A stretch of DNA of 64,000 bases from Cristatella mucedo (Eukaryota; Bryozoa; Phylactolaemata; Cristatellidae): contig WPIO01000021.1 of NCBI GenBank assembly GCA_009760855.2, positions 186,001 through 250,000 on the forward strand, in the 5' to 3' direction. Position numbers and translations under genes: made by a program. This document shows, piece by piece, positions 1-64,000 of the stretch. Below the pieces are notes generated by a model that worked only from the letters and a program-made list of their open reading frames with translations, searched no databases and was not told the DNA's origin. The number at the start of each line of letters is the position of its first letter. Position 1 is the stretch's first letter.

Positions 1-473
1 TTGCAATATAAATTTATTATTTTTAATATTTTTATTATTAGTCTCCAAAAAGGTGGTAGCGTCACTCAAAAGAATATGATCGTGTCCCAGTTTGTGCTGC
101 CGGGCAGAAGCGTTTAGTTGTCGTCACTCGAGGAGCTCATTCACAGTATTCTCAATCAGGCATCATGCATTGAGTTGTACAGAAAAATCGCCCGTAAACG
201 CAATCAGACTAGAAGCCTACGATTGATAGATCATTTCTACCCACCCCTCCCCGAACAAAAGTTTTTAGCTTCCACTCTTCATTCACCGTGGGAAAGTAAA
301 GCTCAGTTAGGCAGTAATCGATTTGTTAGCTCAGTTAGGCAGGGTTCGGTGGGGAAATTTTTTATAGTAATGAACTTTGTTTCACTTCTAAAATTCCTTA
401 ATCGCTCGCCCCCCTCCACCCGCTGGTCGTATCCCACGGTCGACGGGATGCGACTAGGTAATGCGATTGTGTC
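1..473. other. left-edge sequence upstream of the CAP gene
   Basis: No recognisable domain or repeat. There is an open stretch from 118 to 477, but it starts at a TTG and matches nothing I know. The segment may hold the promoter or a 5' exon of the CAP gene. An in-frame TAA at 459-461 precedes the ATG at 474, so the reading frame used below does not continue further left without splicing. Confidence 0.4.
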
Positions 474-828
474 ATGACGTTTTCCTGCGAAGAGTTCATG
501 GGTTCTGACCTCTCTACATGCCCTGCATGTCAGGGCTTGTCCTGCGTTAGGTACTTTAAGATATCTCAGGCCACACGGAGAGACATTTGGACTAAATTTG
601 AAAGGGATGCTCTTGTAGCGCACAACGAGTACAGAAGGCTTCATTCGGCGCCACCCTTGCAGCTGTCACGCAGGCTGTGCAAAATGGCCGACTCTCACGC
701 GAAGTGGCTAGGGGCAAACGACATCTTTGAGCACAGCAAAAAGGAAGAAAGAAGACACGGCGATAGCGTGTGCGGCGAAAACCTTGCCGAGTCCGTCATA
801 TGGTACGACGACTGGAAACCATTAACCG
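474..828 (+). CDS. CAP gene exon 1 (5' limit uncertain)
   Basis: Encodes the N-terminal half of the CAP domain. It ends ACC-G before a gtaatc donor at 829, leaving phase 1. The 32 residues before the homology start (474-569) are Cys-containing and not family-like. If the acceptor-like ctcag at 565-569 is used, the exon is 570-828. Confidence 0.75.
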
Positions 829-3800
829 GTAATCAGAGCACTCTAGCTTTCCGGATAACCGCGCGAAATGCTTTAGAAATAGGCGTCTAGTTGTAGCCAC
901 TTGCGTGCCCGTTTCACCTCACGTCGCGGTGATGACTAAGAGTCTGGCTGCAGGATTTCAGTCACTGCGTGCGCTCCGCTCCGCGCGTTTTCGTCGGAAA
1001 CTTAGGTCTAAGCTCAAAATAGATTGAATATGCCGGTGAAGCTTTTTCCTATAAATTGCCAGGCATCGTACGCGAACCAATGAGGCCAACTTGATACTCT
1101 GTCTCTCAGATAGCGATCCTTTTTTGCGTTCTGCATGCAGTAACTTTGAAATAAGTGTCGTCCATCTGCTGCCATTTTCTTACGCTTGGATAAGCATTGT
1201 GTGACGTCAAGATCCGGCTGCTAGTAATTAAACGTTTCATAAGTCTGTAGGCAGAAACTAAATTCTTCAAGAATATTCGATCAAATTCTAATGCTAGCGC
1301 CGCTTCTGTCAACTTTAGTCTAATCCCATTGCACATGCTCGTGCTCTAAAACAATTTACTCACTTAAAGACATCTCAATAGTGTACGAAGTCAGTTTATA
1401 TTTACGATTTTCTCGCAAAGCAAGCTGATGGGTTCTTTAATTCTTTTATTTCCTGCATGCCATATCGATCAGCTTCTTACGCACGGCCGCTTTAGTAAGC
1501 ACGCTTGCATTAGCTGACTACAAAGTGTGATTTACACCTAGGGTACAATCAAATTTATCTTTTAAAAGCCCCAAGCTAAGATGAGTTCGGGCAATTTCAC
1601 AGCACCCATTTCTGCAATGCATCAAGCAAACATGCCATCAGACCGCTTCAAATGTTTTTGAATGTGTGAGTAACTTCTCACACGCTGCCATCAATCTCGC
1701 TCAGCTTTTGGAACTCGGTAGGTGAAAAGCACTTGTCTCTATTAACAGCTTTAAGGCCGTGATTTGTCGAAGTAAGTTTTTATATTGCCACTACGTTCGC
1801 TAACTTGGCACATGACGTGACGTCAATGGCCAACATTAGCTTATCATTGAATGTAGAGATGTAGGCTACAGCAAAGCAGACAGCTCAAAGCTATTCAAAA
1901 AAGTTGTGGCTTTACCGGTTTGCTGCCACTGGCAGGCAGGGTAATGTCAATCAATCTTCAGCATCCTCCAGCCGGTTAAGCCCACCCCTCTATAACTGCC
2001 ATGAAAGCATGAAATTTGATTAATTTGGCAGGACCGCCTGCAATATGCTAACATCAATCGAGAGATCTTAATAAATCTGTAATGCATCTTATAAGACTTA
2101 TGAACCGACAGTGAAAAAACTTACTAGATTTGACCACATTTTAAAGTTCGCGTGATTTCTACTTAATTAAATCCAACTCAGCCTTCATTTTCAAGGTGAG
2201 AGGCACCGAATTACAGAAAGATTCTTGATGTAATACTTCATTTAAATCATTATTTATTAAATAATTAGTTTTATTTAGAACAAGCATGGCTGGGGGAGAC
2301 ACCAAAATATAGAAAAATTATTGACTTAGTACTTCATTTTTAAATCACTATTAATTAACTAATTAGTTTTAACTAAAACAAGCAAACTTTTGACAATTGA
2401 CTTCACGCTTTATGGTTTTGCTGTACATACATTCTTATATCCGTCATTAGGCTGCATGCCGGAAACTGTGAATTACTGAAAAACTATAATTTCCTTGAGA
2501 TCCGTAACAAATTGCATCATTGTGAAATTAATATCATTTTTCAAATCAACATTGAAGGCAATGCTTAGGCTTTGTCCTTAGCAGTCAATCTAAACCAGCC
2601 TAGGCATGAATACCTGTGGTAAACCATGAATTTTCCCGCGAATTTAACATCATTTACTATTAAGTTACAGTGTTATTTACTTTTGCCGAGATCATTCTAC
2701 GCATAAACATATTTTGCCATCGCATCAGAATTAATTTTTTCATTTAGTCAGTGAACGACTAAATTTTACTATCGATTGCTCGGATTAATATTTCCCTGTC
2801 ATTCTAACGGGAGACTGTAATTCGAGCGGCCCTTGAAATATTCTGCACGTCGGTATTCTGGGCTGGATCCTTTTCTTTAGACGATTTGCCAATGTAATCA
2901 TCAGGCTGCACAATCTTGACTTTCATTGTTATGCACATGACATCCAGCTTTGATACTCGTGCTTTGTATCATTCCGGTCTTCCAGCTCGTCAAGAGCTCT
3001 TCCCAGATTAAATGCCGATAAAACAAACTTACGAGCTATGAGCAAACCTAGCGTGACTTCAGCAATTTGAAAAATGTAACCCTCAAACTGGGCTCGGCAA
3101 GAATATCTCCTGTAGTATCTGAAGGAAATCTGGGTTTCGTGTTTCAAATTGATGTTTCACTAGACGACCACATCAGGTCCACAGACAAGTCTGCCTCTCT
3201 TTAGTTACGTAACACTGCAAACATTCGGACCTGCTTAGACAGGAGTACCATCTTCCAGATAGTGCACGCATTTGGAATATTCGGTCTCGAGATCTATAAC
3301 TGGCCATTTTCAGGCCTTAGTGTCATTGAAATTATTTGATTAAAATTGGTGCAAAACTCAGCATCTAGGGGCGTCGAACTCAAATAATGATAATACTAGC
3401 TGATTTAACAGCCCCTTTTACATAGTGACAGAAGAGTCATTACTGCTATCATCACCGCTTGCAGTGGCGATTAAGAATCACCAAACGCAGGATTCGAACC
3501 CATGACCTCGGGACCAAGGTCGTGAAAAGCAACCGCCTTAGCTAGTGTGGTATCACGGCTCACCAAACTCGAAGGTCGCAATTGTCACTTCACACTACTC
3601 ATTCCCTTTGCAGCAAATGTAAAGCGCCTAGAAAGAGATTAAGTTCTCTGAGGGCGCTTTATCAAGTACATTATTATTATTATTATTACCAACCAGCACT
3701 TGCCCCCCATCAATTACCGCATCTACTTTAAGGTTTTGTCGCTTGCTTTTACTTTCCTTATTCTCTCACTTGTATCCAGCCTACCAATCCGAATTACTTC

Positions 3801-5403
3801 CCAATCATTCTCGGTGTCGTACCGCCAGCTTTTGGGACTCAAGTCATTTAGCTGTGCATTGAACGCATCTCAAATCCTTTGGAGACCCATTCTTTAGTTT
3901 GTCTGTTCTCAAAGCTCGGAACTCACTCCCAACTGCCGGCTCTATGATAACTGACTTGACTATTCACTGATTCCCTGAGAATTTTCCTTTGTGTCTTTGT
4001 TAGTTTGGAACTGTAAATGGGATCGCCAAAAAACTGACATGCTTACTTTACAGCATATGTAAATTCCCTAGGAAGAGATTTAGTTCTCTTACAGTGCTCT
4101 CAAATATTCTATTACTATCATTGTTATTTTTTTAGGCTACTAGACGCCCTCAAGTTCACTTTATTGTAGGCAGAGACGCATCTCGCCTCTGGTACGAGGA
4201 AGGCAAGAGTTACGACTACGAAAAGTCACAATTCCAGCCTGAGTGTGGTGAGACTTTCCTTTCCACTCCGCTGAACTCTAGTTGTTTATAAAACCTAGTA
4301 ATAATTGCTTATATTTAATTAATCTAAGTAACTTTTACGCTTAAACTTTACTGTTAGTCGATTCTTTTTCATCTCTATTTCCTAAAGGGATTGTCGCTCT
4401 CCTGAACTGCATATAATAAGCGGACTGATTTAATAATTTGAGCTTACTTTGTCGCTCGGCCTGACAGTAGGCTTAATAATAATACTGGTGTGGAACAATT
4501 TGCTTAATGAGCCTACTAGAACAGAATGCCTTTAAAAATGCCTTTACATATCGTGTAAATAAAGTATTGCGACTGACAATAACACTTACAAATTCTCCTA
4601 CTGCCTTAAAGAACTGAATCTCTCTTTCTAGGCACTCTAAAAATGTGTTCAGGGAAATAAATCTATTATTTTCTTTTGGCAAGAACCGTTTTTACAGGCT
4701 ATGCCAAGTCAATAACCGTAAATTCACAGAAATTGACAATCGAGTTCAAATACTCTGGAGAATGGTCGCGACGTCAGTCGGTAGTGAGTTCCAGGCTTTG
4801 AGAGCATATGAACATGCGACAGGGTCTCCAAAGGATTTGTGGTTCGCTTGAGGCGCAGCTCTTGAGTCTGAAGAGCTAGCGAGACGATACCTGGAAAGAC
4901 TGAGAAGTAATTCGAATTGGTAGGCTGTAGCGAGAGAATTAAGAGAAATAAAAGAGAGTGACAAAACTTGTAAGTAGATACGATGCCTGTTAGGAAGTCC
5001 GTGTAGGTGGTCACAGCTGATTCGCTAACGACCGACAAGCCTATCTGTAGAGCCTTGTACGAACTATAAACGTCACATTGTTCTAGTACGGAGGACTGCA
5101 GGTATTGGCTAATATACTTAAAGTTGGATCTTGCAAAATATTTGACTGTAGGCTAATGTGGTCATCTAGCGAAAGATATTTTTTATTAGGGCACCCAGAA
5201 TGCGTACAGATGGCTACAGGAGATATGCTGATCGAACCGTTTTGAGGATTTTGCTTTCTTTTTTGCAAGCAACACTATAACTAGTAGGTTGGTTTATAAT
5301 CTCTTAATTTAAAATTAACTTTCATCCAAGTAAGAATCTTAGCATTATAATAAGCTGCATGGTAGTAACAATTCCGTTTATTTTTCCGTGTCTCTCTCTC
5401 TTT

Positions 5404-5457
<54 letters not shown>

Positions 5458-8400
5458 ATCTCTCTCTCTCTCCTCTCAACTCCACTTCTTCTATCTATCA
5501 TTCGCTGCAACGTTACCTCTCTTCCTTCCTCTCTTTCTCTCTCTCTCTCTCTCTCGCTCTCTTTCTCCCTTCCTTAATTGCTTTTCCTTAATCCTGTCCG
5601 ACCTAAGTTTCTCTCCCGCTCACTCCCTCGCTTTCCGTCTCGCTTTACTCGCTCTATCTCAGCACTCATTGCAAAGCCGGGAGGCCCAATTGGAGGCTAT
5701 TAAAATCATGTGCTGCTGATAGCAGCCAGCACGTAAGTAAACAAGCTCCTCTGGATAGATCAGAGAGGTTATCAAAGCTGCAATTCAGCCACAAGATGAA
5801 GAATACAAACAAAGTTCTGCCGTGGGAATAAGTTATGTACCTCTCACGGTGCCCTAACGTTTCTCTGAGTATAAAGATAGGGTTATTTCACTTCATATTT
5901 ATATATTCATATATATATATATATATATAAAGATAGGGTTATTTCACTTCATATTTATATATTAATATATATATATATATAAAGATAGGTTTATTTCACT
6001 TCATATTTATATATTCATATATATATATAAAGATAGGGTTATTTCACTTCATATTTATATATTCATATATATATAAAGATAGGGTTATTTCACTTCATAT
6101 TTATATATTCATATATATATAAAAAGATAGGGTTATTTCACTGATGTGAAGATGCATGCATTAAAACTAATGCTGAGCTCTGCAGTGAGCTACGAAATCT
6201 TTTATGATCATAATTATTTACTGAGGTGGTCAGCAAACAAGTACTTTTCAATTCCTAAATTAGAAGAACTTCTCTAGAATTCATAATGCTGCTGCATACA
6301 TATAGTCATAAATAATTTTATATAAAATGTTGTGAAACGTATGTCTCTCATCTCGGACCAGCTTAGTATTCGACCAGCTTAGTATTAGACCAGCTTAGTC
6401 TTGAACCAGCTTAGTCTCTTCCTTGAGTACCCACTCTGAGTTCAGTGAGTATTGGGTTCATCCGTGTTGTTAAATTCAGGAAGCAGCTACGTGTAGGAAC
6501 GCGTCTTCTTATCGCCGCTTGATGAGAGATAACAAGTAGTGCTGTAACAGGGGCAGAGACTGAATCATCCATATCAAGCGCGGTCAAACGTTCAGACCGG
6601 CCCCCTCAGCTGGCGCTGATACTGCCATACAGACGTGGGCCGACATTGTCAAACTCATTAAGCAGAAGATACCACCAGGAGTGTTCATTAATGTCGCATG
6701 GCATACAAATTTCTGTGGATGAAGCTCTTTGCATCTCACAAACGGCAATAGGAAATAGCCGTCGCCAGACAGATTAACAGCAACAGACTGCAAGTCGATT
6801 GTTGCAATTCACGGGCACAGCACGAGCTAGGATACACGCAATATGACACGCGCGTTGCTTACATCAGGGTCACCGTGCATTATCGCATGTTAACATAGGC
6901 TCTTCATATCAGATAAGAACACTGACCAGAAAGCAACTTGTTTGAGGCCTAGCTCCCAGTGATCAGTTTCAGCTACCATTACTCTATTCGAATACCACAG
7001 CATGCAAGCCGTCAGATAAATAAGCTTGCTGCTTGAGCCAAGAGCTGTGAGGAGCCAACCTGTTGATGAGCTCATACAGAAACGATAAAGCAAAGGTAGT
7101 AGTAGTAGTAAGCCAGAGACTCACCCACAGCATGTGGGCTGAAAGAGGACCCACTTGTGTGGCTAGCGACCCGTTCACTGAAAGTCTGAGCTATGGCTGT
7201 AATTATATTTTCCACTACTGACCACAAATGAGGGTTTAGAACAGGTCCTACAGACGCATAGCTCCTCTTGCTTATGATAATGACTGCAATGCTGTCCTCT
7301 GAGGAAATGGTGCGCAATTTCCTTTAGCTGCAGCCAGCATTGATTGGATTAGTTGAAGGTGATTAAGGTACAATTTAAGAGGCTTTTTCAAAACTGTTGG
7401 TGGAAGTCGGTTTAGACCCTGAGGTGTGAGATCGTTCGGCTAGAATATTGAAATGGATACATCGGGTTTTAAACGTGCGTGCCGATGCCTCTCTATCCCA
7501 AACTCTATTTACGTATTCAATTCTTTGGCATGCAGCGCTTTATGATATAGTATTTCATTGGAGCCTTTTGGTTATTAATTTAGTCTAAAGCCTTCGAGTA
7601 AGCCAGCAGCAACTGTTTGGGAATCCATCAGTGATATACGCAAGACCGAAGCCAAAGAAAAAAGTGATTCAGCTGTAGCAGACTTTAAGACTGAGCAGCA
7701 TGTAAGTCTCAGAGTTGTTTGAGCTAGTGACGATTTAAGGTATTCTTCTCATGCTACGTGTCAGCTACCTAGGCTCCATTGAATGCTAGAATGCACTATC
7801 TTCTGGCGCTCGCTGCTTCGCAGTAAATAAAAAAAATTATGTATAATTCACTTGTATATTGCCCTAAGAGAACGTAATTGCCGTTCGGGCGCATCACATA
7901 TATGTCACGGGGCTCGAGCCCACGACCTCGGTACACCTTAACCACTAGGTCAAACCGCGCGGCAAGGCCATTATATTTTGGGACAGGTGCAATACGGCAA
8001 TCCAGACGCTTTAAATGACCCCGGACAGTACTGCATTCTAGCTATGAAAGTCGATGATCTCAAAATGTCGAAGAACTGGGCACCCGGTGCTTGTTGTCAA
8101 CTGCGTACTCAGCGTATGCCGGCCTCAGCTGCTTGTTGACAGCCGATAGATACTAAGCCTGGTGGGGCGTATGGTGCCGACTGCCACATGTGATTGGCTT
8201 GTGCTATTAAGAAACACGGGCTTTATTGGCCATCCTTATCGATGTTTTGTTTCATTCGTTTCTTTCAATTTTATTACCCACAGAGCACAGCTAATTGCAG
8301 ATTGGTCTTTTAAGTTCGTGTAAACCTGTTTGCTTTCTGTTATTATTTATTTCGATTTTTAAAGAAAAGACTCACAAAATATTTAGTTGACTTCTTTCGC

Positions 8401-11323
8401 TGCACTAACTTATTTTTTAAAGGTTCGTATGATCTACTCCTGAGTTACATCTTTGTTGCATTACTTAATTTCGTAATAAAAATAATTATGAGAGGTTCAG
8501 TCCTTATTAAAATCTATTCATATCAAAGGTACTACTTCAACTAGGTTGTATGCAGCAATAAATTTGCTAAACTCTAATGCAAACCAGACTTAAGCTTATT
8601 AATGATTCGATGGACCTTTTTAGCTCACTCAATAAGATTCACTGGGGCGTTAGATATCTGCAGATTGAAGAGTTTGGTTAATCTACAAGCTAAAGAACTG
8701 TTAAAACAGTGACATTGACTCTTAAAATGTATCATTGAATCATCGTAACACTTTTGCTTATATCAAAATATAGCTTACTTAACCCTTTTTGTTCGTGCCA
8801 ATTTGCATACCGATTGTACCGCTAGTCTTAAGAGACTTGTCAATGAATGTGCTTAAGGGAATCTGAATCCCATCGAGTAATGCATATCTACCCGGCTCTA
8901 TTCACTTCCCTCTTAAGAAGTACTGAAAATTTGTGATGTCATTTTTGTCAACATTCTTAGCACGCTATTGTGTATCTAAGGTACATAAAAACGCTAAGTA
9001 ACTTCTTACGAGACAGCATCTCCAGGATATATATAAAAGGGATAGTCCACATTTGGCTGAAAATTCATTCCACTCAGTACTTGTACGAATTGCGATGCAC
9101 TGTGGCCGGGCCTGTAATAATCAATCAGGATTTTATGTAAGACCTAGAGAATTAATTTGAGTTAATAATGATAATAATAATCTATTTTACGTAGCCCCTC
9201 AGAGAACCCAATCTCGTTCTAGGCACTTTACATTTGTTGCAAAAGAAGCACGACCGAATGGTGAGTGGTAGCATGCTCAGTAAACAACAAGAATAACATG
9301 GTTAGGGTTGACATGCACAGGGTCAGTATGCAAGTATTGTAGGTGGGAGCACGCACAGTGTCAGCACGCATAAGCACATAGAGGTCGAATCACGGGGACC
9401 CACCAAATGCTGTTATAAATAGATGCGCTTTTACTTTCTTTTAAATTTGGTCAAGTGTGGAGATTTCATCGCAAGTCGGGAATGATTTCCAGGCTTTAGG
9501 AGCATACAACTAAGGCACGGTCTCCAAAGGATTTGAGGTGTGTACGAGGTGTGGGCAAACAATTAGATTCCTGAAATTGGGTTGTACAATGCTTAGCCTG
9601 GTGGGGAAGTAGATCGGAAAGGTAGCATGAAGCCAAAGAATGAAGGGACCTAAAATTGGGTGATAAAACCTTGAATTCAATGCGTTGCTTGACTGGGAGT
9701 CTGTGACGGTCGGTGAGAAGTGGTGAGATGAGGTGGTAACTACGACGCTCATTACATACAAGCCTTGCAACAGAGTTTTGCACCAGCTGTACGGACCTAA
9801 ATGCATAGGTGGTAGACCAACAAGCAGTGAGTTACAGAAGTCAAGACGGGATGTGACAAATGCGTTTGCCAATTTAGATGTGGTATCCCTGTCTAAACAA
9901 GCCGAATCTCAGCAATGTTACGTAGCTGAAAGTAGGCAGACTTGACTGTGGAGGTGATGTGGTCGTCTAATGAAAGATCGTTTTGGAACGTGACACCTAG
10001 ATTTTGTGTAGATTCAACATAGGATATGCTGGCAGAGCCGATTTTGAGTGTTTGCCTATCCAATTTCTGGCTCACACTTGGTTTGCCCGTAATTTGTAAG
10101 TTGGTTGTCTCATCATTCAATTTAGGAAACCTTGCTGCCATCCGCATGTGGATGTAATCAATACATGCAGCAAGAGAGTTGAGAGAATTTGACTTGCTCG
10201 AGGGTTGGAGAGGATCAAAGCAAAGGTACAGCTGAATGTCATCTGCATAGAAGTGAAAGCCGAGATTGTGCTTGGCAATCACATCGGCTAGAGGGACAGT
10301 ATAAACCGTGAAAAGAACATGACTAAGCACAGATTCCTGGAGGTAACTCATATTTCAGAGGTTTTTCGGATGATTTTTGTCCATTCTTATCAACACTCTG
10401 GAGTCTCCCACTGAGATAGGACTACTGCAATGAGGTCTGTTTATTATCAGAATTATGAGACAAAAACTTTATAGTGTGAATAATCATTCCAGAAATGCCT
10501 AAAGTATGCAGTTGGTGAGTCTAGTTTATAGCAGCATTTTGGATGAATAAATAAAATTCATTTGCATAGCGCCTAAGAGAACTGAATCACTATCCAGGCA
10601 CTTCACATATGCAGCAGGGCTTGAACCCACGACGTTTGTCATCAAATTGACTTTGACCTTGGTCACTAAAGACAAGCATCTTAACCGTTAGGTCAAACCA
10701 GGGTGGCATCAGATTGACTCGTGTGGCAACCATGTCACGTCGTTAAATTATTTGATTAAAAAAACTTGTGCTGATCCTGACTGTTAGGACGCTGTGGTTA
10801 GTAGGCTTCGGCTATAGCCTGCACATTAGTGTGTATTTGCTGCCTCTACTATGAGTCTGCAGCCATGCTTTGGGGCTGTTTATAAACAATGACTTGCATT
10901 ACGCATAGCGATTTTTTGCGAAGCGTTACTTACAGAGTGATTATGAAAACGACTCATTTCACAGCAATTCGCCGCATTTGTTACAGAGCGATCCCTCTGT
11001 CTTTTTTTTGCATACTTAATGCCTCGGAATCGCCCAATTGGCTTAGTAACTATTTCAACTCGCTTGCAGCTCAATTCACGCAGCTGGTATGGAAAAAATG
11101 CAGGATGCTCGGCATTGCATACGTCGAGTATGAGCCACCGAACCACAAGGGATTCGTTAAGACGATTGTCGTTGCAAACTATTATCCGGGCGGCAACAGA
11201 GATGGAGAATTTGAGGAAAACATTGATCCTTTACCGAACGTTAAAATTAAAGGCCATCTGGCTAATAAGCTTGACGAGTACGAAAAAAAGAAAACCAAAC
11301 TGAGGCAAAGAGGTCTTTGGTAA
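474..11323 (+). CDS. CAP-superfamily (GAPR-1/GLIPR2-like) gene, three exons
   Basis: Exons 474-828, 4170-4247 and 11070-11323 join in matching phase (1 and 1) into one open frame of about 228 residues. The CAP fold landmarks appear in order: AHNEYRRLH, CGENLA, LWYEEGKSYDY, FTQLVWKKC and VVANYYPGGN, followed by GEFEENIDPLP, which resembles the end of GAPR-1. A lysine-rich tail of about 30 residues follows, longer than in GAPR-1. GAPR-1-type proteins are membrane-associated, non-secreted CAP proteins, and no convincing signal peptide is visible here. In the family, two His and two Glu line a metal-binding cavity. Three are visible (His at 732-734, Glu at 777-779, Glu at 4199-4201), but the fourth position is Gln (11072-11074). 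The start is uncertain: ATG at 474 is the first after an in-frame stop, but homology begins near 570, just after a possible acceptor (ctcag), so an upstream first exon is possible. The CAP assignment is firm; the exact N-terminus is not. Confidence 0.85.
829..2210 (+). other. CAP intron 1, first part: no feature seen
   Basis: AT-leaning intron sequence. I see no repeat family or domain in it. Confidence 0.5.
2212..2388. repeat. diverged tandem duplication, about 100 bp period
   Basis: The block starting at 2214 (agaaagattcttgatgtaat, then acttcattt and an attagtttta...acaagca end) recurs about 98 bases later from 2312 with substitutions. Both copies end in acaagca. Confidence 0.6.
2390..3124 (+). 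other. CAP intron 1, middle part: no feature seen
   Basis: AT-rich and without recognised elements. Confidence 0.4.
3125..3686 (+). mobile_element. LINE family 1 (CR1/L2-like) fragment with nested SINE-B
   Basis: The translated plus strand around 3140-3280 reads like the RT C-terminal region of this LINE (FQIDVSLDDHIRST, CLDRST...VHAFG). Around 3350 it reads LVQNSAS before a SINE-B interrupts. After the SINE comes the family 3' end (3597-3686): the hairpin tail and an ATT-rich end. Internally deleted and full of stops. Confidence 0.75.
3372..3565 (-). mobile_element. SINE-B (tRNA-derived), minus orientation
   Basis: On the minus strand a tRNA-like head (GTGATACCACACTAGCTAAGG as A-box region; GGTTCGAATCC as B box) is followed by a body with GCAAGCGGTGATGATAG and a tail ending in GGCTGTTAAATCAGCTAG. 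The same layout recurs at 27501-27684. It sits inside a LINE fragment, so it is younger than that LINE. Confidence 0.8.
3690..4135 (+). mobile_element. LINE family 1 3' fragment
   Basis: The open frame at 3700-3897 reads as a decayed LPPINYRIYFKVLSLAF motif, matching [16 protein letters not shown] of the better copies. It is followed by a degenerate hairpin tail (ccctaggaagagatttagttctctt) and ends just before the second CAP exon. Confidence 0.7.
4170..4247 (+). CDS. CAP gene exon 2
   Basis: It follows ttattgtag and precedes gtgaga. It encodes RDASRLWYEEGKSYDYEKSQ and on to FQPEC, matching the WYSEIKNYNF segment of GAPR-1 and carrying the conserved second Glu (4199-4201). Phase 1 at both ends fits its neighbours. 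Confidence 0.85.
4248..4599 (+). other. CAP intron 2, first part: no feature seen
   Basis: AT-rich intron sequence without recognised elements. Confidence 0.4.
4600..5290 (-). mobile_element. LINE family 1 fragment, decayed
   Basis: The minus-strand frames give NHKSFGDPVACSYALKAWNS (compare [20 protein letters not shown]) and, further up, GSISISPV...KYLSLDDHI. The hairpin tail remnant (aatctctctttctaggcactc) is at about 4616-4636. Confidence 0.7.
5391..5473. repeat. (CT)n microsatellite
   Basis: A nearly pure TC/CT run, interrupted by ttttta and ttca. The Leu-Ser and Arg-Glu open frames across it are translation artefacts. Confidence 0.95.
5529..5568. repeat. second (CT)n microsatellite
   Basis: A shorter CT run with one CG interruption. 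About 300 bases of CT-biased then unremarkable sequence follow up to 5870. Confidence 0.9.
5871..6141. repeat. AT-rich minisatellite, six units
   Basis: Six copies of a unit that begins aaagatagggttatttcact and ends in an (AT)n run. Unit length varies (about 45-56 bp), mostly through the dinucleotide tract. Confidence 0.95.
6356..6419. repeat. 16-bp tandem repeat, four copies
   Basis: Four consecutive copies built on accagcttagt (spacers attcg, attag, cttga, ctctt). Confidence 0.9.
6420..7835 (+). other. CAP intron 2 segment without recognised elements
   Basis: Short unrelated open stretches only. A small (AGT)n run lies near 7097-7111. Confidence 0.4.
7838..7975 (-). mobile_element. SINE-A (tRNA head, LINE-like tail)
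   Basis: On the minus strand a tRNA-like head (GACCTAGTGGTTAAGG; GTGGGCTCGAGCCC as B box) is followed by a tail GCGCCCGAACGGCAATTACG, then TTCTCTTAGGGC, a decayed form of the LINE 3' hairpin. Confidence 0.75.
7976..9160 (+). other. CAP intron 2 segment without recognised elements
   Basis: AT-rich. No domain or repeat family recognised. Confidence 0.4.
9165..10445 (-). mobile_element. LINE family 1, 5'-truncated copy with YADD region
   Basis: It begins on the plus strand with aatgataataataat and the hairpin tail (the LINE 3' end) and runs to the RT core. Minus-strand frames show LGFHFYADDIQLYLCFD (the catalytic YADD motif), TLKIGSASISYVESTQNLGV, LSLDDHI, ARLVCNERRSYH and LPVKQRIEFKVLS. Several frameshifts and stops make it inactive. 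Confidence 0.9.
10548..10712 (-). mobile_element. SINE-A
   Basis: Minus strand: GGTTTGACCTAACGGTTAAG (A-box region) and GTGGGTTCAAGCCC (good B box), then the LINE-like tail GAAGTGCCTGGATAGTGATT ending in GAATTTTATTTATT. Confidence 0.85.
11070..11323 (+). CDS. CAP gene exon 3 (terminal coding exon)
   Basis: It follows cgcttgcag. It encodes AQFTQLVWKKCRMLG through the C-terminus and ends in TAA at 11321-11323. The canonical G-H-F-T motif at its start reads A-Q-F-T. The last residues are charged (LDEYEKKKTKLRQRGLW). Confidence 0.88.
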
Positions 11324-11428
11324 TTTGATTCTGTACTAGAAGACCTGTTAATTTTTTCTGGCGTTATCACGATTTCTCACATTCTTGCGCACCACACGTG
11401 GACAATTACGCTACCTTGCGCGGCTACT

Positions 11429-11434
11429 AATAAA
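11429..11434 (+). terminator. polyadenylation signal of the CAP gene
   Basis: AATAAA lies 106 bases after the stop codon. A second AATAAA is at about 11752. Either could serve. Confidence 0.55.
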
Positions 11435-11775
11435 ATTGCAGCATTCCATCACAAGCTTGCACTTTTTGGTACAATTCCTCTCGATCGTGACCCAGACAGA
11501 TTGTTGTTGCCATTGGCTAGCGAAATACACTTTCATCCTCTTTGCCGTGCTGTTGGTACAAGCGTTGCCAAGCCTGCCGTCTTGCCACTGCTGCAGCGTG
11601 ATCTTTGCTCCAGTAGCTGGTGTGATTACTTCCAAATGGATTACCGTAGCAGAGGTATGGCTTGAGTTACCGTTTGGAATTACTGGTGCGCTGTTGCTTG
11701 ACAGTCCGAGCATAGGCAACAGTCGTAAACAGCGTGAGCAAGTCGCAGAAGAATAAATCTGTGCAATCAGGTACT

Positions 11776-12262
11776 TAGAGCTAGTGAAAAACTCTGCTGC
11801 TAGGCTTGTCTATCGTGAGCGTCACGTCTGGAAATCACTCCAGAGTTGCGTCACAACATCTCCAGACTTGACCACATTTAAAAAGAAACTAAAATCCCAT
11901 CTATTTACAGCAGCATTGAATGGGTCTCTGCGATTCAACCTCTATGTACTTATGCATGCTGGCACTGTACATGCTACCACTAACAATACTTGCATGCTGA
12001 CCTTGTGCATGTCACCCCTAACCATGTTATTCTTGTTGTTTACTGCACATGCTTACACTAACCACTCCATCATGTTTCCTTTGAAGCAAATGCAAAGTGC
12101 CTATAAAAAGATGTTATTCTTGTTGTTTGCTGCACATGCTTACACTAACCACTCCATCATGTTTCCTTTGAAGCAAATGCAAAGTGCCTATACAAAAATT
12201 GAGTTCTCTGAGAGTGCTATATCAAATGTACTATTCTTGTCATCATTATTATATGTGGAAAA
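11776..12262 (+). mobile_element. LINE family 1 3' fragment with internal duplication
   Basis: The plus-strand frame reads KNSAARLVYRERHVWKSLQS (internal deletion), then PDLTTFKKKLKSHLFTAALN. It ends in the tail agtgcctata...gagttctctgagagtgc and an ATT-rich end. Confidence 0.85.
12024..12196 (+). repeat. 87-bp tandem duplication inside the LINE 3' end
   Basis: Copy 1 starts atgttattcttgttgttta at 12024 and copy 2 starts at 12111 with the same text. They differ at very few positions. Confidence 0.9.
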
Positions 12263-12675
12263 ACATGTTAGACGTTAAAAATATCATATTATTACAGAAA
12301 AATGTTTGAGGCTGAGCTAATCAGTGAACAGGATATAAAGATGCTAGGATAGCCAGTCAGTGAACGGCGCGCTCTTGTTGGCTTGGTTTCACCACACCCG
12401 ATTTTTGGAAGAAAGTTCTTGCCCACACACAAGGATTGGTCGAGCGGCTGCACATGGCGTTAAAGGATATTTTTGGGGTGCTCGAATACATAGGCATGCA
12501 ATCTATGCGCACAGTATTATTTTTATTATAATACATGAATTTATATTTGACTCGGACAACCGAGAGTGCGCTGAATCATTTTCACTATCTCGATTAACTT
12601 TGTATAAAACATATTTAAAAAACCGCGATAGAGTGAAGCCCCGAAAGTCAAAGTGCGAAGTGGCAACGGACGACT
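12263..12675. other. spacer without recognised elements
   Basis: Intergenic between the CAP and MRH genes. An open stretch exists at 12360-12695, but I recognise nothing in it. Confidence 0.35.
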
Positions 12676-14040
12676 GTAATAATATATTCGTATAGTGCCC
12701 TCAGAGTACTTAATCTCTTTCCAGGCACTTTACATTTGCTGTAAAGGAAGCATGATCAAATGGTTATTGGTAGCATGCTCAATGTCAACAAGCATAAAAT
12801 GGTTAGAGCAGACATGCATAGGGTCAGCATGCAAGTTTGGTTAGTGGCAGCATGCACAGTATCAGCTGGCGTAACCACACGAAGGACGAATAACATGGAC
12901 ACCCTAGATGCTGTGATAAATAGATGTGTCTCTTGCTTCTTTTTAAATGTTGGAAGTAAGTTTCGGGCTTTGGGAGTGTTGGGTCTGCTGTACCGTGAGA
13001 GTGGACTACCCCTGCGGAAGCCGCTGATGCGAGAACAGCGGACCCACTTGCAGCAGCTGCTTCCAAGCCAGCGTGCTGGCCGTGTGGCCCAGTTCCGGGT
13101 TTCCCTGATAAACGGCATCATCCTGGGCCGTCTTGGTCTGTGCGCGACTGCCCGCACAAACTCAACAGAGAGCATACGAAATAAAGGCACGGTCTCCAAA
13201 AGATTTGAGGTTCGTACGAGGTATAGGTAAAAGATACGATTAAGAAAAGTGGGTAGTACGATGCTTAGCCTGGTGGAGAGTAGATGTGATAGGTAGGCTT
13301 TAGCCAAAGAATGAAGGGGACTAGAAGTGAGTGACAAAACCTTAAAGTTTATGCGTTGCTTGACTGGGAGCCAATGCGGGTCAGCGAGAAGTGGTGTGCT
13401 GTGGCAACTGCGACGCTCACTACAGACGAGCCTAGCTGCAGAGTTATGCACCAGCTGTAAGCTCGTGATTGCACAGGCCGGTAGACCAGCAAGCAGCGAA
13501 TTATAGAAGTCAAGACGGGATGCCACAAATGCGTGGATCAATTAACATGTGGCATCCCTGTCTAAAAGAAAAACCTGAATTTTAGCTACGTTATGCAGAT
13601 AGAAGTAGGCGGACTTGACTGTGGTGCAGATGTGATAGTCTAATGAAAGGTCACTTTGGAGCCTGACACCTAGATTTTGTGCAGATTCAACAGGAAATAT
13701 GCTGGCAGAACCGATTCTGAGCGTTAACGTTTTCAATTTCTGAATCCCTCTTGGTTCGCCCATACCTAGTAAGTTAGTTTTATCATCATTCAATTTAAGA
13801 AAGTTTTCTGCCATATATGTGAGGGTGTCGTCAATTCAAGCAGCAAGGAAGTGGATATAATTCGACGTGCTTGAGAGCTGGGAGGGATCAAAGCAAAGGT
13901 ACAAATTAGTGTCATCTGCATAGAAGTGAAAGCCTAGACTGTGCCTGGCAATCACATCGGCAAAGGGAGAGCATAACCCGTCAAAAGCGCGGAATCAAGC
14001 ACGGAGCTCTGAGGTACCCCGTATGTTAGAGGTTCTAATT
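12676..14040 (-). mobile_element. LINE family 1, 5'-truncated copy
   Basis: The hairpin tail is at the left end (tagtgccctcagagtacttaatctctttccaggcac). Minus-strand frames include FLKLNDDKTNLLGMGEP, LRIGSASIFPVESAQNLGV, ASRLDFYNSLLAGLPACAI and ARLVCSERRSCH. A foreign GC-rich insertion interrupts it at 12977-13171. Confidence 0.88.
12977..13171. other. 195-bp GC-rich insertion of unknown origin in a LINE
   Basis: In every other copy the LINE text runs from ctttgggag straight into catacga. Here about 195 GC-rich bases separate the two. The insert is open on both strands (for example plus-strand RESGLPLRKPLMREQRTHLQ) but I do not recognise it. Confidence 0.7.
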
Positions 14041-14432
14041 TCGTCTAATATTTTAGGTAATTCAAGTGTGGTGGTGACTAAAGGGATTTTGTTATCACAT
14101 TTCCAGAGAGTTCAAATAATGTTAAAACCCCTATTTGAAGGGTTGTGAACAAGTTTTTATGCTCTAACTACGAAAATATTTGACTTATAAATATAGATTT
14201 TTACTTCGCGGAAATCCACATACCGTGATAGAGTCTGGAACTGATTAATCGCATTTAACGAGGGATGACTGTATTACTACATTATCATTATTATTATTGG
14301 CAGTCTTGCCTTTGCATATCTGTGTCAGGCCCTGCTAATTTTTGTGCATCAGCCCTCAGACTGCTTGCTCCCAGTGCTTTACTTAGTTTCCCGAGTAGTA
14401 GTAGCTTGCACTGGAGCATATCTCTCGATATT
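14041..14432. other. spacer, weak repeat traces
   Basis: Contains a short ATT run at 14280-14298. Nothing else recognised. Confidence 0.35.
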
Positions 14433-14595
14433 AGCTTTTTCATCGGCCTCATTTGCGTAGTGGTAGAAGAGCCTTAATGGCTCTCACCACCGCTTGCAGT
14501 TTCCAATAAAGGATAGCCCATTGCAGTATTCGAATTCACGGCCTAGGTCGTGAAGAGCAGCAACCTTACCTCCTTGGCTATCACGATCTAGTACT
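14433..14595 (-). mobile_element. SINE-B, degenerate
   Basis: Plus-strand text tagaagagccttaatggctc, then tcaccaccgcttgcag and attcgaattcacggcctagg, matches the SINE-B body and B-box region in minus orientation. Confidence 0.7.
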
Positions 14596-16569
14596 CATCT
14601 TCCTCCCGTTTTGATTCGTGGCAGTGACCGCCACGTGACTATGGCACCAACTTGTGAGAAACTCTGGAATAAATCCTCGTTGTTTTGCGTCAAACTTGAT
14701 TGATTCCGTGGCATGTGAGTCACACTATCACCACTTGCTATTCAAATGTAAGTTCAGATTAAATTTTCAAGCCAGAAACTGCCAAACGTCATTAAAATCA
14801 AGCAAACATTATTTATAAATGAATTTCTCGCGATACTCTCGTGCGTCAGCTTCCTTCGGCTGGCTGTGGTAGCATCAATCTACTACCTGAGTGACTATGC
14901 GGAGAGCCACTGTCAGATGAGCATTTTCGAATTGTTGCCTCGCTTGTTCCTTTGGCTTTTATTGCCATGATCTCTTTATCAAGAGGGCAAATTGACTATT
15001 CCTTAAAGTCAACTGTAGGCTGCTCAGGACATGCGGCTACTGTTAATGCGGTTTGGCTATGGCTGAGGAACAACTAATCACGGTAGCCAATAATACAGCG
15101 GACACGAGCGACTTTGTAGCTTCGACCAAACTCGGACACTCTGACCTGGCCTCTTGTACAACAAGCTCCATAACTTAACTGCTGCTAGAAACTATAGAAA
15201 AACTGCCTCGTTCTCATTCTTTGATTTGAGATAGGCTGGATTCTTAGTGAGTAAAGTGCGCAAATTGTCTAGCTTATAACTCAAAATCTAGTTGGTCAAT
15301 GTTGGATAACAGACATTTTTCTGGAATATATCGCCTTTTATGATCCTGCGCTGTCTTCCTCTGCGTAAGCATCTCTTTTTTAAACAAATGCTACACATAA
15401 TTTCTTCAATTTATCTATATAGTAGAAAATGTATGCCATAGGCCTCAACGCATGCGATGGTGGCATGAAAACAGTTAAATTAAGCTAAGCATCACCTGTA
15501 AACACAATAGCTACGATCTTGTTTTAAAAGCTATCGTCATTTTAATGCGTCGTAACGCTTAACAGAGATTTCTGCAGGACGTTAAAGTTACACCTGCTCA
15601 AGATATTGTTTCTTAGAGATTACTGTACTAAACTGGATCTCGCTACGCCCAAGTACCTCAATAGATAATTAGGAAACTAGTTCAGTTGAGGGACATGACG
15701 GCTCTAGATTTTTGGCTTCATATTTAAGCTCTATCTCAGCAGGTAGCTGTGAATGCCACTGAAGAGTTAAAATTGTAGGAGCCGTTTAGAAAAATATTAA
15801 GCTTTCTACTGAACGTGTCAATCATCGCTGTATTTGGGCCTGGACACGAATACTGACGATCATGAATGAAGTGCGAGAGTCTCCAGCTAAAGATATATGA
15901 GCGAAATAAATTGTCTTTTTCTTGCAGTGGAGTACTGATTGTACACAAAAAGATAAGTAGCAGTGAATTCCCCATCAGTAGCCATCGATTAGCAATATTT
16001 GTGTAATTGAATGGCATATATGTGTGTCTCCAAATTCAAGCACAGATTTCTTAGCGGTACACATTCGACGTAACTTTGCGAACTTTTGTTCGAAAACGCA
16101 AGGACTACCCGTGGAGTTTGTTACCGACACCTTCCACAACTATCGCTGTTTCCAAACAGATGCGACGTTAAAATATATGTTATTAATGAATTAATTAATT
16201 AATTAGTAGCTTAAATAATAGTCAGTCAGCTTAAACTCCACCGAATGGCTTATCAGCCTCACTATAATCTTGTAATTTAAATCGGGTTGGTGTCAGAGAG
16301 ATTCCTAGTGAACTTTATAAAATCCTTTATCTAGCATTTGGATCATTTGTTGCATGGATGTTTAGAGTGCTCACTCCTGACCTGTGCCCCCTCTTGACCT
16401 TTACGAGATATCATCGCTATCCTGAGAACGACTCGGGGCTGACATTCAATAGTAGAGGCTCAGCATGAGCGTTGTCGAAAAACACAGTGACTTACATGCG
16501 TATTAGATTTATGTGCCTTTTTATAGCTGATCTCTCTACTTCTGGCTCCCTGGATTTGTATGTGTCCCT
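14596..16569. other. intergenic spacer upstream of the MRH gene
   Basis: No domain or repeat family recognised. A short (TTAA)n-like run occurs near 16185-16205. Confidence 0.35.
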
Positions 16570-16849
16570 CTTTTCACCGAGGCGAACACCGATTAGCTAA
16601 CGTTTCGCGAGGCGTTGCATGATAACAGCGAAGATAAGACGAGTGGGAGTGTCACTTCAAAGCAGCCTCGAGAACTAGATCACGTGCCGAGGCAGAGACC
16701 GCAGCCCAGCTGTCGAACGATCACATCGCACAGCGTAGGCAAAGCTAAGACCGCTGAGGAGGCGTGCAACAGTGCTGGGCAGGGGCCAGAGGCTCGACCA
16801 AACGGCTCGGCAGGAATTGAGGGGAAGCCTTGGCTCTCCGTTTGCCGTC
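16570..16849 (+). promoter_or_regulatory. CpG-rich upstream region and 5'UTR of the MRH gene
   Basis: About 280 bases clearly richer in CG dinucleotides than the flanks lead into the start codon. An E-box CACGTG lies at 16681-16686 in the context ATCACGTGCC, which matches 8 of 10 positions of the CLEAR element (GTCACGTGAC) bound by TFEB-type factors at lysosomal genes in vertebrates. No TATA box seen. Promoter role is inferred. Confidence 0.45.
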
Positions 16850-17007
16850 ATGTTCAATGCCTACTGGTGGCTTTGGCTGGGCTGCTTGGGAGTCATACGC
16901 GGATGTACAGCGATTGCAATTGTGAAGCAGCTGTCGTCCTGTTCGGTCCAAACCGATGAAGGCATCGTCGACCTGACACCAATAGCTGAGAAAACCGGCG
17001 GACCCAG
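16850..17007 (+). CDS. MRH gene exon 1: signal peptide
   Basis: Encodes residues 1-52 plus two bases. It starts MFNAYWWLWLGCLG and ends TGGP-AG before a gtatgg donor. SSCSV carries the first lumenal Cys, followed by DEGIVDL, a conserved patch of the family. Confidence 0.88.
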
Positions 17008-20000
17008 GTATGGCTGTGTCAATCGCGATGCCTTCTCGAAATCGACTTGACACTAGGCTTATTCGCGTATTTTATAGCTGCATCCTCAGTTGGTCTATCG
17101 AAAGCATTTCTCCACCTTGAAACCGAGTATGCACCTACTTAGGATTTTTAACTTCTTGTGTAGCAATATTGTGTACCAATACTCACGATCACGTCTGCAG
17201 CCAATAGGCACTGGAGACTTTCGAGTCCCGTTGCTGCACTAATTCTAGCTAGCAACCGAATATATACCGGCTGAGGATTTCCATCTTCTCATGTAGCAAT
17301 GTTGTGTAAAAATGCTTATAAGCGCTGGAAACTTTCGAGTTCCTCTTCTGCACTAATCCTATGAGGAAGATTCTGGATGACTAGCTCGCTTGAGGAGTTA
17401 CCTCTTGCTAACGTGGCCGCTGGGCTCTCTAAAGCTGCAGGTCCGCTCCTTCAAAGGACCATCAATAGTAATTCATTTATAATAGACGGGTGACCAGCCT
17501 GGAGACGTCTGCAAATGTAAGATTTGCGTTAAAAAAACGTAGTTAGCCAGGATTTATTATCATTTATACTTCACACCAATCGAAGGTAAAAAATCAGTTT
17601 AGTTAACTTATCACGACTTCAGAAAATGAAATGCAATGCTTTTCACGCTGAGGTCAGCTATCGAAGTAGTACAACTGTTCTGCATTCGTCTTCATAGCGG
17701 TTGGTTTGGATGAGTTCGCATATCGGCAAGGTATCGAATACACTGTTTTGGCCTTACGTGTCCTGCTTGATCTTAGCCGTTTGTGACTCATAGATATTAG
17801 AGATGATGTGGTAATCTAGCGAATGATCTTAAAAGTGGACAACTAGATTCCTTGGGAGGCTGCATGAGATTTTTGGTGTGCTGGCGGAGCCCATTTTGGA
17901 ATTACGCCTTTCTCATCTTTCTTTGTCTGGTTGGAGCTTTGTTTTCCTTTAACGTTTCACGTTCGTTCATTTTTTTCAGTTTGGGAACTTTTGCTGCCAT
18001 TCACATGAGAATTTCAGCAATGAATTCCGCAAAGGAGCTCATAGAGCATGAGGTGCTGGAAGGCAACGAGGAATTAGAGCACAGTTACAGCTGTGCATTA
18101 TATGCATAAAAATGAAAGCCCGGATTACGCTTGACGATTACATTGTCAAGATGAAGAGAATAAATTGTGAAATAAAATACACATAAGCCAGAAATATCAC
18201 ATATTTTAAAAGCTTGCTGATGATATCTCCTTAGAAAACTCCCCCTACGTTAGGACATAACCAGTGCAGGGCCTGCAATGGCCGGCGAGATTATAAGGAT
18301 CTCAAGAAGGACTCGATCAATGCTGTCAAAAGCTGCCGAAATATCCAGCGGAACTTGAACTGAGATTCCTTATATGTTTGCATTTGAATGAGGGGTTTTT
18401 ATAAGCTTACGCCAATGTAGACTCAGAGAGGGATAACTTCAAAAAACTGACCGCCACTTGTTTGTGTTGAAGCTCTGATATGAAAGTTTATCGGGTCTAC
18501 CACAACTCGTATCAGTGGCTTCAACGAGAACGGAAATACCACAACGCGAGCGAAAGTTTTTCAAGTTTCTCGCGTCTTGTCTGGACATCTGCATGACTGC
18601 CCCAACCACAGTCTCTTTGGAGTACACGTGAACTAGACCTGGGGCTAACGACAAATGCATTATCTTATTTATGAAGGAAATCAGCAAGCTTAGGTATCTC
18701 ATCGTGAGCATACTATGTATGGGGTCTAAGTGGCTATTTGCTAAATATTTACATTTATGAATATAAATGTAATTCATTGTATAGCCCCTAGAAGAACTTA
18801 ATCTCTATGCAGGCGCTTCACAAATGCCACAAGGCTTGAGCCCACGACCTCAGTCGTCAGATACATTCACCTTGAGCTTTGTTCGAGGCGAGCAATTTAA
18901 CCACTGGGCCAAACTAAGGCGCCGTAATTAGTCACCTTAGACTGGAAAGCGGATATTGAGATGAGGTCAGCTAGTTCAAGCTTGAAGATGAAGACTGATA
19001 CAGTTTAAGAAAAATGGAGGGTGGTGATTCCAACGGGATATTACCGATGACACCAAGCTCCGCCTTTCCTTCGATTCTTCTCAGCCCTGCGTCTCATTCC
19101 ATTCGATTCATTCCCTTGCATCACTTCAGTCACGTCCGCCCATAGTCTAGATGCGCTATATTCCAAGCAGTTTTTCACTGCATGACCATGTGTCTTTCAC
19201 AGTAATCTATTGGACCTTCATTCATCAAAGGCTTATTGCCAAAATTAGGGCCTGCTTAGATATTAATAGGAAAGCCCAACTAGCTAATGCTTTCGTAACG
19301 TTCCTTTTATTCAGGACTCGTTGCTTTTGTCCTTAATCATCTGCAACTGCTTCAAATCCCGTAATAACTGCTCCTCTGATACCGGCAAAGCTGCCATATG
19401 ACACCACTGATGTCTGAGCTTCCTCCGTTGGCTTCTTACAAATTCTCGAATCGGTTTCAAGCTCCTATGTTTGGCTACCAGGTCATTTCAATAGCTTGCA
19501 CCAGCCTTGATCTATCCGACCTCCTTTCTCCTGTCTGCTGTCGCACCACACGCTCCTTGGCATCTATTTATCTTGTCATCCCTCGAAATTTGAAACCGTT
19601 GGTGATCGAGCCATCAACTCAAGGGCGCCGGAAGTGTGGAGCTTGCATCCAGCTATGGCCTGTAGTGGCAACGACCTTGCATTATTTAGCCTCAGCTAAA
19701 GAAGCATCTTTTAAGGTCAACTTTCCCTTCACGGCAGTGACTTTGTCTTTTTTCCGGTGTGTTTTGTGTGCATTTCTGTGCATGATTCAGTATTTTTTTA
19801 CTAAACAGAGATCCAACTGACCAGTCTCTTCTTGCTTGTTGCAGCATGCTGGCCTAGGCATGACGTTTGTTTGCTTTTCCTGTTTGCATAAGCACGATAC
19901 CGTGCACAGAACTAGCAATTTGTTATTGATTTTCTTGCGGTGAGCTTAATTTGCTTAGATGGTGCTTTAGTTCTCTTATGATGCTATTCAACTGCCTATT

Positions 20001-23000
20001 GTTGCAATTACTATGTTTTTACCTTAGGCATGGGCCCATTTATCATGTCCATCTTTCTGATAAAGACGCTATTCAATCGGTTCGCTATTTGTGGCTTGGA
20101 TTGCTAGGTATGAGCTAACTTGAGGGCGGTTATAGAAATGATTCATGGTTGGTGCATACTAATAATAATAATAGGTTTTTATAGCGCCTTAAGATAACTC
20201 TATGTTTGGCCACGTGTTTTACAAGTCCCTGCAAGAGAAAAAGTTCCCAAGGTTTAGTGAAGTGCAAGGTGTTAGGCATGAAAAATCAAGCAATAACAAG
20301 CATGAGCATATGCTCACTCACGGCCACTGTTAGGAAGTTTCATGGCAAGTTAGATGCACTGAATATTGCATCGGTACGCACGCAAAGCACACCGGAACAA
20401 AAAACCGCAACATTCAGAGCCGAAAGGAACGTGCATCTATAGATGCGACTTCAAATATGGAAGGTCATTGCAGGTAAAGGCTGTACCAGACAACGATTTC
20501 CAGACTTTCGGTGCATCAGATTTGAAGGCTCGCTCACCAAAAGATTTTAAATTTATTGCGATGCTTGTGCAAGATAACGAAATGCTGAGGAGAGGCGCGG
20601 GTGGTGTGAGAGCACGTGACCGGATGAGCAAGGTTGGCTAGGTAGGCTGGTGCATGCCAGTGAAGTGACATGTGACATACATGGGTTCTTGATATTGATT
20701 ATTTGAAGTGAGATAGATCTCAGTGAAGCTCAGACAGAAGTGGGGTGGTATAAATCTACTCATTTGACGACATATCAGAAGACCAGCTGAGTTTCGCACG
20801 TGCTCCCGACGATTAAAGTTACCGGCAGGTAGTCCTGAATAAATTATTTCCAATAATCTATAGAAACCAGTATCTTGGATTGAACTGTTAATCCGTTTTC
20901 TTATATAGAAGCCAGAATTTTCCCTAGCTATCATTTTTAGTACGACCAGCAATAGTTTCCGTATTCGACTTGATAGAGATCATTTCCGTGCCCATCTTAT
21001 AAGCTTGGTAATAATAGTTAGTCTAACGTCGGCAGTGAGCCATAGGTCTATACACGTTACTGAGAGACGACGGATCCAATACTTGTCTCTCCATGTCACG
21101 CCGCATGATTACGTAACTTATGATACGCTCCATACGTTTCCCTTACGGTACTTTAAGCTCCTGTCATAATTAAACGCATAGCACAACCATAGATTCTCAC
21201 CTGCTCTCTAAGCTTATTTAGAAACTGAAACTTAGCTTCGTTGGCTACCTCTCGTTCTCTGGTCATAAGTTATTCCTGATTATATATCCAGTGCGGATGG
21301 CAATAGTTAGTCTGCTGATTTGGGGTCAATTGAACCCCTAATTATGTGCCCGATAGAAATTGGTCGCAAGCTTGGCCAGATTATTTTGAACTTAAGCTTT
21401 GCGAAACTGCTATTCTACAGAATGGTAACCCTGCCATTCTGAAGTACCTGTTATATTCATTTCCGAATGGAAGTTAAAAATACTTATTAGAATGACAGCG
21501 ACGTTAGCTAAACCTAGCTTACTTATCCTTATACGAAAAATTCATGCAAGGCAGGAGTAACTGCTTTGAAAGCACTCTCGCCCAGCCAGTGATAGATCTA
21601 ACTGGTTCCCTCCCGTAAGAGCCAATGCCAAGATTTGATGCATATGTCACCCTCTCTAGACTATATCCACTACACTTTTCGTTGTGAAAAGAAGTATTTG
21701 ATATTCAGGCAAATCCACTTATGGACGCCATCGGAAATTCTACTTGAATGATAGAGAGCAACGATCGTTCTGGTGGCACATGTGGCAGCTCTGGCGTGGT
21801 TCGAATCGTGCACGTCCTATCGTGTTTAATCGGTGTCGGGTAGTGGTTGCATCCCATCCTGAAGGACAGACAGCTGTGGACCTCCGCAAGAGTCACCTCT
21901 CGGTCCTTTTCTATTCATTTGTACAGAGCTTCTGGGAAAAGCGACTCGGTCCCATGCGATCTGATATTATTTCTATGCTGATAATACACGGCGGCCCTCT
22001 TTACTTAATCATCAAAATAAGCTGAGCAACAGATAAATTCATCTTATATCCTTAATAAAATCTATTTTGATGTGTGGCTAATTTTGTTACACTAAGTGAT
22101 GATAAACCCGAGCTTCTCGTCTTAAAATCTCGCCTAAGACTTCGGGGGGGGACTGGAAGAATGCTGCTCTTCCAAGTGACGTCTTCTGTAGTTTCATCAT
22201 GTGATTCGAGTTTAGGTATCCTCTTTGGTAAATGCTTAACAACACGGCCACAGCAAGCCATTAAGTTCGATCCCTGTCTAAGATTAGGGACTGCCTGCCA
22301 CGGTGCGCAGTGCAAAGAATCTTGCTGACTGCCTGGTTCTCTCAAAAGTGGACTATATCAATTCAGCTTAAGCTGCATTACCGAAAAAAAGGTCTTTGGG
22401 CCACTGCAGCTGATGATGAATATGGCTGCGAGATTAGCCACACAAATTTCAAACGTTTTGTTATGTGTCTCCTTTACTAAAAGAGCTGCGATGGCTACCC
22501 GTCGATCAAAGGATACAGAGCTAGATTCTTACCCTGGCCCACAAGAGCCGCCATCGGTTGGTTCCTTCGTGCCTAGGTGAGCTGCTGCCTCATTTTTGAC
22601 CTCTTCGTACTCTCAGTTCCTCTATGCAAAGTTCTATAGGCTTTTTCATCACTTTGGATACAGAATGCTGGCGACAGAAGCTTTTGTTCAGCCAGTCCTT
22701 TATTGTGGGACTAACTTGCACAATTCATTCAGAACGATATATCTTCCCCTGCATTCGACTCTAGCACATCCTTTCCAGCCGACCGGAATTTTTACTGCCA
22801 TTCTACTCACTACCACTTTCTTAGCTGAGCATCTTCCTCTGCTGTGCTTCTTACTTCCGTTTTTTCACGTGAGATGAACTTTGGTAGTTTCTGTGTGCGC
22901 AGCAAAAGCTACTTAGACATTGAGTGTGCGCTACAGAAAAAACATCTCCAGTGAAAAACCCACTTAGTCCGCATGGTCTTTCGGAGTTGCAGACAAAGAT

Positions 23001-26000
23001 TAATTATATTATATTTTCTAGATTTGCTATTTCTGTAGAGCCCATTTGCGGACATTAAAAGAAGCTAGCAGCAGATGACAGTGTGGCGTCCAAAGTTGAT
23101 GCAATAGCCCTGCGAGTAATGCTTGCGGCGAAAATTCTGTGGACTGCTTTTATTAAACTCAATTCTCGCTACCACCAAATAAATGTGTTGAGTTGTTTAA
23201 CTATCGGCGTCTAGAGACGTATAGAAAAGAATTATGTTGACGTTGTCACCGAGAATAATCGTAGATATCAATGGGAAGGACCATTTAAGCTGGAAGGGCT
23301 AACATAACATGCAAGATGCTGAATCAGCGGTTGGATTAAGTGGCCAGTGATCTCCTCCCATAAATTTCAATCTCCATTATTTGAGATATATGAGAGTTTA
23401 AAATCAAAAAGACAATTACATTAGAGGTGTTAAAGTATAATTTTCATACCTTCCCATATCCTGAGGTGTAGACTACCTTTTGCACCTGGGACAAAGTTAC
23501 AAAGGGCGCGCCCTTCCTTTGTCAAAAATTTCTTGAAAATAGCTCCGCCACAGAAGAAATGGAAACGACACACGCTAGCAGGCATATTGATTCAAAAAGG
23601 TTCTATTATTTTTGGTAGCGTACAAGGTAGCTATCACAGCTTTAACTTAGGTGAATTTTTTCTGGCCTTGAACGTGGCAAAGTGGTTTATTACAATTTGA
23701 AAGTCAATACTTCTTTTGTTTCTTCCTCTATGTTTAAAAAGGCCGAATCAGACAGCCTATCTTGCCTAATTGATGCTCTCTGATAAGACAGCATTATCTT
23801 CAGCTTGCTAAAGGAACGTTCACAACTGGCAACTTATGCAGCTATGGTGAGGATAACTTGGCAGGCAAATCTTAAATTACGAAATATCTTTATAACTGGC
23901 AATTAAAGACATAAGTTCAAGTGGGGTCTTTGGTGCTGAGTCGTGACGTCTGGCAAGAACCATATTACAGTCACATATTTCGTTGAAAGCTCTGTTTCAT
24001 CGACGTCTGAACAATACAAGACTCAAAGATCTAGACATCGCTGTCTGAGTTTGGTCTGGTCAAGTTTTTTCAAAAGCTTTCTATGTGGTCAAAGTCTTTC
24101 GATGCGGTCAAAGCCTGACGGTAAAAAGAACTCTTTTAATGGGCAATTACTTTTTTATGGTTTTCTACACTTGCTAAACCCATTTGCCAATTCTAGTGGC
24201 TATGGGTAATTTAGGGTGGACATAGGGAAGAGCGAAACACAGATGCAACATGCAGACTGTTTTGAGGGAGAGTAGAATAGCCAGGTTCTGCAAACTTCAT
24301 GCCCGTAGGCAAGTTGCCTCTTGAACCAGGCTCTGCTCATGGCTCGACCACCTTTCCCAACAAATGGACCTTCTTTGTTCTGATGCAGGTTTGATCCTCG
24401 TAGTGCTAGTTCAGTTCGAAGTGGCTGCGGAATGCCGTAGTGTAAAAAAGGTTTTGTCAAACTTCAGGTTGCCAATATAATTCAGGGTCATCACTGGTGA
24501 AATTGCGTAGACTCTTTATCTACTTCTCTTGTGGTAGTGCTTGCACCCCTAATGCACCCCTAACCTCCAAATGTCGACTTTCTTTGTCTTCACAGAGAAA
24601 ATCTTTTCATGAAGCTTTCACCTAAGCGTTTATTTCTCCAGCGTTATCGTGCTATCTGCGTTCACTCTTTTTACTCCTTGTGACAGTCCTCCGCACGACC
24701 TGTCGTCAGGCTGGGTAGCGCGACCGAGCAACAAGTCTGCTGGCTCCAACACCAAAACCTTTATTTCAAGCTACATCGGCCAAGCGCAGTCTGCACACAC
24801 TAGACGGCTGCTGGCGTCGAGGGATCTCGCCCTCCCCTCCCGTTGTCCTCTTTCGGCAACCTTTATATTCCATTCATGCTGTTCCATATTGCGTGCTATA
24901 TCCCATACTTGTTTTTCGCACCGTCCATGTTGTTTTTCGCACTTTTGGGCCATTGTTCGTTCCGAACCCACCCGACAGCTGGCGGCAGTTTGTGGTAGAT
25001 GGATGTCCCACAGATGCCGCCAATGCATGAATTTGGGCAGGACTGTCGAGCCATCTGCCGAGTCATCGTCTGCCCTCCATCACTCGCGAGCTTTCGGCTG
25101 CTTGGGCAGTCTGAGAGCCCTCATAAGGTCTCCGCAGACTGCAAAGTCATGTTCCCTCACATCCCTCTCCTCCTCGTCAGACAACAGACCAGTGGTCTGT
25201 TGTCTCAAATTGGGGCCGGTCTCCAGTGCCCAGTCCTGCTTCGATCCTTTGACGAGTGGCCGACTATGCACGCGGAAAACCGTCAGCGTCCCCGTTGAGC
25301 CTTCCGGCCTTGTGTCGCACAAGGTATCGAAAGGGTTGAAGGGACAGACTCCAGCAAGCAAGCCGAGTATTGCTCTCTTTGAAGCTATCCAGCCAGGTCA
25401 GCGACCTCTGGTCTGTTTCCGCGATGAACGGACGACCTAACAGGTACACTTCAAAAGCTTGCATGCCTTACCATATCGCCAGACATTCCTTCTCGACCGT
25501 GGGGTATCTTTCTTCCCGAGGCAACAACTTCTTACTATAGTGTAGCGCCCGGCTGGCTTTGGCTGAATTTTAGCGCGAACAAGAGCTGTTCGGCGGCGGG
25601 CTAGAGCCCCTTTGTCCTGGAGCAGTGAGCCAGAGAGGAGCGTCAGTGCGGTTAGAGAGGAAGCGCTTAGGAGCAGGCCAGGAAGCTCTGAGACGAGCGT
25701 CGGCGATTCGGCCTTTAGAATTGGTCCGATACTCGCTTTTAGAGGAACGAGTGCCCGACGGCGTCGAGGCGCAGAGCCGGACCAAAGACAAAAGACACGA
25801 GGCAAAAGACCCAGAGCGAGCGTCGCTCGACTCTTAAATACTTGGCTGAGACAATGGGGCAAGAGCTTAGTGGTATTGGGCCCGGACACCTTGGCCCATT
25901 ACGGAAAGGAATGACTACCGTTCCCAGGCCACTGGCAGGGCACCTCCGTCCAGCTTGAATGGCGAATGGGTTCCAGAAGATTCTTTCTTGGAAAGAGGGA

Positions 26001-29000
26001 AGGCGGGGGTTGACAGGCCAGCCAACATCTATCAGCAGCTTCCGCGAGTATCGGACCAATTCTAAAGGCCGAATCGCCGACGCTCGTCTCAGAGCTTCCT
26101 GGCCTGCTCCTAAGCGCTTCCTCTCTAACCGCACTGACGCTCCTCTCTGGCTCACTGCTCCAGGACAAAGGGGCTCTAGCCCGCCGCCGAACAGCTCTTG
26201 TTCGCGCTAAAATTCAGCCAAAGCCAGCCGGGCGCTACAATAGTACGCGACCGGATGGTCGTCTCTTTTATCGTCCAGCTGGCTCAAGACAGCTGCGATC
26301 CCTCTGTCGGATGCATCCGTCTGGAGCAAGAACTCTCTTGAGAAGTCCGGGTTCCTTTGAATGAGGGCTGAACAAAGCTTGTCCTTTAGGGTCTGGATAG
26401 CTGTTTCGCAGGTGTTTGTCCAGCACATCTTCTCTGGGGCCGCTTTCCGGGTTAGGTCGGTGAGTGCCGTGGCTACAGCCGCATACTCGGGTATGAATTT
26501 CCTGTAGTACCCGCTGAGTCCTAAGAAGTCTCGGACGTGAGTTTTCTTTATGGGCCTCGTGAACTCCTAGACGGCTTGCACCGTGTTCTGACCCAACTTT
26601 ACGGATCCACTTCCCACTGTCTGACCGAGATACGAGCAACGAGGCACAGCCATTTGATATTTCCTCGGATTGGCCGTGAGGCCTACTCGAGACAGTCTCC
26701 GTGGTACTGCCTGCAGGCGATCCAAGTGTTCTTTCCAGGTTTTTCGGTGTATAACCAGGTCATCCAAATATGAGCCAGTTAAGGCTTCCTGTCCTTGGAG
26801 GACCTGATTCATTGGTCTCTGGAATGAGGCAGGTGCTCCCTGAAGACCAAAGGGCATCATCAGGAATTGATATAAGTCGGCTCCTGCCGTGGAGGCTGTT
26901 ATGTGCTGGCTATACTCAGCCATCGGGACTTGCCAGTATCCATTTGTGAGGTCCAATGTGGTAATGAATCGGGCCTGTCCCAAGCAATCGATTAGGTCTC
27001 CGATCCGTGGCATCAGGTAGGCATCCACTCTTGAGAGTGCATTCACCTTCCGGTAGCCTATGCAGAGGCGTAGGGTGCCTTCTTTTTTTTGGCACCACCA
27101 CTATGGGTGAACACCAATCGCTGCTCGACCGCTCAATGATCCCCTCCTCAAACATATCCTTTATATCTTGCTGCACCTGTTTCCTGAACGCATGGGGGAT
27201 TCGGTAAGGTTATGACTGTATGGGTCGCGCGTCCCCGATGTCGATGCGACGCTCGACCAAGCTCGTGCTCCCTGGCTGCTTGATAAACACCCCACTGTAG
27301 GTGTGCAGTAGTGCACTGAGCTCCTTGACCTGCTCGTTCGTCAGCTGGTCTCCCATCGTGGGCTCCTCGGAGTTAACTACGGCTCCAGCCTTTTGGCCCT
27401 CGCTCCTTAGCCAGGCTGGTAGCTCCTCTATCTCCTCGCTGGTTTTCTGGGTCCAGCTCGCCGACCCCTGCACTTGATGGATCGCCCGTAGCATGTTGAT
27501 AAATAAATAAGTTCTAGCTGATTAAACAGCCTCTTTATTGTATAGCGACAGAAGAGCCTTTAAGGCTATCACCACCGCTTGCAGTTGCGATAAAGAATCG
27601 CCCACTGCAGGAATCGAACCCACGACTTCGGGGCCGAGGTCGTGAAAGCAACCGCCTTACCTGGTGTGCCATCACGGCTCACCGTGATGTGGAACACCCG
27701 CCGACGCTTTCGGGCGTCGTGCATGTCCACCGCATAATTGACTTCCCCCATTCTCTCAGTAACCTCGTAGGGCCCCTGCCATTGAGCCCACAGTCTATCT
27801 GAGCTGGTCGGCAGAAGAACGAGCACGCGATCCCCGAGATTAAAGTTGCGGCTCCTTTCGTTCCGATCGTAACAGGTCTTCTGACGCCTCCTTGCGTCTT
27901 CAAGATTATGCCTGACTAGTTCACCCATACTTTCCGTTCTCTCTCGAATGGCTAAGACATGAGACATGACATTCTGCCCAGCCTGCCTATAATAATAATA
28001 ATAATATTGCACTTGATAAAGCGCCCTCAGAGAACTTAATCTCTTTCTAGGCGCTTTACATTTGCTGCAAAGTGATACGCAATAGAATAGTAAGTAAAAT
28101 CATGCTTGAAAAACAAACAAAATGAATAACATGGTTAGGGGTTACATGCACTGGGTCAGCATGCAAATGTGGTTAGTGGCAGCATGAACAGTGTCAGCAC
28201 GCATAAGCACATCGAGGACGAATCACAAGGACCCACTAAATGCTGTCCTAAATAGGTATGTTTTTAAGTTTCTTTTAAATGTGGTCAGGTCAGGGAATGT
28301 TCTGATGCAGGTCGGGAGGGAGTTCCAGGCTGTGGGAGCATACGAGCTAAATGCACGGTCTCCAAAGGATTTAAGGTTTGTACGAGGTATTTCTAGACTG
28401 TTGGATTCCGAAAAGCGAGTGGTACGATGCTTTGCCTGATGGGGTAGTATCTCTGAAAGATAGGCTGGAGCCATAGAATGAAGAGACCTAAAAGTGAGCG
28501 ACAAAACCTTGAAGTCAATCCGTTGCTTGACTGGTAACCAGTGCAGGTCGGCGAGAAGTGGAGTAATGTGGCAACTGCGACGCTCACGACAGACAAGCCT
28601 AGCTGCAGAGTTTTGCACCAGCTGCAATCGCCTGATCGCACATGCTGGTAGGCCAGTAAGCAGTGAGTTGCAGAAGTCGAGACGAAATGTCACGAATGCA
28701 TGGACCAACTTGGACGTGGTATCCTTATCTAAACAAGCCCTAATTTTAGCAATGTTATGAAGCTGAAAATAGGCTGATTTGACTGTGGAGCTGATGTGGT
28801 CGTCTAACGAGAGGTCGCTTTGGAATATGACACCTAGATTTCGAGCTGATGCAACTGGAGATATGCTGGCAGAGCCAATTTTGAAAGTCAGCCTTTCCAA
28901 TTTCTGAATAACACTAGGTTTGCCCATAACTAGTAAGTTAGTTTTATCATCGTTTAGTTTTAGAAAATTTGCTGCCATCCATGATCGGATGTCATCAATG

Positions 29001-32000
29001 CATGCAGCAAGTGAGTTGAGAGAATTCGAGGTGCTCGAAGGCTGGGAGGGATCAAAGCAAAGGTACAACTGAGTGTCATCCGCATAGAAGTGAAAGCCTA
29101 GGTCTTTCCCATGCCTCCTTAAGGACATCCAATGGGCCCCGAACGTTTCGGTCATACAGCAGCGCGAACGGCGAGAATCCCGTCGATGCTTGGGGGACCT
29201 CCCTATAGGCAAACAAGACCTACGGGAGTAATCGGTCCAATCACCTCCTTCTTGGTCCTCGGTCTTTCGCAGTATTGTCTTCAACGTCTGGTTGAACCTA
29301 TCAACCAGGCCATCTGTCTGGGGATGGTAGGGACTGGTGCTGAGCTTTGATACGTAGCAGTCTGTATAGCTCCCTCAGCAACTTCCCAGTGAAGTTCGAT
29401 CCTTGATCCGTTAGGATCTCTTTGGGTACTCCTACCCGAGAGAATATTTCAATAGGCTCCTTGGCTATACTGGCCGCATCAATCTTTCGAATTGGTATGG
29501 CTTTCGGAAACCGAGTCGCGTAATCACAGACCACCGGGATGTACTCATTGCCCGATCGGCTCCTGGTGATTGGGCCTACGAGGTCCATGCCAATGCGCCT
29601 GAAAGGCAAATCCATTATTGGTACAACATACACTCGATTTAATCCGAATGCCACATTATTGCAAATTTATAACATCGTTATCAGTGGCTGAACTCATAAA
29701 ACTTGAGACATGTTTCCCTTAGAAACTTCGGTGCCTTCGATCAAACGGGCGAAAGAAAAAGCACAAAACATGCCTGTATTAATAATAATAATAATGCACT
29801 AGATAAAGCACCCTCAGAGAACTCAATCTCTTTCTAGGTGCTTTACATTTGCTGCAAAGGGAAACGCGATTGAATGGTGAGTAATATCGTGCTTGATAAA
29901 CAACATGAATAACATGGTTAGGGGTAACATGCACAGGGTCAGCATGCAATTGTGGTTAGTGGCAGCATGCACAGTGTCAGCACGCATAAGCACATCAAGG
30001 ACGAATAACAGGGACCCACTAAATGCTGTCCTAAATAGGTGTGTTATTAAATTCTTTTTATATGTGGTCAGGTCAGGGGATGTTCTGACGCAGGTCGGGA
30101 GGGAGTTCCAGGCTTTGGGAGGGAGCATGTGAGCTAAATGCACGGTCTCCAAAGGATTTGTGGTTTGTACGAGGTATTGGTAAACTTTTGTATTCCGAAA
30201 AGTGGGTGGTACGGTGCTTGGCCTGATGGGGGAGTAGATCTGAGAGATAGGCTGGAGCCAAAGAAGGAAGTGACTAAAAGTGAGCGACAAAACTTTGAAG
30301 TCAATCCGTTGCTTGACTGTTAGCCAGTGCAGGTCGGTGAGAAGTGGTGTGATGTGGCAACTGCGACGCTCACGACAGACAAGCCTAGCTGCAGAGTTTT
30401 GCACCAGCTGTAATGGCCTGATTGCACATGCCGGTAGCCCAGCAAGCAGAGAGTTACAGAAATCATGTCGGGATGTCACAAATGCATGGACCAACTTAGA
30501 TGTGGTATCCTTATCAAAACAAGCTCGAATTTTAGCAATGTTATGTAGCTGAAAGTAGGCAGATTTGACTGTGGAGCTGATGTGGTCGTCTAACGAGAGG
30601 TCACTTTGGAACATGACACCTAGATTTTAAGCTGATTCAACAGGAGATATACCGGCTGAGCCAATTTATCATCGTTTAATTTTAGAAAATTTGCTACCAT
30701 CCATGTGCGGATGTCATCAATACATGCAGCAAGTGAGTTGAGAGAATTTGAGGTGCTCGAAGGCTGGGAGGGATCAAAGCAAAGGTACAACTGAGTGTCA
30801 TCCGCATAAAAGTGAAAGCCTAGATTGTGCTTGGCAATCACATCAGCAAGAGGGAGAGTATAAATCGTGAAAAGAACTGGGCCTAGCACGGAGCCCTGAG
30901 GTACCCCATATTTCAGAGGTACCTCGGATGATCTTTGTCCATTCACGTCAATACTCTGGAGTCTGCCACTGAGATAGGACCTGAACCACTGCAGAGCAGT
31001 GCCAGTGATGCCCAGGCTAGATGAGAGGCACTCTAGAAGAAATGTGTGATCGATAGTATCAAAAGCTGCCGAAAGATCAAGCAAAACAAGCAGAGACACT
31101 CTACCTATGTCTGCATTCTTAAGTAGGTCGTTGTACACCCTAAGCAATGCTGACTCTGTGGAGTGATTAGCTCTAAAGCCAGACTGGAACTTACTAGCAA
31201 GGTTTGAAGTTTCAATATATGACTTCAGCTGGTCCGCAGTGTTAGGTAGGGTAAAAGTGACTATTGTATGTGCATAATGCAATTTATCGTGGATTAATAG
31301 AAACTTCTACCTAATAGAGCCTCCGTTTAATATTTACTATGTAATTCGCTTTTACAGAACAATTATTTCCCATTACTGGCTATAATCAAATTGTAGTCAG
31401 TAAAGTGCCCAAAGTTAAAGCCTGAAACTCTTTTTCAATTTAGTTTTTCTGCTGAGATCACATGAATTCTTTCAGTAAATAACATTCCTCTTGTTTGCAT
31501 ATTTTTGGTAGATTCGACAATATGTATTCTAGCTTCGACGTTTATTCTTGGAATCCGTGTGTAGATTACAAGGAACTTGACGATGATGGAAACGCCGAAG
31601 GCTGCGGAAAGATTGCCGTAAGCTGCTTTAACACAGTTGCGGCAAGGCTTACTGCTACTTTACGTGCTTGTCCTCAGCGAGCCGTCATGACCATTATTAA
31701 ATATCAAAAAAGGTTCGCACTGACGTTTTTTGAAAGCTTTAAGTTGCACATTTTTACAAGAATCGTGGAGCTCTGCGGGACGTACAGGTGCAACGTGCGC
31801 ACGCGAATTCATCGTGCCGCCGCCCGGAAGAGCCATGCAAGTAGTAATAATAATAATAGTGCACTTCATAAAGCGCCCTCAGAGAACTCAGTCTCTTTCT
31901 AGGCGCTTTACCTTTGCTGCAGAGGGAAGATAATAAAAGTAATCTCTCGTTTATAGCCCCTTAAGAGAACTGGCTTTCTTGGCGTAAGAACCTTGTAACG

Positions 32001-35000
32001 CAGCGGTTCTCAACCTGTGGGTCGTGACCCCTTTGCGGGTCGAAGGGCCCTTTCACAGGAGTCGCCTAAGACCGTCAGAAAATACGCATTTCAACATTTT
32101 GCACACAACAATTTTATGGTTGGGGTCGCAACAACATGCAGAACTGTATTAAAGGGTTGCGCCATTAGGAAGGTTTAGAACGTAGCTGCACCAACAGTCG
32201 GATTCATATTTCGCTGAACAGGCCAATGGGATTTCGTGGCACTACAGTGGAAGGCGTATAAGTCAAGGCAGTCTCGGAAATTGAAAGCGGAAGTGAGCGT
32301 CCTATTGACTCACCCATTTTGACGCCACCCTTGCGGAGAGAGCGCCATTGCATGCTTGCCTAGACATTTGTCGTCGGTCAGATAAATTATAAAATGGAAA
32401 ATACTAGGATCCAGTCATTGCTGCTTTCTCTACTGCGGTCACAGGTCTTAGATCCGAAAACAGCCCCGATTGAGCAGGCCCATCATCTATCACGCTTTGC
32501 TTGGACTCCTCTCAATCCAGGCGCTTTGACTTTTGACCCCAATTGCCAGCCCGTCGCTCCAACGTTCGACTGAGGCGGAGCCAGGGGGTGGCAGCTGCTG
32601 CCACACTTGGCCATGGTAGGTGGGAGCCGAGACTTTAAAACTCATTCTTCTAAAGCTCACGTAATAGCCTATCCGACTGGCTATTTTGACGTCATTTCGG
32701 TCAGTTTCCACTTGCCTCAGGCGCTGGAGGAGCGCCCCCAGACCCACCTCCATGGCGACTCTAAGCTGCTAGCATGGGAAAGTGACCCGCTAAAGTGATG
32801 TCACCTTGCTAACAAAGAGACCTGTTACAGCATTTGAAGCAAGTCTTTAGTTTTAGCATTGGTGGCTGGGACTGGGGCTGAGAGCTGGAGCTGAGGCCAT
32901 TTCCTCCTCCCACGTTGCAGAGGGGCGAGCACCTGGGCCTAACGCCCTACTCCTACGCCCCCTCTAATGACAATGACGAAATTACGTCATAGCTCCACTC
33001 GATGAGCAACAGCTGAGTTCTGTCAAATTAACGCAATAATAATAATAATATAATTCGCTTTTACAGCGCTATAACTCTGCCTCAGGGTTCGAGCCTCCCC
33101 GCCCCTCCCCCACCTATTGAAAGAGCAAAGTCTTCTAATGTGCGTGCACGCTTGGGGTGGCCTCAAAATTCGGCTTTATAATCGTTTAGCTTGAGGAAAT
33201 TTGCCGATATCCAGGATCGAATTTCTGAAATTGCAAGCAGTAAGTATATCAGTCACTGCAGCAGAATTTGATAGTTTAAACGACAAATACGGCTGAATAT
33301 TATCAGCATAAAAGTGATAGCCGACTTCATTCACCCGAATCAATTTTGTGATGGGTTCAGTATTAATAGATGATAGCAAACAATGACAGTGTACGGACCT
33401 TTGTGGGACTCCGTGGGTGACTGATCTGGTGGATGAGACCTGACCCCACACGACATGAATTGAACATGGTAGGACAAGTGTGATTTGAATCAAACCAGTG
33501 CCTTGTTTGTCAGATCAATCGTTGCTCTCAGTCGTATAAGTCGGATATTGTAATCAATATTGTCGAAGTTAGCTGATAGATCTAGCTAGACAAGGCCATT
33601 GGCATTCACGTCATCATTGCTGCATATAATGACTCTGGTTATACGAATGAGAGAGCAGTTTCAGTGGAGCGCTGTCGCTTGAATCCCAACTGAAATTTGT
33701 CTGACAACTCACTCATTCTTATGTTTCAACGCATAGGCACCCAGAGGAAATTCACAATACTCAAGCAAATGCTGTGAGGAACATGTGGATGTTTTGCTTT
33801 TTTTAATTCGTCATGATATGTAGTGAAGTCAGCCGGAAATAATTTCTGGGTGAAGGAACAACTTACTGAAGGAACGGTCTTCAAAGAATTTATCTTAGTT
33901 TGAGACATACGCGAACGACATGGTTCAGAAAAAGATACCTAGCCTGACTGGGAATAAGTTCTGGTCTGTAAAGCCGGAGCAAGAGGATAAAGAAACCCAT
34001 AGTGAATGACAGCACCATGAAGTCGATATGCTGGTTTGTTGAAATAAAGTTTCGGTCTGTTAGAATTAGTGTAATGTGGTCATTAAGACATCCACGACAG
34101 ACTAGCCTGGCTGCAAAGTTTTGCACCAGCTTTTTAGCACCAACCATATCAGCTCCACATTTGAGTCTTCTACTTTCAGCCGCTTACCATCACAAAAATG
34201 TTGGCTTTTTTTGGGTAATTATACCTGATCTACGTTGTTCCACACAATTGTGACATCCCGTCTCGACTTCTAAAACTCGCTATTTGCAGGTCATCCTGAC
34301 TTGTCTACCGTGAACGTCGCAGTCGCCATATTACACCGCTTCTCACCTACCTGCACTAGCTTGCCATCATAGGGCGCATCGACTTTAAATTGTCGTCACT
34401 TTTAATTCCATTAATTCTATTGCTCCATCTTATCTATCCAAACTAGGTAACAATCAGGGTAGGCATTTTAGCACCGGATCTTCTGACTTAAGTCGTTTGG
34501 CTGTGCATCGAACTAACCTCAAATCCTTTGGAGGCCATGCCTGTAGTTAGTATACTCCCAAAGTGTTGAACTTTCTCTCGACTGATGTCAAGTCATACCC
34601 TGACTTAACGACATTTAAAAAGAAGAAAAAACGCGCCTGCTAATAACAGCCATTGTTGGGTCCTAATGAATTTCCTGTGCTATGCTGTGTGTGCTTATGC
34701 GCATTGATGCGCTGCATTTTATCATTAGTCATTTTGACATGCTTCTTATACACCATTTGTAAAGTGCCTAGAAAGAGAATGAGTTCTCTGAGGTAATATA
34801 AATGTGTTATTATTTTTATTATTATTCTTATTATTGAACCATGTTCTGAAGAGTCTCTTGATCTATCTGTGGTTTATGTTTCTGTGCTTAAAATGATTAT
34901 GACGAGAATAAAAACTTCTACAGCACCCTCGTAAAAAATAAATGTCCCTCTAGAAACTTGAAATATGCTTGAATTGATTCAGATCAACTTATTAGTACTG

Positions 35001-38000
35001 CCATGGCACCTTAAAAATTCAGAATGCATGAGCACATAAAGGACAGCGTGCTGTGAAAATTAGCTGCGTTGTACTACGTGCAGAGTGTAAGTGCCATAAC
35101 TATCTTCCTTTTCGAAGGTATCATAAGGCATCATAGCAAAAATAATGCTTTAAAATACGAGAGATTTTTTTACGTTATTTTAAGGTCTAAATTGACGACA
35201 AAGTAATCAGGCTCATTCTTTCAAGTGTAAATCCCTATAGATTGACCAGTGCTTGGGGGCCATTGAACAGTTGTCAGGTTGATCCCTGACCTCGTCTCCC
35301 CGCTCCCCCGCTTCATTCAGCAGAATAGGCCCACTATCCAACAACCTGTATCGATCGGCTCACCGGCACTTGCTTCACGTCCTCAGCTGCTTGCTCAGCG
35401 GAATAATTTGAAATAACTGTCTTGTAAACAAACCTATTGACGATCATATCCTAACAGTAATCTAAACGGACCCCCTAACACATTTCCTTCCGCGACGTTG
35501 ACTGTGAGCTATTGAAGTTAACAGGCCTAAGATGCTTCCTTTACACTTAAAATATTTTGGAAATGAGTAAATAAACTTAGATTTGCTTACATAAGGATAA
35601 AAGAACTTGAGTACGTGTTAACTGACCACGCTCCTAAAGATTTGCTTGCATCAATTCTTTCACGAGAGAGCCTAGTTTTACAGCAATGCGGACGTGAAGG
35701 CTTAACCTAAGAATCTCTACACAAAATTGGATATCAAATTTTTATATTGAGGCACAAGTTTCACAATCTCTTTTTTCGAGTGAGATAGCATGGGAATACT
35801 CTGACTATCACTTCACTTGGATGCAAACTTCCTATTTGTTCGTCGCTAGTGTTCTCGAGCATTACGTTTTACGAATTTGGCTGATTCACGTTTAGCGATC
35901 TATAAGAAAAATTCTGAATACATGTATTCTGATTTTTAAATGAACTACCGTCGTACTACTTAAACTTAAATTTTGATTGCAACTTCAAACCTGCTCCAAA
36001 TAATCATCAGTAGCAGCTGCCTTGTTATGAAGCTTATATAGTTAAAGGAAATGCTAACGGTTGGTGATGATAGGATTAAGTACCTATGACCGGGCTTTAA
36101 CACAAACTTATTTTTTATCTAGGGCATTAGATCGTATTTTCTAAACTCAATGCAACTAATTCTAATGATTATTTCTTTGTCTTTAAGGCGTGTCAAAAGC
36201 ATTCTTCGGGGTTTTACGGTCTAGGAACCCAGGCATCAGCATCATTTATAATAAATTCTGGAGGCTACGTTGAAATTCAATACAAATCACAATATGGAAA
36301 CAGGTGAGAAGACCTAATAATTTTATGAGTTCTTGGGCGTAGCTATTTCAGAAGATTTAGCAGTTTACTTCGACCAAAGCCCTAGACATTTACTTTGCAT
36401 GGTTTATCTCTAATATGCCAAATTGCTAGTCTTTTATTAAAAAATCTTAAACATTAAAAGAGTTTATTATTTGAAACTCTTTGGTGATTTCATATCACCG
36501 GTCAAGGACTTTTTAGAGTTTCTACGTCGTAAAATACCACCTCATTCATTGTATTTTTTATTAATTTTGTTATATTTTAAGATTCTAACTATAGGTCCGT
36601 TATGGCTGCTGCTGTTTGCTCATGTCAATCTTCTCAAACCGAATAAAAGATGCTTTCCAAAATCATCTTGCAAAAATCATCTTTCCAACGAAGGACTTAA
36701 AACTACAGGCACTGATCGGTTTCCTTTAATTTAGTGCATGCCGCAAAGCGCATTCTTAGCAGTTTTTGTCAGTATTTCCTATCGAAGAAGACGATACTAT
36801 TATTATTAGTGAGAGCTTTTTATCTGTTCTAAAATGTATTCAAACAGCATAATACCTCATTCTGACTTTTTCATGTCACTCTTGCACCTAAAATAGATGG
36901 AAAATTATCTTAATTTAATAATAATAATAATAAAAGGCAGATTTTCAAAGAGCCTAAAGAGAACTAAATGTCTATATAGGCGCTTTACCGCTGGCTGCAA
37001 AAGAGTCAATAAACAATGGTTAGGGGTACGCAAGGTATTATGCTTAGGCAATGACCCAAAAGCAAGCAAGTAGCATGATTGTGCCAACGCGAAAGCACCC
37101 AATGAGACACTACGATCCCGGTTAGCAGGACCTCTGGCTAGTAACAGGATCTGAATCCTGGACAAGTAGGCGTGTAAAACATACAGAGACAAAAACGAAA
37201 ACTTCACTTGGGCAAAATGAAATAATATGGGATCGTCTCCTGTGGGGACAGAAGCTTTGGGTGAGTTCCAGACCTTCAATACATGCTGATTGAGTTTGAC
37301 ATCGGTTGCACACGGTTAATGGCAAAGGCAAGGAGTGCCGTAGAACGTAAATTGCAGCAATCTAGACGCAATTTCAAAAATTTGTTAACAGATTCGGCAA
37401 TCGTAATCTTGTAATAATAATAATAATGCACTTGATTAAGCGCCCTCAGAGAACTTAATCTCTTTCTAGGCGCTTTACATTTGCTGCAAAGTGAAATGCA
37501 ATTGAATGGTAAGTAAAATCATGCTTAAAAAACAAACAAAATGAATAACATGGTTAGGGGTGACATGCACAGGGTCAGCATGCAAATGTGGTTAGTGGCA
37601 GCATGCACAGTGTCAGCACGCATAAGCACGTGATGGACGAATCATAGGGACCCACTAAATGCTGTCCTAAATAGGTGTGTTTTTAAGTTCCTTTTAAATG
37701 TGGTCAGGTCAGGGGATGTTCTGACGCAGGTCGGGAGGGAGTTCCAGGCTTTGGGAGCATACGAACTAAATGCACGGTCTCCAAAGAATTTAAGCTTTGT
37801 ACGAGGTATTTCTAGACTGTTGGATTCCGAAAAGCGGGTGGTACCATGCTTGGCCTGATGGGGGAGTATATCGGAGAGATAGGCTGGAGCCATAGGATGA
37901 AGGGACCTAAAAGTGAGCGACAAAACCTTGAAGTCAATCCGTTGCTTGACTGGTAGCCAGTGCAGGTCGGCGAGAAGTGGTGTGATGTGGCAACTGCGAC

Positions 38001-41000
38001 TCTCACGACAGACAAGCCTAGCTGCAGAGTTTTGCACCAGCTGCAATCGCCTGATCGCACATGCTGGTAGGCCAGTAAGCAGTGAGTTGCAGAAGTCGAG
38101 AAGGGATCCTGGACAAGTAGGCGTGTCTAAACATGCCCTAATTTTAGTGCCGCTCCTTATTTGGAAGAGGCTGACTTAGCTGTAGAAGAATTTTGCTCAT
38201 CCGAAATAAATTAGTCTCCTGAACAATCTAAAATAGCAGCACGGTAATAATTAAATTAGAACTTGTATATCCTCGAAATACCGAAGGGCTAGGATTGCAA
38301 ACTAAAAGCATTATGACACGTTGCCTTTGAAAAAGAAATTGCATAGCTACAGCTAATCCGACAAGAATTTAATAGCAAGCACTAGCACAAAACTTAGCAA
38401 GTGCATCGTATTAGGGAAGCATATTGCAGTAGCCACTGCAATATGCTCCTATTGGAAAAAAAACTAAAGTCTTAGGACTGGATCGCTGACCGAATTCTGC
38501 CAGGTCCATAGATAGCAACCAAGCGGTAACTTTTGGTCCCATTTCTTTATTCCATTCAGTGTGAAAATGGCTCGCTTGCAGAACTGGGGGCAATAATTCA
38601 GAGCATTTAGTGATATGTGTAACCTGGATGAATGTCAGCCGACTCTGGTATGCGACGTGGGCTGAATAATCACTCTCCGGTATAAGGTAATAGCAGATAA
38701 AAGCTCTTTTGGTTTCATTTTTTTTCTTGACGAGCTAGAACACACATAAACGAGAATCTGCGCACATTTAAATGCCAGCATCACGCTCTGATGAGGTATC
38801 CTGCACTCTACGAAGAATAGCATGACTCTCTGAACATGACTCTCAGAGCATTGATGTAGACCACCCTAATTCTGGTTATCTAAGAGAATTAGATGAACAA
38901 ACCAGGTCAGTAATAAATGTAGGAGCCAGTTGCTTCGCTGTGGGAGTCCTTCAAACAAGATCTTCCACATCGAGCCTTGAGTGATACGGGCATATTTGGA
39001 AGTTCAAGTATTTTTTGAGCGTGTATTTATTTTTTCTGGATCGGTCAATAGATTGTGCCTAATTGCAGTCTCTACGTTGATTCATCTTTGCACCCAGCTA
39101 AATATGTGGGATTCGTAGTCTTTTGGAAATAAAACGCTACAGCTTTTAAAGTAATCCAACTGAGTCCTAACCTGGAAAAAAGAGATTAAGAGCGCTTCCT
39201 TTGACGGCTCATATTTTAAAATGCTGTTATGTCTATGGGCATCATGATGATGAATTTCGTTGCTTGCTTTTACCGAAGAACAGCCGGAAGTCACTCCTTG
39301 CTCAAGGGAGTTTTGGGACACGTATCATATACTTTTGCACTGCCTCTGAAACAGCTGGCTGGTATAGTGCAGCACGTTCGCGCTTCGCCGATATGCTTCG
39401 ATTCTGGCAATAGATATCCTGCCACTTTGTGATCTAAAACAGCGAGGATTTTATGATTAATATATATCAGTGAATAAAAACTATTTGCAATTTGCATTTT
39501 TCAGAACGGCTCACGTGCAGCTCCAGTGTTTGGCGTCGCAACCTACTACCATCGTAACAGCTAGTGGCGAGAAGCAACCAGATAATTATGCAAGTAGACT
39601 GACGTTTCATTTTCTTTTCAAACTCCTCTCGAAATATCAAGACGCCGCTATACTATTTTTTCTTGCTAAGTCTGCAAGTCATTTGTATTGCACGCGTCAG
39701 TGTTTGATACTCCATCAAGAAGCGTAGCTCTACACCGTGGTAATGAAGTTCGAAGCTCGCAGTCGAAGCGAAACCTATAAAGCAAGGTTGCTGATAGCAA
39801 TGGACAAGGGCTTTAATGTGGACTACCTGGCGATCTCTTTAGGAACGTTCCAGACTACAGCAGTGAATTTTATAATCGGCCGCCTTATTTACATGCTAAT
39901 CTCCGCGTTCTAGCATTGTGTCCCTTATAGTTGGGCCTCTCGTATTCATGCAGTTGCCATATCTAGAAGAACTTATCAAATCCTCTCACTTTTTCTTTTC
40001 TTATAGTCTTTTTGATTACCAAAGCATATGCATTTATATACTTATATAGTCTATATTTAAAGTCGGTATAACCATTAGCGCTTAGCACTCATCATGTATC
40101 GGCATCTTAGTTATATCGGCAACCGCACCAAGCAGTGCCTCTTTCAAGAACACAAGCCACAAGCCCAATGGAATAATCTCTCAAAAGCCTTTAAGATCCA
40201 GTGACGGAGCCAGGATAGGTCTGGGGGTAGGTCTAGCCTAAACTCTTTAGCCTAGTTTGCAAAGGAGCAGCTCTCACTGATAGCTACAATCGCGTGCATT
40301 TTGCTCTATTTAGTTTTAACTTCTCGCTTCAAGAGCCTCAGAGTAACAGAGGGAGGAGGGGTGCGAATCTACCCATGCAGATTAGCTGGGACCCGTTAGC
40401 TAAGTCGCAGAAAGCGATGGAATTAATCTGACAGCGAGAACTGATTTCGTCCTAAGGTAGCCTTAAACTGAAAGCTATCCCACTGACAGGAGACACGAAC
40501 TGGCCAGTAGGCCGACTAATTCGCCACGCTAACCAGGATGCTAGGCTGGGAGGCATGCGCAGAAATGCCGTCAGCTAAGGGTTTCAAGCAAATAAACGAG
40601 ATAGATGAACCGAAGAATGGCCCCCAATAGTTGGGTCCGAGAGAATAACAACTGCGCAAGCTCTGGAGCTCAGCTTACGTAGCTCAAGCCAGCGACTACC
40701 CTTCGAGAGAAGCGAGAGACCGAATCTGCGGCAACGAAAAAAGGAGTCTAACTTGGACTGCACAGCTGCGTTCCTGTGGCTACTCAGCTAGCATCGTGTA
40801 CCTTGGTGGGCTGTGGTGGTCCACCTTCAAGGTGCGAACAGTCGCTAACGATTTCGGAAATGTTTTAATATCTACTATACCGCGATTTCAAGGATTCTTA
40901 TAGTTTCAACCGTTAGGATCGCTTTTCGTATCATAAGGCGCTTTTCACGGCGAATAACTTCGTACTAACCGACCCACAATAAGCAGTTGGTTTTGGCGCC

Positions 41001-44000
41001 CAGTTGTGACTGGTTGTAATTTAATCGCACACCAGTCCACAATTGCACTGTATTCCGGCAGAACACAGGGGGAAGACACTTGCTTCGCGGTTACAAGTCT
41101 TGTCGGGCAGTCCGGCAGCATCTAGTACCACCATCCATCACCTTGCTAACACCTTAGGGATAGTGTAGAATAGGCTAAAGTATTTGGGTTATATAAGTAT
41201 ATAAATTTCGTTTGTTTAGCCCCTTAAGAGAACTTAATCTATGTCCATGCGCTTCACATAGGCTATGGGGCTCGAGCACACGATCTCGGCCATCAAAAAC
41301 ATTCACCTTGACCTCAGTCGGGGGTTGTCCTCGTCTGAGACTCGTTGCAGAGCAGATAGTAGCAGCCGTGAAACGCCAGCAGCGGTAACTACCAGCAGCT
41401 TCACTCCTCGTTATAACAAAAGTTCCTCTTGAGACAGCAGCCTCACAACTTCCACAGGGAAACCCGGACTCATCACTAGAAAACGTCGGGAAGCTTATCA
41501 ATCTTGCAGTCACAATGGCCGAGTCCGGCCGAGGCCTGCTTTGGGTGCGGACCACGATTTTGTATTGAACAGTCATCCGATGTGCCTCTAAAGCAGGAGA
41601 TTCGATACCACAGCTTTCGGTACTTTGTCCACATCTTGTCGCAAATTGCACTCTCACCCTTTTCGTAATCTTGAAGCACAGTCTAAGCTCTCATTGTTAT
41701 GCTTACGACGCACAAATTTGCCTGCACTTTGATAATAACAATGATAATAATAGTAATAATACATTGTATGATCCCTGCGACAACTTAATCTCTTTCTAGC
41801 CACTTTATATTTGCGGTACAGGATGTATGGTCAAATGATCATTGGTTACATGCACAACGTCAACATGCATAAAACAACATGTAAACAGGTGACATGCACA
41901 GCGCCAATATGTATAATGTGGTTAGTGGTAGCATGCGAAGTGTCGGCACTCATAAGAACACCAAGGACAAATCACGAGGACCCACGAAACGCTGCGATAA
42001 ACAGGTGCGTTTTAAGCTTTTCTTCCTGCTTTCTGGAATGACAAACTCTCTAAACTCCCTTGGTGCAAATTGTTGCGGAGCCTGCCACAACACAGCAACG
42101 TGTGGTGACACTCGAGCCGTCAGGTGTTACCAGAACGGCCCAAACAGGATGCAGTCCGCCCGTTGGCCTGGTACTGTGACTAATCAGCAGTGGCCCCGCC
42201 CCGACGAACATAAGTATCCTTATAGCCATATAAATGATATATCATGCCGGCAGCCTTAAGACACACACGCATTCTGAAACTATTGCATGGCGCTCTATTC
42301 CGTTGATTAAAAGCTGCTTCTCGTGAATGTTTATTTCTTAGCGGTATTTGGCCCTAAGAACATAACACATATATTTCGAACATTCGCAATCGGATCGCTA
42401 AAACTTTCTAAAATTGAATGATCATAAAATTAACTTACTAGTAGATCGCCAACCCTCGTGTAGCTCAGATATAAGAAAATCTATCCCTCAAAATGGGCTC
42501 TGCCAGCTTATCCCATATAGGTACAGCACAAAATCTTTGTGTCCTGTTCCAAAGTCACTTTTTCAACGGATGACACTTCAGCACTACAGTCAAATTTGCC
42601 TACTTTCAGCTACCTAGCATTGCAAAATGTGACAGAACTCAGATAGGTATACCACATATACTGTAAGTTGGTCCACGAGTTTGTTACTTCCCTTCTCGTC
42701 TTCTGTAACTCACTACTTGCAGTTCACGCAGCCTGTGCAATTAGGCGTTTAGATTTGGTGCAAACCCGCGATTCCTTCATAAGTGTAGCAGCTGCCCCGA
42801 CACGCCACTTCCCACCGACCAGCACTGGCTCCTTTTCAAGCAGCAGTCTTATCGTCTTAAATAGTACGTCACTCACTTTTAGGTCTCTTCATTGTATGCC
42901 CCAGCCAACCTGTCCGAACTACTTTCCAATCATTCTACGCAGCGTAGCACCAGTTCTTCTGACTTAATTCGTTTAGCTGGGCCTCGAACCAAACTCAAAT
43001 CCATGAGAAACCGTGCATTTGTGTTCGAACTTTGGAAAAGCCTAGAAGTCACCTGACATTACGACATATCCTGATTTGACGTCATGTAAACCGATGCTAA
43101 AATATACTTTTTCCTCATAATATTTACTAATTTCATACCTTTTCCTCATAATATTTGCTAAGTTCCTGCGAATTGACTTGTTTCTGTGCTTATACGTGCT
43201 GACACTGTTTGTGCTGTCATTAAGCGTATTGACATGCTTCGTTTACACCGTGTGTAAAATCCCTAGAAATAACGTTCATTTCTCTGGTGGCGCTAAACGA
43301 ATTTACTATCAATGTTTTTATAATATTCTGTTGAGAGCAAAATGACCGCAAGGACGATGACTGGTGATATAATCACATAATTTCAATTCATGCACATCTG
43401 CCGCTCACGTGTTGAGCAAACGACTTGGGATTTCCACAGCCTTTGCACGGTTTGCACCCCTATCTAAACATTCTGGCTCCACCACCTTGAAGATCATATC
43501 CCTAATCCTATTTTAGTGAACCTTTACGAGCACTTTGAAACTAATCATATTTTCAAGCTCCAAGGAGTGTTTTTGCACGGATGCAAGCATTGACATTGTA
43601 TTGCACTCTAGTTGATACATTTACTTCATATACACGTATTCGGGCTTGTTTAGACAGGCATACCAAATCTGAATTGGTCCGTGCAAACCTCAAATCCTAT
43701 GGAGACCGTGCCTTTAGTTCGTATGCTCCCAAAGCCTAGAACTCACTCCCGCCTTGCGTCACGACATCCCTTGACTTGACCACATTTAAAAAGAAATTAA
43801 AAACACGCCTATCTATGACCGCAGTTAGTGGGTCCCTGTGATTTGTCCTTTACGTGCTTATGCATGCTGACACTGTTGCATGCTGCTACTAACCACGCTG
43901 GCACGCTTACCCCTGTGCATGTCACCCCTAGCTATCTTATTCTCGTTGTTTATCAAGCATGATACCAATCACCATTCGATCGTGTTTCCTTCGCAGCAAA

Positions 44001-47000
44001 TTTCAAGTGCGTAGAAAGAGATTGAGTTCTTTGAGGGCGCTTTATCAAGTGTATTATTATTATATTACTATTACCTGCACATACCTTTGTGTAAAAGTAT
44101 GTATATTTACCTGGTTATACCTGTATATCTTGTTTCACCTGCAAATTACCCAGATACATATACACGGTTATAAATTCAGAGTAGCCAATATATGGACTGA
44201 CAATTTTGAACATGGCAATTTGCTTTAGTGATCATTATTTTATTCACATATATATTTTTTTATTTATTTTGTAAGTACCACAGCTCTGTTGTTCGCAGTG
44301 GTAAATCTAGTGCGCACATTTTCTAATCTTTAAAATCTGCTAAAACGATCCTCGCAGGTGCTATTGAGTTTTCTGTGGAAATACGCACTAGCATTATTGA
44401 TTTTAGCCAAATGGCCTGTGGGAAATGCCCACTGACATTACTTGAAACACTAGTGGGACAATGGCTGAGGGCGCTCGGTCGTTCCTTGAGAGGCGGCCGT
44501 AACGAAAGGTTGGTAGATGAGAAGCAAATGGAAGTGCAGGAAGACGGTGAAATGACGGTTCGCTAGCACCTCGTGCGAGCACCGACCAATTTATTTCTGA
44601 AAAGTCAATCAATGCGAGAGACTGGAACATTGACTCACTGCTAGATAATTTGTTGGTGCAGGCAAAGTCCAGGTTATTCAACAGCCTCATTTGTATAGCA
44701 GCTCAGTATCCTTATGTTCTGCATCCGCACGCAGTGGGCAGTAGAGAATTTTCAGCTGCAAGACTGGAATCCACAATCTACTCGATGTGTTCTGTATAAA
44801 TCGGATAAAATAAGAAGACTTTAACCGCATCAAGGTCGCTTATCTGTCTCATTTTCATACGCACGCTTAGCTGCATTCGCGCTGTCTTGCTATTTCGCTG
44901 CTACTTTTGTCGCTCTTTAACTCCTACCGCTAATAATAAGTCTTGCAGAGCTTACCCGGCATTTCATGCAGATTTTATTATTTAGTATTTCACGGTTGTG
45001 GGCAACATCTCGTGCCCTGTGAAGACGACTGGTACGAACCCCGGCGGTGGCGGAATTACTGTCGGAAGCATCCTTGTGATAATGTAAGTTAAGTTTTCTC
45101 GACGAATCGTGGTAATCCTGAGAATGCTTGATGAATTCTCGGCAGACCATCTCAATCTATCAAGGTACAAAGCATTCAATGAACTTTTAATACACGATCA
45201 TATTTTCAATGAAGATACTCTCTACTACAATTGCGTAATTTCTTTATTTTTACCTAACCCTAACCTAAAACTGAAATTGTGTGACTCCGTGGATTTTTGC
45301 CGATGGTTAATTCTAAACTACTGCAATTGAATATACGGAAACATAAAAACTACTGAGATTTGTTCTATTGCTTTTATTTGTTAACGCCGCTAAATTGTTC
45401 TGATAGTTTCTAAAACTGTTATCTGTTCGCTAATGTCCTTCTTAGTTCTTCAAAAGTTGTTTAATGTCCTACTTTCGGCGTATATTATGCAGCATTTCAC
45501 TATCCTTATAAATAAATTTGTGTATGCGTGATTGTACGTTAATGTGCCAAGTGCAACTATTACGCCACCGGTTTCCGGCGACCGAATCGAGGGAATACTG
45601 CGCGACTTACGTAGGTCCGCGAAAGTGGGTAATTACCGAAGAGCAACTTGCTACCGCTTCCTTAGCGACCAATTAATGAATGAATATGGAAATGCAGCCT
45701 CCAGTGGCAGAAATGCGAGCTCGAAGTCTAGATGCTCGTAACTGACTTTTTCGGCGATGAGGACAACAAAAAATGCCTATTGAGCCATGTCAAACTACTT
45801 CCGCCGCGTCCCTCTGGTTGTGATAAGGCCGCAATTTCCGAATACGGAGAAATTGGGAAATCGTTAACGAATGCTGCTGGACATATGCAACAAATTACGG
45901 TAATGCACCACAATCAACCAGAACCACTCTAATTGAGCTAATTGAAACAACATCGGCAGCACGAAAGCTCAAATTTCAAATTAAAATGTTATCGTATACA
46001 GTCGGTTTAATGAACCAACAAAATTGTATGCCACTGTGCTCACGCATTCTCACCCAAATGTGGTGCAAAGACGCTGGCCACAACAGGAATCCACTGTAAT
46101 CCACCGCAAATTCCCAGAAAATTGGCTCCGCAAAGATTTAATTTAGATTGCACATTAAAATTCACCATCGATCAAGTGTACCCATGACATTTCACACCGT
46201 AGCGCTCACGTGCGTTCTCGTGCAGTCGACTGCCGCAACCCAGGCTGATACTGCAGCCCCTTCGAAAGGCATGGCGGTCGCTGCACTCGATTGAAAGAGG
46301 TAAGAAAATAAAAGGTTGTCTTACTTATCAACCTCGCCTACGTAGCGGCAGAAGAGATTTAACTAGCGGCTGTCACCACCGCTGCTTGCGGTGGGCAATA
46401 AATGGTAGCCCACAGCTGGACTCAAAGCCACGACCTGGGTCGCGAGGAGCGAGCACGTTACCATTGGGCTAAGACCCAGGGGTTAGTTAGTTAGTTAGTG
46501 CAGTGAGTTACTCGAGAACATGAGCGACTAATTGCACGAAATTGTACGGGAAAACTTTCACAGCCAAAAGTTTCATATGTAATCCTAATTGGAGCTTCGC
46601 GAAGCCACTTTTGTGTAGATTAGTGGTGGACTCAAGTGGATTGGGGGGACGATTGCGGTAGTGGATGAGAACGAACGAGTGCATTGGCCTGAAACTTGGT
46701 AATTCCATTTGAATGACCGTTTGATATAACATTCACTCAAAATTCGAGCTTTGCACAGCTTATTTCCGGTCTATAATCCCATATGTAGAGTGGTTTGCCG
46801 TAGGTTGCGGCGGCTAGCGACAATTCGCTACGGCCCCAGCGGTGCTATGTGTAAATATGAGCCGCGCAGTCTCATTTTAAGTAAGTAACACAAGATAACC
46901 CGCTGACTTATCTGCCTGGCGTGGTTAGGTGCTCGATAGTCTAGCTCCATCTCCGGAGCACCCATAGTTGCTGCCATTTGAAAGCGTTCCGACTTCCGTT

Positions 47001-50000
47001 AAGTAGTCTCACTGGTGTGCACCACCGCCTCGTAGAGGCCAGAGTGCGACCAGAGAGAGGGACGGGACGGCGGATGTCGCTAGACATCATGCATCATTGG
47101 GCGCTTTTTGTTTTCCTCATCGCCGTGAAAGAGTCATTTACGAACGTCTAGACTTCGAGCTAAGTGAATGCGGCACGCGTGCCTAGGTGGGCGCGAGCTG
47201 AAGCCCGTCGCAACATGGCGGCGGCTCAGAACTGACGGCTCAACTGCTGCTCAACCTGGCTCTAGGTGCCTGTCTGCCAGGAGACAGGGAAGGCTAAGTG
47301 CTTCAGAGGTTCACGAGATTGCTGCCACGAATGACTTGACCTCAGCAGCTGCGCGTTTGGCAGTGCAGCAGCTGCTGCTGCACTGCGCAGTATCGAACTG
47401 CCGCTGCACTGCACAGAACACTCGCGGCCTCCTGTTCCGGTCCAAGCGCACTGAGCTCACTCAGCTTGGCAGCTTGGCATGAATCTAGAAAAGCAGCTGA
47501 GTTAAGGTTTCGTTTGCCGGTCAATATTGGTGAGCTGTGGGGGTTAGCCTCTGCTGTTAGCCGTCTACGGTCTGACTGGTGAGTAGGACCGAAATCCGCC
47601 TCCTTACTTTGCTGAGCTACCGCGGCTCTTTAGCTGATTTAGCAGCCTCTTTTTGTATAGCCGCAGAAGAGCATTAAGGGCTGTCACCACCTCTTGCAGC
47701 TTGCAATAAAGGGTTATTGGGCTCTCTATAATTTTGTGCTTATTGGCAAAGTATAGTATGTCAACATAGCAATTCTAATACTTGAAGTGCTTCGCGAGCA
47801 GCGCTACGGTTTTTCTGTACATTTAAGCGAGGTGCTAGATGCTCGATCGATCGAGTCGCGGCGATTCTGCCGAGCTGGTTTGGTCCAGCGGTTAAGGTGC
47901 TCGCCCAGACCAAGGTCTGGCTGAGGTCGTGAGCTCGAGCCGCGAGGCATGTGTGAAGCGCCTGAATAGAGACTATGTTCTCTTGGGGCGCTATACAAAT
48001 GAATTGTATTTTTTAATGAATCATTCGATTCTAGGTCTCTAAAAGGAGTGTTTCATACTGATTTTTCTTTATACTATTAAATAACATAACGATTATTGCG
48101 TAGAAATCTCTGCGCAAATATTTTAATAATAATGAGCTGTCGGGGCTGTTGGTGTCTTTCAGATTCTTTACGATAGTTGTGGTCTACCTGGTGCTTGGTT
48201 CGCTCTACATGAAATTCCGCAAGAATGCCACCGGAAAAGAAATTATACCAAATTACAGCTATTGGATCAGCATGGTGTCTTCAGCTAAGGTAAGCGCTGT
48301 TGACCTACTCAGCTTTGTTTCGGCTCGCGTCGATTCACCTTGAGCTCAGTCAAGCAAAAAACGAGAGCAACGTTGACACTCCTGGAGAATAACGCAACAA
48401 AAAACATCCATGTTTTATGCTACCTTCCCTATAAGGCATTCCCCTTCCTCTAAGTAATTCCCCTTCTCACAACTCACCCCCTAAATGCATTTCTCACTTG
48501 GTTCACCTTACACTCTCAAACTCTTACTCTTTTTTCCGACATATAGCGTCTCATTCGATTACACTTGGGATTCTTTCCTTCGGCAGTCCTTTTGGATACA
48601 TGAATCCTTAGGAATCTGTCTGCATGTTATTACTAACAAATGAAATTATTGCTTTCTAGCATGAGTAAAGTGCCAAGAAATAAATTTAGTTCTCTTAGGG
48701 CACTATAAATTTTTATTATTACTATAACAATTGTATTATTATCGTTAGTACGATACCAAACATTCTTGAATGTTTGTCTCTCCACTGCTCGTGGGAAATA
48801 ACGGCTTATCGAGAAAATTCTAATTAGCGTTCCACGCTACCATTGAGCTGAAACAAATGACATCATCATTCAAGATAACTGAGGAACTTCACTGCCGCAG
48901 GCCTCTTAGACTCATCGCTAGCATTCTATACGTTTATCACCAGATGTGTGTTAGAGATTGAGAACTGACTTAAATGAAAGGTGAGGCTCCGACGGGATTT
49001 CGATAGGGCCTGCTCAAATTAGTCCAGCTCTTATCGAGTGGTATTAGATCACGTTGCAGGCTCAAGCCGTGAGGAGTCTTTTTGACGTATCTTCACGGTT
49101 TCCCTTGCATTTGTTCCTTTATTCAGTACCTGCCGAGCAAATAGCCCCGAGCTGGAGTATTGGTTCTCGCTCTTATGCTGACGACGCAGGCTTCCCTTAT
49201 TATATTATTCAAGCCCTCGGAGTCAGCAGCAATGATTAAAAAACTGATCAAATGAATTTTTTTCAGACGTAAATATACATTTTGCATCTCAAGCGAATTC
49301 CTTAGACTAGACGACGACCAAATTGAATCCCTCCGTTTTGAAACGCTAAGCATATACCTAAAATCAGCGATGAATCTCTTTCGATAGGTGACATAGTTGT
49401 TGAGTCAATCTTCAAGCACTTGTAATTAGAATTTCCTTAACGACCACCCGATTCTTATTCTGCAGACATGATAATACGCCTAGTCATCACGAATGTTTTC
49501 ACTCTGCTTTCATGTAATACTCATTTCAGTGGCTTGATAAGGATTATCCTGGCCCAGCTAACTGTTGCTAGAAGCTGTAAGTTTGCTTTAGTGATGACAC
49601 GGACTTTTCCTTAGACCCTAGGTACGGGTGCTAGATCGGTAGTTACACGAAAAACTGTGCAGTCATGTGTCTCTTTTCTAAAAGAGTTGTTGAGGCTCTC
49701 TTTTAATAGCGGATGTATTCCACATTTCTCCTAATGATCTGCAACTATCACCAAGGCTTCGGTCCACCCTACGTTGCTAAGCCGCTACAACATCTAAACA
49801 CTAATGTGATATTGATTACAGATGACTCAGATTTGATCATGAACCTATATCTGCAAACACGTAGTCATTGCTATCTTACAATGGGAGCTGCAATCACCAA
49901 TATTTATTATAAGCCTCAATTTGAAGCTATACTAATTGACGTCTGGTTGTACCAGCGTTCAGCTCCATCGAACCAACTTGTGGCGGTTGACTTGTATTTG

Positions 50001-51439
50001 CATTTCTCCGGCAACTATTGAGATAATTCTACGAGTCTTTGCACGAGCTTCTAAATATTCACTTTAATGAGTTCTTCTATAGCCAATTGTGCGTGTATTC
50101 TGCTGATAGGTTAGTGTAGCAGCAGGATCAGAGCCAGAAATTTGTCCCTTCGGCCATATGGAGCCTGACCATGAGCAGGCTAGCCAGATTTGATATCCTC
50201 ACTGACTCTAAGCCCGGCGATTAGTGCTCGGACTTCATGTCCCAGGTCATACATTTGAGCGCTGAACCAAGCACCTTTTATTTTCAGGCGCACGCTGGGT
50301 GTACGCCAATACAGTTCTCATTGTGCTACAGAATGAGGCTGTTTAAGTAGCGAATCTTTAGCCGTTATGCACAATCTAAGAGTTAAACTTTTTTGGCTAG
50401 CTTACGATGCAACTGACAGATCATAAAGCTAAGAGCATTCAATTTAAAGGTATTCAAAACGGTTATTAGTGGTAGAAGTACGAACCTTAACCCTTTTAAA
50501 TCTCGGAAAGAGCCCAAGTAGATCTACTGGTGGTATGCAAGTCAATTCTTATTTTGAACAATTAAACAACCAAAACTAGTATTATGGCATAAGGACTATT
50601 TCTGTGCTTTGTCACTGACTATTAAGTCATTCAAAAGGCAGTAAAGTTTACTATATCTTGAAAATCCCTAATTGTGATTATTTGTAACCTGGCTCAGGGG
50701 TGAAATGCTAGCCTTTGAAAACCTATGTCGTGGGCTTCAACCTTACAGAATATGTAGAGCGCATGGATATAGATTAAGTTCTCTTAGAGCCAAACAAAAA
50801 TGAATTCTAGTTTTATATTTAAGGCTCGTACTAATACGTTTTCGCTTCGACGGCTGCTCATCCCTTCAACTATCAATCCGTGCTTAACTACTCTTGGGTG
50901 GCTTCAGACATACTCTCTGTGCTCCCTCGAAGACACGCTCTTTCTCTCGTCAGAAGCTGAAACGAAACAACGGAGGCATTAGCGTAGCTATAGCTCACTA
51001 CGTAGCGATACGAGAAAGTAATAGCACCCTTTAAGTGTACCGTATCAGAAATTAGTGTGAACCTCGGGTCAAGGCAAGATAACGCACTCTCAGGCTTTGG
51101 CCGAGCGGCCATTGGTGGTCTTCTGAGTATCTAAATGTTGGTTCAACCATCAATTGCACCAAGCTCCATTGTGTCTGATCGTTAGGTTAACCGTCAATTG
51201 AATAACGCTCCATCTACCACAGAATGGTCATAAGTGCATGCACAGACTATTAAATGTTCGGGACTATAATTCATATCATAACCCATATTAGAGGTGCGAA
51301 CAGTATGAAAACTGCATATTTACTACATGCACTGGCTTGACTGCACGGCGAGCACTCGTGAATTTTCATTTTATTTTTACAGGACGGCATATATTTCGTG
51401 ATAAGAAGGAAGAAGCGGACTGGTTATGATAACATTTAA
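16850..51439 (+). CDS. MRH-domain type I membrane receptor (CD-MPR/ATG27-like), seven exons
   Basis: Seven exons (16850-17007, 31512-31617, 36188-36303, 39505-39589, 44986-45083, 48163-48289, 51383-51439) join in phase to 248 residues. Residues 1-21 are a signal peptide rich in W and L. The lumenal part (22-178) has six Cys (31, 69, 84, 90, 135, 165), as expected for an MRH fold with three disulfides, and motifs YSWNPC, GCGKIAACQ, VEIQYKS and VQLQC. The four sugar-binding residues of the family appear to be present: Gln103, Arg127, Glu149 and Tyr155 or Tyr156. N-glycosylation sequons are at 126 and 162. A single membrane segment spans about 179-203. The cytosolic tail has EIIPNYSYW, typical of this family, and ends GYDNI, a YxxPhi-like sorting signal. 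The family carries lysosomal cargo or acts in Golgi-endosome traffic. ATG 16850 is the first in its frame. I cannot separate a true mannose-6-phosphate receptor from an ATG27-type protein by sequence alone. Confidence 0.9.
17008..17790 (+). other. MRH intron 1, first part: no feature seen
   Basis: No recognised repeat or domain. A local near-duplicated phrase (tagcaatattgtgtac and tagcaatgttgtgta) occurs near 17161 and 17295. Confidence 0.35.
17795..18420 (-). mobile_element. LINE family 1, heavily decayed
   Basis: Plus-strand text such as gatgatgtggtaatctagcg, cataaaaatgaaagcccgga and caatgctgtcaaaagctgcc matches the antisense of better LINE copies (the DDHI, FHFYADD and AAFDTID regions), with many indels. 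Confidence 0.6.
18757..18925 (-). mobile_element. SINE-A
   Basis: Tail text gtatagcccctagaagaact and tctctatgcaggcgcttcac, then a B box on the minus strand (GTGGGCTCAAGCC) and an A-box region (GCCCAGTGGTTAAATTG). Confidence 0.8.
19040..19830 (+). mobile_element. LINE family 1, decayed plus-strand copy
   Basis: Plus-strand translation recalls DDTKLRLSFDSSQP, SLHDHV, IAKIRACLDINRKAQLANAF and LASIYLVIPRNLKP, the order of the LINE RT C-terminal half, with frameshifts. Confidence 0.6.
20158..20990 (-). mobile_element. LINE, divergent CR1/L2-like family (family 3)
   Basis: It begins at an (AAT)n end and a hairpin-like tail (tatagcgccttaagataact). The minus frame INLKSFGERAFKSDAPKVWK equals [19 protein letters not shown] of family 1, but the flanks differ. 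36915-37345 and 55384-56195 look related. Confidence 0.65.
20991..22070 (+). other. MRH intron 1 segment without recognised elements
   Basis: An open stretch at 21744-22025 and its antisense partner match nothing known. A phrase ggttcgaatcgtgcac (21800) recalls a B box, but no head or tail supports a SINE. Confidence 0.3.
22071..22640 (+). mobile_element. LINE family 2 fragment
   Basis: The plus-strand frames read VANFVTLSDDKPELLVLKSR, then LQLMMNMAARLATQ, matching [15 protein letters not shown] and [14 protein letters not shown] of the copy at 58375-59590. Internal deletion and frameshifts. Confidence 0.65.
22641..24679 (+). other. MRH intron 1 segment without recognised elements
   Basis: About 2 kb in which I see no domain or repeat family. 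Confidence 0.3.
24680..25240 (-). repeat. probable 3' LTR of the Gypsy element
   Basis: The plus strand starts TGTGACAGTCC, so the minus-strand LTR would end in ...TCACA. On the minus strand a TATAAA (24862-24867) precedes an AATAAA (24760-24765) by about 100 bases, a spacing expected of an LTR promoter and poly(A) signal. The inner boundary is not defined, and no second LTR is in the window. Confidence 0.55.
25264..26430 (-). pseudogene. Gypsy RNase H domain, interrupted
   Basis: The upper part (26430-26244) encodes LLQTDASDRGIAAVLSQ. After removal of the 699-bp insertion the lower part continues HPVAYYSKKLLPREERYPTV, ECLAIW, a stop, then VYLLGRPFIAETDQRSLTWL, and it ends NGDADGFPRA-stop at 25264. 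The clean rejoining shows that the insertion is what splits the domain. Confidence 0.85.
25541..26239. mobile_element. 699-bp inverted-arm element with TG...CA ends
   Basis: Left arm 25541-25736 and right arm 26044-26239 are, as far as I can read, perfect 196-bp inverted copies. The outer ends are TGTAGCGCCCGG...CCGGGCGCTACA, so the element has LTR-like TG/CA ends. The 4-bp direct repeat ATAG (25537-25540 and 26240-26243) flanks it as a target duplication. The 307-bp core (25737-26043) is unique. No transposase or RT is encoded; arm frames are open on both strands only because they are GC-rich. Confidence 0.9.
26567..27494 (-). pseudogene. Gypsy reverse transcriptase, frameshifted
   Basis: In order on the minus strand: linker ELSALLHTYSGVFIKQPGST, then GIIERSSSDWCSPIVVVPKK, a frameshift in a run of T (plus strand, 27083-27092), DAYLMPRIGDLIDCLGQARF, TLDLTNGYWQVP, LMMPFGLQGAPASFQR, and YLDD at about 26759-26770. 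These are the Ty3/Gypsy RT motifs. The intact active-site text contrasts with the frameshift. Confidence 0.9.
27501..27684 (-). mobile_element. SINE-B, best copy, at the integrase/RT junction
   Basis: On the minus strand it starts GGTGAGCCGTGATGGCACAC, with B box GGTTCGATTCC, body GCAAGCGGTGGTGATAGCC and end AATCAGCTAGAACTTATTTA. The flanking direct repeat is TGAT (27497-27500 and 27685-27688). It splits the Gypsy text FHI/NML. Confidence 0.9.
27689..27985 (-). pseudogene. Gypsy integrase C-terminal part
   Basis: The minus frame encodes NVMSHVLAIRERTESMGELV, then RQKTCYDRNERSRNF, GDRVLVLLPTSSDRLWAQWQ, GPYEV and RKRRRVFHI, the usual C-terminal region of Gypsy integrases. It continues across the SINE into NMLRAIHQ. 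Confidence 0.9.
27990..29100 (-). mobile_element. LINE family 1, 5'-truncated, inserted in Gypsy integrase
   Basis: The 3' end is at the left ((TAA)n, hairpin arms at 28018-28025 and 28050-28057). The 5' truncation falls at LGFHFYADD on the right. The long open frame is almost undamaged: [77 protein letters not shown] occurs at both junctions (27986-27989, 29097-29100), either a target duplication or microhomology. This is one of the youngest-looking copies. Confidence 0.92.
29101..29655 (-). pseudogene. Gypsy integrase core
   Basis: The minus frame encodes MDLPFRRIGMDLVGPITRSR, then VVCDYATRFPKAIP and EILTDQGSNFTG. After a frameshift come SPYHPQTDGLVDRFNQTLKT and LDVLKEAWERP. In active integrases the third catalytic residue is Glu in GLVERFN; here it is Asp. 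Confidence 0.88.
29770..31290 (-). mobile_element. LINE family 1, longest copy, with RT palm motifs
   Basis: It carries the most upstream RT sequence in the window: SKFQSGFRANHSTESALLRV, LLVLLDLSAAFDTIDH (catalytic Asp), [35 protein letters not shown] (YADD), then the C-terminal region and the hairpin tail at the left end. A small deletion near 30660 removes the KLERLTFKIGS region. Still 5'-truncated, with no endonuclease. Confidence 0.92.
31512..31617 (+). CDS. MRH gene exon 2
   Basis: After tttttggtag. The first base completes the Arg codon; then it encodes FDNMYSSFDVYSWNPC, VDYKELDDDG and GCGKIA before gtaagc. It contributes three Cys-flanked landmarks of the MRH domain. Confidence 0.9.
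31846..31928 (-). mobile_element. LINE family 1, 3' tail only
   Basis: (AAT)n, then a complete hairpin tail (aaagcgccctcagagaact, ctctttctaggcgctttac). An extreme 5' truncation. Confidence 0.8.
31930..31995 (-). mobile_element. SINE-A tail fragment
   Basis: The text tttatagccccttaagagaa, then ctttcttggcg, matches the SINE-A 3' end only. Confidence 0.55.
32001..32188 (+). mobile_element. short hAT-type element resembling SPIN/Charlie non-autonomous copies
   Basis: It begins CAGCGGTTCTCAACCTGTGG, followed by GTCGTGACCCCTTTGCGGGT and CCTTTCACAGGAGTCGCCTA, and ends with ACTGTATTAAAGGGTTGCGC, ATTAGGAAGGTTTAGAAC and CTG. The ends are imperfect inverted copies (CAGCGGTTCTCAACC against GGTTTAGAAC..GCTG). 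From memory this text is very close to the SPIN-like hAT elements of vertebrates. No transposase. I could not find a clean 8-bp target duplication. Confidence 0.75.
32189..33030 (+). other. MRH intron 2, GC-richer stretch, unidentified
   Basis: 32490-32960 is richer in G and C than its surroundings and open on both strands, but I recognise no domain or repeat. Confidence 0.35.
33150..34150 (-). mobile_element. LINE family 2, decayed
   Basis: Minus frames read WGQVSSTRSVTHGVPQRSVH and VGYHFYADNIQPYLSFKLS (YADD degraded to YADN), then AARLVCRG near 34085. This is closest to the family at 58375-59590. Confidence 0.75.
34240..34835 (+). mobile_element. LINE family 1, plus-strand 3' fragment
   Basis: Contains tgacatcccgtctcgacttc, tgaacgtcgcagtcgccata, aacctcaaatcctttggag and the tail gtgcctagaaagagaatgag, then an ATT-rich end at 34800-34835. 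Reading frames are broken. Confidence 0.75.
34836..36187 (+). other. MRH intron 2, last part: no feature seen
   Basis: AT-leaning sequence with no recognised repeat. Confidence 0.35.
36188..36303 (+). CDS. MRH gene exon 3
   Basis: After ctttaag, encoding ACQKHSSGFYGLGTQASAS, IINSGG and YVEIQYKSQYGN plus two bases before gtgaga. It carries Cys90 and the Gln (residue 103) aligned to the sugar-binding Gln of the family. It has no usable ATG and is found only by following phase and homology. Confidence 0.9.
36304..36914 (+). other. MRH intron 3, first part: no feature seen
   Basis: No recognised element; the open stretch at 36471-36734 is unremarkable. Confidence 0.35.
36915..37345 (-). mobile_element. 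LINE family 3, 3' fragment
   Basis: (AAT)n at 36918-36932, then a hairpin-like tail (agagcctaaagagaactaaa, tataggcgctttac). The remaining text is decayed. Confidence 0.6.
37410..38105 (-). mobile_element. LINE family 1, 5'-truncated
   Basis: Clean tail at the left. The minus frame [80 protein letters not shown] is uninterrupted to its natural stop. It stops abruptly at 38105. Confidence 0.9.
38127..39504 (+). other. MRH intron 3, last part: no feature seen
   Basis: No recognised repeat or domain. Confidence 0.35.
39505..39589 (+). CDS. MRH gene exon 4, GC donor
   Basis: After atttttcag. It completes Arg127 and encodes TAHVQLQCLASQ, PTTIVTASGE and KQPDNY. The downstream donor reads GCAAGT at 39590-39595, the form used by GC-AG introns; no GT donor fits the phase. 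It contains Arg127 (junction), Cys135, Glu149 and Tyr155. Confidence 0.85.
39590..41200 (+). other. MRH intron 4, first part, with an unidentified GC-richer block
   Basis: 40200-41110 is denser in G and C and repeats nothing else in the window. I see no open frame of note, no repeat family and no RNA gene. Confidence 0.35.
41205..41335 (-). mobile_element. SINE-A, truncated
   Basis: Tail text tttagccccttaagagaact, taatctatgtccatgcgctt, then a B-box region (GTGTGCTCGAGCCC on the minus strand). The A-box end is missing. Confidence 0.75.
41336..41679 (-). other. unidentified open region, possible coding
   Basis: Two overlapping minus-strand frames are open here. One continues for 160 residues but runs through the SINE-A to its stop, so its C-terminal third is repeat-derived. 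The upper part contains RVQFATRCGQSTESCGIESP and GFPCGSCEAAVSRGTFV. I do not recognise it. Confidence 0.2.
41730..42045 (-). mobile_element. LINE family 1, 3' fragment
   Basis: (AAT)n-like end, tail atgatccctgcgacaactta, tctctttctagccactttat, then text matching the LINE 3' UTR. Confidence 0.75.
42046..42404 (+). other. unidentified segment with GC box and TATA-like motif
   Basis: ccccgcccc at about 42193-42201 is followed by catataaatga at 42226-42236. The layout recalls a promoter or a solo LTR, but I could not find matching ends with a target duplication. Confidence 0.3.
42405..43310 (+). mobile_element. LINE family 1, decayed plus-strand copy
   Basis: Plus-strand frames: LNDHKINLLVDRQPS, VHEFVTSLLVFCNSLLAVHA, ACAIRRLDLVQTRD, LTFRSLHCMPQPTCP. 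A hairpin-tail remnant lies at 43258-43295. Confidence 0.75.
43640..44075 (+). mobile_element. LINE family 1, plus-strand copy with internal deletion
   Basis: It jumps from ACLDRHTKSELVRA directly to [17 protein letters not shown]. It ends with tagaaagagattgagttctt and an ATT run at 44053-44070. Confidence 0.8.
44076..44985 (+). other. MRH intron 4, last part: no feature seen
   Basis: Open stretches on both strands around 44375-44690 match nothing I know. Confidence 0.3.
44986..45083 (+). CDS. MRH gene exon 5
   Basis: After ttattatttag. It encodes YFTVVGNISCPVKTT, GTNPGGGG and ITVGSILVI plus two bases before gtaagt. It carries the last lumenal Cys (165), the Gly-rich stalk and the start of the membrane segment. 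Confidence 0.9.
45084..45531 (+). other. MRH intron 5, first part: no feature seen
   Basis: No recognised element. Confidence 0.35.
45532..45932 (+). other. two overlapping unidentified open frames
   Basis: A frame ending in GRNASSKSRCS-stop (to 45741) contains SGDRIEGILRDLRRSAKVGN and YRFLSDQLMNEYGN. An ATG ten bases before its end opens a second frame (45732-45932) with VTDFFGDEDNKKCLLSHVKL. Both have a less AT-biased composition than the intron around them. Possibly a frameshifted relic of a gene or transposon; not recognised. Confidence 0.25.
45933..46319 (+). other. MRH intron 5 segment: no feature seen
   Basis: No recognised element. Confidence 0.3.
46320..46480 (-). mobile_element. 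SINE-B-related copy
   Basis: Text tagcggcagaagagatttaa, ggctgtcaccaccgc and gcaataaatggtagcccaca matches the SINE-B body. The head on the minus strand reads TAGCCCAATGGTAACGTGCT. Confidence 0.65.
46481..47629 (+). other. MRH intron 5 segment with GC-rich block
   Basis: A (GTTA)n run at 46482-46498. From about 46960 to 47480 the sequence is GC- and CpG-rich and includes ATGGCGGC at 47215-47222, a YY1-type motif. The small frame from that ATG closes after six codons. No gene recognised. Confidence 0.3.
47630..47730 (-). mobile_element. SINE-B tail fragment
   Basis: tttagctgatttagcagcct, tgtatagccgcagaagagca and tcaccacctcttgcag match the SINE-B 3' half. Confidence 0.7.
47870..48012 (+). mobile_element. 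SINE-A, plus orientation
   Basis: tRNA-like head (TGGTCCAGCGGTTAAGGTGC as A box; GTCGTGAGCTCGAGCC as B box), then the tail GAAGCGCCTGAATAGAGACT, GTTCTCTTGGGGCGCTATAC and an AT-rich end. Because it reads 5' to 3' on the plus strand, it is the easiest copy for seeing head plus LINE-type tail. Confidence 0.88.
48163..48289 (+). CDS. MRH gene exon 6: membrane segment and proximal tail
   Basis: After ggtgtctttcag. It encodes FFTIVVVYLVLGSLYMKFRK, then NATGKEIIPNYSYW and ISMVSSAK before gtaagc. The stretch IIPNYSYW is a hallmark of the cytosolic tail in this family. Confidence 0.92.
48290..48659 (+). other. MRH intron 6, first part: no feature seen
   Basis: No recognised element. Confidence 0.35.
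48660..48750 (+). mobile_element. LINE-type 3' tail fragment
   Basis: agtgccaagaaataaattta, gttctcttagggcact, then ATT-rich. A solitary hairpin tail; it could be from a LINE or a SINE-A. Confidence 0.6.
49030..49230 (+). mobile_element. LINE family 2 fragment
   Basis: The plus frame LHLFLYSVPAEQIAP and SYADDAGFPYY aligns with [15 protein letters not shown] and [11 protein letters not shown] of the copy at 58375-59590. Confidence 0.6.
49231..50689 (+). other. MRH intron 6 segment: no feature seen
   Basis: No recognised domain or repeat. The 102-residue open stretch at 49713-50021 looks non-coding. Confidence 0.3.
50690..50802 (+). mobile_element. SINE-A, degenerate
   Basis: tcgtgggcttcaacctta (B-box region), then gagcgcatggatatagatta, agttctcttagagcc and an end gaattc. 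Confidence 0.6.
50803..51382 (+). other. MRH intron 6, last part: no feature seen
   Basis: No recognised element. Confidence 0.35.
51383..51439 (+). CDS. MRH gene exon 7: C-terminal tail
   Basis: After ttatttttacag. It encodes DGIYFVIRRKKRTGYDNI and TAA (51437-51439). The final YDNI fits the YxxPhi pattern read by AP adaptors. The phase-0 junction with exon 6 rebuilds the family motif (V)xxAKDG. Confidence 0.92.
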   Translation, partial: DGIYFVIRRKKRTGYDNI

Positions 51440-51478
51440 AGTTGAAATACTTTCCATCACATATCTAAAAGTCTTGAC

Positions 51479-51484
51479 AATAAA
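51479..51484 (+). terminator. polyadenylation signal of the MRH gene
   Basis: AATAAA lies 39 bases after the stop codon, a normal distance if the 3'UTR is short. Confidence 0.7.
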
Positions 51485-54329
51485 GCATGGGGCTTTATTT
51501 TCCTTAAGACGTCATATAGGGCTTTCAAGTGCTGTCAACGCATTGACGGACCTTCGAACAAGCGGATAAAAAGAAACCAGACTCAATAAGCGACCAAGGA
51601 GCAACAGCTGTTGCACTGTCGAGTAGAAGCGTTTTGTTGTATTTACATTATTCCTTAACCCAGACTGTTATCACTTGTATTCGATAGCAAAACCGAGGAC
51701 TCAGTTCAGCAACGTGCAGAAAGAACAGCTACCCTCAGTGAAAACAAAGCGAATTATGGTCTCTTCAACGCTGGCTGATCAAAGGCTTTGTTATTTACTA
51801 CAGCCAGCAATGATCGTAATACAAAGCCTGTTTTCGTAACGCCTTAGGATAAATCACATCTCTATCCTTGTACTGTACAAATCAACGCAAAAAAAGCCCT
51901 ACCCATAATTACATGAAAACTATCGTAATTAGAAAAGCTTGCTAAAGGAAAAAAGAAGGCACTCATTGCCTCTGATTAGTCGAATCCCTGTTTGTAATAT
52001 GCACTGAATTATGCAGTGGCAATGTCACTAATCACACAGAAAAGAGATTCTATGGGGATATTCGATAAGTCAACCGATCACGTCGCTTTCATGCATAGCA
52101 TTTTGTTTCTTAGACCTATCTAGCAGAATAGACAACTTCTCAAGCATATAAATAAAATATTGTAGCACGTGTTCTAGGCTATGAAAATATCAAAAAGTAA
52201 ATTCCGCTTTCAGCTCGAACATTCGTGAATTAATTGTGGCACGCAAATGAATGACTGCTAGTTAATTTGGGCCTAAGATGGTTGGATTATAATTAATGCC
52301 ATCCTTATAAGCACATTGAATTTATGCACCTCCTTCTGAAGTATCAAGGTAATACCAAAAGCTACTCAAGATGATGGACATTTATATATCTCTGCAGTAG
52401 TAGTGTAACAGATGACTTGCTATCATTTTCTGGGGAATCAAAATCTGGGAGCCTTCGAATTTCAGTCAGGAATTGTATCAATTCTGATTATAAATATCTC
52501 CAAACCAAGCCTTGGGGTCACCTATATTGACAACCAGAGCTTCTTTATTATTCAACTCCTCAGCTTGAACGAGCATATCTAGCTATGCTTCTAGATAATT
52601 ACTTATTGTGCTTCATATCCAATTCCTAGATGCTACCTTTGTCTTACTATTACCCTGTGAGGTTGATAGTTTAGCAGAAAATGAACTGAAGCGTGGGATC
52701 CGTGTCCTAGAGTAACCCGGTCTTCTACCATTAGATAATTTCGGACAAGCAAGCAGCGTGCATATGAACAGTGAATTAGTGCTGGAACTCACTCGGACTC
52801 ATTATTCATAAATAGAAAGCATGCTTTGCTGGTGGTACTGTCAAATCCACGTAAAAGAAAAGATGCAAATGCGTCCACCGAGGCTGAATGATAGATAGAC
52901 AGCCCAGAATACGAAATCTGCCAGTCACATGACTAGGTGGCTAGCCAAAGAACTAAGCTTCCTATGGATATTGGGTAGGCAGTCAACCCCTACAACTTAT
53001 TGTCAAATCTTAATATGACGGTCGTCGGCTGGTGAGTGCGGCGATATGTTTCTACGACATTGATCGGTTCGTTTACGCTGATCGGGGGCTGAGCTGCCTG
53101 TGATAATTCAGCACTAGAAATTCAAAGCCTCGCCACCAAAGCAGTAACTTAAATTGAAGTAGTTCGCCATGGGATCACATATAAAGCAGCACTTCCAACC
53201 AGGCCGACAGCTAAAATGTGTTATATTTATCGTATTTCATGAAGGAGATCGTTTATCGTATTTCAATGAAGCATCTAAAAAGATGGGGAACCTTGTAATA
53301 TTTTGACTTTCCACATCCGCTATATCTGGGCAATCGGATGCCGTGGCTCGAAAGCCTTACGCTTCCCATCAACACACACCTCGTCAGTAGCAAATGTTTG
53401 TTCATTTGGTTGCACGAGTCGGACATCTGTAGGCCGTCTTGCGTGTTTTTATAGTTCTCCTGTATATCTTTCAAGTGAGACTTGCTCGCTCAAATTAACG
53501 TAATGGGTTTAGCAGAAGCACTGCTTTGCTAAGGTTATCAGAAAAAATACTTTAGATCAATAAACAGCCTTGATCCTGAATTTTATATTCATTTGTTTGG
53601 GCATTTTACATTTTGATTACTGCTACGGTTTGACTAGCTCATAGGTTTCAGTTGGCATATAACTTAGTTCTTGAGGCTGGACTCGCAAGCAAAATTTAAA
53701 TCTCCTGACTGTAACTGCATTTCTATTTTTAATGCGACAACTGGCAAAAATCTTTGAGCCAATAATTTCTGCACACTCCTCGAGAAATGATTTATGTGTA
53801 GGGCATTTCAAGCAATCCTCTCTTGATAGACAGAATGCACCAAATAATTAAAGTTCGGAACAAACATAATAGCAAGATTCATCATCTGATATTCTTTGAT
53901 TGCAATAGCCTTCTAGATTTATTTTAATAGATATTCATTAGAAAAAAACAGCGTTAACTCACTTCCAATTCTACAGATCCACTACTAAGTTCACAGCACT
54001 CTTCATCGGTAATCACCGATATATTTCATAGATATTTGCATACGTTTTAAATGGGATGCATAGTGCTTTTGTATGCAAACATAATGTGCAGAATATGTGC
54101 CGGTCTAGCTATATTTATGCATCTGTATATATAAATATATCTATGTTATTTATGTACATCAGGTGCAAATATAATGATAAGACATTTTGCCCTTACAAAT
54201 AGCCCTACTAAACAACAAAGAAAAACATTTCAAACAGACATCTGAGAGATCCAAACACTTAGAATACATCTGTATCGATGACTGATAGATGTTTTTAAGT
54301 ATAAGAGAGTCCCTTGATCCGGATTGCCT
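51485..54329. other. spacer between the convergent MRH and VPS4-like genes
   Basis: About 2.8 kb without a recognised repeat or gene. On the minus strand near 53318-53445 a stretch reads VQPNEQTFATDEVCVDGKRK, which looks protein-like, but I cannot identify it. Confidence 0.35.
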
Positions 54330-54529
54330 TCAAGCTTTTTCACCGTACTTCTTCGTGAAATCTTCAAATGTTTGTAGCTCTTCCTCTGTCACAGTTGGAA
54401 GCACTTTTTGTAAAGCTTGCAGAAAGTCACTAATCGTTACGGCAGGAATATCCACCAAGCCTTTTGGCAGATCCAATAGAGAAGAATGTACAGCAGCTGG
54501 GTAGTCGAGTTGGCATGGAGAATATGTAC
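54330..54529 (-). CDS. VPS4-like gene, terminal exon
   Basis: Minus strand: after tattgcag, encoding [65 protein letters not shown] and TGA (54330-54332). The two bases GT complete a Gly codon with the previous exon. Confidence 0.9.
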
Positions 54530-56200
54530 CTGCAATATTTCTCCTTAAACCAGAACTGGGCCTGTTGCATCACTGCTTACTAAGATACTTTTTGAATTAA
54601 AGTTAAATTGAAGCATTCTTCAGATAATCCTGCCTTTGAGGTTCTTAAAGATATTAAATGAGTAGGAGCGTGGCTTGGCTATGGGCTAGATGAACGGAAT
54701 AATCACCTAAGAAACTAGCTGAAATTAAATTTATTTGCGACAGAAAGTACATCAGTAGGTGAATAAAACCATCTCATCAGAAACTAGCAAAAATGTATAT
54801 CAAGCATTTAGTAAGCACCTGACTGAAGGTACGGCTCACTTTCCCAGTGATCACCCGGTGGCTAGGCATATGGATGGCGAGAATATGCAGGCCCGTTTAG
54901 GCAACATTTTAGGTCATAATTAAGTGGATTTCGAATTATATTCCTTATCACATTGTATCCAATCTAAAGTAGACGATGAGTACAGATAACGACAAAACTT
55001 GGTGTGTATGTACTCAATAATCCCAGTATCAGCAAATCTAATGTTGCTTTAGTGTATGTATCAAATAGATTTAGCGAAATATGTTCCTTCTACTTTATGT
55101 GCAGATAATGCATCCGTTGATCAACTGGGACCAATCGCAGCTCCTTACCAAAGGATGCTCAAGGCTGAATATTTTTATATCGAAAACGACCTTGGGGTCA
55201 TATTCATCAGCAACTATAGAGGTTTCACGGCTTTTCTTGTCATCTCTGCTAATACTAAGTTATATTACTTCTACAAGGAGAGAATCGAGAGCTAGCAGAA
55301 TCAATAGCTTGTCTCTACGGTAAGTTATCACTAATCGTAGACCGTGGTCATAAATGATTATAATATGCTTTATATTAATGATTATAATAATAATGCTTGT
55401 TTAGCACCCTACGAGAACTAAATTTTTATCCATATGCTTTACAACTCACTGCAAGAAAAGCAATAACCAAGGATTAATAACATACAAGATACATAGACAC
55501 ATATCGTGCTTATACATGCATGCAAAGGTACACAAGAATATACTCAGAATATCTGGTTAACAAGGCCCTTCCCTAATAGCAGGCACTGAATGACGCACTG
55601 GTAAGCAAGCTAAGCAGACAGGGAAAAAGCAAGTTCACTGTGATTAGGCAAAGTTGAGCAAAATAACTGCATATTTAACAAGACCTGGATGATACATAAC
55701 CAATGCAGGTGGTGACATAAACCGGAAGTGAGTTTCTGACTTTCCAGGCATACTAACCTAAGGCCCAATTTACGAACAGATTTCACTTTACCACGAGGTG
55801 CGGCGAGATGACTGGAAGCAGAGGAGTAGGGATGCAAGTGCACAGCGGGTGATCAAAGAAATCAGATATATATGTTGGCACCAGCGAGTGAAGCGACGTG
55901 TAATCACAGTAAGTCTTAAAGTCAATTCGATGCTTGATGTGGCCTACTGACGCTCAGACAGAAGTGATGTGGTGTGGTAGCTACGCCTTCAACGGCAGAT
56001 CAGAGATGCTGCTGAGTTTTGACCGCTTACAGACGGTCACGGCCACAGGCCGGGAGTCCTGAATAAATAAAATTTCAGCGATTTAGATGATTAGCAATGG
56101 AGGTAGTCTTCTGCATGAAACTTTTCAACTTCATACATTTGTCAATTCAGATACCTAAATTATACGCTCTCAAGATGACGATCCTAGAAACTCAACTCCA

Positions 56201-56233
<33 letters not shown>

Positions 56234-59200
56234 TTATTTGATATAGCGCCCTAGGGGAACTTAATCTTTTTCTAGGCACTTCGGATTTGCTACAAAGGAA
56301 ATATGAGAGCAATGTTACCTCATCCAGCAGCACGTTCACGGTTTCCTAGAAGAAGGGCTAAAGTGCCATCATTGTTTAGTTCACAAAATTTGGCCACTAT
56401 TTGGGACTGAATATTTACTTGCAGTTAATCAATTGCCACAGTTGATTCTGGTGACTTCAATGAAAAGTACACCCGTTAGCCATCGGCATGAAAGTGGTGG
56501 CCAATGCCGTGGGCCTAAGATACTTCTTTAGAGGCTCTATCTAAACGGAGAAAAGGCAATTGATCTAGAACAGACCTTCAAGAATTGATCGTCATCCGTA
56601 AGAGACTAGACATGTAATAACAATAATAACACACTTATAATAATAATAATAATGCACTTGATAAAGCGCCCTCAGAGAACTTAATCTCTTTCTAGGCGCT
56701 TTACATTTGCTGCAAAGGGAAGTGCAATTGAATGGTAAGTAAAATCATGCTTGAAAAACAAACAAAATGAATAATATGGTTAGGGGTGACATGCACAGGG
56801 TCAACATGCAAATGTGGTTAGTGGCAGCATGCACAGTGTCAGCACGCATAAGCACATCAAGGACGAATCACAGGGACCCACTAAATGCTGCCCTAAATAG
56901 TTGTGTTTTTAAGTTCTTTTTTAATGTGGTCAGATCAGGGGATGTTCTGACGCAGGTCGGGAGGGAGTTCCAGGCTTTGGTAGCATACGAACTAAATGCA
57001 CGGTCTCCAAAGAATTTAAGGTTTGTACGAGGTATTTCTAGACTGTTGAACTCCGAAAAGCGGGTGGTACGATGCTTGGCCTGATGGGGGAGTATGTCGG
57101 AGAGATAGGCTGGAGCCATAGAAGGAAGGGACCTAAAGGTGAGCGACAAAACCTTAAAGTCAATCCGTTGCTTGACTGGTAGCCAGTGCAGGTCGGCGAG
57201 AAGTGGAGTAATGTGGCAACTGCGATGCTCACGACAGACAAGCCTAGCTGCAGAGTTTTGCACCAGCTGCAATCGCCTGATCGCACATGCTGGTAGGCCA
57301 GTTAGCATTGAGTTGCGGAACTCGAGACGGGATGTCACGAACGCATGGACCAACTTGGACGTGGTATCCTCATCTAAACAAGCCCAAATTTTAGCAATGT
57401 TATGAAGCTGAAAATAGGCACTTGATAAAGCACCTTCAGAGAACTCAATCTCTTTCTAGGTGCTTTACATTTGGTCGAACAAGTACAATTGAAACCACAG
57501 CAGAGTCTTATCAGACAGACTAATGATTGTTCTAATTCGCTCACGCCATTCTGAGCTGCTATTTTCATGCTACTCACTTCCTTCCTGACTGAACGGAGTC
57601 TGGGCAATAACTTTGTAAGACCTCAGAGTTACTTTCAAAGCATAATAAGTATCGGTTGAACGATAACAGATAAATGACTTTTGGAGCAATCAGGAATGAA
57701 TCATTGGAGACTTGAGTTGCACCCAGATTAATTTAACTATATATGAAGCACAAAAATGTTTGGTCTGCATTAGGTGCCCTTTTCACTGGCCTCATATCTC
57801 TCCCAGCTCATCTTTGAAAATTGTCATATTTATTTTTGCAGAACTATATATTGTCGCTTGTATTACGGCCTTCCTCGAGTTTTGAGCACCCAGTGCTGGA
57901 TGGGTTCCTCCAGAAAGACCCAATATTGCACGTTCCCAGTGCTAAAACATTTGCGTTGTTCTCCAGACAATATCCTTGCACATCGGATGTTACAATTGGA
58001 AATATTATAGAAGCACCAGCAACCAACCTGACGCCTATACGAAATGCAAGATTTTCCAAAGTAGCATTAGCACCTGGAAACAGCCTGAAACAATTTTCTG
58101 AAGCTCTCTTTAGACAAATGAAAATAGTTACTTTATAAATACACTTTGACAAAGGCCTGAGATACTGCAGTGAATGGCCGCTGAATAGACCAGGGCCTTA
58201 TTTTAAGAGATTTCGGCTTCTCAGCTCACAATAATACAACCCGGGCTAATAACGAAGCTTAAAATAGTACTCGCTCTTGAAGAATGGTGTTATAAGATAA
58301 ATCTGTGAAATTATCGCTATGTAATGTAATGTATCTCCGTCTGTAACTTTAAAAAGTCATAAAGACCATGTGGGTGTTATGCAAGAGAGTTTTGTATAGC
58401 CCACTCACAGCCTAAACAGTTTTCGGTACGCATTCGGTAGCCAACAGACTTCGTCTTACGCAACAAAGAGAAAGTGGGAAGCATAGCAGAGTCAGGAGAG
58501 CAGTTGGGGTAGTGAGTAGCATAGAAGTAGCAGCTCAGGACCGCTGAGAAGGATGTGCCATAGTCGGCGGTAGGAGAGTAGTTGTCATTGCGTAAGAATT
58601 TTGGAAGCGAGCTCCACAGTCTAGGACCTGCAGAGCTAAAGCTTCTGTCACCAACGGTCTTTAAGCGGAGGAATGGGACAGCTAATTTATTGTCCACACA
58701 GGACCTGAGGGCGCGAACAGGCTGAAATTGATACAGCAGTTCAGCTAGGTATGGAGGATCCAAGCCGTGGCGGGCCTTGTGGGTCAGCGTAAGAACTTTG
58801 CTCTGTATCCATTGCTCAACCGGCATCCATCCAAGCTCTTTTAGCAAAGGAGACACGAGCTCAAACCTCTGGGACTTGAAGACTAGCCTTGCGGCCATAT
58901 TCATAGTCAGCTGCAGCGGCCTAGTTGCTTTCTTTGGTTTCCCAGCCAAAAGGGAATTACAACAATCAAGCCAAGACATAGCTAAGGAGTTAGTTAATTT
59001 TTTTTAAAGCCACTGTGGAAGACAGCTCCTAATCTTAGATAGGGATCAAACGTGATGGCTAGCTGTAGAAGCAGTCTTCTGAATGAAGCTTTTAAAATTT
59101 AGGCAGCTGTCGAAAACGACACCTAAATTTCGAGCATGTTGTGTTGGTCGGACAACAGCATCATCTATTAGAATAGCAAAGCCTTTTAATCTAGCCACAC

Positions 59201-62200
59201 GCTTAGGGTGTTCTATGAGCAGCAGTTCGGTGGTATCGTAATTTATTTTCAAGAAGTTCTCCGACATCCAGGACCGAATGTCGTCAAGGCAACCATTCAG
59301 TTTATCAGTTGTTGCAGCAAATTCCGTCGGTTTTAATGACAAATACAGCTGAGTATCGTCAGCATAAAAGTGATATGCTATTCCACGGGCCTTAATCACT
59401 GTCCCCAGAGGTTGAGTATGAATGAAGAACAGCAAAGGACTGAGGACGGACCCTTGAGGGGCTCCACGGGTGATCCGTCTCGTGAGTGAGACCTGACCCA
59501 CACGCGACACGGATTGATCAGACAAGTACGATTTAAACCACGCCAGTGCCTCGTCTGCCAGGCCGATCGTCGTTCTCGCTATACTAATAGAAGCTTAATC
59601 AACCCTTTAAATTTGATTTTATTATCCAAAATATGCACTAAAAAATAAATCAGTTATAATGCGAAACTTAAAAGTAAATTTCACATGAAGCAGACTATTT
59701 TGGACCCTTCCTGGATTCGGTAAGCATACACTAGGCAATAAAAAGCTACTTGAAAGAAAATTAACAATAAGAGAAATTCTGTTTGCTAACCGTCAGTAGA
59801 TATTTTCCAGAACTGATTCTGTTGCAACCGTCTAACAGGCTCAAATGATGCAGTCTTAACGAGGTTCTGAATGTCACATCCTGAATAGCCTGCTGTCAGG
59901 TCAACCAACCGTTGGACTTCCTGCTGATTCAGCTCAGTTTTCTAAAGAATATAAAGTGAGCCCAATACTTTGACATGCAAGATCTCAGGCTTAAGCAGGG
60001 CTAGGTGTAAAAAAACAATGAGCTATTTTTGCAATGCTTCTAGAATTCTAGACGACGAGGGTCAAAGTTGATGACAAGCAAAATAACCAACTAGTGTCGT
60101 CACACCATAGTAATAGCTTTTATCAAGATGGTTACACATACAATAATCGCATTTATTTACAGTGTATCGACAGTCCTGAATAGAGTTATAGAGATCCCAA
60201 ATATTTGTTAGGGAAAGCTGGCATCCTAGTCAGCCAGATTATGGAACTAATGAGATTATAAGTGGTTTTTTAGTTATGATTAGTAGAAACTGGATCTTTC
60301 ATTACGTATAGCTTAGATTTGTATTAAGCGGTCCTGTCAATTTTATTTCAGCGTCCTATTTGTACAGCTGTGGCCCTCTCGAGCTGAAAAAACGGTTTTG
60401 AAGAGAGCCCACGAACTTACAACTGAGGTACAGGCAACATTGATTGTTGCCGGGCCCTGCTGTCATCTGAGTTACTCTGTATATTGGAACTGCGTACGCG
60501 ACTGTATAGACGCCTCGTTAGACACGCTTTTATGCGCTAGGTCCAGTACGATTACATAACATCATATCCCCTATGGCTATCGCCCGTTAATTGCACTGAT
60601 TTGTTTTTTTTAATATCGTTATGCAGCTACTACATGTGCTGTAATGGAGCACCTCAAGCACAATAACCTTCAGTCAGGTGAGCTGCCGTCTGAGGCTGGA
60701 GAAGGGGTATCTGACAACAGACCTAAAAACTACAGAAACCTCTTCAAAAACAAGTAGAAAAACGCGACCATTCAGAGGGTAAGAACGAGACGATCATGAT
60801 CTCCAAAGGATCTGAGATGGGTAGAAGCACAGCCTAATGATCACAGTCAGAGTTTCGGGTGTTGCAAAAAGAAACCTGAGGAGTAATTTCAGATAGATTA
60901 GTCTGATCAAGAGTTCGTAGGAACCCAAAAGTGAGTAAGATGATCATGGATTCAATGTGCTGCTTGATAAGCAGCCAGAGCGAGCCTGTGAGCAGTGAGA
61001 TGTGGTAGTTGCGACTTTCACGTTCACGGCAGACAAGCCCGGCTGCATGGAATGCACCGGCTGTAAGCATATTAATTAATGCACAGGGAGGAAAACTGCT
61101 AAGGCATAGTAAAAATGATTTGATTGAAAATTACTTGTGCAAGGACTAACTTTGCTGTGTTCCTGTTATTTAAACAGGCCCGTATTGGTACTGTGTTACC
61201 TAATCGTAAGTTAGCAGGCTTAACTTTTGTGTTGGTGCAGTCGTCTAATAAAATGTCGTTTTGGAGCGGAGCACCCTGATTCTGTACAAAAGCTATAGAC
61301 TATATGAGTGCTGAATCCATGTTTATGGTTATGAAAGCCCTTAGCTTTTAGTGAGCCAAAAATCACGCAATCAAACTGGTGGTGACCAAATTTTTCACTT
61401 TGACAACAGAGAAGCCTCAAGAAGACCCGTGATAGTGCTTAATAATAAAAACATTTATACAGCGCCCTCCCTATGAGAACCAATTCTCTTTCTAGGCACT
61501 TTACAAATCCTGGAAATAAAGTTTACCAACTTGTTTGCGAAGGCATACACAATTTCATCACTCACATAAAATAAAATTCATATAGGCAGAGCCAATACTG
61601 AGACGTATTAAGCTTCTGTATAAATGTCTTAATGTAATGGAATGACGAAACGTCAGTCAAAAGTCAGTTTCCAATTTGAGAACTTCAACATAAGGAAACC
61701 ATATGCCGACGCATGTATCTGCGGCATAAATAATACACAGTCATTGAAGTAATTCAGCTTTATTGATGTACGAAAAAATTCATTCGTTTCTAGTCGAGCT
61801 ATAGTCAGCTTGAGGGTGGATTTGTGAAACCTAAATAGCAGATCTCCACAGGCATTGGCCCACTGGCTGCTGCCTCCCACTGGTGTGTTTTGAACACCAC
61901 GTAATTATCACGCAAACTGACATCTAGCAATCACCGATGCACGACAGTCTTGACGTATGATCTTGGTTTGGAGATTGTTCGTTCTTTCTCGCCATGCAGC
62001 AGACGAATGTGCCACTTATATTTGCGCTATAGTTGTGACTGTTATTTTATAGTTTAGCAGAATTCAAGCAATTGTAGCATTTGAGGTTCTAAAGGTGGCT
62101 TACATTTCCGTGCTCCCGGCATTGTCAAACCTAATTTGCTTCTTATTGACCTGCACCACCATCATACTCCCCATGGTATCGATCACCCAGGCAGTTCTAT

Positions 62201-64000
62201 GCACGTGGGGTATTCAGCACTTAATCCTATAGCAGCAGCAGCTACTGTAATAGACTCGTGTGTATGTGAACAGCTGCTACACAAGAGTTGTGGGGAATCA
62301 TGAAAAAATGGTCGAATCTTAAAAACTATGGTAACAAACAGGATCATTACTGCAGAGTGGCTTATAATTAAATACTTAATTTTTAGGGGGTGCTAGAGAT
62401 ATGCTGCTATCATCTAGATCACGAAGTAATAATAAGTTAATCCAAAAAGCAATGGCACCAAGTGGGTTATGTTAATTCCGTTCTCCTATAAAAGCAGCAT
62501 CTGTTTCACACAACATTTAGATAGTCCTGACTCATGCTTTGCGTGCCGTTGATTTAAAATCTCCAAGATTTGACTCCGTGCCATTTAAGACCAATTATTA
62601 CCACGTCTTTGAAGCTTCATCGGCAACTTGTGGCAGGCAGGGGTCATTGCTTAAGTTTGTAGAAATCTGCTGGTGACAGTAACATGCAAGACTAAACCTG
62701 GAAAAATCCTCGACTACTAATTAAATCAAAAAACATAGGACGACTCCATATTTGAATGAAAACAGCATCGGCTGATGTGGCTGTCCCACTATCACCAACT
62801 GCTGGAGGGCTAGCATTGTTCATTGTTCAGCTAGCATTGTTCATTGTTCAGCTAGCATTGTTCATTGTTCAGCTAGCATTGTTCATTGTTCAGCTAGCAT
62901 TTTTAATTGTTCAGTTCAGTTTTTAAAGACACTTGGCAAGTTTAAAAGACATGCAATAACATGAGCAAATTGGAACTACTTCATAAGTGTACAAGTGTTG
63001 ATATAAAAATTATTAAAGCCGGGCTGAGTAGAGAGCACTGGGTGTATGTAATAATGGCTGAGCCCAAGTGCCAGCTCCTTTTTGAAAACTTGCCAATCAC
63101 TTTTCAATCAATACTTTTCTGTTATAGATACAATTTATTTTGATATGCCATTAAAAAGTGAATTAACTATATTGTTATCGAGCAGAATTTTTGGCACTAC
63201 TCAGAGGCATCCACCAGTTCAATAAACTTGCTCATCGTATATTTTCTACCCTGTGCTAATTCAACCCCAATGTAACTTATTGAAGGATTTGAAGATTTGT
63301 ATAGTATTTTATAAGAAAAAAAGAAGGGGTCATAGTAGATGACGCCTCAGAACATGACTCGTAGGAGTGAGTTGATGTTACTAGAATGTCTAATGATATT
63401 AATATCAGCGATAGTGCTTAGTTAAAGGCTGTTTACACTAACATGCATAAATATATCAATAGCTCTGTCACTAATAGTCGTGTTTTCAGTCTACATGCTC
63501 ATCAACCTAATTTATATAGCAGCAAACAAGCCTTAGCGGCAATCAACTCCTTGCAGGGTATGCTGAAGGAATTAAAACTCACGGCATTGATCGTAAATTT
63601 CGAGCTCCTCACCTTACCCCCAATGCTAAAACTTGCAAGTGTACCATGTATGAAGATCTAATACCAAGTAATATCATCACAACTGCAGCCATACTACCCT
63701 CCACGTTCACAATAATTCTTTAAAAAAAGCTTTGAATTACCTGTTGTAGTAGAAGAGTCTTTAGTAATTGCAATCTTGCACTAGAGTTCGGCAATGGAAC
63801 ATAGATGCGCTTCTCAAAACGTCGAAGAAAAGCAGTATCTAAATCCCATGGGCAATTGGTTGCTCCAAGGATGACTGGGCCATCGTCGCTGGGGTGATGC
63901 AACTCCAGAGTACTACTACTCGTGCTCTCGGTGTAAGAACACTCATCCAGCTGACGGAGAAGCTCAGACTTTACTCTCCTGTTATGTTCTTCATCGTGTG
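54330..64000 (-). CDS. VPS4-like AAA ATPase, last three coding exons (5' part outside window)
   Basis: Exons 63741-64000, 59791-59941 and 54330-54529 join in phase (0, then 1) on the minus strand. Visible in order: [13 protein letters not shown] after the (unseen) Walker B, a Ser/Thr-rich loop, the sensor-1/arginine-finger block [20 protein letters not shown] and KRIYVPLP, then [20 protein letters not shown] (sensor-2 region), the VPS4-type SPC...[11 protein letters not shown] beta-domain-like segment, and the helix [20 protein letters not shown] ending in KKYGEKA-stop. The C-terminus is the VPS4 pattern rather than katanin or spastin, although the LRRF.KR.YV.LP text is partly spastin-like. 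VPS4 disassembles ESCRT-III at endosomes and in cytokinesis, using ATP hydrolysis in a hexamer. The N-terminal MIT domain and Walker A/B are beyond the right edge, so activity cannot be judged. Confidence 0.88.
54530..55380 (-). other. VPS4-like intron, part with an unexplained open stretch on the plus strand
   Basis: On the plus strand 55056-55319 two frames are open (one contains [20 protein letters not shown]), preceded by tgtgcag and followed by a gtaagt at 55320. This could be an exon of an antisense gene, but no partner exon in matching phase was found. Low weight. Confidence 0.25.
55384..56195 (-). mobile_element. LINE family 3, decayed
   Basis: (AAT) end and tail gtttagcaccctacgagaac, then text parallel to 20158-20990 (for example gcttgatgtggcctactgac, tcagacagaagtgatgtgg). 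Confidence 0.6.
56201..56330 (-). mobile_element. (AAT)n array with LINE family 1 tail
   Basis: About eleven AAT units at 56202-56234, then tatagcgccctaggggaact, tctttttctaggcacttc. The longest such array in the window. Confidence 0.8.
56636..57416 (-). mobile_element. LINE family 1, 5'-truncated
   Basis: Clean hairpin tail. An uninterrupted minus frame [20 protein letters not shown] (from just upstream), [60 protein letters not shown] runs to its stop. Confidence 0.9.
57417..57475 (-). mobile_element. second LINE 3' tail, abutting the previous copy
   Basis: cacttgataaagcaccttca, gagaactcaatctctttct, aggtgctttacatttgg, placed directly after the 5' end of the copy at 56636-57416 in the same orientation. 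Confidence 0.8.
57842..58138 (+). CDS. candidate terminal exon of an unknown gene, antisense in the VPS4-like intron
   Basis: After tttttgcag the plus-strand frame is open for 98 residues to TAA at 58136-58138 and looks protein-like: [69 protein letters not shown] do not recognise the family. No upstream exon in phase was found (the open stretch ending at 55319 is in the wrong phase). It may be an exon, a retrocopy fragment, or chance; the opposite strand is open too. Confidence 0.3.
   Translation, partial: NYILSLVLRPSSSFEHPVLDGFLQKDPILHVPSAKTFALFSRQYPCTSDVTIGNIIEAPATNLTPIRNARFSKVALAPGNSLKQFSEALFRQMKIVTL
58375..59590 (-). mobile_element. LINE family 2, best copy (CR1/L2-like)
   Basis: Minus frames: [40 protein letters not shown] (YADD), [36 protein letters not shown], then [57 protein letters not shown]. 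It is clearly a different family from family 1, though with the same domain order. Truncated before the upstream palm motif. Confidence 0.9.
59791..59941 (-). CDS. VPS4-like gene, penultimate exon
   Basis: Minus strand: after attctttag, encoding [50 protein letters not shown] plus one base before gttagc. GYSGCDI and EPVRRLQ...FWKI match the VPS4 GYSGADI and QPVRKVQ..THFK block. Confidence 0.92.
59942..60769 (-). other. VPS4-like intron segment: no feature seen
   Basis: No recognised element. Confidence 0.35.
60770..61300 (-). mobile_element. LINE, decayed CR1/L2-like copy
   Basis: The minus frame [17 protein letters not shown] and [19 protein letters not shown] matches [15 protein letters not shown] and [16 protein letters not shown]. 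The flanks are degraded. Confidence 0.65.
61438..61520 (-). mobile_element. LINE 3' tail fragment
   Basis: ttaataataaaaacatttat, acagcgccctccctatgaga, ctctttctaggcactttaca. Confidence 0.7.
61521..62808 (-). other. VPS4-like intron segment: no feature seen
   Basis: No recognised repeat or domain. Confidence 0.35.
62809..62912. repeat. 21-bp tandem repeat, about five copies
   Basis: Unit gctagcattgttcattgttc plus a; four near-perfect copies, then one diverged (gctagcatttttaattgttc). Confidence 0.95.
62913..63740 (-). other. VPS4-like intron segment: no feature seen
   Basis: No recognised element. Confidence 0.35.
63741..64000 (-). CDS. VPS4-like gene exon, AAA core (cut by window edge)
   Basis: Minus strand, from the window edge to a gtaatt donor (63735-63740). 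It encodes [19 protein letters not shown], a Ser/Thr-rich loop ([19 protein letters not shown]), [40 protein letters not shown] and KTLLLQQ. It ends in phase 0 and joins exactly to the exon at 59941. Confidence 0.92.

What the first reader, a model, noticed from the sequence alone, without database searches (positions are those of the whole stretch)
25541..26239. 699-bp element with 196-bp perfect inverted arms, TG...CA ends and a 4-bp target duplication
The arms (25541-25736, 26044-26239) appear identical, so the insertion is recent. The ends TGTAGCG.../...CGCTACA are LTR-like, the ATAG duplication has the size produced by an integrase-type enzyme, and it interrupts RNase H cleanly. LTRs are normally direct repeats; here the matching parts are inverted around a unique 307-bp core. 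It may be a head-to-head LTR pair, a retroelement with inverted LTRs, or a foldback element mobilised by an integrase. It matches no class I know well.
Basis: partly seen in the sequence, partly recalled or inferred. Interest (0 to 1): 0.82.

Follow-up and report, generated by a model that had tools for sequence, protein, structure and literature searches.

The report
Miniature Ginger-like inverted-repeat DNA transposon
A short, recently inserted jumping-DNA copy with long mirror-image ends sits inside an older, broken retrotransposon; its retrovirus-like tips and four-base target duplication fit a known but uncommon class, the Ginger DNA transposons, so it looks like a new family of a known kind rather than a new class.

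Summary
Arms 25541-25736 and 26044-26239 are identical (196 of 196), identity stops at the first base on both sides, and the flanks carry a 4-bp duplication, ATAG. A related RNase H protein runs up to one edge and resumes at the other with one shared residue (P0063): a clean insertion, not a palindrome artefact.

Inverted LTRs fit worse: the arms' inner ends are not CA.

Two things keep the filing provisional. The target fits neither the Ginger1 motif nor, in register, the Ginger2 motif (1 of 6). No partner or second copy is shown: the own-genome search did not complete 12 of 12 times, and searches elsewhere found nothing.

Best reading: a young non-autonomous Ginger-type element, nearer Ginger2, in an unidentified, probably animal, genome. 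New member of a known kind; modest interest.

The parts
25537..25540 (.). left copy of the 4-bp target site duplication ATAG
25541..25736 (+). left terminal inverted repeat, 196 bp, begins TGTAG (fits TGTNR)
25737..26043 (.). unique 307-bp core; no Pfam match in the two in-element ORFs tested; no protein relative for the ORF that spans it
26044..26239 (-). right terminal inverted repeat, identical to the left one, ends CTACA
26240..26243 (.). right copy of the target site duplication ATAG
26207..26566 (-). interrupted Gypsy-type RNase H, upstream part (RT_RNaseH profile positions 1-38); the reading frame runs about 33 bp into the element
25264..25540 (-). interrupted Gypsy-type RNase H, downstream part (RT_RNaseH profile positions 62-105 in 25264-25464; protein matches start at 25539-25542)

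Best explanation
A young non-autonomous (MITE-like) cut-and-paste DNA transposon of the Ginger type, nearer Ginger2 than Ginger1. Shown: perfect 196-bp TIRs with TGTNR tips, a 4-bp TSD, no coding match found in the ORFs tested, and a clean insertion into an older Gypsy copy. Inferred: a Ginger transposase (an integrase-like DDE enzyme) encoded elsewhere in the genome binds the TIRs, cuts the element out and joins its 3' CA ends to target DNA across a 4-bp stagger, and repair of the gaps made the ATAG duplication.
For: arms, TSD, boundaries; insertion edges from related proteins; no coding match. (PMC2836005, parts 1 and 2 of 5 read): Ginger1 TIRs 40-270 bp with 4-bp TSDs; metazoan Ginger2 TIRs about 50-180 bp with 4-bp TSDs; TDD-4 and TDD-5 TIRs 260 and 297 bp with 5-bp TSDs; TGTNR in both groups; a 252-bp element Ginger2-1N1_NV listed with more than 50 copies (from its size and N name I take it as non-autonomous), and non-autonomous copies reported for Ginger1 in the lancelet. 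(PMC10045372, passages): TSD 4 bp for Ginger1, 4 or 5 bp for Ginger2. (PMC4455052, passages): Repbase classifies non-autonomous DNA transposons largely by termini, TSDs and TIRs.
Against: The target does not fit the reported preferences: ATAG is not CCGG or CCGT/ACGG (Ginger1), and the 6-bp site TATAGT matches RTATAY (Ginger2) at 1 of 6 positions in register on either strand, below the window mean of 2.1. No transposase and no autonomous relative was seen. No further copy was found, but the host genome could not be searched. Only five terminal bases are available here as a superfamily signature, and Gypsy LTRs share them.
Confidence: 0.65

Rival explanations
1. A non-autonomous TIR DNA transposon of another superfamily with about 4-bp TSDs (Sola1/2, Academ, Chapaev, IS481EU or an undescribed one), whose TGTAG tip only happens to resemble Ginger.
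For: The target fits neither Ginger motif. IS481EU also has TNT..AYA or TGT..ACA ends and about 4-bp TSDs in some families (PMC10045372, passages). Sola1/2 and Academ are recalled, not looked up, to give TSDs of about 4 bp.
Against: Chapaev ends are invariably CAC...GTG (PMC4079192, passages). IS481EU TIRs are mostly under 50 bp and it is reported from parabasalids. Sola and Academ termini were not available to compare.
Confidence: 0.2
2. A product of an LTR retrotransposon: two copies of part of an LTR in inverted order, inserted by the retroelement's integrase.
For: TGT...ACA ends and 4-bp TSDs also occur in LTR elements (Se_Saci2, PMC12471100, passages; animal Helenus TRIMs have 4-bp TSDs, PMC10886601, abstract). 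Five CA-near-TGG sites, as a PBS would need, occur in the core on the two strands, though none was compared with tRNAs.
Against: Inner arm ends are not CA. The two tips of a normal LTR element are different sequences (U3 and U5); here they are the same. No other copy of the arm in the window.
Confidence: 0.09
3. Assembly or cloning artefact producing a false palindrome.
For: A single copy seen; reads were not available.
Against: Exact TG/CA edges, a TSD, and flanks that continue the same RNase H homology on both sides; in plasmids and phages only one 32-bp piece each, at E 0.2 and 0.7.
Confidence: 0.02

Closest known systems
Ginger2/Tdd DNA transposons (252-bp Ginger2-1N1_NV as short example)
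   Same: TGTNR tips, 4-bp TSD in the animal members, long TIRs, short derivatives, AT-rich target
   Different: Longer than the 252-bp Ginger2-1N1_NV; target not RTATAY in register; no transposase partner known; the TIR sequence itself could not be compared
Ginger1 DNA transposons
   Same: TGTNR tips, 4-bp TSD, TIR 40-270 bp
   Different: Reported TSDs are CCGG (75%) or CCGT/ACGG (24%); here ATAG
IS481EU
   Same: TGT..ACA-like ends, about 4-bp TSD in some families
   Different: TIRs mostly under 50 bp; reported from parabasalids, while this window looks animal
LTR retrotransposons and TRIMs
   Same: TGT start (TGTNR in most Gypsy LTRs), 4-bp TSD in some
   Different: LTRs are direct repeats, each TG...CA; here the repeats are inverted and the inner end is not CA

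Membership tests
Ginger superfamily | termini TGTNR...YNACA | tested here: met
   TGTAG...CTACA (definition)
Ginger superfamily | TIRs of about 40-300 bp | tested here: met
   196 bp, identical
Ginger superfamily | 4-bp TSD (4 or 5 bp in Ginger2) | tested here: met
   ATAG; no other length from 2 to 12 bp matches
Ginger superfamily | Gypsy-integrase-like DDE transposase, own or in an autonomous partner with the same TIRs | not tested
   no Pfam match in the two element ORFs scanned; a partner needs the host genome, and the genome search did not complete 12 of 12 times
Ginger1 | CCGG or CCGT/ACGG target | tested here: not met
   target ATAG
Ginger2 | preference (not rule) for RTATAY targets | tested here: not met
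   TATAGT, 1 of 6 on either strand; one site cannot measure a preference
Chapaev (EnSpm/CMC) | CAC...GTG termini | tested here: not met
   TGT...ACA; definition
LTR retrotransposon or TRIM | direct terminal repeats, each TG...CA | tested here: not met
   repeats inverted; inner ends ATACTCGC
Sola, Academ | superfamily-specific termini and transposase | not tested
   no terminal sequences in the papers or passages seen

The most novel reading that the evidence does not exclude
The element belongs to an undescribed integrase-mobilised group with LTR-like tips on long TIRs and its own target preference, neither Ginger1 nor Ginger2; such a group would bear on the suggestion in PMC3601003 (passages) that LTRs may have arisen from TIRs like those of Ginger.
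Probability: 0.1. Interest if true: 0.55.

Novelty: new member of a known kind. Interest (0 to 1): 0.22.

Why it matters
It shows that an apparently classless foldback element with retrovirus-like ends has a ready home. Ginger elements link DNA transposons and LTR retroelements, and a copy with identical arms suggests recent activity of such a system in this genome.

Tried and rejected
Second copy in the window by blastn with the element, core and arm: besides the element itself only chance pieces of 36 bp or less. Exact patterns of 23 to 48 bases in viral contigs, 3 scans, and genome contigs, 2 scans: 0 matches each; these collections are viral and prokaryotic, so this says little. Plasmid and phage blastn: one 32-bp piece each, E 0.2 and 0.7, taken as chance. 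Protein searches in the hope of other copies, with a chance ORF spanning the core and part of the right arm (141 candidates, none at E 10 or less) and one spanning most of the left arm and the first 55 bases of the core (no candidate): none. Rfam at gathering threshold and ARAGORN on the window: none. The LTR-pair idea was set back for the inner arm ends, Chapaev for its termini, a Mutator-type foldback for the TSD length (9 bp recalled, not checked). Literature search for inverted or head-to-head LTRs: 0 papers with 3 of 5 terms; the combination was strict, so it is no proof of absence.

Full report
Observation. The element at 25541-26239 is 699 bp: two arms of 196 bp that are perfect reverse complements (196 of 196) around a 307-bp core. 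The match stops at the first base outside and inside. Directly outside lies ATAG on both sides; of lengths 2 to 12 only 4 bp is duplicated. The chance that two 4-mers of this window agree is 0.0045. As a single strand it folds into one long hairpin, z-score -39 against 20 shuffles, which only restates the perfect arms. No differences in 196 positions means arm divergence is probably under about 1.5% (rule of three, my calculation), so the copy is young, unless the arms are homogenised. G+C is 60% in the arm and 56% in the core, against 54% in the 500-bp flanks and 43% in the window.

Setting. The window looks like animal nuclear DNA, with CR1/L2-like non-LTR retrotransposon copies (the clade name is recalled; RVT_1 matches) and a degraded Gypsy-type element on the minus strand (RVT_1, RT_RNaseH, rve). 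The host was not identified. Of the 120 relatives of the Gypsy RT only two rows show an organism, a fish (Cirrhinus molitorella) and a sponge (Amphimedon queenslandica). Eight of the 120, chosen from the 12 whose row lists an RNase H domain, were compared with the window. In 4 of 8 (P0013, P0063, P0100, P0119) a piece resumes at 25539-25542, the left edge. In 3 of those 4 the other piece ends at or near the right edge (P0063 26240, P0119 26240, P0100 26222, which runs 18 bp into the element), with 1, 2 and 7 residues shared by the two pieces; for P0013 it ends earlier, at 26594. The other 4 (P0004, P0005, P0012, P0031) matched on the right side only, ending at 26321, 26240, 26303 and 26243. 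P0063 is the clearest: residues 1-257 up to 26240, residues 257-278 from 25539. So nothing of RNase H is lost there, as expected of a simple insertion with a TSD, and not of an assembly palindrome.

Coding. Neither of the two in-element ORFs scanned (25742-26206 and 25902-26213, minus strand) has a Pfam match at E 0.1; other ORFs of the element were not scanned. Chance ORFs over core and arm have no protein relatives. The element is therefore taken as non-autonomous.

Classification. Bao and colleagues (PMC2836005; I read parts 1 and 2 of 5 and passages) define Ginger transposons: Gypsy-integrase-like transposase, TGTNR termini like Gypsy LTRs, 4-bp TSDs, long TIRs. Animal Ginger2 members have TIRs of about 50-180 bp and 4-bp TSDs; [quoted passage not shown] A 252-bp Ginger2-1N1_NV is listed with more than 50 copies. 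The present element matches termini, TIR length and TSD length. It does not match target preference: ATAG is not a Ginger1 target, and TATAGT fits RTATAY at 1 of 6 positions on either strand. The target lies in a 10-bp palindrome, TACTATAGTA, with the TSD one base off its centre (my reading of the flanks printed). Repbase classifies non-autonomous DNA transposons largely by these features (PMC4455052, passages), but the 11-base terminal comparison it uses could not be made here. Ginger elements are also reported from bivalves (98 elements in one survey; PMC10294476, passages).

LTR reading. The tips alone suit an LTR, but an LTR begins TG and ends CA, and these arms end ATACTCGC inside. Both outer tips are the same sequence, while a normal LTR element shows U3 at one tip and U5 at the other (established knowledge). 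Five CA-near-TGG sites occur in the core; they were not compared with tRNAs, so a PBS is not excluded.

Limits. No second copy, autonomous partner or polymorphism is shown. The prokaryote and virus collections that were scanned would rarely hold an animal transposon. The Ginger assignment therefore rests on anatomy alone.

Verdict. A real, young insertion with, most likely, an ordinary mechanism: a new non-autonomous family of Ginger type. Interest modest, with a small chance of an undescribed integrase-mobilised group.

Noticed in passing
25264-29654 (-): The interrupted Gypsy-type element has integrase (rve 29301-29654, C-terminal domain in 27569-28012) upstream of RT (26567-27043) and RNase H, all on the minus strand: the Copia-like order recalled for Gmr1-type Gypsy elements. 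Not tested whether these are one element.
   Followed up: partly
27984-28881, 29771-30667, 37412-38101: Closely similar non-LTR-retrotransposon-like stretches in direct order: first and second 89%, first and third 95%, second and third 90% identical over the parts aligned; the first lies largely between the two integrase pieces.
   Followed up: partly
462-887 (+): CAP-domain (cysteine-rich secretory protein) coding stretch, E 4e-7; the ORF at 10886-11320 looked by eye like a further CAP exon but had no Pfam match at E 0.1.
   Followed up: partly
9278-9307 and 12016-12045: The only other perfect inverted repeat of 20 bp or more with arm starts within 3 kb (30 bp); it lies within a longer inverted match of 82% identity.
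   Followed up: no
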